A stretch of 64,000 nt of DNA from Brevibacillus brevis (GTDB lineage Bacteria > Bacillota > Bacilli > Brevibacillales > Brevibacillaceae): positions 4,062,501 through 4,126,500 of the forward strand of contig NZ_CP041767.1 in the NCBI RefSeq assembly GCF_022026395.1, written 5' to 3'. Below the pieces are notes generated by a model. The model was not told the origin of the DNA, searched no databases, and was given only the letters and a program-made list of their open reading frames with translations. Shown one piece after another: positions 1 through 64,000 of the stretch (position 1 is the stretch's first letter; every line of letters begins with the position of its first letter). A program made the translations under genes and the position numbers.

Positions 1-3000
1 CGTTTCCGCCTTGCCCAAAGCTTTTGCATTGTCCATCTACGGAAAGCATATGCAGCGCTGACAAAAAGACATAGCTGGAAGGATGCAGATACAGGTTGAC
101 TCCGCCGGCAATCGCCAGTTCACAATCCCCGTTATACAGATGCTCGCATGCTTCATGAATCGCCGTAAGCGAAGCGGAGCACATCGTATCAATCGGCATA
201 CTCGGACCTTGGAGGTTGAGGAAATAGGAAACACGATTCGTCAGTGAGCTAAACGAGGTGTGCGGGTAAATCAATTCACCCTGCTTCCATAAATCAGGTC
301 CATACAAGCTGAACCCTGTTTTGGTAATCCCTCCAAACACTCCAACCCGTCGATTGTACTTTTCCGCAAGCTGTTGTCTCGTATAGCCAGCATCCTCCAG
401 CACTTCCCAGCAAGACTCCATAAATAACCGTTCTTGCGGATCGAAATGCATCGCTTCCCACGGAGACATATTGAAAAAGAGCGGGTCGAATTCAGCGAAT
501 CCGTCTACAAAGCCGCCCCATTTGCCGTAGCTTTTTCCTTCTGCCACAGCTTTGTCTGGATCAGGCTCGAAAAAGTCATCCAGTGACCAGCGCTCTTCCG
601 GAATTTCTGTAATGCAATCCTTTCCAGACTTCAGATTCTCCCAATACTCGTTCAGTGATCGCGCTTTTGGATAACGTCCGCTCATGCCGATAATGGCAAT
701 CGGCTCCCGCGCTATCTGCTTTCCTGATTGCACGGCTGTACTGCGAATCGGTTCATGGCTGGCTGTATCACGTTCGTTACGCACCAGTGGTGTTGAAGTT
801 CCGCGATTGGCCGCACCCTGACGATCAAGCCCCGTCCACTTCATGCATTCCTGCCTATGATCAGCGACGAGATAATCTGCAAGGGTGTCAAGAGTCTGAT
901 ATTCATACAAAATGGTCTTGGACAATTCGCTAAAAACATCCCCCAGCTTTTTATTCAGCTGGATCACCATAATCGAATCGATTCCGTATGTCTCGAACGG
1001 TTCATCGACAGCGATTTTACCTGCTCCCAGTCTGGTCTCTTGTCCGAACATCACCTTTAGCTGATAGAGCGTTTTCTCTTTTAACACGCCTGCATCGACT
1101 GACAGCTTCGCATCGTGCACCGGTGTGGAATCGAGCTGTGACACGACAGAAGTACCAAGCAACTGATCCTTGAGTGTTGGCAGATTGCCTTCGATAACCA
1201 GCATCTGCACAGTGCCGGAAGCCACCCCTTGATACAGCGCCTGTATGCCGCTTGCAGTCGGCATCGCGATCATGCCCCTACCCTCCATGATCTTCTCTGT
1301 CGCTTCATCAACACGCATACCGCCCTCTTTCCACAGCGGCCAGTTGATGCAGAGTGTTTGACCTTGTCGTTCGCCTGCTTTCACCAAACCATGACGATAC
1401 TTGGCGTATTGATCCATAAAGGCATTGGCAGCAGCGTAATCAGCTTGCCCCGCATTACCAAAGCATCCCACGCCAGAGGAGAAGAGAATAAAGAAGTCAA
1501 GTGCCATATCCTTGCTTGCCTCATCGAGATGCATCAGTCCAGTAACTTTTGGCGCCAGCACTTGTTCCAGTTCATCCGCTGTTTTTCTCATGATAAAACT
1601 GTCGCGAATGACTCCCGCACTATGAATAATGCCTGTGAGACTGCCAAACTCTTGCTTGATGGCTTGGAATAAGTCTTCTACCGCCTGCTTTTGTGTGATA
1701 TCAGCCCGACGATATTGAATATTGGCTCCCAGTGTCTTCCATTCATTGCATAAGGCTGTCTTTTCTTCATCCAAAGAAGAACGACCCGTGATAATTACTG
1801 TCGCTCCCTTCGTTTGCTGGGTGATTTCCTTGGCAAAAATCAAGCCTAATCCGCCCGCACCGCCCGTAATCAGATAAACCCCATCATCTTTCCAGACATG
1901 CTCCGCTTGCCCAGAAGCTTTCATTTCTGTCCAGCCGCTCACCCATCGCTTGCCATCCTGATAACGAATGTGCTTACTTTTCTCATCGTTGCTGTTTTGT
2001 TGGAGCTTATGGACCAGTTCTGCTGGTTTGTCCTCTGCTTGCACTTCAATGAGCTGTCCAATCAGCTTGGGATTCTCCAAGTGCGCCGTTTTCAGCAAAC
2101 CAGAGAGGGCGGAGAAGCATTGCTGATCCTCTTTGGCAGGCACAACAAGCTGAATCAGGACTTTTCCCTTTGGTTTACTGGCAAGGATTCGCTGGATTTC
2201 CGTGAATACGTGGACGGTGTAGGTTTGGAACCGTTCTGCGATACTTTCCTGCTGTGATTGTGGTTGTAAGACCAGGCAACGCACTCCGTTCATTTCGGAT
2301 TCGATACGCTGTTGGAATTCCTCTGCCCATTCACAAAGGATCACAAGATGCTCTGCAAAAGCAGGTGAACCAGCTTTTTGACTGATCTCCTGTTCGTTCC
2401 AGCACGGTTGGAGAAGAAGCGTTTCTGTCTTTGGAGTTGTTGAAGGGATTGGCGAAATCTGGACACTAGCCACTCCCGACTCTTTGAACACATTCTCAGG
2501 AACCCCATAGGACTCCTCAGCGAATGGATAGGTTGGAAGGCTGATACGACGCGGCTTTGCATCGTTGTACAGGACTTCCCACTCGATATCCAGACCCTTG
2601 CTCCACAGCTCGGCTGCTTTTTCTCCTTTGCCTTCTGCAAACAGCTTGGTAATCAGCTCACGATTCGTCCCATTCTTTTTCAATCGGGAGACTTCATGGC
2701 TTGCTTGTTTTACGTTTCCTCTAAAGCTACCCGCTATTTGTTCCTCTCCATGCAAAAAGTCACTCAGCTTTTGAATGAGTTCCGCTGTATTTTTGACAAT
2801 AAAAATAGCCCTGCTCTCCATTGCTTCTCTTCCTACTTGGAGAGTATAGGCCAAATCTGCTAGATGGACTCGCTCCTGATTCCCTCTAAGAAAATCAACG
2901 AGCTGCTGGGCATACGCTTGAACACGATCATCGTTTTTGGCTGATAATGGCACGAAATAAACGCGATGGTTGTTATCATCACTCACGCTGACGCGCTTAG

Positions 3001-6000
3001 CTTCTGTCTCAACCTTCCATTGTTCAAAAATCGCATGAGCATTCGTCCCGCCAAGACCAAATGAACTTAACGCCGCTCTGTGGGGAACAGGCGCATCCTC
3101 CCACTTTTTGAGCGTGTCAACGACATAAAACGGCGATTGATCCAAATTGATATTCGGATTCGGCTTTTCATAGTTTAACGACGGAGGAATTTCATTATGG
3201 TATAAGCTCAGCGCTACTTTAATGCAGCCTGCTAACCCTGCGGCTGTATCGAGATGGCCAATATTGGTTTTCACCGAGCCAAGTCCGCAGTACTGTTTAT
3301 TGGATGTGTATTGGGTATACACTTCATTGAGCGCCGCGAATTCTATCGGATCGCCTAAATAAGTGCCCGTCCCATGCGCTTCGATATAGCTAATCGTTTC
3401 AGGATGAACCTTGGTGTCATCTAATACTTGCTGAATCACCTCAGCCTGACCTTTTATACTTGGCGCATAAAAGCCGACTTTATCTGCCCCGTCATTGTTA
3501 ATGCGAATTCCTCTCATGAGGGCATATATGTGATCGCCGTCCTTGATCGCATCGGAAGCTTTTTTGAGAACAACCACGCCGACTCCTTCTCCACCAATCA
3601 TGCCGTCTGCCGACGCGTCGAACGTCTTGCAGTGACCATCACTGGAAAAGTTCAATCCAGCTTGATAGACATACCCTGTATAAGTCGTAGGGAAAATAGT
3701 TGCGCCGCCTACCAAAGCCACTTTTGATTCTCCCGATTGCAGGCTGCGATAAGCCAGATGCAAGCCAACCAATGAGGAGGAACAATTGGAATGGACGGCA
3801 AAGCTCGGCCCCTTTAGCCCCATTTTATGAGAAATCATCGTGGGAATCGTTCCACCTTGCGCCAAAACCCACGAGACATATTCATTGGGGTCTTTCATGA
3901 CATTCGGTGATTCCTTGGTGAAATGCGGCAAGAGCGCTTGATAATAACTGTTGCTCGCCGACATAAATACACCCGTCTGCGGTACCTGCTTCGGTGTATA
4001 CCCTGCATCCTCCAACGCTTTCCATGAATGGGTCAATAACAGTCGAAACTGCGGGTCCATAAATTCTGCGTCTCTGGCTGATAGGTGAAAAAATCCTGGA
4101 TCGAAGTGATCCTTTCCTTCTATGGTGGACTGTACCGGGATAAAGTTCGGGTTCTGTAAGTATTCATCAGGCAGATGTAATTGATCGATCTCCTCATCAG
4201 AAAAGAAACGCACACTTTCTACGCCGTTTCGTAAATTCTCCCAAAACTCCCTATGATTTTTCGCTCCCGGGAAGTGGCAGGAGATTCCAATAATCGCGAT
4301 GCTATCCTCATAGTATTCAGGATAAGTCTCCTCCACTTGCGCTACGCTATGCGCCGTTTCCTGATTCGGATTGACAAAATTCGTTTGCTCATCTAATTCC
4401 TTCTCTTTCTTTGCTGCGATATATTCGCTAATCTCTCGAATATTGACGTACTTAAACAGAGTGGTCACATTTAGATCGCACTGAAACTCTTCTGTCATTT
4501 TGGCGACAACCATGGTAGCGAGAATCGAGTCTCCGCCCACATCGAAAAAGCCATCTTCTGTACTGATCCCCTCAACATTCAGGACATCCTGCCAAATTTT
4601 CAAAGTCCTTTGTTCAATATCAGATTGCGGGAGACTCTGCTTCTTCGCCTGTGTGACTACCAGCTTTTGACTCAGCAGCTCTGTGCGATCCACTTTTCCA
4701 TTAGCAGTTAACGGGATTTTATCCATGGAAACAAAAAATGCCGGAAGCATATACTCTGGCAAATTCGTTCTCAAATACTCCCGTAATTTTGAGGGCTCAA
4801 GCTGTTCATGGTTGACACCTGCTTTCGGAACATAATAAGCAACCAACCGTTTGTGATCGCCCTCTTCTTTCACCAACACGACAACGCTTTGGATCTGTGG
4901 ATGAGCCATTAATTGGCTCTCGATCTCACCCAATTCAATTCGAAAGCCTCTAATTTTTACTTGATGATCGATTCGGCCTAAATACTCAATCGTTCCATCA
5001 GGGAGCCAACGTGTTAAATCACCTGTTTTGTACAACTTGGCTCCCGGTGTAAACGGGTTATCTACAAACTTCTCTGCGGTCAGCTCTGGGCGATTCAAAT
5101 ACCCGCGAGCCAAACCTTTTCCTGCAATACAAAGCTCTCCTGATACACCGACCGGCACGGGATTCATATGGCGATCTACGATGTAGAGTTGCGTATTTGC
5201 GACAGGTCTACCAATCGGTGTATTGCTGCTGACCAGTTCATTTTCAGAGCAGGAGAACCATGCCGCATAAATAGAGGCTTCCGTTGGTCCGTAAATATTT
5301 TCGATCTTCGCCTTTTGAAAAGTGGCAACCGTCCTTTTCACCAGCTCTTTTGGAAAGGCTTCGCCTGCAACCATCACATATTTTAGCGGACAATGCTGCA
5401 GGAATGGCTGATTCGCTGCAACACCGTTGACGAAGACATTCAGCATCGCTGGAACAAAATTGACATGAGTCACCCGATGCTTCACGATCGATTCCGCTAA
5501 CATCTCTGGAGACTTCTCCCCATGTGGCGGGAGAATGACCAGATGCCCTCTACCGATGAACCAACCAAACAGTTCGGACAACGAAACATCAAACACATAG
5601 TTGGTTTTCAGCAGATAAACATCGTTCTCCATAACCGGATAACGGGATTCAAGGAAAAAGAGGGTGTTGATGATACTTTCATGACTCACCATGACCCCTT
5701 TGGGTTTCCCTGTGCTTCCAGATGTATAAATCACATAAGCAAGATTGGTTGGGTTTACTACCCGGTTAAGCGTTTTTTGTCGCTGGGCTGTCTGCTCAAC
5801 TTCTTCCCAATCTCTGTCTAACACGATGCATTTCGTATTTTCTCCTGCGGCTGAAGATAACTGTTCCAGAAGGCGAGCCTGGGTAAGCAACAAAATGCTC
5901 TTGCTATCTTCCAGCATGTATGCCAACCGCTCTGTGGAATAAGTTGGGTCCAATGGAACATAAGCTGCGCCAGCTTTCAGAATGCCTAAAATGCCGATGA

Positions 6001-7672
6001 CCATTTCCAAAGAACGTTCGACACAAATTCCCACTGTTGCTTCAGGACCTGCGCCCTCGGCCTGCAAATAGATCGCCAGCTTGGTTACCCGCTCATCCAG
6101 TTCACGGTAGGTCAATGACTGGTTCTCATAAACAACAGCCACGGCATTTGGCGTTTGCTGAACTCGCTTCTCGAACAAATCATGGATGCATAAAGCCTGT
6201 GGGAATGCCGCGTCAGTCTCATTCCACTCAACGAGCAGCATGTTTCGTTCTTCAGTAGAGATAAGTGATATCTCATCCAAAGCGATGTCAGGATTTTTGA
6301 TGACTTCGTTTGCGATATTCTGATAATGGTCTGCCATCCGTTGAATCATTGCTTGATCAAATACATGCGGATTGTATTTCAGATTCAACACAAACTCAGC
6401 TTCCTGCTCAAACACCTCTAACTCAAATTCATACTCCCCCTCTTGATGAACACCCTCAATCAATTCGATGGCAAGCTTGTTTTGACATTTATCATAAAAT
6501 CGCTGCAGGTTTTGCGATTGCAGAAAATTTTGGTACGTAAAGATGATATCGAAAACGGGTGAACTTCCATGAAGTCGAGGAATATTTGCCTCGCGAACCA
6601 TCGCTGGAAAAGGATAGACAGCGTGATCCATCCCGTCAATCAGCGTAAGCTGCAATTCCCGAATGAACTGGGAGAAAGACTTATCCCCCGTTACCTGACT
6701 GCGAATGGGGATCATATTGACAAAATAACCGATCAAAGAATCGAATTTCTCTTCTGGACGTCCCATCGTCGGCATGCCGACAATCACATCTGTTTGACCT
6801 GTATAGCGATACAATAAGGCTTTAAAAATCCCTAACAAGAGAACAGATGGGTTCATGCGGTAATGCTTGGAGAGCTGCTTCACCTGCTGACTCCATTCTC
6901 GTGAAAATACATGCGTAAAAACCTGCCCCTCAAAGCTTGGTGCAGAAGAACGCGGGCGATCGGCAGGGAGCTCCAGCTGCGGAAGTGTCCCTGACAATTG
7001 CTCCAGCCAGTAAGCACGATGTTCCCCACCCTCCTCGCTTGCCATCATGTCCTGTTCCCATTTTACGAAGTCAGCGTAGACGGTTGAATTTTGTGTTACT
7101 TTCGACTGTTTTCCTTCAACCAGCTCGATATAGGCTTGGACCAAATCTTGTAGGAATAGCAAGGAGGAATGTCCGTCAAAGATTATATGATGGACTGTAA
7201 TCAGGACATAATGCTCTTCTTCCGAACGCGACAATAGATGAATGCGGAGTAAAGAACCCTTTTCCAAAGAAAAGGGTTCTTTTACTTTTTGCCTGAGATA
7301 AGGCAATACTTCCTGAGACGTTAAGCTGGAGATGTCCTCCTGCTCAATGGCTAGCGATTGCTCCGGTCGTTGAAGCAGATACGGAACACCATGCTTTTCC
7401 ATAATCGAACTCTGTAAAATCGGATGCTGTTTACTTACAAGGTGGCAAGCCTGTTTCAATAAGGCTACGTCCCATTTCTGGCGGATGCAAAAGCATAACG
7501 GAACATTATAAGCACTCATTGTAGGAGACATTTTTTGCAACATCCACAATCCTTGCTGCCCGACGGACAGAGGACTTGTAAACGATGGGGTTTCCAGCTC
7601 CAGAAGCTTCTCTTGCACTTCCGCAGCAGACAGCTTACCTTCTTTGTAAGCCATGAGGATTTCCCGTCGCAT
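1..7672 (-). CDS. Hybrid NRPS-trans-AT PKS, C-A-PCP-KS-KR-ACP-KS (C-terminus beyond window)
   Basis: This is the third megasynthase of the cluster. It adds one amino acid and then resumes polyketide extension. The ATG at 7672-7670 overlaps the stop of the preceding gene, with a GGAGGG site just upstream. Read from the sequence: a short docking helix (residues 1-30), a condensation domain with HHIIFDG near residue 160, an adenylation domain with TSGSTGKPKG near 650, and a carrier with GGDSI near 1047. A KS with NCSSS (about 1296), EAHGTGT and NIGH follows, then a KR with GGAGGLG and the catalytic Tyr in QADYAAANAF (about 2077), a carrier GIDSI (about 2232), and a second KS with DTMCSAS (about 2497) cut by the window edge. 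No AT is present, so malonyl units must come in trans. The HSNCSSS motif is common in KSs that accept an aminoacyl intermediate. The A-domain pocket begins D-V; I cannot assign the substrate. Confidence 0.93.
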   Translation of the reverse strand, partial: MRREILMAYKEGKLSAAEVQEKLLELETPSFTSPLSVGQQGLWMLQKMSPTMSAYNVPLCFCIRQKWDVALLKQACHLVSKQHPILQSSIMEKHGVPYLLQRPEQSLAIEQEDISSLTSQEVLPYLRQKVKEPFSLEKGSLLRIHLLSRSEEEHYVLITVHHIIFDGHSSLLFLQDLVQAYIELVEGKQSKVTQNSTVYADFVKWEQDMMASEEGGEHRAYWLEQLSGTLPQLELPADRPRSSAPSFEGQVFTHVFSREWSQQVKQLSKHYRMNPSVLLLGIFKALLYRYTGQTDVIVGMPTMGRPEEKFDSLIGYFVNMIPIRSQVTGDKSFSQFIRELQLTLIDGMDHAVYPFPAMVREANIPRLHGSSPVFDIIFTYQNFLQSQNLQRFYDKCQNKLAIELIEGVHQEGEYEFELEVFEQEAEFVLNLKYNPHVFDQAMIQRMADHYQNIANEVIKNPDIALDEISLISTEERNMLLVEWNETDAAFPQALCIHDLFEKRVQQTPNAVAVVYENQSLTYRELDERVTKLAIYLQAEGAGPEATVGICVERSLEMVIGILGILKAGAAYVPLDPTYSTERLAYMLEDSKSILLLTQARLLEQLSSAAGENTKCIVLDRDWEEVEQTAQRQKTLNRVVNPTNLAYVIYTSGSTGKPKGVMVSHESIINTLFFLESRYPVMENDVYLLKTNYVFDVSLSELFGWFIGRGHLVILPPHGEKSPEMLAESIVKHRVTHVNFVPAMLNVFVNGVAANQPFLQHCPLKYVMVAGEAFPKELVKRTVATFQKAKIENIYGPTEASIYAAWFSCSENELVSSNTPIGRPVANTQLYIVDRHMNPVPVGVSGELCIAGKGLARGYLNRPELTAEKFVDNPFTPGAKLYKTGDLTRWLPDGTIEYLGRIDHQVKIRGFRIELGEIESQLMAHPQIQSVVVLVKEEGDHKRLVAYYVPKAGVNHEQLEPSKLREYLRTNLPEYMLPAFFVSMDKIPLTANGKVDRTELLSQKLVVTQAKKQSLPQSDIEQRTLKIWQDVLNVEGISTEDGFFDVGGDSILATMVVAKMTEEFQCDLNVTTLFKYVNIREISEYIAAKKEKELDEQTNFVNPNQETAHSVAQVEETYPEYYEDSIAIIGISCHFPGAKNHREFWENLRNGVESVRFFSDEEIDQLHLPDEYLQNPNFIPVQSTIEGKDHFDPGFFHLSARDAEFMDPQFRLLLTHSWKALEDAGYTPKQVPQTGVFMSASNSYYQALLPHFTKESPNVMKDPNEYVSWVLAQGGTIPTMISHKMGLKGPSFAVHSNCSSSLVGLHLAYRSLQSGESKVALVGGATIFPTTYTGYVYQAGLNFSSDGHCKTFDASADGMIGGEGVGVVVLKKASDAIKDGDHIYALMRGIRINNDGADKVGFYAPSIKGQAEVIQQVLDDTKVHPETISYIEAHGTGTYLGDPIEFAALNEVYTQYTSNKQYCGLGSVKTNIGHLDTAAGLAGCIKVALSLYHNEIPPSLNYEKPNPNINLDQSPFYVVDTLKKWEDAPVPHRAALSSFGLGGTNAHAIFEQWKVETEAKRVSVSDDNNHRVYFVPLSAKNDDRVQAYAQQLVDFLRGNQERVHLADLAYTLQVGREAMESRAIFIVKNTAELIQKLSDFLHGEEQIAGSFRGNVKQASHEVSRLKKNGTNRELITKLFAEGKGEKAAELWSKGLDIEWEVLYNDAKPRRISLPTYPFAEESYGVPENVFKESGVASVQISPIPSTTPKTETLLLQPCWNEQEISQKAGSPAFAEHLVILCEWAEEFQQRIESEMNGVRCLVLQPQSQQESIAERFQTYTVHVFTEIQRILASKPKGKVLIQLVVPAKEDQQCFSALSGLLKTAHLENPKLIGQLIEVQAEDKPAELVHKLQQNSNDEKSKHIRYQDGKRWVSGWTEMKASGQAEHVWKDDGVYLITGGAGGLGLIFAKEITQQTKGATVIITGRSSLDEEKTALCNEWKTLGANIQYRRADITQKQAVEDLFQAIKQEFGSLTGIIHSAGVIRDSFIMRKTADELEQVLAPKVTGLMHLDEASKDMALDFFILFSSGVGCFGNAGQADYAAANAFMDQYAKYRHGLVKAGERQGQTLCINWPLWKEGGMRVDEATEKIMEGRGMIAMPTASGIQALYQGVASGTVQMLVIEGNLPTLKDQLLGTSVVSQLDSTPVHDAKLSVDAGVLKEKTLYQLKVMFGQETRLGAGKIAVDEPFETYGIDSIMVIQLNKKLGDVFSELSKTILYEYQTLDTLADYLVADHRQECMKWTGLDRQGAANRGTSTPLVRNERDTASHEPIRSTAVQSGKQIAREPIAIIGMSGRYPKARSLNEYWENLKSGKDCITEIPEERWSLDDFFEPDPDKAVAEGKSYGKWGGFVDGFAEFDPLFFNMSPWEAMHFDPQERLFMESCWEVLEDAGYTRQQLAEKYNRRVGVFGGITKTGFSLYGPDLWKQGELIYPHTSFSSLTNRVSYFLNLQGPSMPIDTMCSASLTAIHEACEHLYNGDCELAIAGGVNLYLHPSSYVFLSALHMLSVDGQCKSFGQGGN

Positions 7673-10600
7673 CATATCATCCCTCCTTTGTCGATTAACT
7701 GTTCGATCTCTTCCAAGCTTAGCAGGCCATCTTTGAATTTTTGCAGCAGCATATCGACTGCGAGATTCTCCGTCCGTTCACCGCTATCCTGAGACAATGT
7801 TTCGAAATCTGTAGTGGAAGCAATCTCTTTATGACTCCACTCTTTTATTTTTATCGCAAGTAGATGAGCCAAGGACTTCATCGTCGGATTCTCCAGCACT
7901 TCCCGCCCTCTGATCTTGATGTTCCAGCGCTGCTCTAAATGACGAATCAGCTTGGTAACCATGATCGAATCCATGCCATAGTCCAAGAAATATTTGTTTG
8001 GCTTGATTTGCCCTTCCGAAAGGTGTAATTCCCGCGAGAGAAATTGTGCCATATCCCGCTGGATGTTTTCCTCCGTTGGGCTGTCCGGGTTGATATCAAT
8101 CGCTAACGTCGCTTTTTCCATAGGCTGATTGATCGTTTCAGTTCCGAGCTGCTGCTCACCCTCGGAAGTGGATAGCCAATAGCGTTCTCTGGCAAAAGGA
8201 TAGGTAGGCAGAGATAGCATGCGACGCTCTTGAGGATGCAAGGATTCCCAAGGAATTTTACCTCCCTGCGTCCAATGAAGGGCAAGCTTGTCCAGGTTAT
8301 TTTCTGCTAAAAGAACCTGCAACACCGTATCTCCTACCTTGCCTGAAAGAAGATTTCTCACTCCTGCAAGGTCTTCTTCGAGATCCCCTGTATAGATAGG
8401 AATCGATGCAGTTGGCTCGCTGCCTTGTTCGACCGCTTCCAAATACGCCTGTAATCCATGAATCAGTTCATCTTGATCCTGAACCACCATAGCCAGTCTG
8501 CATTCCATGGCTTCTCGTTTCACTTGGAGCGTATAGGCAAAGTCCGCCAAGGAAAACACTTGCTGCTGGGCAAAAGCAAGCATCTGCTTGGCAACAGCAC
8601 GCAATCGGTCAGCATTTTTTGCCGAGAAAACCACGATCTGAGGTGAGGCGGCAGATGAAATGGATTTCATCTCTGTCTGTGGTGGAATATATTCTTCGAG
8701 AATCAAATGAGCATTTGACCCTCCTGCTCCAAACGAACTGATTGTCGCCCTGCGCGGAACCTCTCGTTCTTCCCCATTGATTCTTACTACGGGTCGCTCC
8801 CACTTTTGTCGATCTTTTTGCAGATAAAAAGGCGTTTCTGCAAAATGGACATGCGGGTTCAACTGCTCCGCTTTTATAGAGGGAACCAACTCCTGATGCT
8901 GTAGCTGCAAAATCACCTTGGTCAGCTGGGAAATCCCAGAAGCTGCCTCGGCATGACCGATATTTGATTTCACCGACCCAATCGCACAAAACTGGACATC
9001 GTCCGTCTGCTTTGAAAAAGCATTCGTTAACGCCTTCAGCTCAATCGGATCTCCCAGGAGCGAGCCATTTGCGGCGGCTTCCACATAACTGATCGTGCGT
9101 GGGTCGATACCTGCTCTAGCAAAATTTTCTTCGATCAATTGGGCTTGTGCGTTGGGATTAGGCACGGAAAACCCATTGGTACGTCCGCCATGATTAGTAG
9201 CGACTGATTTGATGACGGCTAAGATGGAATCTCCATCTTCTATCGCTTTGGCTAACGGCTTCAATAGTACAGCGCCTACGCCTTCTGCTGGCAAATATCC
9301 GTCTCCATCGCCAAAGCTTCTGCTGTCCGCGTGGCTTCCGATCATTTGTGCCTGACTTAAGCCCAGGTATTTCTTGGGATGGATCGATACATTCACGCCA
9401 CCCGCGATTGCGAGCGAGCTTTCTCCCTTCATCAAGCTCTCGCAGGCATGATAAATGGCAATGGCAGATGAAGAACACGCTGTATCAATCGCCATGCTTG
9501 GACCTTGCAGATTAAAGAAGTAAGAGACCCGGTTGGCAATCGAATGATAGGAAGACAGAGAAATGATCGAACCCTTTTCCATATCCGTATCAAATGCGTG
9601 ATAGGGCTGATACATTGCACCTACATAGACGCCTACTCGATTCTCATATTGACGTTGTAATACTTCTCGTGTGTGTCCTGCCTCTTCGAGCAGATTCCAC
9701 ACGGTTTCTAGGAAAAGACGTTCTTGAGGGTCCATCACTTCCGCTTCCCGTGGAGAAATATGGAAGAACAGCGGATCAAATTGATCGACACCGTCAATGA
9801 AGCCGCCCCATTTGCTGTATGCTTTTCCTGGGCTGTTTTTATCTCCGTCAAAATACAAGCTGTGGTCCCAGCGTTCCTGCGGAATTTCTGTAATGCAATC
9901 CTTGCCTTCCCGCAAATTGTTCCAGAACTCCTGTATATGGGAAGCCTTCGGATAGCGACCCGAAACACCAATAATGGCAATGTCGCGTTCAGATGTTGTT
10001 TGTTTATTTGCCTGCTCATGCGTAACAAACCGTGAGAAACGACGGCGATGGTCTGTTATGGAGTCAGCTGCAGGCAGTACATGAGAAACATTTTCTACTG
10101 CACCTGTCTCTGCGGTTTTCCCAGCCCCCATGATTCCAATAATTTTGTCCCGGTGATGGGCAAAAAGATAGTCTGTCAAATCCTCTATGTTTTGGTATTC
10201 ATAGAGTAATGTTTTCGACAGCGATCCGAATGCTTTTTCCAATTGGTTGGTCAATTGCATCGCCATAACCGAATCGATTCCGTATTTCTCCAATGAAGCA
10301 TCCTCATCGATTTTATATGCGGGGAGCTTGATTACAGCAGAAATTTCCTTTTTCAAATACTCCCTTACTTTTGCCCGAAGCACATCTTGTTGCCCAATGG
10401 AAACAGGCTGTTCTTTCTCCGTTTTTGCGGAGGTGCTTGCACTCTTTGCTCGTTGGAACTGTCGGATGAACCGATCAGTGTAGGCATCCATCAAGTGTTG
10501 CGAGATAGCAAAAAGCGTCGGGTACTCAACCAATACAGAGGGAGTCAGTTCAAGCTCATAGGCTTGATTCAGCTTGTTTGTAAATTCGGTTAGCTTTATC

Positions 10601-13600
10601 TGGTCAAAGCCGTATTCATTGAGCTCAGCGTGGATTTCTATATCCTCTTTCTCAACCTTGAGCAAATCAGCGACCATTTTCAGCAACGACGCTTGGACCT
10701 CGCTTTGCAAGCTGTCCGAATGAGCTGTTGAGATCACGGAGGTTTCCGTTGCTCCCATCAGCCTTTGCTTCATCCGTACACGGTCACCTTCCATGACCAT
10801 CAACTGATCTTGTCCAGAAGCTAACCCCCGATACAAGCAGTCGATACCCGAAGCCGTCCGCATAGCCACCATGCCCAGGTCGTCCCACAATCTCTTTTCT
10901 GTCTCTGCGTCTACCTGCATTCCGCCCTCTTTCCACAGAGGCCAATTGATGGAGAGGGTCTGACCCTGCCGTTCTCCTTGCTGGATCTGTTCGTTGCGGT
11001 AAGCGGAGAAGTTATCCATAAAGGCGTTGGCCGTCGCGTAATCTGCTTGGCCCATATTGCCCAAGCTTCCAGCCGCTGAAGAAAAGAGCACAAAGAAATC
11101 CAGATTCAGTCCCTTTGTCGCTTCGTCTAAATGAAGGAGTCCCGCAACCTTTGGCGCGAGAACGGCTTGTACCTCTTCTTTCGTTTTCTTCAGGATAAAG
11201 CTGTCTCGAGTCACACCCGCCCCGTGAATGATCCCGTGAAGATCGCCAAACTCTGTTTGAATGCTTTGGATCAAATCCTCTACGGCCTGTTTCTGCGATA
11301 CATCCACTTGGCGATATTCGATTCTTGCCCCGTTGTCCCCCAGCTTGCGCAGCTTTGCTTGCTTCTGTGCAGTCAGCGCAGAGCGTCCCGTCAAAATCAA
11401 GGTGATGCCACGGGCTTGCTCCGCCATTTCTTCGGCAAAAATAAGTCCCAAGCCACCTGCTCCGCCCGTGATCAAATATATCCCGTTGTCTTTCCACGGC
11501 ATGCTTGCTTTATGCTGTGCGGCCGCAGCTTCACTCCATCCCGCAATAAATCTTTTCTCTAACTGATAGCGAATCTGGCAATCTGCAGGGCAAAGGCTGT
11601 TTGCTTTCAGCTTCTCCGCCAATCCCGCTGAATCTTCTGTCGAATCGATTTCGATCAATTGTCCGATTACTTTTGGGTTTTCGATCTGTGCCGTTTTCAA
11701 AAGACCAGCTAATCCAGCGAACAACCGTTGTTCCGATCGGAGAGGAACCACAATCTGTATCAGCACCTTCCCCTTTGGTTTTGCTTGAAGAAGGGCTTTT
11801 ATTTCTTCAAACGCTTGAACTGCATACGCTTGGAATCTTTCCGCTATGCCTTGCTGATCGGATTTCAGCACGAGGACTCTTGCACTGTTTATCTGAGATG
11901 AAAGGCTTTCTCCAGAAATCTTCCCAGGTTCGCAAAGCATCACCACATGCTGTTCATATTCAGGAGCATTGGCTTCCTTAGGAATGGCTTTTTCGATCCA
12001 AGCAGGCTGCAACATCAGCGTACTTGTGATTTTGCCTGCTTCACCTGTACCTTTGCTTTTTGCACCTCCGGCAGCTTTTTCACCTTCGAGCATCCTTGTT
12101 GTGAATCCCTTCATACTTACACAAACCTTGCCTTGCTCATCACATAAATCAATGTCGAGCTTCTGTACTTTTTGCGTAACTGCATTGCCGTCACTGTAGC
12201 GAACCAACGCCCATACAGCGGTTGTAGAAGCACTGTAAATGTTCAATTGCTCCAAGGCAAAAGGCAGGGATGGCTGAAGGTCGGAAGTGCCCATCATGAA
12301 ACCAAGCGATGCCTGTAATGCGGCGTCCATTATACTCGGATGGAGGACAAATTTTCCTGCTGTATCCGTAACAGAAGAAGGCAAGGCCAGCTTCGCCAGC
12401 ACTTGTTCTTTCCCGACAAACAGCTCCTCAATCCCCTGGTGTGATGGACCGTATGCCAGTCCTATCCCTTGAAATGTTTCGTAGCATTGGCTAAAGCTGT
12501 AACTACTCTCTGTGCACTGTGCTTGAATGGCAGAAAGGTCGAGCGCTGGCGCCTCCATAGCTGATCGTAGTACTGCTCTTCCCTGGCTATGTACTACTAG
12601 ATTCTCCTCGGCTTCTCTTGGCTGGCTGTAGATTTCAAAAGCGATTTCACCATTCTCTTCCGGGTATAGTCCCGTGTGTACTTGGATCGGCGCATCTTCC
12701 ACTATTACTGGTTTCGCCCACACGATATTTTTCAATTGAATCGCCGACTGGTTATCAGATCGGACACCTGTTGCCAAATCCACAGCCACTCGTGCCATCT
12801 CCAGATAAGCTACCCCTGGCAATACCTTTTGCCCCTTCACGACATGATCTCTAAGGAAAAACTCCTGCCCTGTAAACGTCGAGCTGTGCCGTTGTTCCGA
12901 AAGTGTAGATGTATTTTCATGCAGCATGGGATGAAGGGTACCCAGTGCTCCTGCCCCGATATAACCAATGGCTTGTGACTTCACCTTTGGCAGCCAATAG
13001 CGCTCTCTTGCAAAAGGATAAGCAGGTAGGCTGATTCGACGAGGCTTCGTATCCCCGTAGAGCTTGTTCCAGTCAAAAATCAGTCCCTGTACCCACATCT
13101 GCAAAATCTTTGCATATTTCCCTTTAGTGATCCATGTATCGATTGCCTGTTGTAAATCCTCATCTGCGGCAAAAACATCCATCGTTTCTTTATTCCGCTT
13201 TACCTGACCCATGAACAGGTCTTGTCTGTCATCCTCGTCTTCCAAATAAAACGTTAGCTTCGCTTCAAGCTCGGAGATCGACTTGACGATCACAGCGAGC
13301 CGCTCTTCCATCGCTTCACGTCCTACTTGGAGCGTGTAGGCAATCTCTGCTAGATCGTCGTCCGTCAGCATTTGCTCCCGAATAGCAGACAACAACCGTT
13401 GCACCTGCTCCCGAAGACGGTCTTTATTTTTCGCTGACAATACGATGACTGCTGGATTTTTTGCCGAGATGCTGAATGGTTGGCGTTGTTCCTCTTCCCT
13501 GTATTCTTCGATTACGAGATGAGCATTTGCTCCTCCCGCGCCAAAAGAGGATATCCCCGCAATCCTTGGATATTCTCTCGTTACCCCGTTGATTTCAATC

Positions 13601-16600
13601 ACGGGACGCTTCCATTCCGCCAGCTCTTGCTGCACCACAAATGGAGTCTTGCTGAAATCAATGTTTGGGTTAAGTGTGCTGGAATGGAGGGATGGGACTA
13701 GCTTCTTGTATTTCATTTGCAGCAATATCTTGGTCAACCCTGCTATCCCTGCCGCACTCTCACCATGCCCGATATTTGACTTGGCCGAACCAATCGCGCA
13801 GAACTGATTCTCCTTTGTGTATTCCTGAAAAGTCTTCGTCAATCCGGCAATTTCAATGGGGTCTCCCAATGAAGTCCCAGTACCGTGTGCCTCTATATAG
13901 CTGACTGTTCTCGGATGAATGCCTGCTTCTTCAAAAGCTCGGCGAATCACCCTTGATTGAGAATGAGGATTGGGAACCGTATAGCCGTTTGTTTTTCCAC
14001 CATGATTAATGGCGCTTCCTTTTATCACGCCATAGATGTGGTCTCCATCAGCGATTGCTCTTGCCAGTGGTTTGAGCAATACGGCTCCGACTCCTTCGCC
14101 TGGTACATATCCGTCGCCACCTTCTCCAAAGCTTTCGCATCGTCCTTTGCTGGAGGCGAACTTGCCCTGCGACAAATACAAATATTTGTTTGGATGAATA
14201 GAAACATTCACACCACCTGCGATCGCAACCTCACATTCGCCGCGCTGTAAACTGTGACACGCTAAATGAATCCCCGTCAACGAAGACGAGCACATCGTAT
14301 CGACCGCCATGCTCGGACCGTGGAAATTGCAAAAATAGGAGACGCGGTTCGCGATGGAAGCCGGACTTCCCGCAATCGTAAGCGCTCTGCCCAACGCCTG
14401 TTCAGCGGACGCATAGAGCTGGTATTCCTCGTACATAACGCCTACGTAAACACCTACATTCCCCCCCAAGACTTCGAGCTTGCCCAGCGTTTCGCGCGTA
14501 TACCCTGCATCCTCTATCGTTTCATAGACACACTGTAAAAATAACCGCTCCTGTGGGTCCATCAGCTCTGCTTCCCGTGGGGAAATATGGAAGAACAGCG
14601 GATCAAACTGATCGACACCATCTATGAAGCCGCCCCATTTGGAATACGATTTACCGATCTTGTCCTTCGTCTCATCAAAGTAGAGACTGTGATCCCAACG
14701 GTCTTTTGGGATTTCGGTAATACAATCCTTGCCGTCGCGCAGATTTTTCCAAAAATCATGTATATTCGACGCTTGCGGATAGCGTCCAGAAACACCAATA
14801 ATGGCAATGTCCAACGCTCCATTTTGTCGTTGGGTTTCCATACGAAGGGACGCAAACCGTTGAGACTTGCGCTTTTTGTTCCTACGCCCTGGCTGCTGTA
14901 CTGTCCTCTCATCCGCAATCGTTGCTTCTGGCTCTTGCGCGAGCGTGAGAGGGGCTTCCGCATTTTCCCCCATCCCCAGTGTGCGCATCAGGCTTTCACG
15001 ATAGTTTTCAAGGAAGTACCCTGTTAACTCTTTTATCGTTTGGTATTCAAAAAATAGCGTTTTGGGTAACGAACCAAATTGCTTTTCCAACTCCTTGGTC
15101 ATCTGCATAGCCACAATGGAGTCGACACCGTATTTTTCCAACGAGGCGTCTGCTTCCATTTTAGCAACTGGCAATTTGATGACGGAGGAAAGCAGCTTTT
15201 TAAAATAATGGGTTGCCTGTTCCATCAGTGAGGTGGAATCTACGGCCTTCTCCTCTGCAAAAGAAACGGAAGCTTTTGGCGCTTCTCCTTCTGATTTAAC
15301 AGATTCATTTGCGATCTTGCGCGTAGAAAAGCCCTTCATCCGCACCCGGACATTCCCGTTCTCGTCGCACAAGTCGATATCAAACTTCTCCACTTTATCT
15401 CCAGCTTTACTGCCCTCCCTGTAGCGAATGAGTGCCCACATGGAAGCGGAGCAAGCACCGACGATCTCCAATTCCTCAAGAGCAAAGGGAAGTATGAGCG
15501 AAAAATCACTGGTTGCCATCATCAAGCCAAGCGACGCCTGTAGAGCTGCGTCGATCAAACTCGGATGCAGACCAAATTGTCCTTGAGTTTTCGCAACGGA
15601 AGAAGGCAGAGACAGCTTCGCCAACACCTGCCCCTGACCGATCAAAATTTGCTCGATCCCACGATGTGCAAGCCCATAGTCGACTCCCATCTTTTTGAAA
15701 ACCTCATAGCATTGTTCCGCGCTGAGTATGTTTAGGTTGCACTGTTCCCGCAGTGCGTTGAGATCGAATGGAGGAATATCTGGAACGGGGCACAACACGG
15801 CACTCCCTTGACTGTGTACAGTCTCTACCGTTTGATTTTGATCTTCCTTGCTCTCACTGTAAATTTCAAAAACAATTTCACCATTCGCCTCAGGATAGAG
15901 TTCGATATGAGCCTGAACAGGCTCTGAACCAACAGCCAAAGGTTGCGTCCAGACCACATTTTTAAAACGAAGTCCTTCCTGTTTTTGCTCCGAATCAAGA
16001 CCTCCCGCCGCCACCTGTATGGCTGCTCGTGCCATCTCCAGATAAGCCGCACTTGGCAAGATACGTTGACCCTTGATGACATGGTCACTCAGGAAAAACT
16101 CCTGTCCCGTAAACGTGGAACTAAACCGCTGCTCCATGAAATCCGATGTATTCTGGTGCAAGAAAGGATGAATCGCCCCCACCCCTGCGCTGCTGTTACC
16201 AGGAGACTTGGCTTCGATCCAATAAGGTTCCTTGGCAAAAGGATACGTCGGCAAACTGATACGTCTCGGTTGCTCTTCCTGATAAAGCTTGTTCCAATCG
16301 ATCGATAAGCCCTTCACCCACAGGTCGAGAAGCTTGCTGTATTTACCGCGTTCCATCCATCTCGCAATCGTTTCTTCCAATTCATCATCGGACGTCAAAA
16401 TATCCAGCATTTCCTGATTTCGGTTTATCTGACCACGGTACAAATCACCAATATGCTCTTGCCCATCTACATAGGCTGTTAGTTTTTGTTGCAACTCCTT
16501 CACAGAACCTGCGATGACAGCAATACGCTCTTCCATAGCTACACGTCCTACCTGAAGCGTGTACGCCATGTCGGCTAAGTCCGCATCGGTTAATCCGTGT

Positions 16601-19600
16601 TTCTGGATAAAAGCTAACAACTGCTGTGCTTTTTCATACAGCCTTTCCGCATTCTTTGCTGACAAAACAAAAATAGCCGGGTTCTGGAGTGTGATTTTCA
16701 AGCTGGATCGCTGTTGCTCTTCCGGAATATATTCTTCAATAATCACATGGGCATTGCTTCCTCCTGCACCAAACGAGGAAATCCCTGCAATTCGCGGGTA
16801 TTCATTGGTTGTGCCATTAATCTCAACAATCGGTCGTTTCCATTCCGCCAACTCTTGCTGAACCACAAACGGAGTCTTGCTGAAATCAATATTCGGATTG
16901 AGCGTGCTGGAATGCAAGGATGGCACTAATTGGCCGTGCTTTAGCTGCAACAATATTTTCGTTACGCCAGCAATCCCTGCCGCACTCTCACAATGTCCGA
17001 TATTCGATTTCGCCGATCCCAATGCGCAGAACTGCTTGTCCTGGGTGTCTTTTTCAAAGGCGCGAGTAAGTCCAGCAACCTCGATCGGGTCACCCAGCTC
17101 CGTTCCTGTTCCGTGTGCTTCCAGATAACTGACCGTTCTTGCATGTACCTTGGCACGTTGCAAGGCATCTGCCACTAACTGCGCCTGCGCCTGCGGATTC
17201 GGGACGGTATAGCCATTCGTTTTCCCACCGGCATTCATCATGCTTCCTTTGATGACTCCGTAAATATGGTCGCCATCGGCAATCGCCTTATCCAAAGGCT
17301 TCAAGACGATTGCGCCCACACCCTCTCCATCCACAAAGCCGTCCGCCTGATCGCCGAAGGACTTGCATTGATTCGAAGGAGAGAGCATCGTCAAGGCTGA
17401 CAATTTCATATAGTGGACAGGATCGACAATGAGATTGACTCCCCCTGCGATTGCACACTCGCTTGTTCCGCTATACAAGCTTTCCAAGGCGAAATGAATC
17501 GCTGTAAGAGAAGCGGAGCAAGCGGTATCGACCGCCACACTTGGACCTTGGAAGTTTAATAGATAAGAGAGACGATTCGCGATCGACCAATAAGTGGCTC
17601 CCGTCGGATAATTGCCATTCATCACGCCGACAAAAACGCCTACTTTTCTGCTTTCACACAGAGTTGCAGGCGTATATCCAGCGTCTTCAATACTCGCATA
17701 GGCTTCTTGTAAAAATAACCGTTCTTGCGGGTCCATCTCCTCGGCTTCTTTGGGAGAGATTTGAAAAAATAAGGGATCGAATTTATCCATATCCTCGATA
17801 AATCCGCCCCATTTTGTATACATCGAATCCTGTTTGCCTTTTTCTTCGTCAAAATAGCTCTTCCAATCCCAGCGATCCTTAGGGATTTCTGAAATGCAGT
17901 TTTTCCCCTCTTTTAAACGATTCCAGAATTCATCCACATTTTTCGCCTGGGGATAACGCCCGGAAAGTCCGATGATCGCCACATCCCGCACTACAGATGA
18001 ATGCGTAATGGATTCCTTGCTCGCTTGTTCGTGAACGGATAAAAAGCGTCTCGTTTTTCTCACAGGAAGATTGGTGTACGCAGTTGAAGCAGAGTCGGTC
18101 ATACCCTCATTCTCTAGCTCGTTCGGGTACGCTTCGTCAATTGCTTCTTGTGCTTCTACTCCTGTTACCTTGAGCAACGCTTCCTTTTGCGTCTCTATGA
18201 GATACTCTACCAAGGCATCAATCGTCTGATACTCGAAAAATATCGTACTGCTCATATTCGCAAAATCTTTACGAAGCGAATTGGTCAATTGCACAACCAG
18301 AATCGAATCAATTCCATATTGCTCTAATGGTGCCGATGATTTAATCTGTTGGGTCGGAATTCTGAGCGTTTCGCTAATTAACTTTTTGATATAAGCCGTG
18401 CTTTTTTCGCGAAGCCATTCCTCCGTGACTCCACCTGACTTTTTCGCTGGTGTTGTGCGTACTGGCACTTGTTTTTTGAGTGGCTTCGCCTTCAAATTTG
18501 AGGCTTGCTTTTTTGCAGGCGAATACGCAACTGTTCCCGCCGACTGCCTCGGTTGGCTACTGCGACGAATCACCCCATCGCTTTCTGCCACAATAATCTG
18601 CTGGCATAAATCCAGATGCTCTTCTGCTGGCAAGAAAACAGATCGATACCCTGCCTTTTTCAACACCTTTTGCCATGTTTCCACTGTTAACAGAGGGCAG
18701 CCGGGAATACGCCATTCTGGATCATCATAGCGCCACCAGCCATCCAGCAAACCAAACGTCAAGTGAGCAAACAAGGTATTGCTCGTTAACTCATTCAGAA
18801 TCAGCAAGCCATTTTTCTGTAACGTTGTTTTGGCGTGTAGCAAGGTTTGACCAATATTTTTCGTCGCATGCAATACGTTTGTGGCAATCACCAGATCATA
18901 GGAGTCCGCAGCGATCCCCTGTTCCTCAACAGGCTTTTCCACGTTAAAAATCCGATATGTGAGATATGGATTTTCGGCTCCATATTCTTTTTCGGCGTGA
19001 AGTAAAAAGGCTTGCGAAAGATCGGTATAACAATATTCCTCGATATGTTTCTGAAAGGGTTTTAGCCTTGGCAGTACGATCGCACTGGTTCCACCTGTAC
19101 CTGCCCCGATTTCCAAAATTCGAATCCGGGCGGAAGCATCTTGCTCCAAACGCTGCTTCACATAGGTAACAATCGTATTGGCGAGCACTTCGTTAAAGTA
19201 GTCCGCCACTTCATTGTGTTTATAGATCCCTTCCACCAGTTCCATCGAGGAATTCGGGAACATGATCTCTGTAGCTGGAATCTTTCCTAACAAAATCTCT
19301 GGCAGTACGCGCATGGTCGCCTCTACGAGAATCACCTGAGCTTTACTATTCGGATCGTTGAGCCATGCTGTTTTTTCTTGTTCCCATTTTTTCCATGCTG
19401 AATCGAGATGAATAGGGGTGGTATCGTTTGCGAGGAGTGACTCTCCATCGTACGCAAGATACTTATGTTGCACGAGAACGGCTATACTTTCTTCCAGCCA
19501 TTTGCCGTACCTGTCATGCAATTTGGCTTTGCATTCTGCTATTGTCTGGTTTTTTACCGTGAACAGCCCGATTGACTGTAATTGACCATAGAGTAGTTCA

Positions 19601-19626
19601 CTGAGAAGCTTATCCATTGTATTCAT
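7672..19626 (-). CDS. trans-AT polyketide synthase, cMT-ACP-KS-DH-ACP-KS-DH-KR-ACP*-ACP-KS0-ACP
   Basis: This 3984-residue megasynthase is the second in the assembly line. It opens in mid-module with a C-methyltransferase (LEIGAGTGGTS near residue 174), completing the KR-ended module of the upstream protein. Then come ACP GIDSI (about 439), KS with DTACSAS (700) and EAHGTGT (836), DH with HVIKGQRILP (1184) and DAALQ (1359), and ACP GVDSI (1501). KS with DTMCSSS (1777), DH with HVVKGQKVLP (2263) and DAALQ (2435), and KR with QADYATANAF (2862) follow. Next are a carrier reading GFDQI with no Ser (3009), ACP GIDSV (3118), and a KS with DTACSSS (3382) whose HGTGT motif reads EAAANGS (3517). A final ACP GMDSI (3883) and a C-terminal docking helix end it. 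No AT is present. The start ATG overlaps the upstream stop by four bases, implying translational coupling. The KS-DH-ACP module has no KR. Confidence 0.95.
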   Translation of the reverse strand: MNTMDKLLSELLYGQLQSIGLFTVKNQTIAECKAKLHDRYGKWLEESIAVLVQHKYLAYDGESLLANDTTPIHLDSAWKKWEQEKTAWLNDPNSKAQVILVEATMRVLPEILLGKIPATEIMFPNSSMELVEGIYKHNEVADYFNEVLANTIVTYVKQRLEQDASARIRILEIGAGTGGTSAIVLPRLKPFQKHIEEYCYTDLSQAFLLHAEKEYGAENPYLTYRIFNVEKPVEEQGIAADSYDLVIATNVLHATKNIGQTLLHAKTTLQKNGLLILNELTSNTLFAHLTFGLLDGWWRYDDPEWRIPGCPLLTVETWQKVLKKAGYRSVFLPAEEHLDLCQQIIVAESDGVIRRSSQPRQSAGTVAYSPAKKQASNLKAKPLKKQVPVRTTPAKKSGGVTEEWLREKSTAYIKKLISETLRIPTQQIKSSAPLEQYGIDSILVVQLTNSLRKDFANMSSTIFFEYQTIDALVEYLIETQKEALLKVTGVEAQEAIDEAYPNELENEGMTDSASTAYTNLPVRKTRRFLSVHEQASKESITHSSVVRDVAIIGLSGRYPQAKNVDEFWNRLKEGKNCISEIPKDRWDWKSYFDEEKGKQDSMYTKWGGFIEDMDKFDPLFFQISPKEAEEMDPQERLFLQEAYASIEDAGYTPATLCESRKVGVFVGVMNGNYPTGATYWSIANRLSYLLNFQGPSVAVDTACSASLTAIHFALESLYSGTSECAIAGGVNLIVDPVHYMKLSALTMLSPSNQCKSFGDQADGFVDGEGVGAIVLKPLDKAIADGDHIYGVIKGSMMNAGGKTNGYTVPNPQAQAQLVADALQRAKVHARTVSYLEAHGTGTELGDPIEVAGLTRAFEKDTQDKQFCALGSAKSNIGHCESAAGIAGVTKILLQLKHGQLVPSLHSSTLNPNIDFSKTPFVVQQELAEWKRPIVEINGTTNEYPRIAGISSFGAGGSNAHVIIEEYIPEEQQRSSLKITLQNPAIFVLSAKNAERLYEKAQQLLAFIQKHGLTDADLADMAYTLQVGRVAMEERIAVIAGSVKELQQKLTAYVDGQEHIGDLYRGQINRNQEMLDILTSDDELEETIARWMERGKYSKLLDLWVKGLSIDWNKLYQEEQPRRISLPTYPFAKEPYWIEAKSPGNSSAGVGAIHPFLHQNTSDFMEQRFSSTFTGQEFFLSDHVIKGQRILPSAAYLEMARAAIQVAAGGLDSEQKQEGLRFKNVVWTQPLAVGSEPVQAHIELYPEANGEIVFEIYSESKEDQNQTVETVHSQGSAVLCPVPDIPPFDLNALREQCNLNILSAEQCYEVFKKMGVDYGLAHRGIEQILIGQGQVLAKLSLPSSVAKTQGQFGLHPSLIDAALQASLGLMMATSDFSLILPFALEELEIVGACSASMWALIRYREGSKAGDKVEKFDIDLCDENGNVRVRMKGFSTRKIANESVKSEGEAPKASVSFAEEKAVDSTSLMEQATHYFKKLLSSVIKLPVAKMEADASLEKYGVDSIVAMQMTKELEKQFGSLPKTLFFEYQTIKELTGYFLENYRESLMRTLGMGENAEAPLTLAQEPEATIADERTVQQPGRRNKKRKSQRFASLRMETQRQNGALDIAIIGVSGRYPQASNIHDFWKNLRDGKDCITEIPKDRWDHSLYFDETKDKIGKSYSKWGGFIDGVDQFDPLFFHISPREAELMDPQERLFLQCVYETIEDAGYTRETLGKLEVLGGNVGVYVGVMYEEYQLYASAEQALGRALTIAGSPASIANRVSYFCNFHGPSMAVDTMCSSSLTGIHLACHSLQRGECEVAIAGGVNVSIHPNKYLYLSQGKFASSKGRCESFGEGGDGYVPGEGVGAVLLKPLARAIADGDHIYGVIKGSAINHGGKTNGYTVPNPHSQSRVIRRAFEEAGIHPRTVSYIEAHGTGTSLGDPIEIAGLTKTFQEYTKENQFCAIGSAKSNIGHGESAAGIAGLTKILLQMKYKKLVPSLHSSTLNPNIDFSKTPFVVQQELAEWKRPVIEINGVTREYPRIAGISSFGAGGANAHLVIEEYREEEQRQPFSISAKNPAVIVLSAKNKDRLREQVQRLLSAIREQMLTDDDLAEIAYTLQVGREAMEERLAVIVKSISELEAKLTFYLEDEDDRQDLFMGQVKRNKETMDVFAADEDLQQAIDTWITKGKYAKILQMWVQGLIFDWNKLYGDTKPRRISLPAYPFARERYWLPKVKSQAIGYIGAGALGTLHPMLHENTSTLSEQRHSSTFTGQEFFLRDHVVKGQKVLPGVAYLEMARVAVDLATGVRSDNQSAIQLKNIVWAKPVIVEDAPIQVHTGLYPEENGEIAFEIYSQPREAEENLVVHSQGRAVLRSAMEAPALDLSAIQAQCTESSYSFSQCYETFQGIGLAYGPSHQGIEELFVGKEQVLAKLALPSSVTDTAGKFVLHPSIMDAALQASLGFMMGTSDLQPSLPFALEQLNIYSASTTAVWALVRYSDGNAVTQKVQKLDIDLCDEQGKVCVSMKGFTTRMLEGEKAAGGAKSKGTGEAGKITSTLMLQPAWIEKAIPKEANAPEYEQHVVMLCEPGKISGESLSSQINSARVLVLKSDQQGIAERFQAYAVQAFEEIKALLQAKPKGKVLIQIVVPLRSEQRLFAGLAGLLKTAQIENPKVIGQLIEIDSTEDSAGLAEKLKANSLCPADCQIRYQLEKRFIAGWSEAAAAQHKASMPWKDNGIYLITGGAGGLGLIFAEEMAEQARGITLILTGRSALTAQKQAKLRKLGDNGARIEYRQVDVSQKQAVEDLIQSIQTEFGDLHGIIHGAGVTRDSFILKKTKEEVQAVLAPKVAGLLHLDEATKGLNLDFFVLFSSAAGSLGNMGQADYATANAFMDNFSAYRNEQIQQGERQGQTLSINWPLWKEGGMQVDAETEKRLWDDLGMVAMRTASGIDCLYRGLASGQDQLMVMEGDRVRMKQRLMGATETSVISTAHSDSLQSEVQASLLKMVADLLKVEKEDIEIHAELNEYGFDQIKLTEFTNKLNQAYELELTPSVLVEYPTLFAISQHLMDAYTDRFIRQFQRAKSASTSAKTEKEQPVSIGQQDVLRAKVREYLKKEISAVIKLPAYKIDEDASLEKYGIDSVMAMQLTNQLEKAFGSLSKTLLYEYQNIEDLTDYLFAHHRDKIIGIMGAGKTAETGAVENVSHVLPAADSITDHRRRFSRFVTHEQANKQTTSERDIAIIGVSGRYPKASHIQEFWNNLREGKDCITEIPQERWDHSLYFDGDKNSPGKAYSKWGGFIDGVDQFDPLFFHISPREAEVMDPQERLFLETVWNLLEEAGHTREVLQRQYENRVGVYVGAMYQPYHAFDTDMEKGSIISLSSYHSIANRVSYFFNLQGPSMAIDTACSSSAIAIYHACESLMKGESSLAIAGGVNVSIHPKKYLGLSQAQMIGSHADSRSFGDGDGYLPAEGVGAVLLKPLAKAIEDGDSILAVIKSVATNHGGRTNGFSVPNPNAQAQLIEENFARAGIDPRTISYVEAAANGSLLGDPIELKALTNAFSKQTDDVQFCAIGSVKSNIGHAEAASGISQLTKVILQLQHQELVPSIKAEQLNPHVHFAETPFYLQKDRQKWERPVVRINGEEREVPRRATISSFGAGGSNAHLILEEYIPPQTEMKSISSAASPQIVVFSAKNADRLRAVAKQMLAFAQQQVFSLADFAYTLQVKREAMECRLAMVVQDQDELIHGLQAYLEAVEQGSEPTASIPIYTGDLEEDLAGVRNLLSGKVGDTVLQVLLAENNLDKLALHWTQGGKIPWESLHPQERRMLSLPTYPFARERYWLSTSEGEQQLGTETINQPMEKATLAIDINPDSPTEENIQRDMAQFLSRELHLSEGQIKPNKYFLDYGMDSIMVTKLIRHLEQRWNIKIRGREVLENPTMKSLAHLLAIKIKEWSHKEIASTTDFETLSQDSGERTENLAVDMLLQKFKDGLLSLEEIEQLIDKGGMI

Positions 19627-22600
19627 TTATAAGCCTCCATTTCAGATTGTCTGCGTTGAGACGAAAACTCCAGTTTGGGCATATCATTCTTTACACGTTC
19701 GATGTGGGATACCAGTTTTTCTGGATAGATGTAAATGGATTTATCCGGATTTATCGTAAGCATGGCCTGTGATTTCGTGATTTTCACCAACGCGACTTGA
19801 TTCATCGGTCCAGCAAGCAGGCTTTCCAAAGCCGTCATTGCTTCACGAGGTTCAATAGAGCCTAGTCCTGCCTGTGCCATCCTCTCCTGATAATCTTTGG
19901 TGGCAACAATGCCTACGTTCGCCCAGTATCCCCAATTCATCACCTTCACTGCACTGAGGCTATGCAACGAAAGCTGGTGCGCGAATATATCTTTAAACGT
20001 ACAACCTGACGCATAATTGCTTTGTCCAGGCGACTTGGTAAATGAATTGATCGATGAGAAGAACATCACAAAATCCAACGGCTCCCGATCAAATACTTGA
20101 GCAATCCGCACGCTAACATCTACCTTGGCCGAAAGTCCGGCACGGAAGCGCTCTTCGTCCATATTCGCGAGACTTTTATCTAGCAGGACAATTGCGGAGT
20201 GAATGACTCCGTTCACTTGTTTGTATCGCTTTTTGATCTCTTCATAAGCAAAATACAAGGACTTGCGATTCGTGGCGTCCGCCGCAATATAGACAGGAGC
20301 AGGTCCGAGCTTGGCAAGTCGATCCACTTTGGCTTGGATCTCTGCATTCTTTTCTCGGCGTCCTATCCAGATGATTTGCGCTTGATACGTGCTGATCATG
20401 TATTCGCTCCAGACTTCTCCAATACCGCCAGCACCTCCAATCACAACATAGACACCACCCTGCCTGTAAGAGGCCTGTTCCCATTGCGGTTGACGTAGTG
20501 GAATCAATTCCTGACGATACCATTTCCCTCCGCGATAAACCGTTGCATTCCCCTCGGCATCTGGCGGAAGTGTGAAAACCTCCTCCATTGGCCAAGCACG
20601 ATCCGCTTCCAGATCAACAAGTCGAATACGCCAGTTGGTGTATTCTTTTGCCATCGAACCGACTAATCCGTAAAGACTGGCATGAATAGGGTTGACCACA
20701 TCGTTTTGATGAATCGGTTGCGTCTGGAAGGTTACGAGACTCCATCCTAGCTCCTTGGTATCGTAGCCCAGCTTGAGCAGCGCTTTCAGCAAGCGAAACA
20801 CATGAAATACACCGCGCTCCTGCTCGATGATCAGGGCCTCTTCTGCCAGGTACTCCAAATCAATCCATGGAGCAATCCAGATGATATGATCAATCGAACC
20901 AACCTGCTCCAGCTTTATCGCTAATTCATCTATACTTTCCGCGGGCGTAATCTCCATAACAGCTGCCTGAGGATAGCGTTGTTGAACAAGGCTTCGGTTC
21001 TCGTCATCCGCACAAACAATCAGAATACGATCAGTTGCAAGTGGCGTTTCCGAACCACGGTTCACTACAACCTCTTCCCAAACAGGGCTGAGCAGCATAG
21101 TTCCAATCAGCGATTCGCTGGAGGTTTCAACCGGCACCTTTATTGCTGTAGGATCGGTTTGGATCTCTCTTTCCAGTACCCGGGATGTGAATCCCTTCAT
21201 CCGTACACAAATCGCTCCACTGTCGTCACATAGGTCTATATCATATTTTTCTACCTTATCCCCTGCTTGGCTGCCGTCACTGTAGCGCACGTATGCCCAC
21301 ATCTCGGTTGTGCACGGGCTGATGATTTCAATCTCCTCCAGGGCAAAAGGCATCACTGGCTTGCGTTTTGCCATACTGTCGGACGACATCACGTGGCGGG
21401 AAGAGAGCGTCAACTCTACAGACGCCTGCAAAGCTGAATCCATCAAACTTGGATGCAAAACAAACTGCTCCTCTGACCCGGTGACCGATAACGGTAAAAC
21501 CAGCTTTGCCAAGACTTGTCCACGCCCGACATATACCTTGTCTATTCCTTTATGTCCGCGTCCATAATCAATTTGAATCGCTCTGAAGAACTCATAGAAT
21601 TCCTCGGATGAAATCACCTGCTCGCCGCACTGCTCTTGCAAAACGGGCAAGTCAAGCATGGGCAACTCCGAGCGCGGAGCAAGCACAGCATTTCCTTGAC
21701 TGTGTACCACGATCTCGGCATCACTGCCCTCTGCTTCGCTATAAATTTGGTAGGATACCTCACCGTCTTCTTCGAGTACGAGTCCCGTATGTACCCGAAC
21801 AGGCTGATCGCCTACAACGATTGGACGAGCCCATACGACATTGTGTAGGTTAATCGCCGTGTCCCCATGGATGTTTTCTCCTATTGCGTGCTCCATCGCG
21901 CTTCTTGCCATCTCCAGATAGGCAACTCCCGGCAACACCCGCTGCCCTTTGACTACGTGATCTGCCAAGAAAAACTCTTCTCCCGTGAAGGTGGAGCTAA
22001 ACCGTTGCTCGGAGAAAGTAGAAGTGTTCTGATGTAGCATGGGATGGATCACGGACGCTGTGATGATAGTTGCCGCTCCCCTTGCATTTGCTTTTGCTTC
22101 ACTCTCCAGTACCCAATGCCGTTCCTTGGCAAAAGGATACGTAGGAAGTGGAATACGAGAATACTGATCGTTCGCAAACAGCTTGTCATAGTCTAATCTA
22201 TATCCCTGCACAAACAATTCCGCGATCACAGATAGCTGCTCCAAATATTCGCTCGCCTGACTCGCCACATGCAGATTCTCGATGCTTTGATTTCCATAAC
22301 GTTTCAAGGCGGTTTGTTCACGATGATCTTTTTCATTTAATTCGGAAACAAAAACCTGAGATGCTCTTCCTGTTTCCAACCACTTTTTCAAAAGCTGGAC
22401 AAGCTCGGCTGTATTTTGAGCAATGCAAGCAAAGCGGTGATGGAAATGCTTTCTTCCTACTAGCAGCGTATAGCTGATATTTCCACAATCCGTCTCCGGT
22501 GCTTTTTCACAAAAGGAAAGCAATTGGACAACCTGCTGGCGTAGCTGCTCAAAAGTGCGCGCCGACAGCACAAGCAAATAGCCAGGCCTTTTCGCGTGAA

Positions 22601-25600
22601 TCCGCTCTATTTGAGGGGCCTCTTCGATTACCATATGCGCATTTGTACCGCTGGCTCCAAAGGAACTGATCGCCGCACAACGTTTGACTTGCGGCTCCAC
22701 CGACCATTCCTTCAGGCTTGTATTGACATAAAACGGGCTGCCATCAAACGTAATGTTTGCGTTCCCTGTTTCAAAATGCAGGGATGGTGCGATTTGTTTG
22801 TGTTTCAATGACAAAAGGATTTTGATGACCCCTGCAACACCTGCTGCGATCTGTGTATGACCAATATTCGTCTTGATCGATCCAATCGCACAAAATTCTT
22901 CTTTATCCGTATAGGCCCGAAAAGCGCGAGTGAGCGCTTGATACTCAATCGGATCTCCCAGCTTGGTTCCTGTTCCATGAGCCTCGACCATCGTAATTTG
23001 CTCAGGATTGATGTCAAATGTATCGTAGACTTTGCGTTCCAAGCGCTCCTGAGATTTCGCACTCGGCGCAGTAATCCCATTCGTCGTCCCATCCTGATTG
23101 ATACCCGAGCCTCGAATGACACCGTAAATATGGTCACCGCAAGCCATCGCTTCCGACAGACGTTTCAGTACAACGACACCAGCGCCTTCCCCCGTTGCAA
23201 AACCATCAGCCCGCTCATCAAACGTATGGCAGCGTCCCGTCGGTGACAGCATACCTGCCCGCTTGGCAGACAAATAGAATCCTGGCGTTGATTGAATGAA
23301 GACACCACCTGCCAATGCCATGTCGACCTCACCTGTCCGCAAGGCTTGACACGCCATATGAATCGCCACCAACGAGCTGGAGCAAGCGGTATCAATCGTG
23401 ACGGCAGGTCCCTGCAAGTCCAGGTGATAAGCAACCCGAGCTGGCACAATGGACTCCATATTACCCCAGAAGGCTTGGGCAGGAGGGTTCTCTCCCACGA
23501 GACGGTCGTAATCACCTTTGGCGCATCCTGCGTAGACGCCGCATTGGACTCCTTGCACCCCTTGACCCGCATAGCCAGCATCCTCCAACGCTTTCCAGGA
23601 TTCCTCCAAAAAGAAGCGTTGCTGCGGGTCCATATAGTCAGCTTCCAGACCGGATATGTTGAAAAACAGCGGATCAAACAAATCAATATTTTCAACAAGT
23701 CCGCCGTATTGATAGCCTTCCGCGTCGTCCAGGCCGTACGCCGATAAATCCCAGCGTCTCACTTTCGTAAGTAAATCCGATCCGTTCACCAAGTGCTCCC
23801 ATAAGTCGTCAGCGTTGCCAGCGGAGGCAAACGTACCGCTCATCCCAATAATGGCAATGGGTTCAGTGAGGTACGAAGCTTTTTCTGACATGCTCCCTGT
23901 TTCCGCTGAAAGCATTGGAGCTGCTTGAATGAATGGCTCGGTCTGAATAGCAGAGACGGACTCTTCCCTCTGCTCGGATAGACTGATCTTCTGCCCTAAC
24001 GCTCGAGCAATGACCTCATTGTACTCTGACAAAATATAACCTGTAAGTTGATTTACCGTACTGTAATCAAAAAGAATCGTCGTCTCAATTTCAATCACCA
24101 ACGCTTGATTGATCTCTTGCACCAATCGAACGCCAAGAATCGAATCCAATCCATAATCTCTGAAAGGCTCGTCCACATCGATCGAATCGACCTCGACTTC
24201 CAATGCGGTAACCAGCTTTTCAATAATCATATCCTTCACATAATCCGTCACCGTCTGCTCGGTCACCACAGACTCGCTTGGAATGTATTGCGGCGCTGGC
24301 TGCGAAGAGACTTTTCCTTCTGGTTTTGCCTGCTGTTCAGTCTCGCGCGCGATAGGCGAAACAGTCGCTCCGACACGAACACCAGGGTGAAGGACGCCAT
24401 CGCTTTTTCCAATGACGATCTGTTGTCCCAGATCATGCGCTTCCCGAGCTGGAAAAGAGATCGTGTGAAATCCTTCCTTTTCCAGTACTTTTTGCCAACA
24501 TGCCGGGGTTAAGGCAGGAGAACCAGGAATACGTACATCTGTATCTTCAGACAGCCACCATCCCTCCAAAAGACCAAAGGTCAGATGAAGGAACAAGGAA
24601 TTACTGCTAATCTCATTTAAAAGAACCAATCCGTTTTCTCGTAAAACCGCTTTGGTATGGCGCAAGGTTCTGTGAATATCTTTGGTGGCATGCAACACAT
24701 TCGCCGCAATCACCAGATCGTAATAGCCCTCTCGTACTCCTTGCTCCGCAAAAGGCGCCTCCACATTAAAAATTTGATAGGTCAGATACGGAACATGCGG
24801 TCCATATTCCTTTTGTGCGAACATCAAAAATGCTTTGGAGATGTCCGTATAGCAATATTCTTCGATAAACTCCTGATAAGGCTTCAGCTTTTCAAAAACA
24901 AAGGTGCTCGTTCCACCCGTCCCCGCACCAATCTCTAGGATGCGAATTTTTGCAGAGGGTTCTTTTTTCACCCGTTCTTCCACATAGGTTGCGACTGTTT
25001 CCGCGAGCACTTCATTGTAGTGATCTGCCACAGGGTTATTTTTATAAATATGTTGAACCAATTCCATTGACGAACCCGGAAACATGACATCTGTAGCAAG
25101 TCGCTTGCCTGTAACAATGTGCGGGAGAGATTTCATCGTAGCTTCCAGCAATCTTATCCGCACTTCCAGATTGGCATCTTCTCGCCATGCCACCTTACGT
25201 CGATCCCATTCTTCCCATACTGCGTCTACCTCGATCAAAGTCGGATCGACCACCAGGCATTGCTCTCCATCATAGCCATCGAGATAGCCGTGACGAGTTA
25301 ACATCGCTATACTTTCTTCCATCCATTTTTCATAACGCGGAGGGAAGCCTGTTTTTGCCTTGAGGTCGGCGACATTCACACTCTTGGCAGTAAACCACCC
25401 GATCGACTGCATTTGCGCCCATAACAGCTTGGCGAGAAGCTTGTCCATCTCCTTCCACAATTCGGGATGGGTATTGGGCAAGCGATCCGGTCGCTCTGTT
25501 TTGGGCAGCCAATAGCGTTCCCCTCTAAAAGGATAGGCGGGCAAAGGCACTCGGGTGTATTTGCCGTTGTTATAGAAGGAACTCCAATCCAGTTTGTATC

Positions 25601-27836
25601 CTTTTACAAATAAATCGGCAAGCGTGGACAGCATTTCTTTCCTTGACTGGTTGGTTAGCGAACGGTTCTCTGCTACTTCAGCCATTAACTTTTCTCCGAA
25701 CTCTTTCAAGCTCGCATCTAGCCGCACAGAATCCGCTTCATCCTGGACAAAATAATCAGCAGCTGTTCCCGTTTCTTTTACTTCCGTGATTTTTTGCCGT
25801 AATTCCTCTGCGTCCTTGGCAATAAACATGCAACGGTGCGAAAAATGACTTCTTCCTGTGAATAAGGTATAGGAAATATCTTGTTCGTGAAAACGTCCCG
25901 CTTCTTTTGCTAACCACCGGGACATTTCATCCAGTTTTTGCGTGAGAGCTGACTCGCTCTTCGCTGAAAACGGGAACAAGTAATAAGCTCCTGCTTGCTG
26001 ATTGCTTGATTGCGGCTGTACCGTCGGCGCTTCTTCCAGAATCAGATGACAATTGGTTCCGTTCGATCCTAGAGCGCTCACACCTGCTCTTCGCGGAGTG
26101 GCATCACTGGTATTCCATTCCATGAGCTCGGTATTGATGAAAAAGGGACTTCCGCTCAATTTGATATGTTTATTGACTTCTTTGACGCTGATCGTCGGAG
26201 CGATCTTTTTATATTTCATCGCCATGACGACTTTAAACAGACTCGCCAGTCCCGATGTCATCGTGGCATGACCGATGTTGGGCTTATGTGACCCAATCGC
26301 GCAAAACTGTGCTTTATCCGTAAAAGAACGAAATGCTTCAATTAACGCCTTCACTTCAATAGGGTCACCCAGCTGCGTTCCAGTCCCATGCGTTTCGATA
26401 TAACTGATCGTCTCCGGATCAACCCCTGCCTTTTCATAGGCATCCACAATCAATTCTTTTTGGGCAAGCATGCTGGGTGCGGTAATCCCGTTTGACTTTC
26501 CTGTCTGATTCACCGTTGAGCCTTTGATGATTGCATAAATATGGTCGCCATCTTCCACTGCTTTCGCAACTGGTTTCAGTACGACCGCTCCAACGCCTTC
26601 TCCAAACACCATGCCATTTGCAGCATTATCAAAGGTGTTGCATGTTCCATCCGGTGAGACCACCCCCATTTGGGAGGACATCACAAAAAATTCAGGGGAG
26701 CTGTGAATCGCCACGCCGCCTGCAAGAGCCATTTCGGTTTCTCCCCTGCGAAGACTGTCGCAAGCCAAATGAATGGCTACCAAAGCAGAGGAACAAGCTG
26801 TATCAACAGCAAGACTGGGGCCTTTGAGATTGAAAAAATAGGAGAGTCTTGCCCCTAGCATCGACATTTCATTGCCTAGCATCGTTTGTGAAGAGACACC
26901 TTCGGCCAACATGGATTTTTCTTTGTAGTCTGATTGGCGTCCCCCGACAAATACACCTAATTTTCTCCCCGATAACTGTTCAACCGAGTATCCGCTATCT
27001 TCAAAAGCTTTATAGGACTCTTGCAGGAACAACCGTTGTTGAGGGTCCATACTTTTTGCTTCATCAGGGGTAATATTGAAAAAGGATGCATCAAATTGAT
27101 CAATGTCCTTGAGAAGACCGCCGTAATATTGATCTGCTTCCCAGCCACTGCGTGTTATTTCCTCGATACAACTGTCCCCGGACGCAAGATGCTCCCAAAA
27201 CTCTTCAACCGAATCCGAGCCAGCAAATCTGCCAGCTATACCGATGATCGCGATATCGGAGTGACGAATTTCGTTTGCGAAAACAGTAGGCAGGATTTGG
27301 CTCTCGTCTGCTGCCATCTCGGTTGCAAATTGCAGAGAGATATATTCCGCCAGCTCACCCACCTCTGTATAATCAAAAATAGCTTCTACGCCAAGATTGA
27401 TCCCCAAGTCAGCATTGATTGCTTCTATTAATTCGACCGCTAATACAGAATGGATGCCGAGCTCGATGAAGCTTTTATCGAAATTCAAGGCTTCCACAGG
27501 TGTATCCAATAGGTGAGCAATGATTTTACCTATCTTGCTCGCAATCGTTGATGAACCGTTATCGGACTGGGTACGACTTGCTGGCTGATATTTTTCGAAA
27601 ATATGCGCGGCTAGCAGCTTGGTATTCTCATGATCAAAAACGACCTCAATCCCCAAGTCAATGCCTAGCTTCCTATTCATCATCTCTACCATTTCTACTG
27701 ACAATACCGAGCTGATACCCAATTCCACAAAACTTTTATCGAAATCCAAGGGATTCGTCGTATCTTTTAACAAGTCGGTCATTACTTCTTTCACTATGGT
27801 TTCCACATCATGTAATGAATGAAAAAGTACCTTCAT
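19623..27836 (-). CDS. trans-AT polyketide synthase, ACP-ACP-KS-cMT-ACP-KS-DH-KR
   Basis: This 2737-residue protein appears to begin the chain. The N-terminus carries two adjacent carriers with unusual signatures, GISSV (about residue 41) and GIHSV (about 127); both keep the Ser. Then a KS with DTACSSA (345), ETHGTGT and NIGH, a C-methyltransferase with LEIGAGTGGTS (968), ACP GLDSI (1230), a KS with DTACSSS (1485) and EAHGTGT, a DH with HVVKGQRVLP (1958) and DSALQ (2133), and a KR with GGAGGIG and Tyr in GQSNYASGC (2606). It ends after the KR with no carrier, so the module is finished by the cMT-ACP at the start of the next protein. No starter-loading enzyme domain (AL, GNAT or AT) is seen, so the starter is probably loaded in trans onto the N-terminal ACPs. 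A GGGGGGAG site lies just before the start. Confidence 0.95.
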   Translation of the reverse strand: MKVLFHSLHDVETIVKEVMTDLLKDTTNPLDFDKSFVELGISSVLSVEMVEMMNRKLGIDLGIEVVFDHENTKLLAAHIFEKYQPASRTQSDNGSSTIASKIGKIIAHLLDTPVEALNFDKSFIELGIHSVLAVELIEAINADLGINLGVEAIFDYTEVGELAEYISLQFATEMAADESQILPTVFANEIRHSDIAIIGIAGRFAGSDSVEEFWEHLASGDSCIEEITRSGWEADQYYGGLLKDIDQFDASFFNITPDEAKSMDPQQRLFLQESYKAFEDSGYSVEQLSGRKLGVFVGGRQSDYKEKSMLAEGVSSQTMLGNEMSMLGARLSYFFNLKGPSLAVDTACSSALVAIHLACDSLRRGETEMALAGGVAIHSSPEFFVMSSQMGVVSPDGTCNTFDNAANGMVFGEGVGAVVLKPVAKAVEDGDHIYAIIKGSTVNQTGKSNGITAPSMLAQKELIVDAYEKAGVDPETISYIETHGTGTQLGDPIEVKALIEAFRSFTDKAQFCAIGSHKPNIGHATMTSGLASLFKVVMAMKYKKIAPTISVKEVNKHIKLSGSPFFINTELMEWNTSDATPRRAGVSALGSNGTNCHLILEEAPTVQPQSSNQQAGAYYLFPFSAKSESALTQKLDEMSRWLAKEAGRFHEQDISYTLFTGRSHFSHRCMFIAKDAEELRQKITEVKETGTAADYFVQDEADSVRLDASLKEFGEKLMAEVAENRSLTNQSRKEMLSTLADLFVKGYKLDWSSFYNNGKYTRVPLPAYPFRGERYWLPKTERPDRLPNTHPELWKEMDKLLAKLLWAQMQSIGWFTAKSVNVADLKAKTGFPPRYEKWMEESIAMLTRHGYLDGYDGEQCLVVDPTLIEVDAVWEEWDRRKVAWREDANLEVRIRLLEATMKSLPHIVTGKRLATDVMFPGSSMELVQHIYKNNPVADHYNEVLAETVATYVEERVKKEPSAKIRILEIGAGTGGTSTFVFEKLKPYQEFIEEYCYTDISKAFLMFAQKEYGPHVPYLTYQIFNVEAPFAEQGVREGYYDLVIAANVLHATKDIHRTLRHTKAVLRENGLVLLNEISSNSLFLHLTFGLLEGWWLSEDTDVRIPGSPALTPACWQKVLEKEGFHTISFPAREAHDLGQQIVIGKSDGVLHPGVRVGATVSPIARETEQQAKPEGKVSSQPAPQYIPSESVVTEQTVTDYVKDMIIEKLVTALEVEVDSIDVDEPFRDYGLDSILGVRLVQEINQALVIEIETTILFDYSTVNQLTGYILSEYNEVIARALGQKISLSEQREESVSAIQTEPFIQAAPMLSAETGSMSEKASYLTEPIAIIGMSGTFASAGNADDLWEHLVNGSDLLTKVRRWDLSAYGLDDAEGYQYGGLVENIDLFDPLFFNISGLEADYMDPQQRFFLEESWKALEDAGYAGQGVQGVQCGVYAGCAKGDYDRLVGENPPAQAFWGNMESIVPARVAYHLDLQGPAVTIDTACSSSLVAIHMACQALRTGEVDMALAGGVFIQSTPGFYLSAKRAGMLSPTGRCHTFDERADGFATGEGAGVVVLKRLSEAMACGDHIYGVIRGSGINQDGTTNGITAPSAKSQERLERKVYDTFDINPEQITMVEAHGTGTKLGDPIEYQALTRAFRAYTDKEEFCAIGSIKTNIGHTQIAAGVAGVIKILLSLKHKQIAPSLHFETGNANITFDGSPFYVNTSLKEWSVEPQVKRCAAISSFGASGTNAHMVIEEAPQIERIHAKRPGYLLVLSARTFEQLRQQVVQLLSFCEKAPETDCGNISYTLLVGRKHFHHRFACIAQNTAELVQLLKKWLETGRASQVFVSELNEKDHREQTALKRYGNQSIENLHVASQASEYLEQLSVIAELFVQGYRLDYDKLFANDQYSRIPLPTYPFAKERHWVLESEAKANARGAATIITASVIHPMLHQNTSTFSEQRFSSTFTGEEFFLADHVVKGQRVLPGVAYLEMARSAMEHAIGENIHGDTAINLHNVVWARPIVVGDQPVRVHTGLVLEEDGEVSYQIYSEAEGSDAEIVVHSQGNAVLAPRSELPMLDLPVLQEQCGEQVISSEEFYEFFRAIQIDYGRGHKGIDKVYVGRGQVLAKLVLPLSVTGSEEQFVLHPSLMDSALQASVELTLSSRHVMSSDSMAKRKPVMPFALEEIEIISPCTTEMWAYVRYSDGSQAGDKVEKYDIDLCDDSGAICVRMKGFTSRVLEREIQTDPTAIKVPVETSSESLIGTMLLSPVWEEVVVNRGSETPLATDRILIVCADDENRSLVQQRYPQAAVMEITPAESIDELAIKLEQVGSIDHIIWIAPWIDLEYLAEEALIIEQERGVFHVFRLLKALLKLGYDTKELGWSLVTFQTQPIHQNDVVNPIHASLYGLVGSMAKEYTNWRIRLVDLEADRAWPMEEVFTLPPDAEGNATVYRGGKWYRQELIPLRQPQWEQASYRQGGVYVVIGGAGGIGEVWSEYMISTYQAQIIWIGRREKNAEIQAKVDRLAKLGPAPVYIAADATNRKSLYFAYEEIKKRYKQVNGVIHSAIVLLDKSLANMDEERFRAGLSAKVDVSVRIAQVFDREPLDFVMFFSSINSFTKSPGQSNYASGCTFKDIFAHQLSLHSLSAVKVMNWGYWANVGIVATKDYQERMAQAGLGSIEPREAMTALESLLAGPMNQVALVKITKSQAMLTINPDKSIYIYPEKLVSHIERVKNDMPKLEFSSQRRQSEMEAYK

Positions 27837-27856
27837 ACTCGACTCCCCCCTTTCTT

Positions 27857-28672
27857 CTACACCGTTTTCTCACCAACAGCCATGTACAGCTGTCTGAGAA
27901 TGGAATGACCTTCCGTATTCAGCATGTTTCGCCATGCCACAGATAGCTTGCCCAGCGCCTTACTGGACAAATAACCGTCACGCACCAACTGCACAGGTAT
28001 GCCTACACCCTCCGACTTTAGAAACATTTCGTACCCGAGAAGCTCACTGTGAGCGCAAATGACTTCGAAATCTATTTTTCCGAGTCCGCCTTGTTTTAGC
28101 ACCGTTGGCAGTTCACGACCGATTTTCGGGTTGCCACCTTCCGCATAGCGTGCCGCACAGTAGGCATCATATAGCTCTCGCAATTCTGGTACATGTGGGG
28201 TGGTCATGATATGCATCTCGAAATCATTGTCGATGAATACCGCTTTGCCACTTGGTTTTAACAACCTCGCTACTTCACGAACCGCACCAACTGGGTCGGG
28301 CAAATGTTCCAATACGAGTCGCGTAATGGCAAAATCATAGGAATCGCTGGGTAAGCCCGTTTCCATAATCGATCCCGCGATGATCTCAAATCGATCCGAT
28401 TGCGTTTTTGTCAAATAGTTTTGGGAATAATCAACGAGAAGAGGATCGATCTCCAATCCCGTCACTCTGCCATTTGGAAACGCCTGCATGACCTTTTCCA
28501 TCACGAATCCCGGGCCCGAGCCCAGCTCTATGACCGACATCCCATCTGTCAGACCAAACTCGATATAATGCTTCAGCTCCTTATCCCAGAACAGCTCCAC
28601 CTGCGATTTCAAGCGTTCTATTTCTACCTCAACATTCGTTGCAATGTTTGCGATTTGATAAGAACCTTCCAT
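27857..28672 (-). CDS. SAM-dependent methyltransferase (class I), polyketide cluster tailoring
   Basis: A 271-residue free-standing class I methyltransferase. The SAM-binding glycine-rich motif reads VIELGSGPGF near residues 47-56. The acidic ribose-binding residue follows in GLEIDP, and the post-I motifs ITRLVLEHLPDP and LLKPSGKAVFID are typical of the Methyltransf_11/25 group. It lies 20 bp upstream of the first megasynthase and 8 bp after the hydrolase gene, so it is clearly in the operon. The megasynthases have their own C-methyltransferase domains, so this enzyme more probably methylates an oxygen or nitrogen of the product or an intermediate; the acceptor cannot be read from the sequence. 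Confidence 0.85.
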   Translation of the reverse strand: MEGSYQIANIATNVEVEIERLKSQVELFWDKELKHYIEFGLTDGMSVIELGSGPGFVMEKVMQAFPNGRVTGLEIDPLLVDYSQNYLTKTQSDRFEIIAGSIMETGLPSDSYDFAITRLVLEHLPDPVGAVREVARLLKPSGKAVFIDNDFEMHIMTTPHVPELRELYDAYCAARYAEGGNPKIGRELPTVLKQGGLGKIDFEVICAHSELLGYEMFLKSEGVGIPVQLVRDGYLSSKALGKLSVAWRNMLNTEGHSILRQLYMAVGEKTV

Positions 28673-28680
28673 GTTATTCC

Positions 28681-29475
28681 CTACCTCCGCTGTTCAGATA
28701 TCGATTCGTTTAAAAAAGCCAAAATCTCGCCCGCAACAGCTTCCCATTCAGGATCAAGCATCATATCGTGACTGATATTTGGGAAAAGAACAGGCTCGAT
28801 TCCGTATGCTTTGCCAATTCGGCGCGTTGTTTTCTCAGAAATCATCCGATCCTGCTTGGAGCCGATAACCAGCATCGGAGCTTTCGCACTGATGGTTTTT
28901 GGAACAATTTTTCCATTCATCTCAGTTCTTGCTTTCAGTGATTCCGGCTGCAAGAGCTTCACCCACTCGTCCTTTTTTTCCATCGGCAGCTCCTTGGAAA
29001 AAAAGACATTGGCAAGCAGCGAGGCATCTCTTTTTTCGTTATATGTAAACAACTGCATAGCTTCTTTAAAATTTTTGAACATCAATCGGAATAGGTCACG
29101 CATCCCGCCATGTGGAGGAATCGAGGCAACGAGTACGGTACCCGAGATTATATCTGGATACTGGTGCAAGATCTTCTGCACAATTCCTCCGCCCATGGAG
29201 TGCCCGATTAGGACTGGCTTGTTTTTTAGACGACCTATCACTTCAAGAACATCATCCGTGTAATCCTGTAGGGTGTAGGTATGAAGATGGTCAAAGCCGT
29301 CACTTTCACCGTGCCCACGAAAGCTCAGCGCATAGGAAGAAAAGCCTTTGTCCGCAAAATAAGGAAGGAAGTTTTTTTCCCAACACCATGCTCCATGACA
29401 TGCTCCATGCACAAAAAGAAGAGGCGCTTCGCTAGAAACGCCCTCAGGATGGTATTCTACTAGTTCCAAATTCAT
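28681..29475 (-). CDS. alpha/beta hydrolase in polyketide operon
   Basis: A 264-residue alpha/beta-hydrolase-fold protein. The oxyanion region FVHGACHGAWCW is near residues 22-33, the nucleophile elbow GHSMGG is complete, and the acid (GSKQDRM) and the His (NISHDMM) are in the expected order near the C-terminus. It lies between the acyltransferase gene and the methyltransferase gene, with 37 bp and 8 bp gaps. In such clusters this kind of enzyme can act as an editing or type II thioesterase, or as a tailoring esterase. The sequence does not distinguish these. No thioesterase domain is visible in the part of the assembly line inside this window, but the line continues past the left edge. Confidence 0.82.
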   Translation of the reverse strand: MNLELVEYHPEGVSSEAPLLFVHGACHGAWCWEKNFLPYFADKGFSSYALSFRGHGESDGFDHLHTYTLQDYTDDVLEVIGRLKNKPVLIGHSMGGGIVQKILHQYPDIISGTVLVASIPPHGGMRDLFRLMFKNFKEAMQLFTYNEKRDASLLANVFFSKELPMEKKDEWVKLLQPESLKARTEMNGKIVPKTISAKAPMLVIGSKQDRMISEKTTRRIGKAYGIEPVLFPNISHDMMLDPEWEAVAGEILAFLNESISEQRR

Positions 29476-29512
29476 TTTCGCCGTTCCTTTCTTATTTGAG
29501 AGTCATTCTTCT

Positions 29513-32500
29513 TTACTTGCTCGAACCTGTTAAGGCGTTGATACGCTGATTCAAAAGGTTGGCTGTCTCCTTGATCAGCATTTCACCGATTTGATCAACA
29601 TGACGAGCTCTCCAGCTTTCAACAGCGGTTCCCTTCACCCATTGATTAAAAGAACCTAACGCAGGACCGCAGTAAATCTGATAATCTACTTTATAGCTTT
29701 CGGCCCCATCCAAAGCCCAGTCAAAACAGCGGTTAAAATACCATTTGAAAAGTAGCGCCATCTTGTATTTAGGCGTTCGTTCCGCTCTTTTCAGTTCCTG
29801 AGGCGGGCAAGTCGTTTTTATTTGTTCATACACTTCTTCAAAGCTGCGTTTAAAATACTTTTCCTGAAGCTGCTGCTTGGTTTTCTCATCGATTTCATCA
29901 AGCGAGTTGTATTGACGATAAAGGTCGTGCAATTTGTTCGCTCTCGCTGGAAAAAATAAGCCTTTTTTCAACACCTGAATTTTGGCTCCCATTTCAAACA
30001 TCTCACCCGCTGGGGCATACTCAGTGTCTTGAACATTGGCCAACTGCAATGCATCCTTCACCGACTCGCTGGTCGCCGCCTCCACTGTGCACTGGTTAAT
30101 CGAACCTGTGACAATATAATCTGCCCCAAGCATAAAAGCGACCGCAGCAGCCTCAGGAGTTCCAATCCCACCTGCAGCCCCGATTCTGATCGGCTTACGG
30201 TATCCGTACTTTTGCATGAGGTTATCTCGGAGCCTGATCATTGCAGGCATCAAAGCAGAAGCTACGCCGTGATCAGTATTCCCTCCTGAATCCGCCTCCA
30301 CCGTTAACTCATCCGCCATCGGAACTTCTCGTAACAGACTCGCTTCTGCCCTTGTAAGCTTTTGTTCTTGCACTAATTTTTCTATCAAGTACTCAGGTGC
30401 AGGACTTAAAAAGGCTTCTGCTACCTCAGGCTGAGATACCTTGGCAAAAATCTTGTTTGCCGCCTCCACTTGCCCGTTCATCCCTCGTCTTAATCCTTTA
30501 GCCCGATAGATGATCAACGCAGGGGTAATCGCCATAAACGCAGATGCTTCAATCACCCTCACTTGATAGGCAAGATACAGATCAACGATTCTTTCTTCCA
30601 TGGATGGATCACTTGGATGATGCAACAAATTCATCCCGTATGGCTCCCCTTGCTGTAGTTCACGTTGAATCTGTTGGATGGCTCGCTCGATTCTATCCAG
30701 CTGCAAGCCACCGCTTCCGAAGAAGCCCATCATCCCGGCTTTCCCCATTTTTATGACCAGCTTTTCCGATGAAATTCCCTTGTACATCGCTCCTGCCAGG
30801 TAGGGATATTTCAGATTGTAGTCCTGTTTAAATTGCTGATTTCCCAGCGAAGAAGCGGTAATCCCTTTTGGCTGCTCCACGTTGTTCGATATCTCTTCCG
30901 CCTGTACAGTGATAGCAACCGGCTTTGCCTCTTGTTCCATGTTTTCCTGCTCTTCTTCCACGTCTATGATCAGCGGCTCTGCTTCATTTCGGATCGTAGT
31001 AACCAACTTGGTCAACACAGTACCAGGGCCGACTTCTTCTATTTCGTTTTCCCCCACGGCCAGGAGATATCGAATGGTGTCATTCCACTTCACTGGGTGT
31101 GTAATTTGTTCAACCAAATTCCGTTTCACATCGTTCTGCTTATAGGGTCTTGCATGAACATTGGAAATCACAGGAATGGTCATACTGGAAAACGCGAACT
31201 GATTCAAATAGTTCTCGAAGCTCTGCTTCGCATCACTCATGTAACGGGAATGGAATGCTCCGCTCACCTTGAGCGGTATGTATACTTTTACGCCCGCTTC
31301 CTGAAAAATGGGGTTGGCACGGTCGATATCTTCTTTCCGACCTGCAATCACAAATTGGGAGGGAGAATTGTGATTGGCAATATCGATGCTGGTCAGATTA
31401 TTTTCATGTAATACGCGTTCCACTTGCCCCAAAGTAAACCCGATCACAGCCGCCATCCCTCCACCGACGGCCTGACTCATCAACTCGCCTCTTCTTTTCA
31501 CCAAATGCAGTCCTGTCTCAAAATCAAATACCCCTGATGCAAAAAGCGCGTTGTACTCACCCAAGCTGTGCCCCGCCACATAGTCAGGTTTTTTCCCGGT
31601 TTCCTTCACTTTTTTCAGATAGCTAAGCGCATTTACCACGTACAGAGCAGGCTGGGTAAATTGCGTTTTACCTAATTGTTTGTCCGGATCATGCAGACAT
31701 AGTTCTTTGATGGAATAACCTAATATCTGATCAGCTTTGGCCGTTATTTCTGGAAACTCATCAAAAAGAGAGCCCCCCATTCCTTTTATTTGGGAGCCCT
31801 GCCCTGGGAAAACATATGTGGTCATTTTTCTGCCATCCTTTCTATTTGTTTTCAAACTTTTCTTTGAGAATAACTGCTTAATGCGCTCTACATTTTCGCT
31901 ATCCTTTTTAAATGGCGTGATAATCGAGTAGCATTCTGACTGTGAATCTTGCCGCAGATTTCGCTTTGTAAAATTACTCAAGTTTCCTGCTGGCCCCAAA
32001 TCCAAATAGATGTAGCTTTGCTGTTTCTCCAGCTCTTGGACAGCTTTTGGAAGCTGCATTGGCTTTCGCACCACTTGCCAAAAGTAGTCAACTGGTAGTT
32101 CCTTCATAATTTCACCATGAACACACGATACGAAGGGAAGCTGGGGAATTCCAAATGATTTCTGTTTCAATACCTCCCGATAATGTGGCTCAGCCGGATC
32201 GATGTAAGAGGAGTGAAAAGCGTAAGATACGGGTAGTCGTTGACAAATAATCCCTTTGCCTTTGACATAATCCTCCATGCGTTGTAGCTGATGACTGCTT
32301 CCGGCAATGACAAAATGCGAATGAAAATTTACCGCTACCAACTCGCTATTTCGATGCAAGAGCGGCTCTTGGTCATACAAATCGGGATTGTGGAGAATCG
32401 CAAGCATACTCCCTTTCTGACAATACGTTTCGTAAAGGGTGGCTTGTTCAACCACGAGTTGCAGCAATTCTTCCACGGGCATGATCCCACACACAGCCGC

Positions 32501-32815
32501 CGCCGCAAACTCCCCCAAGCTGCTCCCCAGACAATATTCGGGCTTTATTCCGCTTTCCATGAGAACCTGGGCCAGAGCGTATTCCACCATAAAAATGGCG
32601 GGATGCGTATAAAGGGTGCGATCAAATAGGTCATCTCGTCGCTTCGTGTCATCATATAACTGGGCAAGGACAGACTCCCCGATCAGGGTATGTACCTTTT
32701 CATCTAACCGAAGCATCCATTTGCGAAATACCGGATTTTGATCAAAAAGGTCTTTTCCCATTTGGTAGTACTGAGACCCCTGTCCAGAAAACATAAACAC
32801 CAAAGGCTTTTCCAT
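29513..32815 (-). CDS. trans-acting acyl hydrolase-malonyltransferase-enoylreductase (AH-AT-ER)
   Basis: This 1100-residue protein serves the AT-less megasynthases. Domain 1 (about 3-290) has an AT fold with nucleophile motif GSSLGE and YAFHS. The Arg that grips the malonyl carboxylate is replaced by Gln (VVEQATLY), the pattern of acyl hydrolases that clear stalled carriers (PedC type). Domain 2 (about 325-610) is a canonical malonyltransferase with GHSLGEY, KRRGELM and GAFHSRYM. Domain 3 (about 665-1098) is an FMN-dependent enoylreductase of the PfaD/2-nitropropane dioxygenase type, with [14 protein letters not shown] and [11 protein letters not shown], expected to reduce chosen enoyl intermediates in trans. 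An AAGGGGTG site precedes the ATG. The gene follows the PPTase gene across a terminator-like hairpin. Confidence 0.93.
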
Positions 32816-32849
32816 GTATGATGCACCCCTTGTTTTTATAAAAGGTTTT

Positions 32850-32896
32850 TATAAAGAAAACTCCCCACAGCCTGGTCAATTGACCGCTAATGGGGA
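32850..32896 (-). terminator. Terminator-like hairpin inside the polyketide operon
   Basis: On the minus strand, directly after the PPTase stop, CCCCA (32896-32892) can pair with TGGGG (about 32867-32863). The palindrome GGTCAATTGACC sits between the arms. The run GAGTTTTCTTT follows, then an A/T-rich stretch. It lies between the first and second genes of a co-directional operon, so it would stop transcription before the megasynthases unless read through. That makes it a candidate target of the neighbouring LoaP. The middle of the stem pairs poorly, so the strength is uncertain. Confidence 0.5.
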
Positions 32897-32898
32897 AT

Positions 32899-33666
32899 TC
32901 ATAAGCGATTTGTCATGGATTGTTCTATCTCCTGAAGTAGATCCTTTACTACAGCAACACTCCACTCCGTTTTTTTCGGATAAGTGATCGAACATACATA
33001 GTCACCAAGAATATAGGAGGCAGTACGGTATTGTGGAAAGTTGTCAAAAAGACTAAACACAACCTCATCCCTTACCTCTACTTGGCTTATTTCATAGATA
33101 TGAAAAGAAGTTGTTAAGCCAGTCTTCAAAACTTTGGATAACGCTTCCTTGACCGTCCAAAAAAGAGTGAGGGTCGTTTCATAGGAATAAGGCAAGGATG
33201 ACAACAAGCTGCTCTCTTTCACAGTCATTTGCGTCTCCAGAACTTTATTTCTATCAACGCTAATTCTCTCCATATCAATCCCCATCGGTAGTTCCTCCGA
33301 AAAAGCAATGGCAGCGGCAAAATCATCACAGTGGGTGATACTCACTTGGACATTGGTTGTATTCGGCAGGCTTGCAACAGGGTGATGAAAAATGCCCTGT
33401 TCAATACATATGCGATCTAAGCTGTCTTCTCCAGTCAAAAACGAAATGGCTCTTTTGGCGACATATCTCCCTGTCAGGTAGCTTTTTACTCTCCGCTCAA
33501 ATTCCAGACGAAAATAGTACTCGAATTCTTTGGGGTGCAAGAATTTTACTATTTTCAAAAAATCTACGGGAAGAGAAAAGTAGCCCATGCACAAACTGGC
33601 ACGAAACTCTTTATCTGTACTTTTTATAACGAATTCTTTCGTAAAAATCTGTGGGAACACATGCAA
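32899..33666 (-). CDS. Sfp-type 4'-phosphopantetheinyl transferase
   Basis: This enzyme activates carrier domains by moving phosphopantetheine from CoA to the carrier Ser, so it is needed for every ACP and PCP of the adjacent megasynthases. It is 255 residues, near the usual Sfp size. The Mg-binding motif GIDMERI and the signature WTVKEALSKVLKTG are present, with VSITHCDDFAAA upstream. It is the first gene of the leftward operon. The open frame begins with TTG (33666), preceded by AAGGCGGAG; the GTG six bases further in is an alternative start. Confidence 0.9.
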   Translation of the reverse strand: MHVFPQIFTKEFVIKSTDKEFRASLCMGYFSLPVDFLKIVKFLHPKEFEYYFRLEFERRVKSYLTGRYVAKRAISFLTGEDSLDRICIEQGIFHHPVASLPNTTNVQVSITHCDDFAAAIAFSEELPMGIDMERISVDRNKVLETQMTVKESSLLSSLPYSYETTLTLFWTVKEALSKVLKTGLTTSFHIYEISQVEVRDEVVFSLFDNFPQYRTASYILGDYVCSITYPKKTEWSVAVVKDLLQEIEQSMTNRL

Positions 33667-34030
33667 TCCAATCTCCGCCTTCTCTCGTTCTACGACTATG
33701 CCAAAGGGCAGAGCTTCCCCGGTTCGTGGGTAAATAATTACACACTACCGTTTCTCCGTATGACCTCCCTCGTTCCTTTAACGTGCCGAAACATCGATTA
33801 AATTCCCTAAGAGATTTTACTTTCGAAAAGAAGCTTATGTAGCTGATTCTTTCTATTTATACAGAATGTTACAACAACCGCATTTATTGCATAACGCGAA
33901 AGAATTGGATATATTTAGTATAATACCACAAAATTTGAGAATTCATCTACTCAATCATTCCTATTTTTGAGAAAGCAGTAAGCACTCCAAATACTTACGA
34001 ATCTACTTCATAATGAAAGGATTGCTCATC
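33667..34030. promoter_or_regulatory. Divergent control region between loaP and the polyketide operon
   Basis: These 364 bp separate the leftward operon from loaP and must hold both promoters. On the plus strand a perfect TATAAT lies at 33919-33924, but nothing close to TTGACA lies 16-18 bp upstream. On the minus strand TATAAA occurs within the A/T-rich part near 33855-33861, again without a convincing -35. A possible 18-codon leader frame (33794-33738, minus) precedes the PPTase gene, with only a weak binding site. Small hairpins exist near 33700-33720, but none has a U-run, so I cannot point to a LoaP-recognition hairpin or a leader terminator. Confidence 0.4.
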
Positions 34031-34564
34031 TTGAAATGGTATGCCATCTTTGTAGAATCCGGTAAAGAAGAAGTCGTTCAAAAGTACCTCAAACTCTATT
34101 TTAATGAGCAGTCTTTAAAGTCCGTTGTGCCGAAGAGATTGGTTCCTGAGAAAAAGTCAGGCATTGTGTATAATGTCCTAAAGAATATTTTTCCTGGATA
34201 TGTACTTATTAAGACTGAAATGACTAACGAAATGTTCCACAAAATCAAAAAAATTCCTAGAAGCTTGCGTTTGGTCAATAACGGTAGTTACTATTCGCAA
34301 GATCAGGGCGCTTATTATTCGAGCATTGACGAAAAAGAAATCACCCCGATACTCCAACTCATGGGGAACGGTGAGGTTGTCGATTATTCAAAAGTTTATG
34401 TAGAAAATTCAAAAGTGATCGTAGAGTCTGGCCCCCTCAAAGGACTGGAAGGCATTATCAAAAAAGTGGACAAGCACAAAAACAGGGCTAAAATATTTTT
34501 ATCCTTCATGGGAGTAGAGAAAACAATTGATGTGGGAATTGAAATTCTTTCAAAACCTTTGTAA
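34031..34564 (+). CDS. loaP: LoaP-like NusG paralogue, processive antiterminator
   Basis: LoaP proteins are specialised NusG relatives that bind the elongating RNA polymerase and suppress termination in long antibiotic operons; the described cases are the difficidin and macrolactin clusters of Bacillus velezensis. Here an NGN domain (KWYAIFVESGKEE at the start, FPGYVLIKTEM in the middle) is followed by a KOW domain (ESGPLKGLEGIIKKVDKHKN, then KIFLSFMG). I place the start at the TTG at 34031, which has AAAGGA nine bases upstream and gives the family-typical MKWYAIF. The ATG at 34013 has no binding site. The gene is divergent from, and next to, a polyketide operon of more than 33 kb, which fits its proposed role. 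A strong terminator follows. Confidence 0.88.
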   Translation: MKWYAIFVESGKEEVVQKYLKLYFNEQSLKSVVPKRLVPEKKSGIVYNVLKNIFPGYVLIKTEMTNEMFHKIKKIPRSLRLVNNGSYYSQDQGAYYSSIDEKEITPILQLMGNGEVVDYSKVYVENSKVIVESGPLKGLEGIIKKVDKHKNRAKIFLSFMGVEKTIDVGIEILSKPL

Positions 34565-34566
34565 TG

Positions 34567-34600
34567 GGGTGCGTCGCGTACGCGCCCTTTTCCTTTTTCT
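34567..34600 (+). terminator. Intrinsic terminator of loaP
   Basis: GGGTGCGT (34567-34574) pairs with ACGCGCCC (34580-34587), using one G-U pair, around a five-base loop. TTTTCCTTTTTCTT follows. It begins three bases after the loaP stop. Confidence 0.85.
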
Positions 34601-34827
34601 TCCTCATCACTTTATTGTTCGACATTGTAACCTCCCCTCCTGTCCGACAAGCAGTCATATATTTTCCTTATACAAGCACGCATTCCATCGTAAAAACATA
34701 GGCTCATGGTAGGTGTCATTCGAATAAGATTGCCCTGCTTTCAATCGGGAGGGGCAGACAAACGTTCGATGTACGATCCATCAAAAGTGTTAGTTCCTTA
34801 TTCTTGTTTGGAAAGGAAATTGTCTAC

Positions 34828-35658
34828 ATGGTTTTCTCGGACGAAGACAACATGTTTACTAGTCAGGCTGCCATTTTCCTTGCAGCCATCTGCTATCAGA
34901 CTTATCTACTATATTTTGAAGGGGAGCTTATCTTACCCAAAGGTTTTCAACTCCGTTACACCATTCGAGCTTCGGCTGACGTAGAGAATCCAACTGAACA
35001 TATGTATGGTTTTGTGGCCGAATCAAAAGATGAAATCATCATTGCCTTCAGAGGGTACGCAGCATATCCGGCAGACCTTTTGGCAGCCTATGACATCCTA
35101 CAAATTCCCTATCCTTTTGTTACAGAGGCAGGGAAAACCTCACGTGGATTTACATGCCTGTATCAGTCAACACGAGATCGGTTACTCAGAAAAATAAATC
35201 AGTTTTCTGCATCAAAAAAGCTGTTTATTACTGGCCACAACTACGGTGGCGCACTGGCTGTACTGGCAGCTTTAGATATTGCGGTAAACACGCAGTTTAG
35301 ACACCCAATCGTTTATACCTATGGCAGTCCGCGTATTGGTGACCCCCACTTCGCTTCTCGCTTCAATAAAGTCGTTCCAAATAGTCTGCGGATTGTCAAT
35401 ATTCACGACTCTTTCCCTACCTTCCCCGATCAAAAGTATCCGCCTCCTTTTACCCAGGAAGGCATCTACTATCAACATGTAAAAAACAAGTTTCCGATCT
35501 CGTTTCAACTGAATAATACACCTCGCAACGATAGTATCGCCTGCTATTTCCAAAGCCTCACTCAGTTTGACCCTGATTACGCCCAAACGCTCTGTGTGGA
35601 AAATCCGGGGTTTTGTCCCGATACCGATACGTGTATTCCGTTTCAAGGGAAATGCTAG
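34828..35658 (+). CDS. Class 3 lipase homologue with nucleophile Ser replaced by Asn (probable pseudoenzyme)
   Basis: A lipase_3-type alpha/beta hydrolase, closely related to its downstream neighbour, from which it is separated by 38 bp. The nucleophile elbow reads GHNYGG at about residue 138 (codon AAC at 35239-35241); the paralogue has GHSLGG. AGC to AAC is one base change. The other elements remain: the Asp in NIHDSFP and the His in YYQHV. The conserved C-terminal Cys pattern (LCVENPGFCPDTDTC) also remains. FRGYAAY replaces the usual FRGT at the oxyanion region. The open reading frame is intact, so the protein is probably made but unable to hydrolyse esters in the normal way. I prefer the ATG at 34828 (AAAGGA upstream) to the TTG at 34804 because it aligns with the start of the paralogue. 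No signal peptide is seen. Confidence 0.82.
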   Translation: MVFSDEDNMFTSQAAIFLAAICYQTYLLYFEGELILPKGFQLRYTIRASADVENPTEHMYGFVAESKDEIIIAFRGYAAYPADLLAAYDILQIPYPFVTEAGKTSRGFTCLYQSTRDRLLRKINQFSASKKLFITGHNYGGALAVLAALDIAVNTQFRHPIVYTYGSPRIGDPHFASRFNKVVPNSLRIVNIHDSFPTFPDQKYPPPFTQEGIYYQHVKNKFPISFQLNNTPRNDSIACYFQSLTQFDPDYAQTLCVENPGFCPDTDTCIPFQGKC

Positions 35659-35696
35659 CTTTCACAACCTTGAAACCTAGAAAGGGAGACACATGA

Positions 35697-36515
35697 ATGA
35701 TCGATCGTATATATAACAGCAAAGATGCGATTTTACTTGCGGCCATGGTCCATCAGGCCTATCAGCTTTTTGAAGCAGATTCTCTTGTCTTGCCAAAAGG
35801 GTACCTTCAGCGCTTGACGATTCGAGCATTGGCTGGGGTTGAGACGCCGGAGCCAGAGGTATTTGGTTTTGTAGCCGAGTCATCAGATAGTATCGTGGTT
35901 GCTTTTCGGGGAACACGCACGTTTAACGACAATGAGTCTGATCAAGATTTGTATCAAGTCCCCTATGGTTTTGTCAGAAAGGCAGGAAAGACCCACCGCG
36001 GGTTTACTTGCATTTATCAATCCGCACGAGATGAATTAATTCGGGAGTTGAGCAAGCTCTCTAGATCGAAAAGACTATTTGTTGCGGGGCACAGTTTAGG
36101 GGGAGGTTTGGCCGTACTTGCTGGCTTGGATATTGCCGTGAATACGAGGTTTACGCGACCTTTTGTGTATACGTATGGGAGCCCTCGTGTCGGAGATCCT
36201 GTCTTTGCTTCCCGGTTTAATGAGACTGTAGCGAACAGTATTCGGATCGTGAATGTTCATGATATTATTCCGACTTTGCCTTCCAAGGTGTACCCTCCTC
36301 CGTTTACGAAAAAAGGATTGTACTACCAGCATGTGGATCGGAAGTATTTGTTGGATTTTCAGTTGAATAGTTTAGCAGTAAGGAATCATGAAATTGTTTG
36401 TTATTTTAAGTTTCTGGCGCAGGAGGAGCCCGGGTTTACGGAGAGGCTGTGCGTGGAGAATGAGGGTTTTTGTCCGGATACAGGGATGTGTGTGCCGTTT
36501 TTAGGGGGATGTTGA
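35697..36515 (+). CDS. Class 3 lipase-family hydrolase
   Basis: A 272-residue lipase_3 homologue, probably cleaving lipid or other ester substrates. FRGTRTF marks the oxyanion loop and GHSLGGG the nucleophile (Ser about 133). VNVHDIIPTLP supplies the Asp and YYQHVD the His. The C-terminus ends in a short Cys-containing motif (LCVENEGFCPDTGMC) shared with the upstream copy. The ATG at 35697 has AGGGAG upstream; the nearby ATG at 35693 opens a frame that stops after seven codons. There is no obvious signal peptide, so it is probably cytoplasmic. The pair arose by tandem duplication, and only this copy keeps a full triad. Confidence 0.88.
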   Translation: MIDRIYNSKDAILLAAMVHQAYQLFEADSLVLPKGYLQRLTIRALAGVETPEPEVFGFVAESSDSIVVAFRGTRTFNDNESDQDLYQVPYGFVRKAGKTHRGFTCIYQSARDELIRELSKLSRSKRLFVAGHSLGGGLAVLAGLDIAVNTRFTRPFVYTYGSPRVGDPVFASRFNETVANSIRIVNVHDIIPTLPSKVYPPPFTKKGLYYQHVDRKYLLDFQLNSLAVRNHEIVCYFKFLAQEEPGFTERLCVENEGFCPDTGMCVPFLGGC

Positions 36516-36540
36516 TTCCATTGAATCACTCTCTTTTTTT
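36513..36540 (+). terminator. Short intrinsic terminator after the lipase pair
   Basis: TGATTC (36513-36518) and GAATCA (36523-36528) form a six-pair stem with a four-base loop. CTCTCTTTTTTT follows. The stem includes the lipase stop codon. Confidence 0.6.
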
Positions 36541-36585
36541 ATGCCCTGTTTATCCACGCCGGAGAGTAATCTCTTAAAAAACTTA

Positions 36586-36614
36586 TTGATAATCATTTTC
36601 AACAAGACTATAAT
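36586..36614 (+). promoter_or_regulatory. SigA promoter overlapped by a Fur box
   Basis: TTGATA (36586-36591), a 17-base spacer and TATAAT (36609-36614) form a near-consensus sigma-A promoter. TGATAATCATTTTCA (36587-36601) differs at one position from the Bacillus Fur 7-1-7 motif TGATAATNATTATCA and covers the -35. This predicts iron repression of the secreted protein gene 60 bp downstream. Confidence 0.72.
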
Positions 36615-36676
36615 GGTTATAATTTCCAAATATTTACTTTCGCTCTTGAATGAGCAAAAAAGGAGGCATTACGATT

Positions 36677-37087
36677 ATGAAAAAAGCTATTTTAGCAGGG
36701 GCATTAGGTATCGCAGTACTTACTGGTGGATATTTGCCAGGATTGGAAGTCTCAAAAGCTAGCGCAGCAACAACGGCTTTAGACATGCAAGAGGTTACGA
36801 AATACTATTCTCTGAGTTCATACGAAGTGACGCAAAAAGAATCTTTTTCGCTTAAAAAGGGAGAAGAACTGACGATATTTGTAAACAATTCAGGATTCCC
36901 GATCTCTTATACAGTCTTTGATGCGGATAATCAAGTGATTGGTACATACCCTGCTAATTCACCGTACGGACGCGTCTTCCAAGTAGAAAAAGACGGCAAT
37001 ATTTCTGTACAATTTCAAGCTGGAGCGAATTCTTCCTATATGAAGAAAATGAATTTTACAGCTAAATTCTCACTTTCTAAGCGTTAG
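36677..37087 (+). CDS. Secreted protein of unknown function, putatively iron-regulated
   Basis: A 136-residue protein with a Sec signal peptide (MKKAIL, hydrophobic core to about residue 25, probable cleavage after SKASA). The mature part is about 106 residues, rich in beta-strand-like alternation and aromatic residues (KYYSLSSYEVTQ, ELTIFVNN, ISYTVFDADNQ), and may be a small beta-sandwich. I do not recognise a family. The ATG at 36677 has AAAGGAGG upstream; an in-frame ATG at 36650 lacks one. It stands alone behind a promoter with a Fur box, which suggests a function during iron limitation. No haem- or siderophore-binding signature is visible. Confidence 0.8.
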   Translation: MKKAILAGALGIAVLTGGYLPGLEVSKASAATTALDMQEVTKYYSLSSYEVTQKESFSLKKGEELTIFVNNSGFPISYTVFDADNQVIGTYPANSPYGRVFQVEKDGNISVQFQAGANSSYMKKMNFTAKFSLSKR

Positions 37088-37203
37088 GCGTATGTAAAAA
37101 TAGTAAGGGGCTGTCTCAAAAGTCGCTTTTTCCACTAAGAGACAGTCCGCTTACATTCATTACTGATTCATAAAACAAAGTTGTCGACGCTAAGGAAATA
37201 GGC

Positions 37204-37240
37204 TCAAAAAACAAGAAACCCCCTTGTCTACCAAGGGGGT
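37204..37240 (-). terminator. Intrinsic terminator of the agr operon
   Basis: ACCCCCTTG (37218-37226) and CAAGGGGGT (37232-37240) form nine perfect pairs. On the minus strand the hairpin is followed by TTTCTTGTTTTTTG, which places a terminator downstream of agrD. The rest of 37088-37397 holds no gene that I can support. Confidence 0.8.
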
Positions 37241-37397
37241 GAGATAAATTGTAACGCTCTGAAAGAAGCAGTCTATAAGTACCATACAATCATACATGAA
37301 TGATCCGTTTATAAAGTTAAAATTTACAAATGGGGCAACCATTTTTCCCCGTTCGATTGAAGTCGAGTGGGAAATGGTCTGTGTCGCTCATTGCTCC

Positions 37398-37532
37398 TTA
37401 TTTCTTTAATTCTTCTGGAATTTCAGGTTTCCCCACGAATCCAAAGGATGCTGTAGTTACTGCCAGTACCGCAACGAATGAAGCAATTGCTGAAACATGC
37501 TTCGCTACGAACATCATCGCTTTATTTCTCAT
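37398..37532 (-). CDS. agrD: AgrD-like cyclic lactone autoinducer precursor with Ser at the ring position
   Basis: A 44-residue precursor of an autoinducing peptide. It has the three AgrD parts: an amphipathic N-terminal leader (MRNKAMMFVAKHVSAIASF...), a core, and an acidic C-terminal tail KPEIPEELKK matching the family tail PEIPEEL. Its start overlaps the end of agrB by 11 bases and has AAGGAGG upstream. In staphylococcal AgrD the core has Cys five residues before the cleavage point, forming a thiolactone. Here the aligned core is TTASFGFV, with Ser in that place and no Cys anywhere in the peptide. The expected signal is therefore an oxygen lactone, as known from Staphylococcus intermedius. 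The predicted ring is S-F-G-F-V; the leader cut site is not predictable. Confidence 0.83.
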   Translation of the reverse strand: MRNKAMMFVAKHVSAIASFVAVLAVTTASFGFVGKPEIPEELKK

Positions 37533-38067
37533 CTTTTCCACCTCCTTTCAGTGGAATTAGCGTCAGTGCTTGCACAAAAAAGGTTTTAACCAGTGTCTCG
37601 CTTTCTATGAAAAATAATGAACTAACGATGGTAATTGAGATGATCTTGAGGAGTACAGTCTGATTCTGTTTGAATAGTCGTGATTGCATTTCCATATCTT
37701 GCGGAGCAAAAAGTGCTACCAGGACTAATGTGATGATAATAATCGGGGTGACAAAATCATTAGGTAGAGGAATAAGAGGGATGAATACAGCTCCCACTAT
37801 ACTTGTCATGGTGCAGTATACAGACGATGAATAGTGAAATCCTCCTGAAAATTGACGTAGTATCAAAAATCCGGCCAATGTGAGTAATGTTCCCTGAAAG
37901 GTCCCTACCACGAGTGAAATGATGAGGCTAATCGTAATGATGAGCAGCATGTTTATGATGAGGATTAGCCCAAATTTCATGGTAGGGACTGACTTTGTTT
38001 CATGTGGATTGATCGACTTTAGTTGTATGGCTATTCTTTCAGCAAGAGTTTCAATCATATTCCCCAT
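37522..38067 (-). CDS. agrB: AgrB-like membrane peptidase, autoinducer maturation
   Basis: AgrB cuts the C-terminal tail from AgrD and cyclises the peptide in the membrane. This 181-residue protein has the expected size and several transmembrane helices (about 33-55, 57-70, 88-105, 109-122 and 145-165). The catalytic pair is present with correct spacing: His78 in RQFSGGFHYSS and Cys85 in SVYC, six residues apart. It overlaps agrD downstream and the upstream membrane protein gene by 17 bases, so the three are one operon. No agrA or full agrC is nearby. Confidence 0.9.
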   Translation of the reverse strand: MGNMIETLAERIAIQLKSINPHETKSVPTMKFGLILIINMLLIITISLIISLVVGTFQGTLLTLAGFLILRQFSGGFHYSSSVYCTMTSIVGAVFIPLIPLPNDFVTPIIIITLVLVALFAPQDMEMQSRLFKQNQTVLLKIISITIVSSLFFIESETLVKTFFVQALTLIPLKGGGKDEK

Positions 38068-38707
38068 CCCTTTTTATAGCCAGCCATGCCAGTATCGTGA
38101 TTCCGATTGCCATCCCAAAGAAAATCCACACTAAGGAAGCAATTCCATATGTACTTGCTAATTTAAACAAGACCGTTATCAATACACCTGTTACAATGAT
38201 CAGTGACAAAATCACCATGTTGATTCTATGGTAAATAAAGAAAGGCGCTCCGTCTCTGACAAATGTAAATTGCAGTCCAAATTTCCTAAGTCCATAGCAT
38301 AATGCAAAGGTAAGAAGTGCGGAGATTGTCTGGAATATGAACCCCGTGTTGATGGTTCGATCCTCTAAAGCTTCAATTGTCTCTAAGGTTCCTATGACGG
38401 TCAGGAAGAACACTTCCATCATCTGAATCCCCAAGTAGATTCCTGCTGTTATAATAGTCATTAAGGCAGCATGTCCCCAATTCACGTTCCATACCAGGAT
38501 TAATGCCCCAAAGATTATGACGACTTGAGCTATGGTTGCATAGTCTCCATATGGCGTAAATTGTCGCAGCCCAAACGAGAAAAGCATTAATACCAGACTC
38601 ACAAAGAGAATCCGATTGATATGCACAAAAAAACCGAACCTAAATAGCGTAGTCATAAGAGCAAATATTGCAAGGTATTCCAATGTTGAAAATAGGACAA
38701 ACAGCAT
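38051..38707 (-). CDS. Polytopic membrane protein resembling a kinase-less AgrC sensor domain
   Basis: A 218-residue, almost wholly hydrophobic protein with about six to seven predicted transmembrane segments and a short basic/acidic C-terminal tail (IKRDGEYD). It is the first gene of the agrBD operon, in the place where a receptor could be encoded. Its size and layout match the sensor half of AgrC, but there is no histidine-kinase region: the frame stops after the last helix and agrB begins. No kinase or response regulator gene lies in the flanks. It could be a receptor without a kinase, an exporter or an immunity-like partner. The family assignment is by layout only. Confidence 0.6.
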   Translation of the reverse strand: MLFVLFSTLEYLAIFALMTTLFRFGFFVHINRILFVSLVLMLFSFGLRQFTPYGDYATIAQVVIIFGALILVWNVNWGHAALMTIITAGIYLGIQMMEVFFLTVIGTLETIEALEDRTINTGFIFQTISALLTFALCYGLRKFGLQFTFVRDGAPFFIYHRINMVILSLIIVTGVLITVLFKLASTYGIASLVWIFFGMAIGITILAWLAIKRDGEYD

Positions 38708-38981
38708 GGAACTTTTTCACCTCAATTACTTATATGAGGGTTATATTCTACTAGAAACGACAGATTCCTGCTTTAATTTACCAGATTTGACATTTTAGAG
38801 CGTTCGAGTGTCATTGAGCTTAGAAGTATGAGTTTTGAAGTAAAGAAGTGCTTGAGGTACAAATTATCAAGATGATAACATTGGCGTTTTTACGACCTTA
38901 GGGACAGCATTGTCTCCTCGAAACCTGAACAGAACGTATAAACCTGCTCCTAAAGCTCTAACTCCTTCAAACATTAGTGAA

Positions 38982-39020
38982 CCCAAAACAAAAACCGCCC
39001 GGTTATTTACCCGAGCGGCT
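38982..39020 (-). terminator. Intrinsic terminator downstream of the immunity gene
   Basis: CCGCCCGGT (38995-39003) and ACCCGAGCGG (39009-39018) pair with one mismatch or bulge. On the minus strand GGTTTTTGTTTT follows. The remaining sequence between 38708 and 39170 shows no gene that I can support. Confidence 0.65.
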
Positions 39021-39170
39021 TATTCATCGTGTGTAGCCTTCTTATAGAGCGTCAACCTTCAAATCATCATAATTAAGTGCTCTTCATGAAGAACAAAGGT
39101 TATGTTAGGGATTGTAAGATGAAGGACTCATTCGGCACTGGGTAGCCCTACCAAGCCAAATACGCACAGT

Positions 39171-39683
39171 TTACGATTTTTCTTCACACACTCGAATAAT
39201 CTCTTTAGGTATTGACTCAAACACTAATATCTCTGGTTTTGGATAAGGTCTTTTTAGCAAGTATTCTTGAAGTGTCATCATGCTATCCCAATACAACTTA
39301 ATCCAATGCTCAATGCTTTCTCCCGTGTCAAAGTTCAAGGCTTCTTCATCAAAATCCTTGAAATCATCGTAGAACGCTTGGTCATAGATAGAAATAGATA
39401 TCTCACTATCAAATACGAGAATTTTATCCGTAAACATAGGAAAACAAAACGACTTAAAAAAGCGATTAGATATATCAACACCTATAGCTTCTTTAAAATT
39501 AACCCAATCCGGGATACCAAAAGGTCTCAAACTTTCAGTCTTTTCATTTTGTACTCTACCACCGTTACTATAACGATTATTAGACTTTGTAAAGTATTGT
39601 ATTCCTTCTTGCATGACTTGTTCTTCCGAAACAAAATGTGCGTGATTTTCAGGTAAATAAGCATGATACAACAATAATCTCAC
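39171..39683 (-). CDS. Probable immunity protein of the adjacent polymorphic toxin
   Basis: A 170-residue acidic, cytoplasmic-looking protein (for example FYDDFKDFDEEALNFDTGES near 105-125) with no signal peptide or membrane segment. It lies 14 bp downstream of the toxin gene on the same strand, the usual place for an immunity gene, and a terminator follows. Acidic composition is common in proteins that neutralise basic nuclease toxins. I do not recognise the family, so the function rests on position and composition. Confidence 0.6.
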   Translation of the reverse strand: MRLLLYHAYLPENHAHFVSEEQVMQEGIQYFTKSNNRYSNGGRVQNEKTESLRPFGIPDWVNFKEAIGVDISNRFFKSFCFPMFTDKILVFDSEISISIYDQAFYDDFKDFDEEALNFDTGESIEHWIKLYWDSMMTLQEYLLKRPYPKPEILVFESIPKEIIRVCEEKS

Positions 39684-39697
39684 TTTCTCTCACCCAC

Positions 39698-40924
39698 TCA
39701 CTCTTTATTTCTTGGCACATAAGGGAAATGTGAACTTCTGGTAGGATCATCTAGATGTTCAAAAACTCTGTGACTTCCCGTTGGAGTATCAGGTGTACTG
39801 ATGTTTCCGTCAAATTCTTTATAATACTTGGTGATCCGGTTTGGATTCGGATTATTTGGATTTGGCCAGTTTGAAAATGCCTTATCCGAATTAGTCATTG
39901 TTTCTAGCCTTAATTTCTCTACATCAACATCTTTCCCATATTGTGACCTATTAGGGGTAGAGGGTCTACTTGGGTCATACAGGTGCTTTTCAGAATGTGG
40001 ATTGACAAAATCTTTGGGATTGCTTCCCCCACCGGGTTTTGTAGGAACAGGGGCTTTGCCCGTCCCCTTCTTTCCCTTCTTTAACGCATTCACTATATCC
40101 TTAACATTTTTACTTCTCCCCAACGTCAGTGCATGTACGGCAAGCCCGCTGATTGCAAGTGCATCTTCGAGATTGATATCCTCATCCCGCAACGTATCCA
40201 AATCTTCTTGCATTGGCTCGATAAAGCCTTCCTTTACAAACACTTCAATACCCTTTGGTAAATCCTCCGCTGCCTTTTTCAAACCTTTTGGCAAATCATT
40301 AGCAGCTTTCTCCAAAGCCCCTGGCAACTCACTTGCCGCTTTTTGCATCGCAGCAGGAACGTCTCCCAACATCGAGATTCCTTTGACGAAATTATCCCAC
40401 ATGCTAGGCTTTTCCTGCGGCTTTTCGCAAGCTGGTCCTTGTCCAAAACCAGCAGCAGACGGCCCGCTATTTGTTGACGACTGATTCCCAATCGTCACAC
40501 CACCCAAATCCTGCCCGTCATCTTCAATCTTGATCTGCCCACAATAGAAACACATATTTGTTGATTTATTAAGCAATGCCGGATGACCACCGACCATTTT
40601 GTCCGCTTTTCCATCTATCCATGGCATTGTTGTCAGAGGTGTGCACGGCATTGGTTTAAGTACACCATTGTTGGCTGCTGTGGCAGAAGCGACTGTGGGA
40701 TTTTGTAAGCTGCTGCACTTTCCGAATGGCATGATATTTACGTTGGGAACAAAATCCATGATGTTCATTTGCGGCTTTCCTTTTACAAAAACACCATGGC
40801 TGAACGGCATTTTCAGCCGACTCTGTTTACTTCCGCTGCTGCATGATAAAATGGCTCCCACAACCACGTAGCTCTTGCGTTCAGCACTTGACTGCTGGAT
40901 ATTGATACCTTCAATATTGGGCAA
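39698..40924 (-). CDS. DUF4280/PAAR-like protein with C-terminal toxin domain (polymorphic toxin)
   Basis: A 408-residue modular protein. Residues 1-130 match the DUF4280/PAAR-like region: VVVGAILSCSSGS, PCTPLTTMPW and a Cys-x-x-Cys in MCFYCGQIKI. This part is thought to form the spike tip of contractile injection or related export machines. Residues 170-215 form an amphipathic repeat (ELPGALEKAANDLPKGLKKA). A Lys/Gly/Pro-rich linker (about 275-300) precedes a C-terminal domain of about 110 residues with HSEKHLYDPSRPSTPNRSQYG, KYYKEFDGNISTPDTPTGSHR and RSSHFPY. This is the layout of polymorphic toxins, and the conserved His/Arg/Ser-rich C-terminus suggests a nuclease, which is unproven. The probable immunity gene is directly downstream. 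GAGGAGG precedes the ATG. No secretion genes lie in the window. Confidence 0.78.
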   Translation of the reverse strand: MPNIEGINIQQSSAERKSYVVVGAILSCSSGSKQSRLKMPFSHGVFVKGKPQMNIMDFVPNVNIMPFGKCSSLQNPTVASATAANNGVLKPMPCTPLTTMPWIDGKADKMVGGHPALLNKSTNMCFYCGQIKIEDDGQDLGGVTIGNQSSTNSGPSAAGFGQGPACEKPQEKPSMWDNFVKGISMLGDVPAAMQKAASELPGALEKAANDLPKGLKKAAEDLPKGIEVFVKEGFIEPMQEDLDTLRDEDINLEDALAISGLAVHALTLGRSKNVKDIVNALKKGKKGTGKAPVPTKPGGGSNPKDFVNPHSEKHLYDPSRPSTPNRSQYGKDVDVEKLRLETMTNSDKAFSNWPNPNNPNPNRITKYYKEFDGNISTPDTPTGSHRVFEHLDDPTRSSHFPYVPRNKE

Positions 40925-41112
40925 ACAGTCTCCTCCTCTCTGTAAAGGTTTCTATACAGATGGGAGATTCTCATGTTGATCGATACATCCGATATCCAAT
41001 CTATATATAAAAAGGAAATAATACCCACGTAATGAAGTATCGGATGTGGAACGCACACTAACAATAGACACAAAGTAACAAACACACCATTATAACCATA
41101 GGTTTTTAGAAC

Positions 41113-41145
41113 CACAAAAAGCCACTCGGTTCATTCCCGAGGGCT
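41113..41145 (-). terminator. Intrinsic terminator after the ArpU-like gene
   Basis: On the minus strand GCC/CTCGG pairs with CCGAG/GGC around a short loop with one bulged base (41121-41144). GGCTTTTTG follows. The rest of 40925-41213 is noncoding. Confidence 0.6.
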
Positions 41146-41213
41146 TCTTCATCATAGATTACCTGAGTATATATGCATCTGTTCTTCTTTAAAAACGTCA
41201 TTCCGCCAACCTT

Positions 41214-41857
41214 TCAGGAACCTAACAATTCCTCACTGTACAGCTCCTTTGCTAATCGGTTAACGATATCCCGCTTCATCTCATTTATTCTTTGTCGGGA
41301 AACTCCTACATGTCGGGCAATGCTGTTCATACGCATCCCGTCCATCATACATTCAAGGACTGTTCTGTACTTGTTATCCTCAAGATTATTTGCAAAATCG
41401 TTTATTTGCCGCACCTTCTCTTCAAAGCTTTTCATTCGCTCGATTCGCTTTTCATACCGTTCTTCCGGAATAGTCAAGGTGGACAGGCGTAAGCCTTTCC
41501 CGCTCGGCATACCGGCTGCATCACCATAAGTAGCAACCAATTTCTGTTGAATCGCTGGATTTGAGGCAATCGCCTTATCAATTTCCTTCTTCAGACGTTC
41601 TACCTCTTTGACCATCCAATGATAATCCTTGATTTCTTCTTCGACTTTCTGCACTACTTCAAGCGCTGGCTCGAGATTGATAAAACCGAGCTGCCCGCTC
41701 CGATCAAGCAACCCTTGACTCTCTATAATGTAATTGTCCCACTCCGGGCATGCTTCGATCTTACCAACGTGGAGGTTGTAGACACTACAGATTGTTTTTT
41801 ACCCCATTGAGCAGCTGGACATTTTTCACAAACTTTTTCGATCAGCTTATCGTTCAC
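41214..41857 (-). pseudogene. ArpU-like phage late transcription regulator, frameshifted
   Basis: The intact 165-residue part (41711-41214) has a coiled region and a sigma-r4-like helix-turn-helix near its end (NSIARHVGVSRQRINEMKRDI), typical of ArpU-family phage regulators. Its open frame extends upstream to VYNLHVGKIEACPEWDNYII without a good start. The true N-terminus (GTG at 41857, MNDKLIEKVCEKCPAAQWGKK) is in another frame. The two join if one A is added to the six-A run at 41800-41795 (minus strand). The gene is therefore broken by a one-base deletion in a homopolymer, or this is a sequencing error. It is a phage relic in the island. Confidence 0.75.
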
Positions 41858-41937
41858 CTACACCATCTACCCTTTTCTTAATTCTCATTTAACAAATCGA
41901 GTGATTTGATAACTTTTTGAAAATTGCCCATTTTTTA

Positions 41938-41965
41938 TTGGAAGTATGGTAAAATTTAGTATAAT
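41938..41965 (+). promoter_or_regulatory. SigA-type promoter of the B-lectin gene
   Basis: TTGGAA (41938-41943), a 16-base spacer and TATAAT (41960-41965) lie 30 bp before the lectin start. Confidence 0.65.
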
Positions 41966-41995
41966 CTGCAAAATAAATCTAATAGGAGGTTATCT

Positions 41996-42487
41996 ATGAA
42001 AAAGATTATTTTGCTATTATTTGCGGTTTTCATGCTACAACTCCATTTCACTTCTGCAGCATTTGCTTTTGGGTCTGACCGTATTAAGGTTGGTGAACAA
42101 CTTTGTAATGGTTGTTTGCTACAGTCAAGTAACAATACTTACTACATCCAAATATGGAGAGGAAACCTTGAATTATGGAAGAGATTTCCCAGACCAGAAA
42201 CCCTCTTATGGACCAAGCAAACAAACGACAAATGGGGGAACCACTATCTCAAAATTGATTATTATAGCGGAAAACTCGTTTTGAGCCGTGCGAATGGTGA
42301 TCCAGTTTGGTACTCAGATAACGCTGCATGGAGCAATATCCATTATCAAGGTAAACCACCTGCAAACCTTAGAGGCGACATTCTGATTATGCAAGATGAT
42401 GGAAATTTAGTTCTGTATAACGCAACGGACTTGAATCAAGGTTGGTATCCTGTCTGGGCTTCAGATACAGGTGTAGGTGGTCCATAG
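41996..42487 (+). CDS. Secreted B-lectin (mannose-binding lectin fold) protein
   Basis: A 163-residue protein with a clear signal peptide (MKKIILLLFAVFMLQLHFTSAAFAF), so about 138 residues are exported. The mature part is a single bulb-type lectin domain. The C-terminal repeat has QDDGNLVLYN, fitting the sugar-binding motif QxDxNxVxY; an earlier repeat (LKIDYYSGKLVLSRA) is degenerate, so one functional site is expected. Such stand-alone lectins bind mannose-rich glycans, and related domains occur in lectin-like bacteriocins. AATAGGAGG precedes the ATG, a good promoter lies upstream and a terminator follows, so it is a single-gene unit. Its target is unknown. Confidence 0.85.
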   Translation: MKKIILLLFAVFMLQLHFTSAAFAFGSDRIKVGEQLCNGCLLQSSNNTYYIQIWRGNLELWKRFPRPETLLWTKQTNDKWGNHYLKIDYYSGKLVLSRANGDPVWYSDNAAWSNIHYQGKPPANLRGDILIMQDDGNLVLYNATDLNQGWYPVWASDTGVGGP

Positions 42488-42501
42488 GAAAATAATTATT
42501 G

Positions 42502-42529
42502 GAGCCGTGTAAGCTACGGCTCTTTTTTA
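42502..42529 (+). terminator. Intrinsic terminator of the lectin gene
   Basis: GAGCCGT (42502-42508) pairs with ACGGCTC (42516-42522), followed by six T residues. Confidence 0.88.
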
Positions 42530-42633
42530 CTTTTGTGAGGCAATGATGCTACCCCTAATAGAGACATTACCGAAGCATGAAAAGTTTTGTACACCGTTTT
42601 GCCCCCGTTCTTTTCAATTATTGTTGTGTGAAA

Positions 42634-42797
42634 TTGACATTATTTACAGAATGTTATAGATTGGAAAATGAGTCACCGACAATGACAAAGGGGGTGTACT
42701 CATGCTGAACAAGCACATTGTTCTGTTGGCTGTCTGCTGCACGTTACAATCGACTTTGAACACTGCACTGGCATTAGCAGTAGTTCTTTGGCGGTAA
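42634..42797 (+). CDS. Candidate small hydrophobic peptide gene with promoter
   Basis: TTGACA at 42634 and TATAGA or TAGATT near 42655-42662 look like a promoter. The frame itself is 42702-42797, 31 codons: MLNKHIVLLAVCCTLQSTLN, then TALALAVVLWR. It starts with ATG behind AAAGGGGGTG, a strong site. The peptide is a hydrophobic, signal-like segment with two Cys that ends at once. It may be a small membrane peptide or the remains of a truncated secreted protein. The next 350 bp hold nothing else that I recognise. Confidence 0.4.
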
Positions 42798-43150
42798 TGG
42801 TTCAAATAGAGCGGTGAAACCCGTTCTATTGCAACGAAAGCCAAAGAAAGTACCATCCAGATTTTTACCACACCATGACTAGCTTCAGTCAATATCAAGA
42901 TGAATTTTTCTTGGTATTGCTGTGACCTTAAAGAACTAAAAATAAAAGAAACTACACCTGCCAATTCTCATAATGATGAGGATTTTTTAATTTCACGGAA
43001 TTTTTATATCATTATTCTATTATGATTGTAATCCCTAATATCTCCTCCTGCTTTCCGCGCCTCTCATTACCATAAGAGCAGCCTTTCATTTCAACAATCC
43101 AGCTAAAAATCCGATGATTTAATAACTAAAAATATAAAAAACGATTTACT

Positions 43151-43255
43151 CTATCGCTGCCCAACTAATCCTTGCAGCTTACCCTGTATTTTTGCTTGTG
43201 CCTCTTGATCCAAATTCCCATCAAACGTCCATTGCAAAATAAAATAGCCCTCCCA
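43151..43255 (-). pseudogene. C-terminal remnant of an unidentified protein
   Basis: The minus strand reads EGYFILQWTFDGNLDQEAQA, then KIQGKLQGLVGQR and a stop at 43153-43151, a coherent amphipathic C-terminus without a start. The upstream part is missing. It directly follows, and partly overlaps, the hairpin at 43235-43278, as if a deletion joined two units. Family unknown. Confidence 0.3.
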
Positions 43256-43278
43256 GGATTATTGTCCAAGGGAGGGCT
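43235..43278 (-). terminator. Possible terminator of the PfpI-like gene
   Basis: GCCCTCCC and GGGAGGGC (43247-43254 and 43271-43278 on the plus strand) form eight perfect pairs. On the minus strand TATTTTATTTTG follows. It lies about 200 bp after the DJ-1/PfpI gene. Confidence 0.5.
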
Positions 43279-43474
43279 TCCGCATTAGTTGAAATGGTTG
43301 TTGCTCCATGCAAAAATCTGACGGCAAGTTATCCAACTAACGAGCAGTTATGGTTAAAAAATCACTAGATCAACAACACCAGTATCAATCATTTTTTCAT
43401 CGGACAGATGGAGGGGCGTAGAAAACAGTCTATTCTTTCCCTGATCGGCCACCTTCAAGTCGGATAGAATGTCA

Positions 43475-44878
43475 CTACCTTGATGCGCTTATATCTTTTT
43501 TCCTGCGGAAGAAGCGCTGATCGATGAAAAAAGCAACGATCAAGGATAGGATGCCGAGCAAAATTGGTACGCCAAACGCTTCAAAAGAGAAGGTTCTACC
43601 TTCTAGCTTCAGATGATCGGTGGCGCGATATTCGAGCCGCTTTGCAGCAAATTTCGCCGTCCCAATATCCTCCTGCTTGGCCAAATCCTCGAATGCAGGA
43701 TCCATTGCAAACCGATCCATTGCTTCGCGATGTAAGTACAGTAGTTCCGCGCTGTTGCCGCTTTCGTTCCATTGGTTGATGTCTTTGGCGGCGGCTGATT
43801 CGGCATCGGCACCGACGACAATCATTTTCGCTAGTTTCGGCACGTTTTTTATCTGATAGCGCGCGACTAAGTTAAGGCCATGCTTCGTTACGATCGGTTC
43901 GTTTGCACCGGAAACAGTCAACGTCGAAGTCGTGCCAGAAGCAGCGTACGTATCGAATGCGGCGGACAAATCTAGTTCATCAACGCCGTTATACAGCAGA
44001 ACGCCCGCTTTTACTTTGTTCCATTGATAAGCGTTGTTAAGTATGAACGTTATATCGCTGAGCCCGGCAGTGAACGGTTCCATTTGCGGTTTTTTCACGT
44101 AATCGTAAGATGGATAGTTCATCTCTACCGCTACTTTCTCCGCCGCCTCCTCACCCAACTGCTGTGAGATGACATATAGTGTAGCGTCAATTCCCGATGT
44201 CAGACCCGCAGAAGATATGATATTGCCTTGTGGGACGTAGCGCAGATCTTTCACCCACTGGACTTTCGGATATTGTTTAATGAGTCGGTCGATGTCTCCC
44301 CAATGCGTCGCGGCAGATTTGCCGTTAAGTAAGCCGGTATCAGCCAGGTTTTCTGCCCCATTGCAAATGGAAAGCAATAAAGTCTTGTCGCTTGCGTGCT
44401 TCTGAATCCATTCGCGGACAGGCGTATATTTTTTCTCATCTAGAATCGGCATAAACGGTATGACGATAATGTCCGGGCTTTTGCCGAGCATCGCATCCAT
44501 TTCGTCAAACGAATAATGCGGAACGACATCGAGTCCGCCGGTTAGTGATTTTATTTCACGATCGGGTGCAACGCCGTATACATTGTAAGCTTCCGTCATC
44601 GCAAACATCTCGTATGGGACGAGAAAATCGAACACTTCTGTTGATTCATTCGCCAGTAACACTGCCACTGTCGGTTTGTTTGCGTCATATTTCGGTACCT
44701 GCACATTCGTCAATGCAGGTGCGGCTTTATCGTAAACCGACATTACCTCATTCATTGTATTGACGAACCCGAGTGTGCCTGCACCTCCTACTAAGACAAC
44801 AAAAACGATGAGATAAATACTGATTCGCCATACAGTTTTCACATGCTTACTCTCCCTCAGGCTAAATTTCTTACCCAT
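43475..44878 (-). CDS. Membrane-anchored DJ-1/PfpI-family protein
   Basis: About 467 residues from the ATG at 44878; an in-frame TTG at 44890 is an alternative and neither has a clear binding site. One transmembrane helix near residues 18-40 and another near 435-455, followed by a basic tail, suggest both ends are anchored with the bulk outside. The first half is a class I glutamine-amidotransferase-like DJ-1/PfpI domain with the nucleophile elbow LLLSICNGAENLA and GLTSGIDATLY, as in AraC-associated PfpI domains. A second, more degenerate copy (about 290-370, AGVLLYNGVDELDLSAAFD) lacks the Cys elbow. The DNA-binding part of GlxA/AraC-type regulators is absent. Function unknown. Confidence 0.75.
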   Translation of the reverse strand: MGKKFSLRESKHVKTVWRISIYLIVFVVLVGGAGTLGFVNTMNEVMSVYDKAAPALTNVQVPKYDANKPTVAVLLANESTEVFDFLVPYEMFAMTEAYNVYGVAPDREIKSLTGGLDVVPHYSFDEMDAMLGKSPDIIVIPFMPILDEKKYTPVREWIQKHASDKTLLLSICNGAENLADTGLLNGKSAATHWGDIDRLIKQYPKVQWVKDLRYVPQGNIISSAGLTSGIDATLYVISQQLGEEAAEKVAVEMNYPSYDYVKKPQMEPFTAGLSDITFILNNAYQWNKVKAGVLLYNGVDELDLSAAFDTYAASGTTSTLTVSGANEPIVTKHGLNLVARYQIKNVPKLAKMIVVGADAESAAAKDINQWNESGNSAELLYLHREAMDRFAMDPAFEDLAKQEDIGTAKFAAKRLEYRATDHLKLEGRTFSFEAFGVPILLGILSLIVAFFIDQRFFRRKKDISASR

Positions 44879-45103
44879 AAAATGTAACAAACCAATATAT
44901 ACTTATCATCAGTCTGTAGCCCGATTACGGGGCTGGCCTAATGTAGGAACCACCTATGGACCCAGGTCTCTTTCCTTTTCTAAACGTGACTCGATAGGGC
45001 TATATGCAAAAAATGTTTTTAAATGATATATGGTAACCAAAATGGAGCTACCTCGTTCAAGCTGGTTTATGAAGAGGTCTGCCGATAGATCATAATGTTG
45101 TTC

Positions 45104-45146
45104 AAATAAAAAAGCCCTCCCCGGACTCTGAATCCGAAGGAGGGCT
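45104..45146 (-). terminator. Intrinsic terminator after the small phage-like gene
   Basis: AGCCCTCC (45113-45120) and GGAGGGCT (45139-45146) pair, with an inner CGGA/TCCG stem. On the minus strand TTTTTTATTTG follows. Confidence 0.85.
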
Positions 45147-45153
45147 ATCGCTT

Positions 45154-45363
45154 TTACTTCGTTGCTTTTTCTGTTACTCGGTCCAACATTGTAAACATGA
45201 GCCAGGGCAATTCGTTTAGGACTCCTACTGGATCGTCGGTCAATCGCTTTTTCCATTTATCTGGATCATTCAGTAGACCTTTGCAAGCAAGACTGTCAAT
45301 TGCCTTCAATCCTGATTCACGTTTCCAGTCCTCCAGCTTTAATTCTGGTTGTTCTTTATCCAC
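45154..45363 (-). CDS. Small hypothetical protein, probable phage lysis-region relic
   Basis: A 69-residue soluble protein with many charged residues (MDKEQPELKLEDWKRESGLK, then DPDKWKKRLTDDP). No known domain is recognised. It lies between the C-terminal remnant of a peptidoglycan hydrolase and a strong terminator, so it was probably the last gene of a phage lysis unit. The frame is intact, with Trp/Lys-rich content that looks like real coding sequence. Confidence 0.55.
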   Translation of the reverse strand: MDKEQPELKLEDWKRESGLKAIDSLACKGLLNDPDKWKKRLTDDPVGVLNELPWLMFTMLDRVTEKATK

Positions 45364-45390
45364 AGAGTTGTCAGACTTATCAATATCATA

Positions 45391-45534
45391 CTAGTGCAAC
45401 TCATACTTCTCGCTCAGGCTGACCAACTTTCCTGGATAGTCCGGGTCAGATGCATAACCGCCAGACTTTAGGGCCTTTGCATTCGCCTGTGGGTTTCGCC
45501 CTTCCCATTTACCATCTTTTTTACGTACCGATTA
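45391..45534 (-). pseudogene. C-terminal remnant of a phage/cell-wall glucosaminidase-like lysin
   Basis: The minus strand encodes VRKKDGKWEGRNPQANAKAL, then KSGGYASDPDYPGKLVSLSEKYELH and a stop at 45393-45391. SGGYASDPDYPGKL is characteristic of the end of the glucosaminidase (LytF/FlgJ-type) domain found in phage endolysins. Upstream of about 45535 the reading breaks: sequence in another frame (ALIVGKSPQWIRQLTRDN) is unrelated. The catalytic half is missing, so the gene is a remnant. Confidence 0.72.
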
Positions 45535-45761
45535 TCTCTAGTCAATTGGCGTATCCATTGTGGTGATTTACCAACTATTAAAGCCAATTTTGACTTGGAA
45601 ATTTCCTTTGTTGCAGCTGATCAGTTTTCGCCTTTGGTTTCGCCAAATTTTTCACCTCACTTTCGTTTTAAGCTCGTATTGTAGTGATCCGATTTTCAGG
45701 TCATCTGATGATGCAAAAATTTGAAAATGTCATCTCTGGGATCAGGTTAAGCAAAAGCGAA

Positions 45762-45840
45762 AGTAATTTTTCGAAAATAAATCTAGCGAGATTTCGGGGC
45801 TCGCTCGACCCGCATAGGGCCTACCCTGTCAGAAGGACCC
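45762..45840 (+). repeat. Dispersed structured repeat, copy 1
   Basis: This 79-bp intergenic sequence has a diverged partner at 49529-49606. Shared blocks include ATTTCGG, GCTCGCT, ACCCGCA and CAGAAGGACCC. A hairpin AGGG-CCTA-CCCT inside copy 1 corresponds to AGTG-CTTC-TACT in copy 2, so the stem is kept while the bases change. A second small stem (CGGG/CCCG) precedes it. It may be a structured RNA or a mobile-element end; no coding potential is seen. Confidence 0.6.
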
Positions 45841-45965
45841 ACAGCCGCAACCTCCCAAGTAATTGCGCCTCACTTATTTGGGCATCCACACGGTTATACA
45901 CACGTGAATACTAACAACTGCTAATACGCACGTGAACCTTAACTTTTCTTAATAAGGTGACTGTT

Positions 45966-46175
45966 ATGGAATCCCTCGCTGCTGCCCTCAAAATTGAGGG
46001 GAGTGTCAAATTTGACGCTCCTTTATTCAACGTTGAACGGAGTATGCCAGCAAAAAAAGTTTTGGGAGATTCACACTATTGGAAAAGGCTGTCGGAGTCG
46101 GTCTACAGAAATGCGATCCGGATAGTTATCATGTGGGGGGATACCTCAGAACAAGAGGAGAAGACAGGTCGTTAA
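45966..46175 (+). CDS. Doubtful small protein overlying a run of palindromes
   Basis: A 69-codon frame begins with ATG at 45966 behind TAAGGTG and ends in a terminator-like hairpin (AAGACA/TGTCTT then TTTTTC, about 46162-46190). The first third overlies three adjacent perfect palindromes at 45984-46037, so the DNA may be a structured element instead of a gene. The product (MESLAAALKIEGSVKFDAPL...) has no recognised domain. Two CACGTGAA direct repeats lie upstream at 45901 and 45929. Confidence 0.3.
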   Translation: MESLAAALKIEGSVKFDAPLFNVERSMPAKKVLGDSHYWKRLSESVYRNAIRIVIMWGDTSEQEEKTGR

Positions 46176-46195
46176 GATTTGTCTTTTTTCTTTGT

Positions 46196-46226
46196 AAACA
46201 AAAAGAAAACAGACACATGAGGTCTG
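46196..46226 (-). terminator. Intrinsic terminator of the RRNPP-peptide operon
   Basis: CAGAC (46210-46214) and GTCTG (46222-46226) pair around a short loop. On the minus strand TTTTCTTTTT follows. It lies 55 bp after the pro-peptide stop. Confidence 0.65.
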
Positions 46227-46280
46227 CTGATTGGTAGGAATTGTTATGGGCTTTATTGTGTTTATCGTATCTTGTTACAG

Positions 46281-46421
46281 TTATCCTTGTGGGTTATCGC
46301 TATACATAATAATAGGAGGTTTTTTAGGGAGCGACATGCTATTTGCACCAGTGGAAACAACAACTAGAAAGCAAGCTATTACCAGTGAAACTCTTGAAAG
46401 GACAGCTAAAAACTTCCTCAT
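46281..46421 (-). CDS. Signal-peptide pro-peptide, candidate RRNPP quorum-sensing signal
   Basis: A 46-codon gene directly downstream of the HTH/TPR regulator, three bases past its stop, with GAGGGG (inside the end of the regulator) as binding site. The product begins with a Sec-type signal sequence (MRKFLAVLSRVSLVIACFLV), followed by VVSTGANSMSLPKKPP and the C-terminus IIMYSDNPQG. This is the architecture of Phr, NprX, PapR and AimP precursors: export, then release of a short C-terminal peptide that re-enters the cell and binds the TPR receptor. By analogy the signal would be the last 5-8 residues, such as SDNPQG; the exact cut is not known. A terminator follows, so regulator and peptide form a two-gene operon. 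Confidence 0.8.
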   Translation of the reverse strand: MRKFLAVLSRVSLVIACFLVVVSTGANSMSLPKKPPIIMYSDNPQG

Positions 46422-46424
46422 ATG

Positions 46425-47708
46425 TTACCCCTCATTTCTTTTCCCGAATTTAATCATATTATATACTTCATTCAATTTTTTCAGAAGTTCCAAATCCATA
46501 TCTTTTTTTAATTCACAATGATGCATGTTTATCTCGACAGCGCAAGACATTATTTCTTCGATTCGATTGATTTTTCCGTAATACACAATACTTTGTAGAT
46601 AAGCATCCATGCCCTCATTGAAATGACCGCGACTAACAAGGAAGGCTCCTTTGTTTTTGTAATAATTCCCTATTCCTGAAAAGTTGTAAGCATTATTAAA
46701 ATCAAAAGAGAAGTTATGTTCCTCTGTGTTGATAACTTGTTCGATGGAGTTTACGTCATTAACGTAAAGTAATGCTTCTATTAGGTCGTTGACTCTATGG
46801 ATTAGATTGTTTTTTGTCGCTTCCCCTACACACTCCCTGAGCAATGGTATTGCTTCCTGATAATGACCAGTCTTTGACAAGATAATTGCACGTAGATACT
46901 TGGAGCGTTCCATGATAAAACGATAGCCTAACTTTTCGTACATTTCTATATGGGATTCCATGTCTTCAAATTTGCCCATTCGCATATAGCAATTACAAAT
47001 AGCCAAGGCAATGCGTTCCTTTATTTCATTGCTTGTAGAATCCTCGGCATGTCCCATTTTTCCAAGTTCAATACACTGCTCATATTTTTTCAAGTCATGT
47101 GCATCAAATGCCATTAAGTAGCAAAGGTTAATTCTCTCTTCATGACTCAAAAACTCTATGTAATACAACACTTCTTCCCCGTGACGAAAGGTTTCTTCGA
47201 GGCGGTGTGGGTTATTTCTTTCGATACGGTATCTATGAAATAAAGCTTTAGACATGTAGGGTTGAATTCCGCGAATCCGACAATATTGAGCAAGTTGGTT
47301 AAAGAGCACAAGTTTAATTTCTGTGTCTTCAACAGTGAGAGCAGTATTGTACAGCATCTCTACTGAGTCCTCAGTTTTTTCTTTTGGATTTTCGAGTATA
47401 CGGGAAACTATTTTTATAGTTAGGTCTTCATTTGGGAGTTGAATAGCTTCGAGCAACAAATCGTGTAAGCTATTGTGTCGTGTCTCATTAGAGATGTAAA
47501 GTTCGATTATCTCCTCATATTGTACATCTAAGGCTTCAAAGATGCGTAACAAGGTTATTAGTTCTGGTCGCTTTGTTTCTCCATTTTCTATTCTTGAAAT
47601 AGAGCTTTTGCTGACACTTGACTTTTCTTCTAGTTCAGAAAGAGTGAGGTTATTTTGGGTTCTGTACCGTAATATTATTTCGCCAATATGGTCTTCCACA
47701 TTTTTCAC
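46425..47708 (-). CDS. RRNPP-type quorum-sensing regulator (XRE HTH plus TPR)
   Basis: A 427-residue cytoplasmic peptide-sensing regulator. Residues 6-62 are an XRE helix-turn-helix (LTLSELEEKSSVSKSSISRIENG). The rest is alpha-helical with TPR-like pairs, such as YLRAIILSKTGHYQEAIPLL and GHFNEGMDAYLQSIVYYGKI, the fold of NprR, PlcR and Rgg/AimR-type receptors. The 46-residue secreted pro-peptide is encoded right after it. A Spo0E-like gene and a secreted protein gene are divergent and could be targets; an inverted repeat with TTCGACA/TGTCGAA arms lies in the 217-bp gap between the divergent genes. The host region is phage-derived, so a role in island or phage decisions is possible but unproven. 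Confidence 0.85.
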   Translation of the reverse strand: MKNVEDHIGEIILRYRTQNNLTLSELEEKSSVSKSSISRIENGETKRPELITLLRIFEALDVQYEEIIELYISNETRHNSLHDLLLEAIQLPNEDLTIKIVSRILENPKEKTEDSVEMLYNTALTVEDTEIKLVLFNQLAQYCRIRGIQPYMSKALFHRYRIERNNPHRLEETFRHGEEVLYYIEFLSHEERINLCYLMAFDAHDLKKYEQCIELGKMGHAEDSTSNEIKERIALAICNCYMRMGKFEDMESHIEMYEKLGYRFIMERSKYLRAIILSKTGHYQEAIPLLRECVGEATKNNLIHRVNDLIEALLYVNDVNSIEQVINTEEHNFSFDFNNAYNFSGIGNYYKNKGAFLVSRGHFNEGMDAYLQSIVYYGKINRIEEIMSCAVEINMHHCELKKDMDLELLKKLNEVYNMIKFGKRNEG

Positions 47709-47797
47709 TTAATTCACTCCTTTTCCATTTTATTACATATACGAAAAGCATTATATCAATAGGAGTTAGAACTATCAAATGCAAGTATTCGATCTGT

Positions 47798-47836
47798 TTC
47801 GACAATTTATGGCTTTTAAAATTATTTTGTGTCGAA
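47798..47836. promoter_or_regulatory. Inverted repeat in the divergent regulator/Spo0E promoter region
   Basis: TTCGACA (47798-47804) and TGTCGAA (47830-47836) are perfect inverted arms separated by 25 bp, so their centres are 32 bp (three helical turns) apart. A dimeric regulator contacting one face of the DNA would fit. It lies between the HTH/TPR regulator and the Spo0E-like gene. Confidence 0.45.
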
Positions 47837-47925
47837 CGTTGCATAAATGGAAAAATACTCGTTATTACGCAACAACTGGTATTCTTTGGAAGAAGCGAGG
47901 TGATGTAATGGGGGTGAGTTAAATA

Positions 47926-48147
47926 GTGAGAAGGCATGAAATGAGGAACGAAGACTTATTACAGAAGATTGATACCCTTCAATTCCAACTGAACGAAATT
48001 TTCAAACAGAAGGGAAGTCTAACTGACTGTGCTGTGGTAAGGGTGAGTCAAGAGCTTGATGATTACTTAGTGGAGCATCAACGTAGAATGAGAGATAAGG
48101 TGTCAGGCAAAGAGAACGTTACCTGTTATAGTCGAAGAGTAATCTGA
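47926..48147 (+). CDS. Spo0E-like aspartyl-phosphate phosphatase
   Basis: A 73-residue protein with the family layout of two helices joined by a short loop: ELN-type first helix (LLQKIDTLQFQLNEIFKQKG) and the signature SQELDDYLVEHQR in the second. The SQxLD motif is the Spo0E hallmark; the Asp contacts phospho-Spo0A. Such proteins dephosphorylate Spo0A~P and delay sporulation. The GTG at 47926 has GGGGTGAG seven bases upstream; ATG 47941 is an alternative. It is divergent from the quorum regulator and 20 bp ahead of a secreted protein gene. Confidence 0.8.
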   Translation: MRRHEMRNEDLLQKIDTLQFQLNEIFKQKGSLTDCAVVRVSQELDDYLVEHQRRMRDKVSGKENVTCYSRRVI

Positions 48148-48170
48148 TTAACAATTTAGGGGGTATTGTG

Positions 48171-49010
48171 ATGAAAAAGGCAGTTATGGCGACAATTTTA
48201 TCTTTAAGCCTACTATCAAGTGTACCTTTACCTACAATGGCATTCGCGCAATCTTCAGAGATCAGTGATGGTTGGGGAGGTGACTCACTCACACCTGAAC
48301 AGATTGAAAAGCTGCTGACGGATGTAGGATTAACTCGTACAGAATTGCAGCAATTTCCTCAAGAAATACTTGAAGAATTATTGAATAATGATGCTAAGAA
48401 ACTTGCTGAAAATACAAAAGAAATTAATATGAGTAAGTACCTATCTAAAAATAACCTCGCAACTTCAGGTGAGGAAGTAGATGGGGGATGGCTTGAACTT
48501 AATTCAAAAGCTTTTGAGGTTAAAAGTGATGACCGCGATAAAAAGAAGTTTTACTTTTATGGGAAATATGAATGGACAGATAGTCCAGCATTCGAATTAA
48601 CAGACGCTGTTAGTATTGGTTTCCCCGATTCTGCTGAATTCGTATTGCCGATGTCATCGAGAGGAAAAGTAAGAGAACATGAGACACGTTACTGCTACAA
48701 ACCTGAGAACAACTCGTCAGCAAAATGGGATTGTTCAACTGATACATCTCCTGAAGAGTGGGATAACGGAATGGGAGTTGGAAACATTATCGACTTAGAA
48801 GAGATGCCTAGTAATCTTGTCCATAAAGGGTATATTGGACAATATGTATATACTGAACGAGAATCTGGATATGTAAACATTAAGTTTGAGTATGGACACC
48901 AAGCAATTGATGTGGGAAATCCTGAGTTTGCTGTTTATCCTGCGGGATTATCCATTCAACCAGAAAGTGTTGATTATACGTTTGACTATGGTTTAGAATT
49001 TGAATGGTAG
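48171..49010 (+). CDS. Secreted protein of unknown function
   Basis: A 279-residue exported protein. The signal peptide (MKKAVMATILSLSLLSSVPL, cleavage near AFA-QSS) is followed by a helical segment (LTPEQIEKLLTDVGLTRTEL) and a mostly beta-rich domain with aromatic and acidic residues (FYFYGKYEWTDSPAFELTDAV). Two Cys (TRYCYKP and KWDCST) could form a disulfide. No family is recognised. AGGGGG precedes ATG 48171. It lies 23 bp after the Spo0E-like gene and may share its transcript and its control by the divergent quorum regulator. Confidence 0.72.
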   Translation: MKKAVMATILSLSLLSSVPLPTMAFAQSSEISDGWGGDSLTPEQIEKLLTDVGLTRTELQQFPQEILEELLNNDAKKLAENTKEINMSKYLSKNNLATSGEEVDGGWLELNSKAFEVKSDDRDKKKFYFYGKYEWTDSPAFELTDAVSIGFPDSAEFVLPMSSRGKVREHETRYCYKPENNSSAKWDCSTDTSPEEWDNGMGVGNIIDLEEMPSNLVHKGYIGQYVYTERESGYVNIKFEYGHQAIDVGNPEFAVYPAGLSIQPESVDYTFDYGLEFEW

Positions 49011-49018
49011 TAATTTCC

Positions 49019-49055
49019 AAAGTCCCCTCTTTAACAGCTTGAGGGGGCTTTACTA
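49019..49055 (+). terminator. Probable terminator after the secreted protein gene
   Basis: CCCCTC and GAGGGG (within 49022-49047) form a six-pair stem around an 11-base loop, followed by the weak tract GCTTTACT. Confidence 0.5.
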
Positions 49056-49075
49056 TACTGAAAAGGAGAGTGCCC

Positions 49076-49264
49076 ATGATACTTTTTTTAATTATTTTAC
49101 TGGCTTTTTTGGGATTTTCTTTTATTTTTTCACTGTTGGAAGCTATTAAATATGCAACACAAAAAAATTTTATTAAATACAACAAGTTACGGAACATTTC
49201 TTCGATAAGTTTTGTTCTGCTTCTTATCGTTTCTTTTTTTATTGCGAGAATAATAACTAATTAA
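49076..49264 (+). CDS. Small membrane protein
   Basis: A 62-residue protein with two transmembrane helices (about 2-22 and 40-60) and a basic loop between them (KYATQKNFIKYNKLRN). ATG 49076 is chosen over GTG 49070 because AAGGAG is then at normal spacing. No family is recognised. Small two-helix proteins of this type are frequent in phage-derived regions. Confidence 0.55.
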   Translation: MILFLIILLAFLGFSFIFSLLEAIKYATQKNFIKYNKLRNISSISFVLLLIVSFFIARIITN

Positions 49265-49528
49265 GATTCAATTTTAGAGATTTAAAAGAAAGGGCTGTCC
49301 CAAGGTATCCTTGTACCCTTGTGGAGAGCTACGATATTTTAGTAACGTTCCCATTCGATTCGTAACCATTGCCATTAGTAACGTTAGCGTGGCTCGTCAA
49401 AGGATAGTTGGCTCACCCCTTTTCTTTCGGAAGTAAAAAACAAATCGCTTCCTCTTCTTGACCCAAGGTAATTCGGGACAGTAGATGAAGCGTTTTTTTT
49501 CAGTAATAGCAATGCTCTGTGAATAGGA
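49265..49528. other. Gene-free stretch with decayed sequence
   Basis: No supported gene lies from 49265 to 49690. The GGGCTGTCCC near 49293 resembles the first bases of some insertion-sequence ends, but no partner or transposase is seen. The right part carries repeat copy 2 (49529-49606). Confidence 0.4.
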
Positions 49529-49606
49529 AGTGACTTTTTAAATTTAAGTCTATCTGAATTTCGGTGCTCGCTTCACCCGCAGTGCTTCTACTCTCCAGAA
49601 GGACCC
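49529..49606 (+). repeat. Dispersed structured repeat, copy 2
   Basis: This 78-bp partner of the element at 45762-45840 is in the same orientation. Conserved blocks are ATTTCGG, GCTCGCT, ACCCGCA and CAGAAGGACCC. The inner hairpin here is AGTG-CTTC-TACT, against AGGG-CCTA-CCCT in copy 1: one G-C pair becomes T-A and another becomes a G-T wobble, so the pairing is preserved. Confidence 0.6.
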
Positions 49607-49690
49607 GTAATTTTTCCTAGCATTGATTTTGAGCTGAGCTTCGCAATTAGATAATCACGTTTTAGCTCTTTGCTCAATCAGCCAAGGTAG

Positions 49691-49981
49691 TTACCCATCT
49701 GTGATTCCCAACCTCTCCATTGTGGCTTGTACATCGCCAGTTACTTCAATCATATCTACATTGCCACTGACCTGTATCAATAGCTGCTGTCCATCTTGCA
49801 TCATGAAGAAAGAAACACCATCCTCATCCTTAACTGGTTGATTACCTTTGACATGATGGCTGGCGATGACCTTGCCTTGCCCATTGTACTTCGCTACTAG
49901 AAACTCTCTACTTGTACCGCATCCATAGATTAGTAACACAATGCAGCATAACATCAGCATGTGCTTTAACTTCGATACCAT
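49691..49981 (-). CDS. Small lipoprotein
   Basis: A 96-residue predicted lipoprotein. The N-terminus MVSKLKHMLMLCCIVLLIYG ends in a lipobox (IYG followed by Cys21), so it should be lipid-anchored on the outer face of the membrane. The mature part of about 75 residues (EFLVAKYNGQGKVIASHHVK) looks like a small beta domain. AAGGAG precedes the ATG. It follows a broken gene on the same strand, with a terminator between them. Family not recognised. Confidence 0.7.
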   Translation of the reverse strand: MVSKLKHMLMLCCIVLLIYGCGTSREFLVAKYNGQGKVIASHHVKGNQPVKDEDGVSFFMMQDGQQLLIQVSGNVDMIEVTGDVQATMERLGITDG

Positions 49982-50007
49982 CTCTTCTTCGCTCCTTTCT
50001 TACAAAT

Positions 50008-50036
50008 AAAAAAGCCACTACTACTGAGCGGCTTCA
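50008..50036 (-). terminator. Intrinsic terminator overlapping the stop of the broken gene
   Basis: On the minus strand AGCCGCT pairs with AGTGGCT across a short loop, followed by TTTTTTATTTG. Confidence 0.7.
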
Positions 50037-50277
50037 TGTTTATATATTCCGTTGTGATCCCACCATACATCTTTGAACTCTGGACGATGTACAACGTCCT
50101 GTATCGGATACCACTCTTGCTTATCTATCAGCACTTCTCAGTCATATTGTCCTTTACAAAGAGATGTACCAACCAACTATCCTCTTCAACTGACACAATA
50201 CGTCCGATCAGTCCGCTTTTCATATGACTACCTTTTCCGCTCAAATACGGTTCTACTGGATCATTTACTTGAACCAT
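50021..50277 (-). pseudogene. Frameshifted small hypothetical gene
   Basis: ATG 50277 with GGAGG upstream opens MVQVNDPVEPYLSGKGSHMK and continues to VHLFVKDNMTEK, where the frame stops. Adding one base near 50134-50139 continues it as VLIDKQEWYPIQDVVHRPEF and on to HNGIYKHEAAQ, ending at 50023-50021 inside a terminator. The intact product would be about 85 residues with a KOW/SH3-like feel (GRIVSVEEDSWLVHLF). No function is assigned. Like other genes nearby it is broken by a single-base deletion. Confidence 0.6.
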
Positions 50278-50399
50278 CGGCTCTACCTCCAATCACTTCA
50301 GCTGTGCAAAGAATATAAAGTGTTAGACTGGCAGGTTTATTGAGCTATCGTACCCGCCGTACTGAAGCCCCCGCCACACCTTCGTATAAAGTCCTGAGG

Positions 50400-50927
50400 T
50401 TACGGAAAGTCCAGATCACCATCGATGACGCGGAACATCTCCCTCTTCCGCGCCGGATACCGGGCATCCAGTTCCTCCCACTGCCGCTTCGGTAATATCA
50501 AAAACTCGTGGGTATCGGAAAGATACGAGGCTTCAAACAGACGAATTTCGTATTTGTCCCTGATCAATTCCTGGAACCCGCGAATTGTGATATAGCGATC
50601 TTTTCCAGAAAACGTGAGCTCAATCGAATGCAGTTGTCCATTGTAGGTAACGTCCAACCCTTTGTCCGTAGTCGTCACCTCGACCGATTCATCCGGAAGC
50701 CGTTCACCGAACAATCGAACGATCTCCTCGTCAAATTCTCCCCAATCTACGATGATGCTGTATACGTAAGCGAACACAATCGGAATTTGCTTCTCGATCG
50801 CAAGCTCGTCCGCCAGCACAAATCGATGGCGATCTAATGTTTCACGATTATTTTCAATAAATTGTTGAAGCTGTCGCTCGTCTCCTTCGAATAGAAACGT
50901 CAGCTCACTGTCGCTCGGCATTCTCAT
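50400..50927 (-). CDS. Hypothetical protein
   Basis: A 175-residue acidic soluble protein, starting at ATG 50927 (MRMPSDSELTFLFEGDERQL), which has GGAGG upstream; a longer frame to 50972 has no binding site. It contains LIRDKYEIRLFEASYLSDTH and ends with GDLDFP. No signal peptide, membrane segment or known catalytic motif is seen. The position beside polymorphic-toxin-type and phage genes and the acidic character would allow an orphan immunity protein, but this is speculative. Confidence 0.6.
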   Translation of the reverse strand: MRMPSDSELTFLFEGDERQLQQFIENNRETLDRHRFVLADELAIEKQIPIVFAYVYSIIVDWGEFDEEIVRLFGERLPDESVEVTTTDKGLDVTYNGQLHSIELTFSGKDRYITIRGFQELIRDKYEIRLFEASYLSDTHEFLILPKRQWEELDARYPARKREMFRVIDGDLDFP

Positions 50928-51419
50928 CCCATTAACCTCCCTGTGTTCACCCAATTGGTACCACTGCACCAACTAACACTAAAACTGAACAAAGATATTT
51001 CATATTTCATTCCACACTCTTTCTGCCTTGATTTATATACGCAATTCTTAGGAGAAAGTTTCCAAGTTGCTGCGTTAAACTGCCCGTTAGCATAATGAAC
51101 CTGCGAGTCTAGTACTTTATTTTCTAGTCTAAAACATTATTTTCTCGAAACATCAGCATTTCCGATCTGCTCTTTTAAATTATTTAACCACTCTAAATAC
51201 GAGTGACATGTCGCGAGTATATCTTTTATTTCTTATCATTCTTATCATTATTGTTTATATCCGTTTGCTGTTACTTTACTGTTACCCCTCTGCAAAATAA
51301 TAGAGGCAGAACCCTTGATGAAACAGCGTTTTAGCTGTTTCTTAGCTGTTACCCCTTTTTCTTGGGAAATAGTGTAGGGAATTGTCGAGACCCCCGAACG
51401 TTTACTCTTGTTTTTAACA
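50928..51419. other. Gene-free A/T-rich stretch
   Basis: No supported gene, RNA or strong hairpin is seen here. Short repeats such as TTCTTATCATTCTTATCATT near 51230-51255 are local. Confidence 0.5.
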
Positions 51420-51446
51420 AAAGAAAAAGCACCGTAATGGTGCTTT
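51420..51446 (-). terminator. Intrinsic terminator of the interrupted membrane protein gene
   Basis: AGCACC (51428-51433) and GGTGCT (51439-51444) pair. On the minus strand TTTTCTTTTG follows the hairpin. Confidence 0.8.
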
Positions 51447-52082
51447 CTACTTTTCAGTTATCTCCACATATTTTGTTCTAAGTTCCTGCTTATAGTCATC
51501 GATACTTTTTATCATTGACTGAATAATCTCCGTAGTAAATTGTACTGCACGTTGTAAATCTTCGGTATACTCTTCTCTATTTTCCATTTTTCTCTTTATG
51601 ACTTCATAATCATATTCGCATCTGTCATAAAATTTTTGATAACTATAGAGCTTAACAGCCAGAGATCCGCCAATATCCTTTTTTACTCTTGCACAGGCTG
51701 TATCAACCTTTTCCTTTAACCTAACAAAAGACCCTAACTGATCTAGTTAATTTTCCCTTAAGAACAATAAGTTTAGTATTGGTTTTAAATCGTTGGAAAC
51801 CTCATCAGCTACAATGTACTTATGAAAATACGAATCTACAAACTTTTCTTCTTTATCCCTTTTTAATGTTTGAGTTACACCTTGTAATGTTAGTTGTCCA
51901 GCAATAATGCCGCCAATTACAGCTCCAATAGCGCTAAATATTCCACTAAGAACTGTAGCCCAATTTGAGTCACCTGTTTTAATAAAGATAAAGGAGAAAG
52001 ACAGAAGTAATACAATTATTGCTATCGTAACTATTATTGCAGAGTATGGTGAGTTAATAATTTTTTCCTGTTCCTTTTTCAT
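51447..52082 (-). pseudogene. Two-helix membrane protein gene interrupted by an in-frame stop
   Basis: From ATG 52082 (MKKEQEKIINSPYSAIIVTI; AGGAGG upstream) the frame encodes two transmembrane helices (about 14-35 and 44-65) and a cytoplasmic part ending LNLLFLREN at a TAA (51749-51747). The same frame then continues without a shift for 99 codons (LDQLGSFVRLKEKVDTACAR, charged and helical, to KYVEITEK) up to a TAG at 51449-51447, directly before a terminator. The full protein would be about 211 residues. A point mutation to TAA is the simplest reading; suppression or a sequencing error is possible. Function unknown. Confidence 0.6.
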
Positions 52083-52127
52083 ATTCCCCTCCTTCTTCAC
52101 ATTTCGACAACTGGGAGAATTATCCTC

Positions 52128-52152
52128 CATAAGAAAAAGCACCACAAGGGTG
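52128..52152 (-). terminator. Intrinsic terminator after the small membrane protein
   Basis: On the minus strand AGCACC-CTTGT-GGTGCT is followed by TTTTCTTA. Confidence 0.7.
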
Positions 52153-52293
52153 CTATCTCCTTAAAAGTCTTGGTTGAAAAAACCAAACTACAAATGCTGC
52201 ACCAGCCAATGCCCATAGCCACTCCGGAACTGTGGAGACAATCATTTTACCAACGTACAACATGCAAGAGAGTATAAATTCTATTACACTCAT
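52153..52293 (-). CDS. Small membrane protein, possibly phage-derived
   Basis: A 46-residue protein from ATG 52293 (MSVIEFILSCMLYVGKMIVS) with a second hydrophobic segment WLWALAGAAFVVWFF and a basic end PRLLRR. The frame could start further upstream, but the extra part is not hydrophobic and has no good site. Two short helices and a basic tail are compatible with a holin-like protein; evidence is thin. A terminator follows. Confidence 0.4.
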   Translation of the reverse strand: MSVIEFILSCMLYVGKMIVSTVPEWLWALAGAAFVVWFFQPRLLRR

Positions 52294-52863
52294 TTGATAT
52301 TCATCCAAATATCTACACCTGCCTTTCAATACCATTTTCAGGCAAATGTAGGTACTTGTCCATACATAATGCCCCCTACTTTCTCCTGCGTAATGCAAGC
52401 CGCCACGTTCCGAAGTTTTAGCCGATGTGGTCGCAGTTGTTATAGGAGGCGGTGCAGAACAATCAGCAAGCCTTTACCCATTCTTACCGGTAACAAGACT
52501 CTGCACTCTTGGGGCAGGATTGGAGTAATCCATTAGGGACGTACGACGTAGGGATTGAGAAGCGCGGCGGCATCCCCTCACAAAGTTAGTCCCTGTTCCC
52601 TACGCCACGGTAATCGTCCGTCTTTGTTCTAGACATGGTTAGTGCTTGAAATGCGTTGCATGGTGTTGTGCGTCTCAAGAATTTTAATAGCCATTTCATA
52701 GACCTCCTCCACTAGAAAAGCTACTCATTTACTGAGCGGCTCATTTTGGTTTTTCTGTTTTTTCTCCTCGAAACCTTGTTTAGATGTATTCATTGCCTTG
52801 ATCCTTCGTAATCTGTCCACTATTCATGGGATAACATACTTTATCAAAATCGTTGTAGCTGTA
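52294..52863. other. Stretch without a supported gene
   Basis: There are fragments only. On the minus strand near 52693 a good AGGAGG precedes two overlapping very short frames (37 and 21 codons), and a terminator-like hairpin (GAGCCGCTCA...TGAGTAGC then TTTTC, about 52718-52745) lies just upstream of it. These look like relics of small phage genes. Confidence 0.4.
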
Positions 52864-53013
52864 TCAGAGGAAACCCGTTTCGCTTTCATAATCAATCTCT
52901 GGATACTGTCTTGCTACTGCCTTTACATGCTCCGTACTGCTGCAGAAATTACGATGTACTTTAACGTTTTTTGTTCTGCGATCAACAGTCAGCCCTTCTC
53001 GCACATATGACAT
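52864..53013 (-). CDS. Small hypothetical protein, phage-like
   Basis: A 49-residue frame (MSYVREGLTVDRRTKNVKVH, then NFCSSTEHVKAVARQYPEID) with coding-like composition, rich in charged residues. The nearest binding site (AAAGGAG near 53049) is better placed for a six-codon frame just upstream, so the original start may have been lost. No domain is recognised. Confidence 0.35.
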   Translation of the reverse strand: MSYVREGLTVDRRTKNVKVHRNFCSSTEHVKAVARQYPEIDYESETGFL

Positions 53014-53124
53014 TTCTATTTTTTAGGAGTTTGCATATGTGACTCTCCTTTCAAATGAAAAACCGCCCGTTTATACTAGTAGAGAATTGTTATAATTATG
53101 TTAATCCAAAAGAGGGGGATTGCT

Positions 53125-53871
53125 TTGTCTTTTAAAGTTTATAGACTGACAGATTACTTTCAACTTTTAACTCATACAGCTGAGACCAACAAACATAAAC
53201 TACCACCTCCACTACCCTGGATTGAGCCTTCTGTAAACATGTTATACTTAGAAGCTGCATCATCTTTTTTATTCGGCAATTATTATAGTGCTATTATTTC
53301 AACCAGCACATTACTTGAGCATACACTTCGTGTGGCTGTCTTGAGTCCTGATCAAAATGGACTTAAGAGAAAACTAAGTAAGACCAAACTCAATAAATAT
53401 CAATCCATTTCCGAGTTATTAAAAGCACCTAACATTAATCAGTTAATCCCTCATCAAGATGATCAAGATTGGTGGGATAAAATTGGAAGGGATTTGAGAA
53501 ACAAGGTAGCTCATTACTTGATTCCTACCCTATTAAAACGTTACACAACTAAGGATTATCATCCTGAACACTATGTTATTACTAATGACGATGGCTCACC
53601 AAAAGGAAATGATTTATTGCACGATTGGGGCTCCTTCTATCATAGGTCTGATTACTACATATCAGAGCGTTTTTTATCAGAGTCTTACGATCAGTTATCG
53701 AAATTAATCGCAAATACTCAATGGCAAGCAGATACATCTTGGTGGATATCCCAAAAAGATTGGTATGATGAGTTTTTTTCATATGATTGGACTCACGATA
53801 AAATGCAAGACAGCTTAAGAACGTTATATACTACTATGAATTTTGAAGACAGCCTATCAAACAAGGAGTAG
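53125..53871 (+). CDS. Hypothetical protein with a HEPN-like RNxxxH motif
   Basis: A 248-residue soluble, helical protein rich in Trp and Tyr. The first half (LYLEAASSFLFGNYYSAIIS, then STLLEHTLRVAV) and the motif RDLRNKVAHYL near residue 145 resemble HEPN-fold proteins, in which R-x4-H is the core of an RNase active site in many defence and toxin systems. The start is placed at TTG 53125, six bases after AGGGGG. The ATG at 53098 immediately follows a TATAAT (53091-53096) and is likely upstream of the transcript start. A terminator overlaps the stop. No partner antitoxin is seen. Confidence 0.55.
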   Translation: MSFKVYRLTDYFQLLTHTAETNKHKLPPPLPWIEPSVNMLYLEAASSFLFGNYYSAIISTSTLLEHTLRVAVLSPDQNGLKRKLSKTKLNKYQSISELLKAPNINQLIPHQDDQDWWDKIGRDLRNKVAHYLIPTLLKRYTTKDYHPEHYVITNDDGSPKGNDLLHDWGSFYHRSDYYISERFLSESYDQLSKLIANTQWQADTSWWISQKDWYDEFFSYDWTHDKMQDSLRTLYTTMNFEDSLSNKE

Positions 53872-53885
53872 GCTGTTTTGTTTCC
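53850..53885 (+). terminator. Terminator overlapping the stop of the HEPN-like gene
   Basis: AGCCTA and TAGGCT pair, with TGTTTTGTTT after the hairpin. The stem contains the stop codon. Confidence 0.6.
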
Positions 53886-53894
53886 TCCACTGCA

Positions 53895-54140
53895 TTACGA
53901 TTTCCCGACACACGTAGGAACGCAAGCCTTTGGATCGGCAGAGCATCTATAAACATCGCAGGTGATCCTGCAATCACCAAACCCGTCCTTCGGTGTAATT
54001 GTGTGTCGTTTTGCGATTTCAATCTGATTGCCACAGACGTAGGCCAAATTTACAACTGCCTGGCCAAAGGCAGACACTTCAACTGCGCATAAAGCTGACA
54101 AGACGGAAACCTGATAGAACCTGAATTCACTTGTACACAT
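53895..54140 (-). CDS. Small cysteine-rich hypothetical protein
   Basis: An 81-codon frame (MCTSEFRFYQVSVLSALCAV...) with a weakly hydrophobic N-terminal half and a Cys-rich end: DGFGDCRITCDVYRCSADPK followed by ACVPTCVGKS. Five Cys in the last 27 residues suggest disulfides and export or metal binding. TAGGTG precedes the ATG. No family is recognised, and coding status is uncertain because the frame lies in a decayed area next to the integrase remnant. Confidence 0.4.
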   Translation of the reverse strand: MCTSEFRFYQVSVLSALCAVEVSAFGQAVVNLAYVCGNQIEIAKRHTITPKDGFGDCRITCDVYRCSADPKACVPTCVGKS

Positions 54141-54242
54141 GGCACACCTAACTAAGAATGCAAATCTCTTTCAAAGAAAAGACCACCCGTAGGCGGTCTA
54201 ATCTATGCTTCAAACTTTTTCATAAATCAGAAGTAATTACTA

Positions 54243-54496
54243 ACCATTCATCGCCTTACTGAAAAAGCAGGACTGAAAAGAATTCGATTTCACGATCTAC
54301 GTCATACTCATGTCGTTATGCTTTGAAAATGCGAGAGAACAATAAACGCATAGCGGAGCGTATGGGATGGTCAAGTGTGAAGATGCTGGATCGCTACTCG
54401 CACATTACACCACACATGCAAAAGGAAACAGCGGATGCTTTCGGGGAAATGTTCTTTTCGGCACCAAATGGCACCAAAAAATCTTTAGTCGAATAA
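54243..54496 (+). pseudogene. Tyrosine recombinase (integrase) C-terminal remnant, frameshifted
   Basis: Only the end of a phage-type integrase remains. One frame gives TIHRLTEKAGLKRIRFHDLR followed by HTHVVML, with the catalytic RHTH. After one missing T near 54321-54325 another frame gives KMRENNKRIAERMGWSSVKM and LDRYSH, with the nucleophilic Tyr, and a tail to the stop at 54494-54496. The N-terminal two thirds are absent. It points towards tRNA-Val, whose 3' end is 113 bp away, the usual arrangement of an integrase beside its tRNA attachment site. This marks the right edge of the accessory island. Confidence 0.85.
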
Positions 54497-54565
54497 AGGG
54501 CACCACTTCGGCACCAATTTGCTCTTGATCGTAAAAAAGGGAACTAGTGGGGTCGTTATAAACAT

Positions 54566-54595
54566 AAGAAAAACCCTTGATTTCTCAAGGGTTCT
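54566..54595 (-). terminator. Terminator of the tRNA operon
   Basis: AACCCTTGA and TCAAGGGTT (54572-54593) pair. On the minus strand TTTTTC follows. Confidence 0.8.
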
Positions 54596-54608
54596 AGCGT
54601 TTATATTA

Positions 54609-54684
54609 TGGTGATCCGGACTGGGTTCGAACCAGCGACCCCCACCCTGTCAAGATGGTGCTCTCCCAACTGAGCTACCGGATC
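54609..54684 (-). tRNA. tRNA-Val (GAC)
   Basis: A 76-nt cloverleaf with encoded CCA. The acceptor stem is GATCCGG/CCGGATC, the D-arm AGCTCAGTTGGGAGAGC, the anticodon loop TTGACAG (GAC) and the T-arm CTGGTTCGAACCCAG. It is the second of two tRNAs on the minus strand. An integrase remnant lies just beyond its 3' end, so this gene probably served as the attachment site. Confidence 0.95.
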
Positions 54685-54709
54685 ATGGGATATATGTGTG
54701 ATCGTTTAA

Positions 54710-54786
54710 TGGTGGGCCCTGTAGGACTCGAACCTACGACCAATCGGTTATGAGCCGACCGCTCTGACCAACTGAGCTAAGGGCCC
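54710..54786 (-). tRNA. tRNA-Ile2 (CAU, lysidine type)
   Basis: A 77-nt cloverleaf with encoded CCA. The acceptor stem is GGGCCCT/AGGGCCC, the anticodon loop CTCATAA (CAT) and the T-arm GTAGGTTCGAGTCCTAC. The body matches the Bacillus isoleucine tRNA that reads AUA after lysidine modification of C34, more closely than elongator Met tRNA. It is the first tRNA of the pair. Confidence 0.9.
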
Positions 54787-55150
54787 GAATCGTATCGGAC
54801 GTCGATCACATTTATTACTATACAGCATCGTAAAATGGATTTCAAGAGGAAATGAATAATTTCTTGTAAAAATTTTCACTCGTACCAAAAGAACACTAAG
54901 AAACCCAGTGAAATCAGGCTTGTTTTTACCTGTAAAAAGCCATTCCCCACCGCTGCTGCCCACATCCCCTACCAAAACATGGGATTCCTTGCATGATGGC
55001 ATCGCATCATACATGACTGCATCAAGGCACTTAAGCTCCACCGGTGAAGAATTGGCTCCTGACAGACTTAAGGCAATCCAAGAAAGGTTACAAAAAGAAA
55101 CAAGATAATTAGGTAACGATTGAAACAAACTCCATCATCCCAAACCTAAC
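54787..55150. other. Intergenic stretch upstream of the tRNA operon
   Basis: This should hold the tRNA promoter (minus strand). An open frame at 54908-55108 on the plus strand has no binding site and I do not support it as a gene. Confidence 0.4.
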
Positions 55151-55744
55151 CTACCCCGCCTGCTCCGTACCTTTCCCTTTCTCCTCGACACGCAACTCGG
55201 CTTCCTGTTGCTTCAACGCCTCGCTTCGTACCAAGTCCGCCTCCTGCTCATCTCTCATCCGATGCGCCATGCGGCTAGAAGCATTGGCTGCCACACTCGC
55301 CACGAGGTCGTCCAAAAATGTGTGAACGCGTCCCTCTGCCGACTTGGTATCCAGCCTTTTAATCACGCCGACCTTGTGCTTATCCAAATGTCCAAAGGTG
55401 GTAACTGCGATACTTCCATATCCAAATACGGAGCCTAGCGCCAATGTTTCGTCGCATCCGAACAGTCCTTCATCTGACGCGATAATGGATTGAAGCGGTT
55501 CAGACAAGAGGCCCTTCTCTGCTAACGTATCCAACTCAACGCCAACCAGGATGGCGTGCTGCATTTCCCTTTTTTCCAAGACCGCGTTCACGCTCTCGAT
55601 GCACTGCGCCATCGTGAGATCTGGATGGTAAGGCGATTGCATGAGATAGACGATTTCTGCGATATCATCCACCGTCACTCCGCGTTCTGCCAAACGTGCG
55701 AGAGCAGCGTTTCTGACTTCGATGCTGTGTACTTGCTTCTTCAT
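55151..55744 (-). CDS. Phosphatidylglycerophosphatase A-family protein (YutG-like)
   Basis: A homologue of the PgpA/YutG family, which dephosphorylates phosphatidylglycerophosphate in phosphatidylglycerol synthesis; YutG-like forms are soluble. Family landmarks are ARLAERGVTVDDIAEIVYLM, SPYHPDLT, the acidic stretch FGCDETLALGSVFGYGSIAV and the Asp-rich VHTFLDDLVASVAANASSR. I start at ATG 55744 (MKKQVHSIEV, 197 residues). The frame continues upstream to 55864, but the added part is not family-like. The C-terminal 30 residues are a charged extension (EEKGKGTEQAG) not needed for the fold. Confidence 0.78.
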   Translation of the reverse strand: MKKQVHSIEVRNAALARLAERGVTVDDIAEIVYLMQSPYHPDLTMAQCIESVNAVLEKREMQHAILVGVELDTLAEKGLLSEPLQSIIASDEGLFGCDETLALGSVFGYGSIAVTTFGHLDKHKVGVIKRLDTKSAEGRVHTFLDDLVASVAANASSRMAHRMRDEQEADLVRSEALKQQEAELRVEEKGKGTEQAG

Positions 55745-55920
55745 ATAAGAGACAACCCCTTCCACAAATCGAGTGAAGTCGTTTCCTACCATAGTATCAC
55801 ACGCTGACCAAATTGCGACAATCTTTCGCCCAAAGCCTGACTCTGCACCCAAACTCTTGGGCATGCCCGCTCGCTCCTGTATAATAATGAACAGGAATAT
55901 CCCATAAGGAGGACACCGCA

Positions 55921-56625
55921 GTGGCCCTTGAGGAAATCATCTTGGAAAGCCGGCATTTGGGGACGCCGGAAAAGCTGATTGTCTACACACCCCAACGCTA
56001 CTCGCCACTCTACTCGTATCCAGTCCTCTTCGTACAAGATGGAGAAGATTACTTGGCAATGGGCAGAATGGCTTCTTTGCTGGATCAATTGAATGGGGAC
56101 AAAGAATTGCCTGATATCATCGCTGTCTTTCTCCCTGTCGAGAAAAGCAAACGGAACGACCGTTATCATCCGGATGGCAAGGAGCACATGGCCTACCGTC
56201 GCTTCCTCGCCGAAGAAGTCGTGAGCTATGTCGATACGCATTACTCCACACATCCTTTGGGCAACGCACGAACACTTCTTGGCGAATCTTTGGGCGGAGT
56301 TGTCTCTCTGTTCACGGCGCTCAACTATCCACATACGTTTGGACAAGTTGCCTGCCAGTCGATTGCCATGGACGCAAAGCTAAATCGCTTGGTAGCTGAC
56401 ACTGACTTTTCCGTACCGCAGACCATTTATTTGGAGATCGGGACGGAGGAAACGGCAGTAAGCACAGGGCGCGGCACATTGAATCTTCTTGCGGCCAATG
56501 AAGAGCTGCGCGAGATTTTGGGCACGAAAAAAGCCACCCTCGTTTATGAAACGTTTGAGGGTGACCATACGTGGGGCCACTGGCAGCGCAATCTACCGCG
56601 TATGCTAAAGACGCTTTACGGGTAA
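55921..56625 (+). CDS. Putative esterase (esterase D / enterochelin esterase-like)
   Basis: A 234-residue alpha/beta hydrolase of the PF00756 type. The nucleophile motif is LLGESLGGVVS near residue 125 and the His is in FEGDHTWGHW near 215; VLFVQDGEDYL near 37-47 is the usual early strand. It starts with GTG 55921, with AAGGAGG seven bases upstream. Related enzymes act on ferric siderophore esters, S-formylglutathione or other small esters; the substrate cannot be predicted. No signal peptide is seen. Confidence 0.8.
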   Translation: MALEEIILESRHLGTPEKLIVYTPQRYSPLYSYPVLFVQDGEDYLAMGRMASLLDQLNGDKELPDIIAVFLPVEKSKRNDRYHPDGKEHMAYRRFLAEEVVSYVDTHYSTHPLGNARTLLGESLGGVVSLFTALNYPHTFGQVACQSIAMDAKLNRLVADTDFSVPQTIYLEIGTEETAVSTGRGTLNLLAANEELREILGTKKATLVYETFEGDHTWGHWQRNLPRMLKTLYG

Positions 56626-56627
56626 AC

Positions 56628-56786
56628 TTACCGTGGCTGTTCTTCTTGCGAACCTTCATCCTTAATCGTCGATACGAGAGCATCTTCGAACTCCCCTTTT
56701 CGTATCGCAGTCAAGATCGTGAAGGTCAGCACAGACAATAGAAGCAGGACGAGAAAAATGAATGTGATCATCATAGCCGTATGCAT
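56628..56786 (-). CDS. Small single-span membrane protein
   Basis: A 52-codon gene (MHTAMMITFIFLVLLLLSVL, then TFTILTAIRKGEFEDALVST and a charged tail KDEGSQEEQPR). One transmembrane helix of about 20 residues is followed by a cytosolic acidic tail. AAGGAGG lies 11 bases before the ATG. It is convergent with the esterase gene, with only two bases between their stops. No family is recognised. Confidence 0.65.
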   Translation of the reverse strand: MHTAMMITFIFLVLLLLSVLTFTILTAIRKGEFEDALVSTIKDEGSQEEQPR

Positions 56787-56931
56787 GCAGTGCGGCACCT
56801 CCTTGCACTACACAGTCTTTCCTTTGGCGCAAGGAATATACGGACCCACGCTTAACATTACACAAATGAAGAATTTTCTGTTAAAATAAGATCTTGTAGA
56901 GCATGATAGATAGTAAGGAGGAGTGGTTCTG

Positions 56932-57441
56932 ATGATGTACAGTATCGTAATATTCCCATCTAGCAAGGTGCAAGAAGTAGCCAACTCTTACCGGAAACGT
57001 TATGACCCGGGCTATGCTTTGGTTCCTCCATATATTCGTTTGAAGGAAGCCTTTGAGCTGGACGAAGCCAAGCTTCCTGAGCTTGTGAGCCATCTGGAGC
57101 AGGTTGCCTCCTCTACCGACAGCTTTTCGGCTCATTTCCATCGGGTATCTTCTTTCCACCCTACCACCAACGTGATCTATTTGGCTGTGCAAAACAAGGA
57201 ACCATTTAACGAGTTGCATCAAAAGATTGCCAATCAGTGTGTGAATGAAAAAGAAACCTACGCATACGTACCGCATCTGACCATCGGGCGCGACCTGTCC
57301 GACGATGAGCTGCGGGATGTAACCGGCCAACTGAGTATGGCAAAAATTGACCTGAACAGCGAAATTGATCGCTTCCACTTGATTTATCAGCTCGAGGATG
57401 GCATCTGGAGCGTTTACCAGACTTTCCTTCTCAAAAAATAA
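56932..57441 (+). CDS. yjcG: YjcG-like 2H phosphoesterase/RNA ligase-fold protein, first HxT motif altered
   Basis: A 169-residue protein of the YjcG group in the 2H phosphoesterase (LigT) superfamily. Such enzymes use two His-x-Thr motifs. The N-terminus (YSIVIFPSSKVQEVANSYRK) and RYDPGYALVPP match YjcG well. The second motif is intact (YVPHLTIGRD), but at the place of the first motif the sequence reads PPYIRLKEAF, so both His and Thr are changed. Catalysis by the normal two-His mechanism therefore looks lost. The start is ATG 56932, eight bases after AAGGAGGAG. A yjcF-like gene follows, as in Bacillus subtilis. Confidence 0.8.
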   Translation: MMYSIVIFPSSKVQEVANSYRKRYDPGYALVPPYIRLKEAFELDEAKLPELVSHLEQVASSTDSFSAHFHRVSSFHPTTNVIYLAVQNKEPFNELHQKIANQCVNEKETYAYVPHLTIGRDLSDDELRDVTGQLSMAKIDLNSEIDRFHLIYQLEDGIWSVYQTFLLKK

Positions 57442-57463
57442 ACACCCTTTCCTTAACCACCAA

Positions 57464-57500
57464 CCCTCCCTGCGAATAATCGTAGGGAGGGATATTTTCT
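57464..57500 (+). terminator. Intrinsic terminator after the yjcG-like gene
   Basis: CCCTCCCTGCG (57464-57474) and CGTAGGGAGGG (57481-57491) pair over 11 bases with one wobble, followed by ATATTTTCT. Confidence 0.75.
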
Positions 57501-57518
57501 AACAAAGGACGAATATCG

Positions 57519-57974
57519 ATGAACCTGCAAACCTACCAGATCCAAAGAGTCACCACTGAACAAGAATTGGCGGATGCCCTGTCTGTACGCCGTGTCGTTT
57601 TCATCGAGGAACAGGAAGTACCGGAAGAGTTGGAAATCGATGAGCATGACACACTGGATGGCGAGACGATTCATTTTGTGACCTACCGCGATGGAAAGCC
57701 AGTGGGCGCAAGCCGTATCCGCACCTACGCACCATGCGTGGGAAAAATTGAACGGGTGGCGGTTGCCAAAACAGAACGCGGTACCGGGCTGGGCCGCCAA
57801 ATCATGCTTGAGATGGAAGCGCTGGCTAAACAACACGGGTATGACAGCCTGAAACTGAACGCACAGACGCAAGCCCAACGGTTTTATGAAAAGCTCGGCT
57901 ATGAGCCTTTTGGCGACTTATTTGACGATGCAGGTATCGAGCATATTGCGATGGTCAAATCCATTCGCGAATAA
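57519..57974 (+). CDS. yjcF: GNAT-family N-acetyltransferase (YjcF-like)
   Basis: A 151-residue GNAT enzyme that would transfer an acetyl group from acetyl-CoA to an unknown amine. The acetyl-CoA-binding motif A is IERVAVAKTERGTGLGRQIM (R-x-x-G-x-G/A form RGTGLG), and the end of the fold is seen in RFYEKLGYEPFG. The N-terminus VRRVVFIEEQEVPEELEIDE is characteristic of YjcF/ElaA-like members. It follows the yjcG-like gene across a terminator, matching the B. subtilis gene order. Confidence 0.82.
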   Translation: MNLQTYQIQRVTTEQELADALSVRRVVFIEEQEVPEELEIDEHDTLDGETIHFVTYRDGKPVGASRIRTYAPCVGKIERVAVAKTERGTGLGRQIMLEMEALAKQHGYDSLKLNAQTQAQRFYEKLGYEPFGDLFDDAGIEHIAMVKSIRE

Positions 57975-58007
57975 CAGAAACTGCGTGCAGCTCCATTCCC
58001 TCATTTG

Positions 58008-58060
58008 GAAAAACAACCTCGTTTTCGCGCTGATCATCATGCGAAGCGAGGTTGTTTTTC
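58008..58060. terminator. Bidirectional terminator between convergent genes
   Basis: AAACAACCTCG (58011-58021) and CGAGGTTGTTT (58047-58057) pair, with an inner TTCGC/GCGAA stem and T or A runs on both sides. Confidence 0.8.
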
Positions 58061-58073
58061 ATTGAGAAAAAAA

Positions 58074-58973
58074 TTATTTCACCAGCGGTTTCCGGATGGC
58101 CTCAATCACGCGATCCAAAGAGTCAGCACCGTAGCCCTCTGCTACTTTCTGTGTGGCCAATTCTAGCAATGGCATCAACCAATCAACGGGGATTCCCTGT
58201 TCCTGGCTGGCATGGATGATGTGTTCAAGTCCTAGTTTGTTCGTATTCAAATTGGACACATCGGTCGTGAAGTTTCCTTCATCACGGGCACGTGCGGCAA
58301 CCGGGTCTGTCAAGAGCGGCGCAATCAAGTGATTTACCCAGTTGGTTGCGTATGGAAGGAACTCTGTTCCTGTTATGTTTGCCGTACTTAATAGGGCATG
58401 TGCATGCATAGAGCCATACCAAGCCCCATACATCATGGTAAGCAGCGACAAATCATAGATCAACGGAACTCCATAGTCTTCACCGAGATAGGCAGCGTTA
58501 CCTCCCAACAGTTTCAATGTCGGTTCATATGCTTCAAATAGAGCCTTCGACCCACCGTAGAAAATGAGTGTTTCGGGCAGTCCAATCATTTGAGGGATAG
58601 CCATGATCGCTCCATCGAGATATTGCCCACCGCGTTCGCTTACCCACTTGGCTGTCTTGCGTGCGTCCTCCGGGGTTCCGGTGGTGAGGTTGACGATGAC
58701 ACGGTCTGATAATTCATTTTTCAAGGGCTCTAGCAGATCATGCATGACTTTGTAGGTCGATAAGCAAACAACAACCAAGTTGCTTGCCGAGATTGCCTCA
58801 TCTACACTGCCCGCCAGCACTGCCCCCTTCTCGACTAGACCTTTGGCTCTATCTGCTGAGCGGTTCCAGACAGTCGTTGGATGACCGCCTTTTAGAAAAG
58901 CATCCGCGAGTGCTACTCCCATATGGCCAAGGCCAATAACTGTTACAGACGCGGGAATTGATGTTGTTTTCAT
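58074..58973 (-). CDS. Imine reductase-like NAD(P)-dependent dehydrogenase
   Basis: A 299-residue member of the beta-hydroxyacid dehydrogenase / imine reductase superfamily. The Rossmann motif is VTVIGLGHMGVALA at residues 10-23. The cofactor-specificity loop has VWNRSADRAKG, where Asn-Arg-Ser after the second strand favours NADPH. The long interdomain helix and the C-terminal helical domain (LIYDLSLLTMMYGAWYGSMH) fit imine reductases better than 6-phosphogluconate-type enzymes, because the catalytic Lys of the latter is absent. It is divergent from a TetR-type regulator, with an operator inside its promoter. The natural substrate is unknown. Confidence 0.82.
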   Translation of the reverse strand: MKTTSIPASVTVIGLGHMGVALADAFLKGGHPTTVWNRSADRAKGLVEKGAVLAGSVDEAISASNLVVVCLSTYKVMHDLLEPLKNELSDRVIVNLTTGTPEDARKTAKWVSERGGQYLDGAIMAIPQMIGLPETLIFYGGSKALFEAYEPTLKLLGGNAAYLGEDYGVPLIYDLSLLTMMYGAWYGSMHAHALLSTANITGTEFLPYATNWVNHLIAPLLTDPVAARARDEGNFTTDVSNLNTNKLGLEHIIHASQEQGIPVDWLMPLLELATQKVAEGYGADSLDRVIEAIRKPLVK

Positions 58974-59064
58974 CGATCTGACACTCCATTCCTTTTATTT
59001 TTCTCAAGCGAGATGATCAAGAGCTGCATACAAGGTCTGTTGCTCTTGATTGCGATTCTAAAGC

Positions 59065-59102
59065 TTTACACTAGTGTGAATGTCAATACAAAATTCAATG
59101 AT
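59065..59102 (-). promoter_or_regulatory. Promoter of the imine reductase gene with a TetR-type operator
   Basis: On the minus strand TTGACA (59086-59081) is followed by TTCACACTAGTGTAAAG and a -10-like TTTAGA. The spacer is a palindrome, ACACTAGTGT at its core (59068-59077), extended by TT/AA with one mismatch. A repressor bound there would block RNA polymerase. The divergent TetR gene starts about 95 bp away. Confidence 0.7.
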
Positions 59103-59174
59103 TCTTGACACTTCTCACCAGGTGGAATAACATGAACTCAGAAACATACGATTCCGTATCTTTTGAGGTGAGCT

Positions 59175-59690
59175 ATGCAATACGTACGTGAAGATTGGAT
59201 TCGGGCAGGGCTCGATATGTTGGCTGAAGCAGGCATTGACGCTGTTCGCGTGGAACCCCTCGCCAGAAAACTGAAGATCAGCAAGGGTAGCTTTTATCAT
59301 CACTTTCCAGATCGTCAAGCGCTTCTGGACTCCATGATCGATTATTGGCAGGAGCATGCGACGGAGCGAATCATTCGAGCGCCACACTCGGACAACATGT
59401 CGTTGGAACAGCTGTTGTCGAGCGTTTTTAGCAGCGAGCGAAAAATTGAGGCCGCCATCTACAACTGGGCGAAACAGCATCCGCCCCTATCCAAGCGTCT
59501 CGTGGAAATCGAGCAGCGCAGGATCGGCTTCGTTGCCTCCTTGTATGAGAAAAAAGGGCTGGCTCCGACCGATGCAACGGCACGTGCTCAACTCGCGTAT
59601 CTCCTCTATATTGGTTGGCTCGTGCGCCGAGAGCTGGAAGCGCCTTTTGATATGTCCGTACCCTTGGATCATTTTATGAATTGGATTTGA
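59175..59690 (+). CDS. TetR-family transcriptional regulator
   Basis: A 171-residue regulator. The N-terminal HTH is typical of TetR (IDAVRVEPLARKLKISKGSF followed by YHHFPDRQALLD, residues 20-55). The C-terminal ligand-binding part is helical, and short for the family. GAGGTGAG precedes the ATG. It is divergent from the imine reductase-like gene, and the palindrome in the shared region is its probable operator; it most likely represses that gene and perhaps itself. Confidence 0.88.
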   Translation: MQYVREDWIRAGLDMLAEAGIDAVRVEPLARKLKISKGSFYHHFPDRQALLDSMIDYWQEHATERIIRAPHSDNMSLEQLLSSVFSSERKIEAAIYNWAKQHPPLSKRLVEIEQRRIGFVASLYEKKGLAPTDATARAQLAYLLYIGWLVRRELEAPFDMSVPLDHFMNWI

Positions 59691-59795
59691 ATACCCCCTG
59701 CCTGACAGATTGTCTTGCGCAGGGATTTTTTCACCCAAAAACATACGAATGCGTATCTTTCGAAAAAAACCTTACGAATCATAGGAGGCCTTCCC

Positions 59796-60218
59796 ATGAC
59801 GCATGTTTTCACCATCTCATCTGCTATCTTCTTAGTCATCGTGTCCTTGCTGCATTTCTATTGGGCATTCGGAGGAAAATGGGGGACTGATTCCGTCATT
59901 CCCACAACAGCCGATCATTCACGCCGGACTTTTTCCCCCGGGAAAGGCGGTACGATCGTCGTAGCCTGCTTGCTGGCTTGTGCCGCTTACATTTTGCTCG
60001 CCCAAAACGGTTACCTCCCGCCTGTATTAGCCCCTTCTTTGATTCAATGGGGATGCATTGCCTGTGCCGCTGTATTCGTTCTACGCGCTGTGGGAGACTT
60101 TACCTATATTGGCTTTTTTAAAAAAGTAAAAAATACGAAGTTTGCCCGTCAAGATACGGCATTGTATACCCCTTTATGCTTGTGGTTAGGGATATCCTTT
60201 TTGCTCGCATTGTTTTAA
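59796..60218 (+). CDS. DUF3995-type membrane protein
   Basis: A 140-residue membrane protein with four predicted helices (about 5-22, 52-70, 80-98, 122-139). FYWAFGGKWG in the first loop and DFTYIGFFKKVKNTKFARQD near the third are features of DUF3995 proteins. ATG 59796 with AGGAGG is chosen over upstream in-frame codons. Function is unknown. It is 105 bp after the TetR gene and may share its transcript. Confidence 0.75.
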   Translation: MTHVFTISSAIFLVIVSLLHFYWAFGGKWGTDSVIPTTADHSRRTFSPGKGGTIVVACLLACAAYILLAQNGYLPPVLAPSLIQWGCIACAAVFVLRAVGDFTYIGFFKKVKNTKFARQDTALYTPLCLWLGISFLLALF

Positions 60219-60223
60219 GCTCA

Positions 60224-60262
60224 CAAAAAACCCTCTTCCCATAAAAAAGAAGAGGGTCGCTT
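60224..60262. terminator. Bidirectional terminator
   Basis: ACCCTCTTC (60230-60238) and GAAGAGGGT (60249-60257) pair perfectly between convergent genes. Confidence 0.75.
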
Positions 60263-60280
60263 CTGTTTCGTATGGATGAA

Positions 60281-61126
60281 TTACACCTTCCGCTTCGCCG
60301 CAATCGCACGTAGCCGTTCAACAGCATCCATCGTTGCCGTATGAGAGCCGAGCATCGCATGAAACGGCTCCTCTCCACGCCAGCCATGGAAATCAGAACC
60401 GCCCGTTACAACAAGTCCGTATTGCGCTGCCCACTTGCTGTAGCGCAATTTTTGAACCTCATCGTTGTCAGGGTGATTGACTTCAATCCCGTCCAATCCG
60501 AATACAATCAACTCTTCGACCAGCTCATCATCGTCATACAGACCTGGATGAGCCAGCACCGCCACTCCGCCGGCCTCTTGGATCAGCGTGATCGCTTCCT
60601 GCGGGGTAATACGTGGAGGATTGACATAAGCCGCTCCCCCTTTGCCCAAGTACTTATCGAAGGCCTCTGCGATCGTTGAAACGACACCCAGCTCAATCAG
60701 TTCTTCTGCAATATGCGGTCGCCCGATGTTTTTGTCCGTGCCCTGCTTGCGGCGGTATACCTTTTCCAATGAAATGTCGATGCCGAGCTCCTGCAGCCTT
60801 GCGATCAGCAGTTGGTTACGCTCATGTCTTGTCTCTCGCAAACGGAAGAGTCGCTCTTCAAAAGCCGGGTCTTCATACGGGACAAAATAGCCAAGAACGT
60901 GAATATCCTGCCCCTTCCCTACGGAGCTCACTTCCACTCCCGGAATGATTTCCACGCCGATTGCGCGGGCTGCCTCCATTGCTTCTGGTATCCCCGCTAC
61001 CGTGTCGTGATCCGTGATCGCCAGTGCAGCAAGTCCTGCCTCCTTCGCCAAACGTACGTTTTCCGCAGGCTCACAGGTACCGTCTGACGCTTTTGTATGG
61101 GTATGTAAATCTGCCTTAAGTTCCAT
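60281..61126 (-). CDS. PHP-domain phosphoesterase (YciV/TrpH-like)
   Basis: A 281-residue PHP metal-dependent phosphatase; YciV-type members hydrolyse 3',5'-nucleotide bisphosphates and act on short RNA 5' ends. Metal ligands are visible in order: DLHTHTKASDG at 6-16, AITDHDTV at 36-43, the Glu in GVEVSS near 66, LAHPGLY near 193, and the C-terminal GGSDFHG. AGGAGTGG lies before the ATG. It stands alone between terminators. Confidence 0.85.
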   Translation of the reverse strand: MELKADLHTHTKASDGTCEPAENVRLAKEAGLAALAITDHDTVAGIPEAMEAARAIGVEIIPGVEVSSVGKGQDIHVLGYFVPYEDPAFEERLFRLRETRHERNQLLIARLQELGIDISLEKVYRRKQGTDKNIGRPHIAEELIELGVVSTIAEAFDKYLGKGGAAYVNPPRITPQEAITLIQEAGGVAVLAHPGLYDDDELVEELIVFGLDGIEVNHPDNDEVQKLRYSKWAAQYGLVVTGGSDFHGWRGEEPFHAMLGSHTATMDAVERLRAIAAKRKV

Positions 61127-61233
61127 CCTCGTCCACTCCTTCTTTTCTTTATTCTACAAGTCTGAATCGGCATTGCCGTACATAGTATGAGACTAAGCTT
61201 CGATTCCCAATGGTTGAACCGAGGAGGATGTCC

Positions 61234-61596
61234 ATGCGGTTAAAAAACAAGACCCTTACCGGTGTCGTTCAGCCACTCTCTTATGTTGACAAAATGCTGC
61301 GGCAACAAGGCTTTCATCGATCAGGCGGGGACAGTATGCCCACGTACGATGTCGTCATGTACGACTCCGCCAGCAGCAGCGCGTATTTTTTGCGCATCCC
61401 TACGAACTACACCAGCACAACGACCGGAAAAGGGGAACTGAATGTCAAACTGGGTCATCCGTATTTGGAAGCAAAGTTCTATATGAACACCTCATCCGAA
61501 GAAGTATTTTTCATTCCCAAGGCCGTCCGCGAAGCTGCAGAGCATAAGCTAGCAGAAATCGCCGATTACCTTTCTGCTCCCTCGGCTCCATCCTGA
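61234..61596 (+). CDS. YugN-like family protein
   Basis: A 120-residue protein of the YugN-like family, function unknown. ATG 61234 (MRLKNKTLTGVVQPLSYVDK) has GAGGAGG at good spacing; upstream in-frame ATGs are too near it. YDVVMYDSASSSAYFLRIPT and LGHPYLEAKFY are family-like. The C-terminal 30 codons overlap the end of the convergent MBL hydrolase gene. Confidence 0.7.
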   Translation: MRLKNKTLTGVVQPLSYVDKMLRQQGFHRSGGDSMPTYDVVMYDSASSSAYFLRIPTNYTSTTTGKGELNVKLGHPYLEAKFYMNTSSEEVFFIPKAVREAAEHKLAEIADYLSAPSAPS

Positions 61597-62495
61597 ACAG
61601 TTCTCCACAACCACCGATTTTGTTCAAACCGGTATACCACCCTCTTTGTTTTCTGCAGCCCGACCAAGTAACCCATAAACGCTGTCCGAAACAGGACATA
61701 ACTCGAAGCATTTTCTATGGAAATGTGTAAACGCTCACACAGGAGAGCTAACGCTTCTTCTGGTGTTCTCTCCTCTACGAAAATGTCGCAGATCACCGAG
61801 AAAATCCGCTCATGCCAAGCAATATTTTTATTCACGGCATCATGAGAGGTGGTGGTATATGCTCCGTGCCCAGGCAAGTATCCCTTGTAGTTGGTTGCAA
61901 GCAGTTTATGAAGACTGAGTAAGGTCTCATGCGCATCTACAAGAAACGGCAGCTTGTGCTTTTCCAAAACCTCTTCGCCTAAATAACTGTCGGCAGCGAA
62001 GCAAATCTCGTCACAGACGACGCCAACCTGTTGCCAGCTATGCCCCGGCAGAGAAAGGATAAAGAAAGGTACGCCATCTATCTCGATCCCTTCATCCAGT
62101 GGAAGGAGGTGGTCCACCCGAGAAGGCTGCGCCAGCAAAAACTTGTTTTGGAGATCCGCAAGTGGGGCTGCACCCATGTTCAAGTAAATGGGCTCAAGTA
62201 TCGGATTCCGAATGATCGCCTCTTCCAGAGGTGGCGCATAGACCCTTGCTTCGGGCCAGCATCCGAGCAAGTAGGCGTTGCCACCGAAATGGTCGGCATG
62301 AGAATGCGTTTGAATGATTGCACACAAGGGCTGGGCGATAGCGTCCAGTCCTTTCTTGATTTTTTTGGCGTTTTGGGTATCCAGACCAGAATCAATCAGG
62401 ATCGCTCCACGCTCACCAATGACAAGTCCTATGTTAACATGACCGGGAAAATAGCCGACACGCTCCGTTATCATTTGAAATGCTTGTCCAGACAA
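61566..62495 (-). CDS. MBL-fold metallo-hydrolase
   Basis: A 309-residue metallo-beta-lactamase-fold protein. The zinc motif is THSHADHFGG near 63-72, followed by the His in SLPGHSWQQVG, the Asp in FAADSYLG and a late His in LPGHGAYTT. The C-terminal helical domain (about 225-290) is typical of broad hydrolases in Bacilli. The start is TTG 62495 with GAGGG upstream, overlapping the end of the YitT operon partner by coupling distance. It overlaps the 3' end of the YugN-like gene by 31 bases. Substrate unknown. Confidence 0.78.
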   Translation of the reverse strand: MSGQAFQMITERVGYFPGHVNIGLVIGERGAILIDSGLDTQNAKKIKKGLDAIAQPLCAIIQTHSHADHFGGNAYLLGCWPEARVYAPPLEEAIIRNPILEPIYLNMGAAPLADLQNKFLLAQPSRVDHLLPLDEGIEIDGVPFFILSLPGHSWQQVGVVCDEICFAADSYLGEEVLEKHKLPFLVDAHETLLSLHKLLATNYKGYLPGHGAYTTTSHDAVNKNIAWHERIFSVICDIFVEERTPEEALALLCERLHISIENASSYVLFRTAFMGYLVGLQKTKRVVYRFEQNRWLWRTVQDGAEGAER

Positions 62496-62504
62496 AACAG
62501 TCCC

Positions 62505-63227
62505 TCATTTCATCCTTTTCCTATTTATTTTCTCCAAAATATCGCCTTCCCCTCCCCTGTTCCTAAATGTCGTGCCAGTGATTACATAGAGTCGTGAGGA
62601 GTGATCATCCATTTTACGCGAAATAAGCGGGCCAATGATGGTATATGGTGGCAAAGGTCGCCCGAGCCCACTGAACATATGCGTAGTTGCCGCAACTGCG
62701 ACGATTGTCAGCAAAGAGAAAATCATTCTTTCCATCCCGATCGTTTGCGTAGAACAAAGTACGATCAGCCCATCGATGAAAAAAATCAGCAAAGCAACGC
62801 GCAGCTTGTATCGTCTGGCAAGAAATTGCGCGAGCAGGTCTGTCCCGCCCGTATTCGTCTCGTAGGCAAGCATCAAGCCGACACCCATTCCGATTAAGAC
62901 ACCGCCAGTAATTGCGGAAAAGGAAGTTGACCATAGATTCCAACCACGCATGTCCGAGAGAATATCTATAAAGAAGGCAGAAATTAGCATGCCGTGAAAG
63001 CTGTGAAAAAACAATCGGCGATCATAAAAAAAGACGATGACATACACAGGGATGCTTATCAAAATCATTACCAACCCCGTCGGCATCTGCATGTAATATG
63101 TCGCCAACAAACCGATCCCGATCATGCCCCCTTCCATTAGGCGATGCGGAACCAAAAACAGATTGACTCCAATGCCTAGAAGCACGCTTCCTGTGAGAAT
63201 CGCTACACTTTTTTGCAGCCAGTACAT
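62505..63227 (-). CDS. YitT-family membrane protein
   Basis: A 240-residue membrane protein with five or six helices and the family features LFLVPHRLMEGGMIGIGLL, GMGVGLMLAYETNTGGTDLLAQFL and a short cytosolic end. YitT/DUF161 proteins are widespread in Bacilli, usually with a C-terminal DUF2179 domain of about 50-80 residues; this one looks truncated in that domain (HMFSGLGRPLPPYTIIGPLI then about 40 residues). Transported substrate unknown. GAGGAGG precedes the ATG. Confidence 0.8.
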   Translation of the reverse strand: MYWLQKSVAILTGSVLLGIGVNLFLVPHRLMEGGMIGIGLLATYYMQMPTGLVMILISIPVYVIVFFYDRRLFFHSFHGMLISAFFIDILSDMRGWNLWSTSFSAITGGVLIGMGVGLMLAYETNTGGTDLLAQFLARRYKLRVALLIFFIDGLIVLCSTQTIGMERMIFSLLTIVAVAATTHMFSGLGRPLPPYTIIGPLISRKMDDHSSRLYVITGTTFRNRGGEGDILEKINRKRMK

Positions 63228-63517
63228 GTCGCTCTCCTCCTCGGACCGTGCTCGTTTATGTTTATGATCGAAAAGAAGCAGGTATGTCCAAGCATTGCCT
63301 CAGAATGCGCTCGTTCAAATCGGAACGTTTTGACTGTTCGGTTGACCTATTGGTATACTTACGAGTAACAAGAAAACCTGTGGCACGGCTCATGAATAGT
63401 ATTCCATTGCAGGTTTTCGATTGAATATTTATCTCTTTTTGGTCGTACATGTACAATACCATTATCGTATCGGAGGTGAGTGCTCCACCTTTCGCACTGC
63501 GGGAGGCGGAGGTGTGC

Positions 63518-64000
63518 TTGGAGAGTCCGATAGGGGAGATTACGCTGAATCTGCTGCTTGTGGTTTTTTTGGTTCTTCTGAACGGCTTCTTCGTCGCAGC
63601 AGAATTCTCGTTGGTAAAAGTTCGCCAAACTCGTCTGACCCAGCTCGTCAGCGAAGGCAATAACAAAAGTGCCCGCTACGCGCAAAAAGTCACACAAGAG
63701 CTCGATGCCTATCTGTCCGCCTGCCAGCTCGGGATTACGCTGGCTTCGCTAGGTTTAGGCTGGGTTGGTGAACCTGCCGTCGCCCATTACGTCGCGCCCG
63801 TCATGGCATTTTTTTATTTCCCATCTTATTTGGTCGGTCCGACCTCACTTGCGATCGCTTTTGCTATCATCACATTTTTACATATCGTCTTCGGAGAGCT
63901 TGCTCCTAAATCTTTGGCGATCCAAAAAGCAGAGGCCACTTCCCTCTGGACAGCCGCACCGCTCATGTTTTTCTACAAGCTGAGTTATCCGCTCATCTGG
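63518..64000 (+). CDS. CNNM/CorC (HlyC)-family transporter, N-terminal part
   Basis: The frame continues past the window end; 161 codons are seen. The N-terminal CNNM (DUF21) domain is clear: LNLLLVVFLVLLNGFFVAAE at the first helix, FSLVKVRQTRLTQLV, QLGITLASLGLGWVGEPAVA and LHIVFGELAPKSLAIQKA. Family members are linked to magnesium or sodium/divalent cation efflux; the CBS pair and CorC_HlyC domain are expected beyond the edge. The start is TTG 63518, with GGAGGCGGAGG upstream. Confidence 0.85.
   Translation, partial: MESPIGEITLNLLLVVFLVLLNGFFVAAEFSLVKVRQTRLTQLVSEGNNKSARYAQKVTQELDAYLSACQLGITLASLGLGWVGEPAVAHYVAPVMAFFYFPSYLVGPTSLAIAFAIITFLHIVFGELAPKSLAIQKAEATSLWTAAPLMFFYKLSYPLIW

Follow-up and report, generated by a model that had tools for sequence, protein, structure and literature searches.

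A chromosome of Brevibacillus appears to carry, in the 64-kb stretch of DNA analyzed here (the window; 4,062,501–4,126,500 within the 6.16-Mb genome G000), a quorum-sensing pair of subfamily 08 that controls the divergent spo0E gene; we put the probability of this reading at roughly three in four. The pair comprises an HTH/TPR receptor and a small secreted-type propeptide encoded directly behind it.

The receptor, its propeptide, and their family

The receptor gene (46425–47708, minus strand) starts with GTG and encodes 427 aa, with a predicted XRE-type HTH at residues 8–74 and about nine TPRs at residues 78–420 (Pfam HTH_3, E 9.8e-12; TPR_2, E 4.3e-5, which is under Pfam's own score cut-off). 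Three bases (46422–46424) separate its stop from the ATG of the propeptide gene (46281–46421, minus strand), whose 46-aa product (MRKFLAVLSRVSLVIACFLVVVSTGANSMSLPKKPPIIMYSDNPQG) has a secretion-type N terminus and the C terminus IIMYSDNPQG. A ribosome-binding site, GAGGGG, lies just 5' of the receptor stop codon (46428–46433, minus strand). The first-pass annotation had described both the short gap and the binding site, and both are as it described them. The binding site is the same in all three close relatives (L031, L032, and L147; receptors 94–98% identical), where the 46-aa ORF is intact, keeps its start, and ends in SDNPQG, SDNPEG, and SDNPQG, respectively. Between the window and L032 receptors, the difference is raised at residues 161–240. 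Codon differences in the receptor gene are 26 synonymous and 11 non-synonymous against L031, 39 and 26 against L032, and 17 and 9 against L147, counts that point to constraint on the receptor and speak for a functional pair. The terminator that the annotation placed behind the propeptide holds in part: a stem (46208–46228, minus strand; 7 bp, 3 G-C pairs) and its T-run lie within DNA kept in the three relatives, but the stem is weak, and the scan found one terminator against a mean of 1.3 in shuffles.

Receptor homologues occur in 41 of the 60 genomes searched, the window's own included (E ≤ 0.001, the weakest being HTH-only matches). From these, 78 regions were fetched and their downstream DNA inspected, and the set was extended with Paenibacillus-type relatives and with others from phages, plasmids, and viral contigs. 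Among the 76 intact family receptors with enough flank, which include near-copies and are not independent, 66 have a secreted-like ORF starting between −20 and +55 nt from the receptor end, and in 63 this ORF has a Pro among its last three residues; the same combination arose in 5 of 1,520 dinucleotide shuffles. The 13 misses are three ORFs that end in DWD or IDW, four that start further upstream, and six receptors with no ORF. The pairing of receptor and adjacent secreted-type ORF is far beyond chance. The earlier claim of an RRNPP-type receptor beside a 46-residue propeptide ending in SDNPQG is thereby upheld, and the pattern of a conserved signal sequence and short C terminus, whose absence from relatives the annotation had said would count against it, is present in them.

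We infer that the receptor family is the RRNPPA cluster 8, or subfamily 08, of Paenibacillaceae, a published and computationally defined group (PMC10075063, PMC12700828). The available text of PMC10075063 reports, on plasmid DNA of B. laterosporus LMG 15441, one AloR–AloP system and one novel cluster 8 system. On plasmid pBRLA33, the protein RS22615 matches the window family profile at E 1.7e-169 (36.5% identity to the window receptor over 96% of the query), and its neighbor RS22620 is an AloR (E 2.9e-165; 44–48% identity to AloR13 orthologues) followed by a peptide end ...YEHGVGG. Because RS22615 falls in the window family, RS22620 is the plasmid's AloR, and one system of each kind is reported, the window family would be cluster 8, an assignment that leans on that one statement of PMC10075063 and not on the authors' sequence list. 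The likenesses extend to the HTH and nine-TPR architecture given for subfamily 08 in the available text of PMC12700828, to the adjacent secreted propeptide, to occurrence on chromosomes, plasmids, and phages, and to DPG-type signals, a motif that the same text calls widespread and does not state as defining. In two respects the window locus differs: its propeptide ends in DNPQG instead of DPG, and its spo0E is divergent. An AF2 model of the receptor (five sequences; pLDDT 86.5, pTM 0.74) has HTH helices at residues 8–74 and 18 helices at residues 78–420, a predicted count as expected for an HTH and nine TPRs. The PHROG match of the receptor, phrog_32768 (function unknown; E 1.7e-145), is to the same receptor family. 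In what is available of PMC10075063 and PMC12700828, both computational, we found no experimental test of a subfamily 08 member.

The annotation had instead set the locus, by its gene order, beside NprR–NprX, PlcR–PapR, and AimR–AimP, a placement that gives way to subfamily 08 as the nearest family. RapI, NprR, PlcR, and AimR all appear among the fold matches, but unrelated TPR proteins (LGN) reach scores just as high, and in the VIA-align fold comparison no RRNPP row stands clearly above generic TPR proteins. By sequence, in the best 60 of 153 PDB matches and a listing of 22 rows, the likeness to NprR–NprX, PlcR–PapR, and Rap–Phr is at the HTH/TPR level only; the rows of both sets are HTH domains, among them SinR and the HTH of ComR, and TPRs of generic or designed kind, and AimR is absent from both. 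AimR–AimP (PMC9232636, available text) resembles the window pair in the predicted nine-TPR/HTH fold class and, as discussed below, in the chimeric receptors of its family and possibly in operator geometry; unlike AimR, which controls aimX in phages, the window copy is chromosomal and faces spo0E.

AloR–AloP, described for Alo13 of Paenibacillus polymyxa (PMC7425212, available text), is alike in gene order (receptor, then propeptide), in its HTH/TPR receptor, and in a Spo0E-like neighbor. It differs in that Alo13 peptides are of HGxG type and those of the window family of D(P/N) type, and in that spo0E lies downstream in Alo13 and is divergent at the window locus. AloR13 orthologues were retrieved with the published primer: allowing up to three mismatches, it matched 16 of the 75 genomes searched in one Paenibacillus-type genus, once by chance. 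Of the 15 true orthologues, 13 read TTG in place of the primer's ATG; the exact primer has no match in the genome contigs, and two other genome sets gave one chance match each (1/398 and 1/19). Four of the 16 loci continue into ...SHGRGG, the published Alo13 signal (PMC7425212, available text). Searched against these 16 sequences, of which 15 are AloR13 orthologues, the window receptor gave no phmmer match and a best BLASTP E of 0.022, and AloR membership was rejected; the two families meet by profile–profile comparison only (hhalign probability 92.6, E 4.6e-7).

The mature signal is likely to be about (Y)SDNPQG (codons of YSDNPQG, 46284–46304, minus strand; hexapeptide SDNPQG, 46284–46301), with its length judged from conservation and its release from the C terminus taken by analogy from Alo and Phr (PMC7425212, available text). 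Among 63 family propeptides, Tyr stands at −7 in 33 and Pro at −3 in 53, and the commonest end is Y-x-x-D-P-G-[WYH]. DPG occurs within the last six residues in 28 of the 63; the window member has DNPQG instead, as do L033 and L215 (TDNPQG) and L214 (VDNPQG). By this comparison, the window C terminus is a variant of the published DPG-type signal of subfamily 08, which revises the earlier view that it resembles no known signal. The strings SDNPQG and YSDNPQ do not occur in the literature searched.

Apparent exchange of the receptor C half and a possible peptide code

Across 5,671 receptor pairs, the N half (residues 8–190) is more alike than the C half (residues 225–420) by a mean of 10.6 points (sd 6.9). 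At the extreme, phage Sundance (L178) and viral contig L179 are 94% identical in the N half and 33% in the C half; the corresponding values are 89–90% and 36% for L037 against L051, L054, and L056, 86–89% and 39–41% for L127 against L119, L121, and L122, and 87% and 49% for L042 against L044. In the phage pair the DNA match breaks off at codon 215, in the chromosomal pair at codon 217, and it resumes where the propeptide gene ends or beyond; it extends to codons 288–318 in the L127 pairs and to codon 293 in the L042 pair. A similar pattern is seen in AloR13. Compared with L187, codons 1–160 have 86–92% nucleotide identity in 14 of 14 orthologues, and from codon 181 to the end the identity is 91–96% in the three with the same SHGRGG and 54–57% in the other 11, one of which (L194) yielded no clear propeptide. 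For Rap–Phr, by contrast, the available text of PMC5199041 states that receptor recombination was looked for and not found. The idea of a cassette is as such not new, the chimeric nature of AimR, in which one DNA-binding half is joined to differing peptide halves, being in print (PMC9232636, available text); for subfamily 08 or AloR we found no such statement in the literature searched, as far as its text was available. A mosaic origin of the window's own receptor was considered and rejected: its N-half and C-half trees both place it beside L033, and so no swap is evident there.

Receptor and peptide also vary together. With C-type 1 defined as a clade of the C-half tree in a comparison set of 32 receptors, Asp at −5 with Asp or Asn at −4 is found in 14 of 14 C-type 1 peptides and in none of the 18 others. 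Peptide similarity has a partial rank correlation of 0.59 with the C half given the N half and of 0.29 with the N half given the C half, values that 0 of 500 permutations equaled in either case; with near-copies removed (26 rows), they are 0.52 and 0.24. The pairing of receptor and peptide is in these sequence comparisons supported genetically. Seventeen receptor positions separate the peptide types (11 versus 14 rows), and the arginine positions among them are 268 (Arg/Lys versus Ser/Ala/Thr) and 305 (Arg versus Val/Ala).

A held-out set of 28 further loci from three genomes left 25 usable after removal of L202 (truncated receptor, no propeptide), L217 (no ORF), and L224 (a fragment). Where Arg305 is present, an acid stands at peptide −5 in 12 of 12, and where it is absent, in 0 of 13, eight of which are at least 92% identical to the rows from which the rule was found, so that only five negatives (L216, L197, L200, L198, and L207) are new. 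None of the 12 positives exceeds 69% identity to known rows, but some are near-copies of one another (L210/L211 and L219/L220). The peptide of L220 lacks Pro. Within the held-out receptors carrying Arg305, Arg or Lys at 268 goes with Asp in five of five and Cys or Gly with Glu in seven of seven. Asp and Glu are separated no less cleanly by positions 252, 344, 408, and 421, and a clean position can arise in label shuffles too; residue 268 was therefore picked by its charge, size, and place in a helix. The Glu class at −5 arises twice on the tree. At residue 201, Phe or Tyr is found in nine of nine receptors whose peptide ends in [QREL]G and Leu in 14 of 14 whose peptide ends in G[HY]; 1 of 300 label shuffles gave as clean a position, and the two kinds of end are about three changes apart on the tree, only one of them forced. 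The peptide groove of TPR proteins lies at the first helices of the repeats. According to the helix list of the AF2 model, positions 201, 231/234, 268, and 305 lie in the first helices of four consecutive repeats.

Taken jointly, these patterns incline us, by a small measure, to the reading that the C half and propeptide form an exchangeable pherotype cassette, swapped time and again onto a fixed DNA-binding half and spo0E target, with a peptide code readable at residues 305, 268, and 201. The boundary of the cassette would lie near codon 216 in the phage and chromosomal pairs and further on in the two others. Arg305 would demand an acid at −5, residue 268 would set the length of that acid (Asp for Arg or Lys, Glu for Cys or Gly), and residue 201 would set the peptide end (...xG for Phe or Tyr, ...G-His/Tyr for Leu). 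The window pair, with Phe201, Arg268, Arg305, and S-D-N-P-Q-G, fits all three rules, and residue 201 should insulate it from the second pair of the same genome, which ends in SDNPGH. If cassette and code are true, they would allow the listeners of each signal to be predicted across host, plasmid, and phage systems, which are often found next to Spo0E-like genes, and would make it possible to test how a peptide language stays functional as it diversifies. In the text available, subfamily 08 is catalogued by computation only; the window locus adds a small pair that lends itself to testing and has an evident candidate target, and it points to the receptor residues and peptide positions expected to govern specificity.

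Spo0E as candidate target and the rival readings

Divergent from the receptor lies a gene for a Spo0E-like phosphatase (47926–48147, plus strand; PF09388, E 4.9e-10; motif SQELD), the likely target and the facing gene that the annotation had named. Behind it, after 20 bases, comes a gene whose 280-aa product is of secreted type and unknown function (48168–49010, plus strand), a possible operon partner of spo0E; in the relatives, a related ORF is present in L147, a 68-aa fragment in L031, and only a 66-bp match in L032. The receptor has a predicted promoter of 11/12 consensus matches, TTGATA-17-TATAAT with TG before the −10 (47750–47778, minus strand), and the promoter scan of the intergenic region gave four promoter-like sites against 6.9 in shuffles. 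For spo0E there are two candidates, of opposite consequence. The scan's own (47799–47828) lies inside the candidate operator described next and would mean repression. A possible weak promoter read by eye, TTGCAT-18-TATTAC (47839–47868, plus strand), was not flagged by the scan; its −10 reads TATTAT in three close relatives, and its position directly after the right arm of the operator would suit activation.

The candidate receptor operator is an inverted repeat, TTCGACA-N25-TGTCGAA (47798–47836). It is perfect in L147, has a 24-bp spacer in L031 and one mismatch in L032, and appears in a looser form, TTCGACT-N25-TGTCAAA, in L037, L051, L054, and L056. Its possible 7-25-7 layout resembles the AimR box, two 6-bp arms with a 25-bp spacer (PMC9232636, available text). 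The arm pair (up to two mismatches, spacer 14–32) occurs in 11 of 38 spo0E-upstream regions; in 100 mononucleotide shuffles the number averaged 1.07 and never exceeded 4. The arms, however, were those of the window itself, and two groups of near relatives account for 8 of the 11 regions. A family-wide operator with a 25-bp spacer was found unsupported: perfect 7-bp repeats at that spacing are present at two loci, each from the window's clade, where shuffles average 1.25. Because the 25-bp spacer is not enriched across spo0E-upstream regions, we treat the operator as tentative.

By analogy with the RRNPP family, the propeptide would be exported, cut near its C terminus to about (Y)SDNPQG, and re-imported, and the peptide would bind the TPR groove of the neighboring receptor, a pairing supported genetically. 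Without peptide, the receptor would bind the DNA between its own gene and spo0E and most likely activate spo0E; peptide would release it, so that at high density Spo0E would fall, Spo0A~P would rise, and sporulation would be favored. The direction, judged from AloR13 and AimR, is most likely that of AloR13, which activates spo0E and whose Alo13 peptide shuts spo0E off (PMC7425212, available text); it could also be the reverse.

How closely Spo0E belongs to the receptor bears on whether it is the target. By motif scan, 38 loci have a Spo0E-like gene no more than 1.5 kb away, co-directional and downstream at 27 and divergent at 11. On a tree of 111 receptors, 11 have Spo0E divergent, 26 downstream (one, L042, 2.4 kb away), and 74 none recorded nearby, where some flanks end at contig ends and the scan missed at least one annotated case, L115. 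Since these 74 rows lack a recorded neighbor, Spo0E is not a universal partner, and this, like the start of the secreted-protein gene just behind spo0E, lends something to the alternative that the pair is genuine and has as its main target itself, the 280-aa protein, or genes elsewhere, with Spo0E as a passenger. We consider this unlikely. Spo0E accompanies the receptor in either orientation, on chromosomes and plasmids as well as in phages (not on pBRLA33, where it does not adjoin the subfamily receptor), and a natural receptor–Spo0E fusion exists. Among the 38, all Paenibacillus-type, phage, and plasmid cases have the downstream layout, as does the annotated L115; the divergent layout is confined to nine loci of the window's genus, the window itself, and L147, a metagenome contig labeled Bacillus sp. 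The divergent rows need three changes on the tree, two of them forced by well-supported branches, and the divergent Spo0Es are one lineage, 56–97% identical to each other and at most 43% identical to the nine co-directional ones compared.

The mobility of the locus bears on a further alternative, that the module is an arbitrium-like device of a mobile element, which counts copies, controls lysogeny or spread, and steers host sporulation through Spo0E. From about 54.2–54.6 kb on (tRNA-Val and tRNA-Met, 54609–54786, minus strand, the right border of the variable region; then pgpA), the window is kept in the genus, with 26 of 26 genomes matching some of it (G024, among the matches listed, in the tRNA stretch only), and from 42.5 to about 54.2 kb it is patchy. 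The receptor–peptide–spo0E unit lies at 3.28 Mb in G019 and at 5.31 Mb in G002, far from the tRNA–pgpA stretch (0.66 and 1.96 Mb); about 2.1 kb is 93–94% identical there, and most of the flanking DNA differs. A unit found at other chromosomal sites with differing flanks is one that moves. Phages SecTim467 and Sundance have receptor relatives, each followed by Spo0E, as does a plasmid in the same order. Viral contigs L179 and L180 have a full receptor with a Spo0E-like ORF behind it (L178 is Sundance, and L177 has a 166-aa frame only); the viral-contig search with the window receptor as query found no relative. PMC10075063, in its available text, proposes sporulation hijacking by viral systems. 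These points give the mobile-element reading some standing, and the patchy region beside tRNAs with a phage-type regulator agrees in part with the phage-derived island of the first-pass annotation; other features count against the reading. In a PHROGs scan of ten window ORFs, the clear matches are the receptor (phrog_32768), Spo0E (phrog_35355, E 1.7e-5), and the phage-type regulator at 41214–41711 (phrog_1058, E 5.7e-18), the one neighboring gene with a strong phage-regulator match; two further ORFs match weakly (E 3.6e-4 and 7.1e-4), five have no match, and among the ORFs scanned, which are part of those in the window, there is no integrase or phage structural gene. By ORF reading, the modules of G019 and G002 sit amid ordinary chromosomal genes, with an IS-type transposase pair near that of G002. 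We regard a device of this kind as distinctly improbable. That the 46-aa ORF is fortuitous, or encodes another product such as a small membrane protein, with the receptor answering a different ligand, could draw on its having no Pfam or NCBIfam match at a useful score (best NCBIfam E 0.19), but it is very hard to reconcile with 63 of 76 receptors against 5 of 1,520 shuffles, or with a peptide class that tracks the receptor C half and residues 268 and 305.

The natural fusion also speaks for the preferred reading, a peptide-responsive receptor acting on spo0E. In genome G009, a Spo0E domain is fused in frame to the receptor C terminus; no propeptide ORF was found at this locus, and the fusion receptor lacks, among the aligned rows listed, the conserved KRP after the recognition helix. 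A query spanning the junction matched over its entire length, free of stops, in one of the 39 family genomes. In the text of the literature listings searched, we found no mention of a receptor–Spo0E fusion or of a divergent spo0E. The fusion suggests a route by which a peptide-controlled transcription factor could become a direct, Rap-like regulator.

Possible exchange of receptor halves together with their peptides

In two viral genomes from IMG/VR, phage Sundance (L178) and L179, the receptors have a common DNA-binding half with its boundary at codon 215 and the Spo0E proteins are related to each other, while the peptide-sensing halves and signals (YTDNPGY and NDYDPGY) differ. Several allele classes also occur at the locus of AloR13, a characterised receptor of a distantly related family, in Paenibacillus-type g32 genomes (L182–L196); there, the N-terminal half is constant, but the C-terminal half and the peptide, with ends of the HGxG type, are variable.

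Closer to the window locus, the orthologue with the peptide end SDNPEG (L032) carries an excess of substitutions relative to the window receptor at residues 161–240, where 15 codons in 80 differ synonymously and 13 non-synonymously. Either co-adaptation or a small recombination tract could account for this excess.

Related receptor loci

The genome of the window has a second receptor system at about 768 kb (L037, G000:C1), in which spo0E is again divergent and two propeptide-like ORFs, ending in YSDNPGH and YGTDPGW, lie in tandem. The receptor of plasmid pBRLA33 is 100% identical to one on a 32,617-base contig, G596:C2.

At L082 (G009:C1:738431–739792), a Spo0E domain is naturally joined to a receptor of the window receptor's family, the HTH of which has lost the KRP residues; no propeptide was found at this locus. 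The fused protein could act directly, as Rap regulators do, or could instead be the relic of a deletion.

Other genes in the window

A second, unrelated type of peptide-signal gene, AgrB-like (37522–38067, minus strand; PF04647, E = 3.4e-18), lies within 9 kb of the receptor–propeptide pair. A phage-type transcription regulator (41214–41711, minus strand; phrog_1058, E = 5.7e-18; phrog_36, E = 8e-13) is perhaps a phage remnant. A secreted-type protein of 280 residues without clear family (48168–49010, plus strand) has a full-length relative in L147 and a fragment in L031, both close relatives of the window locus.
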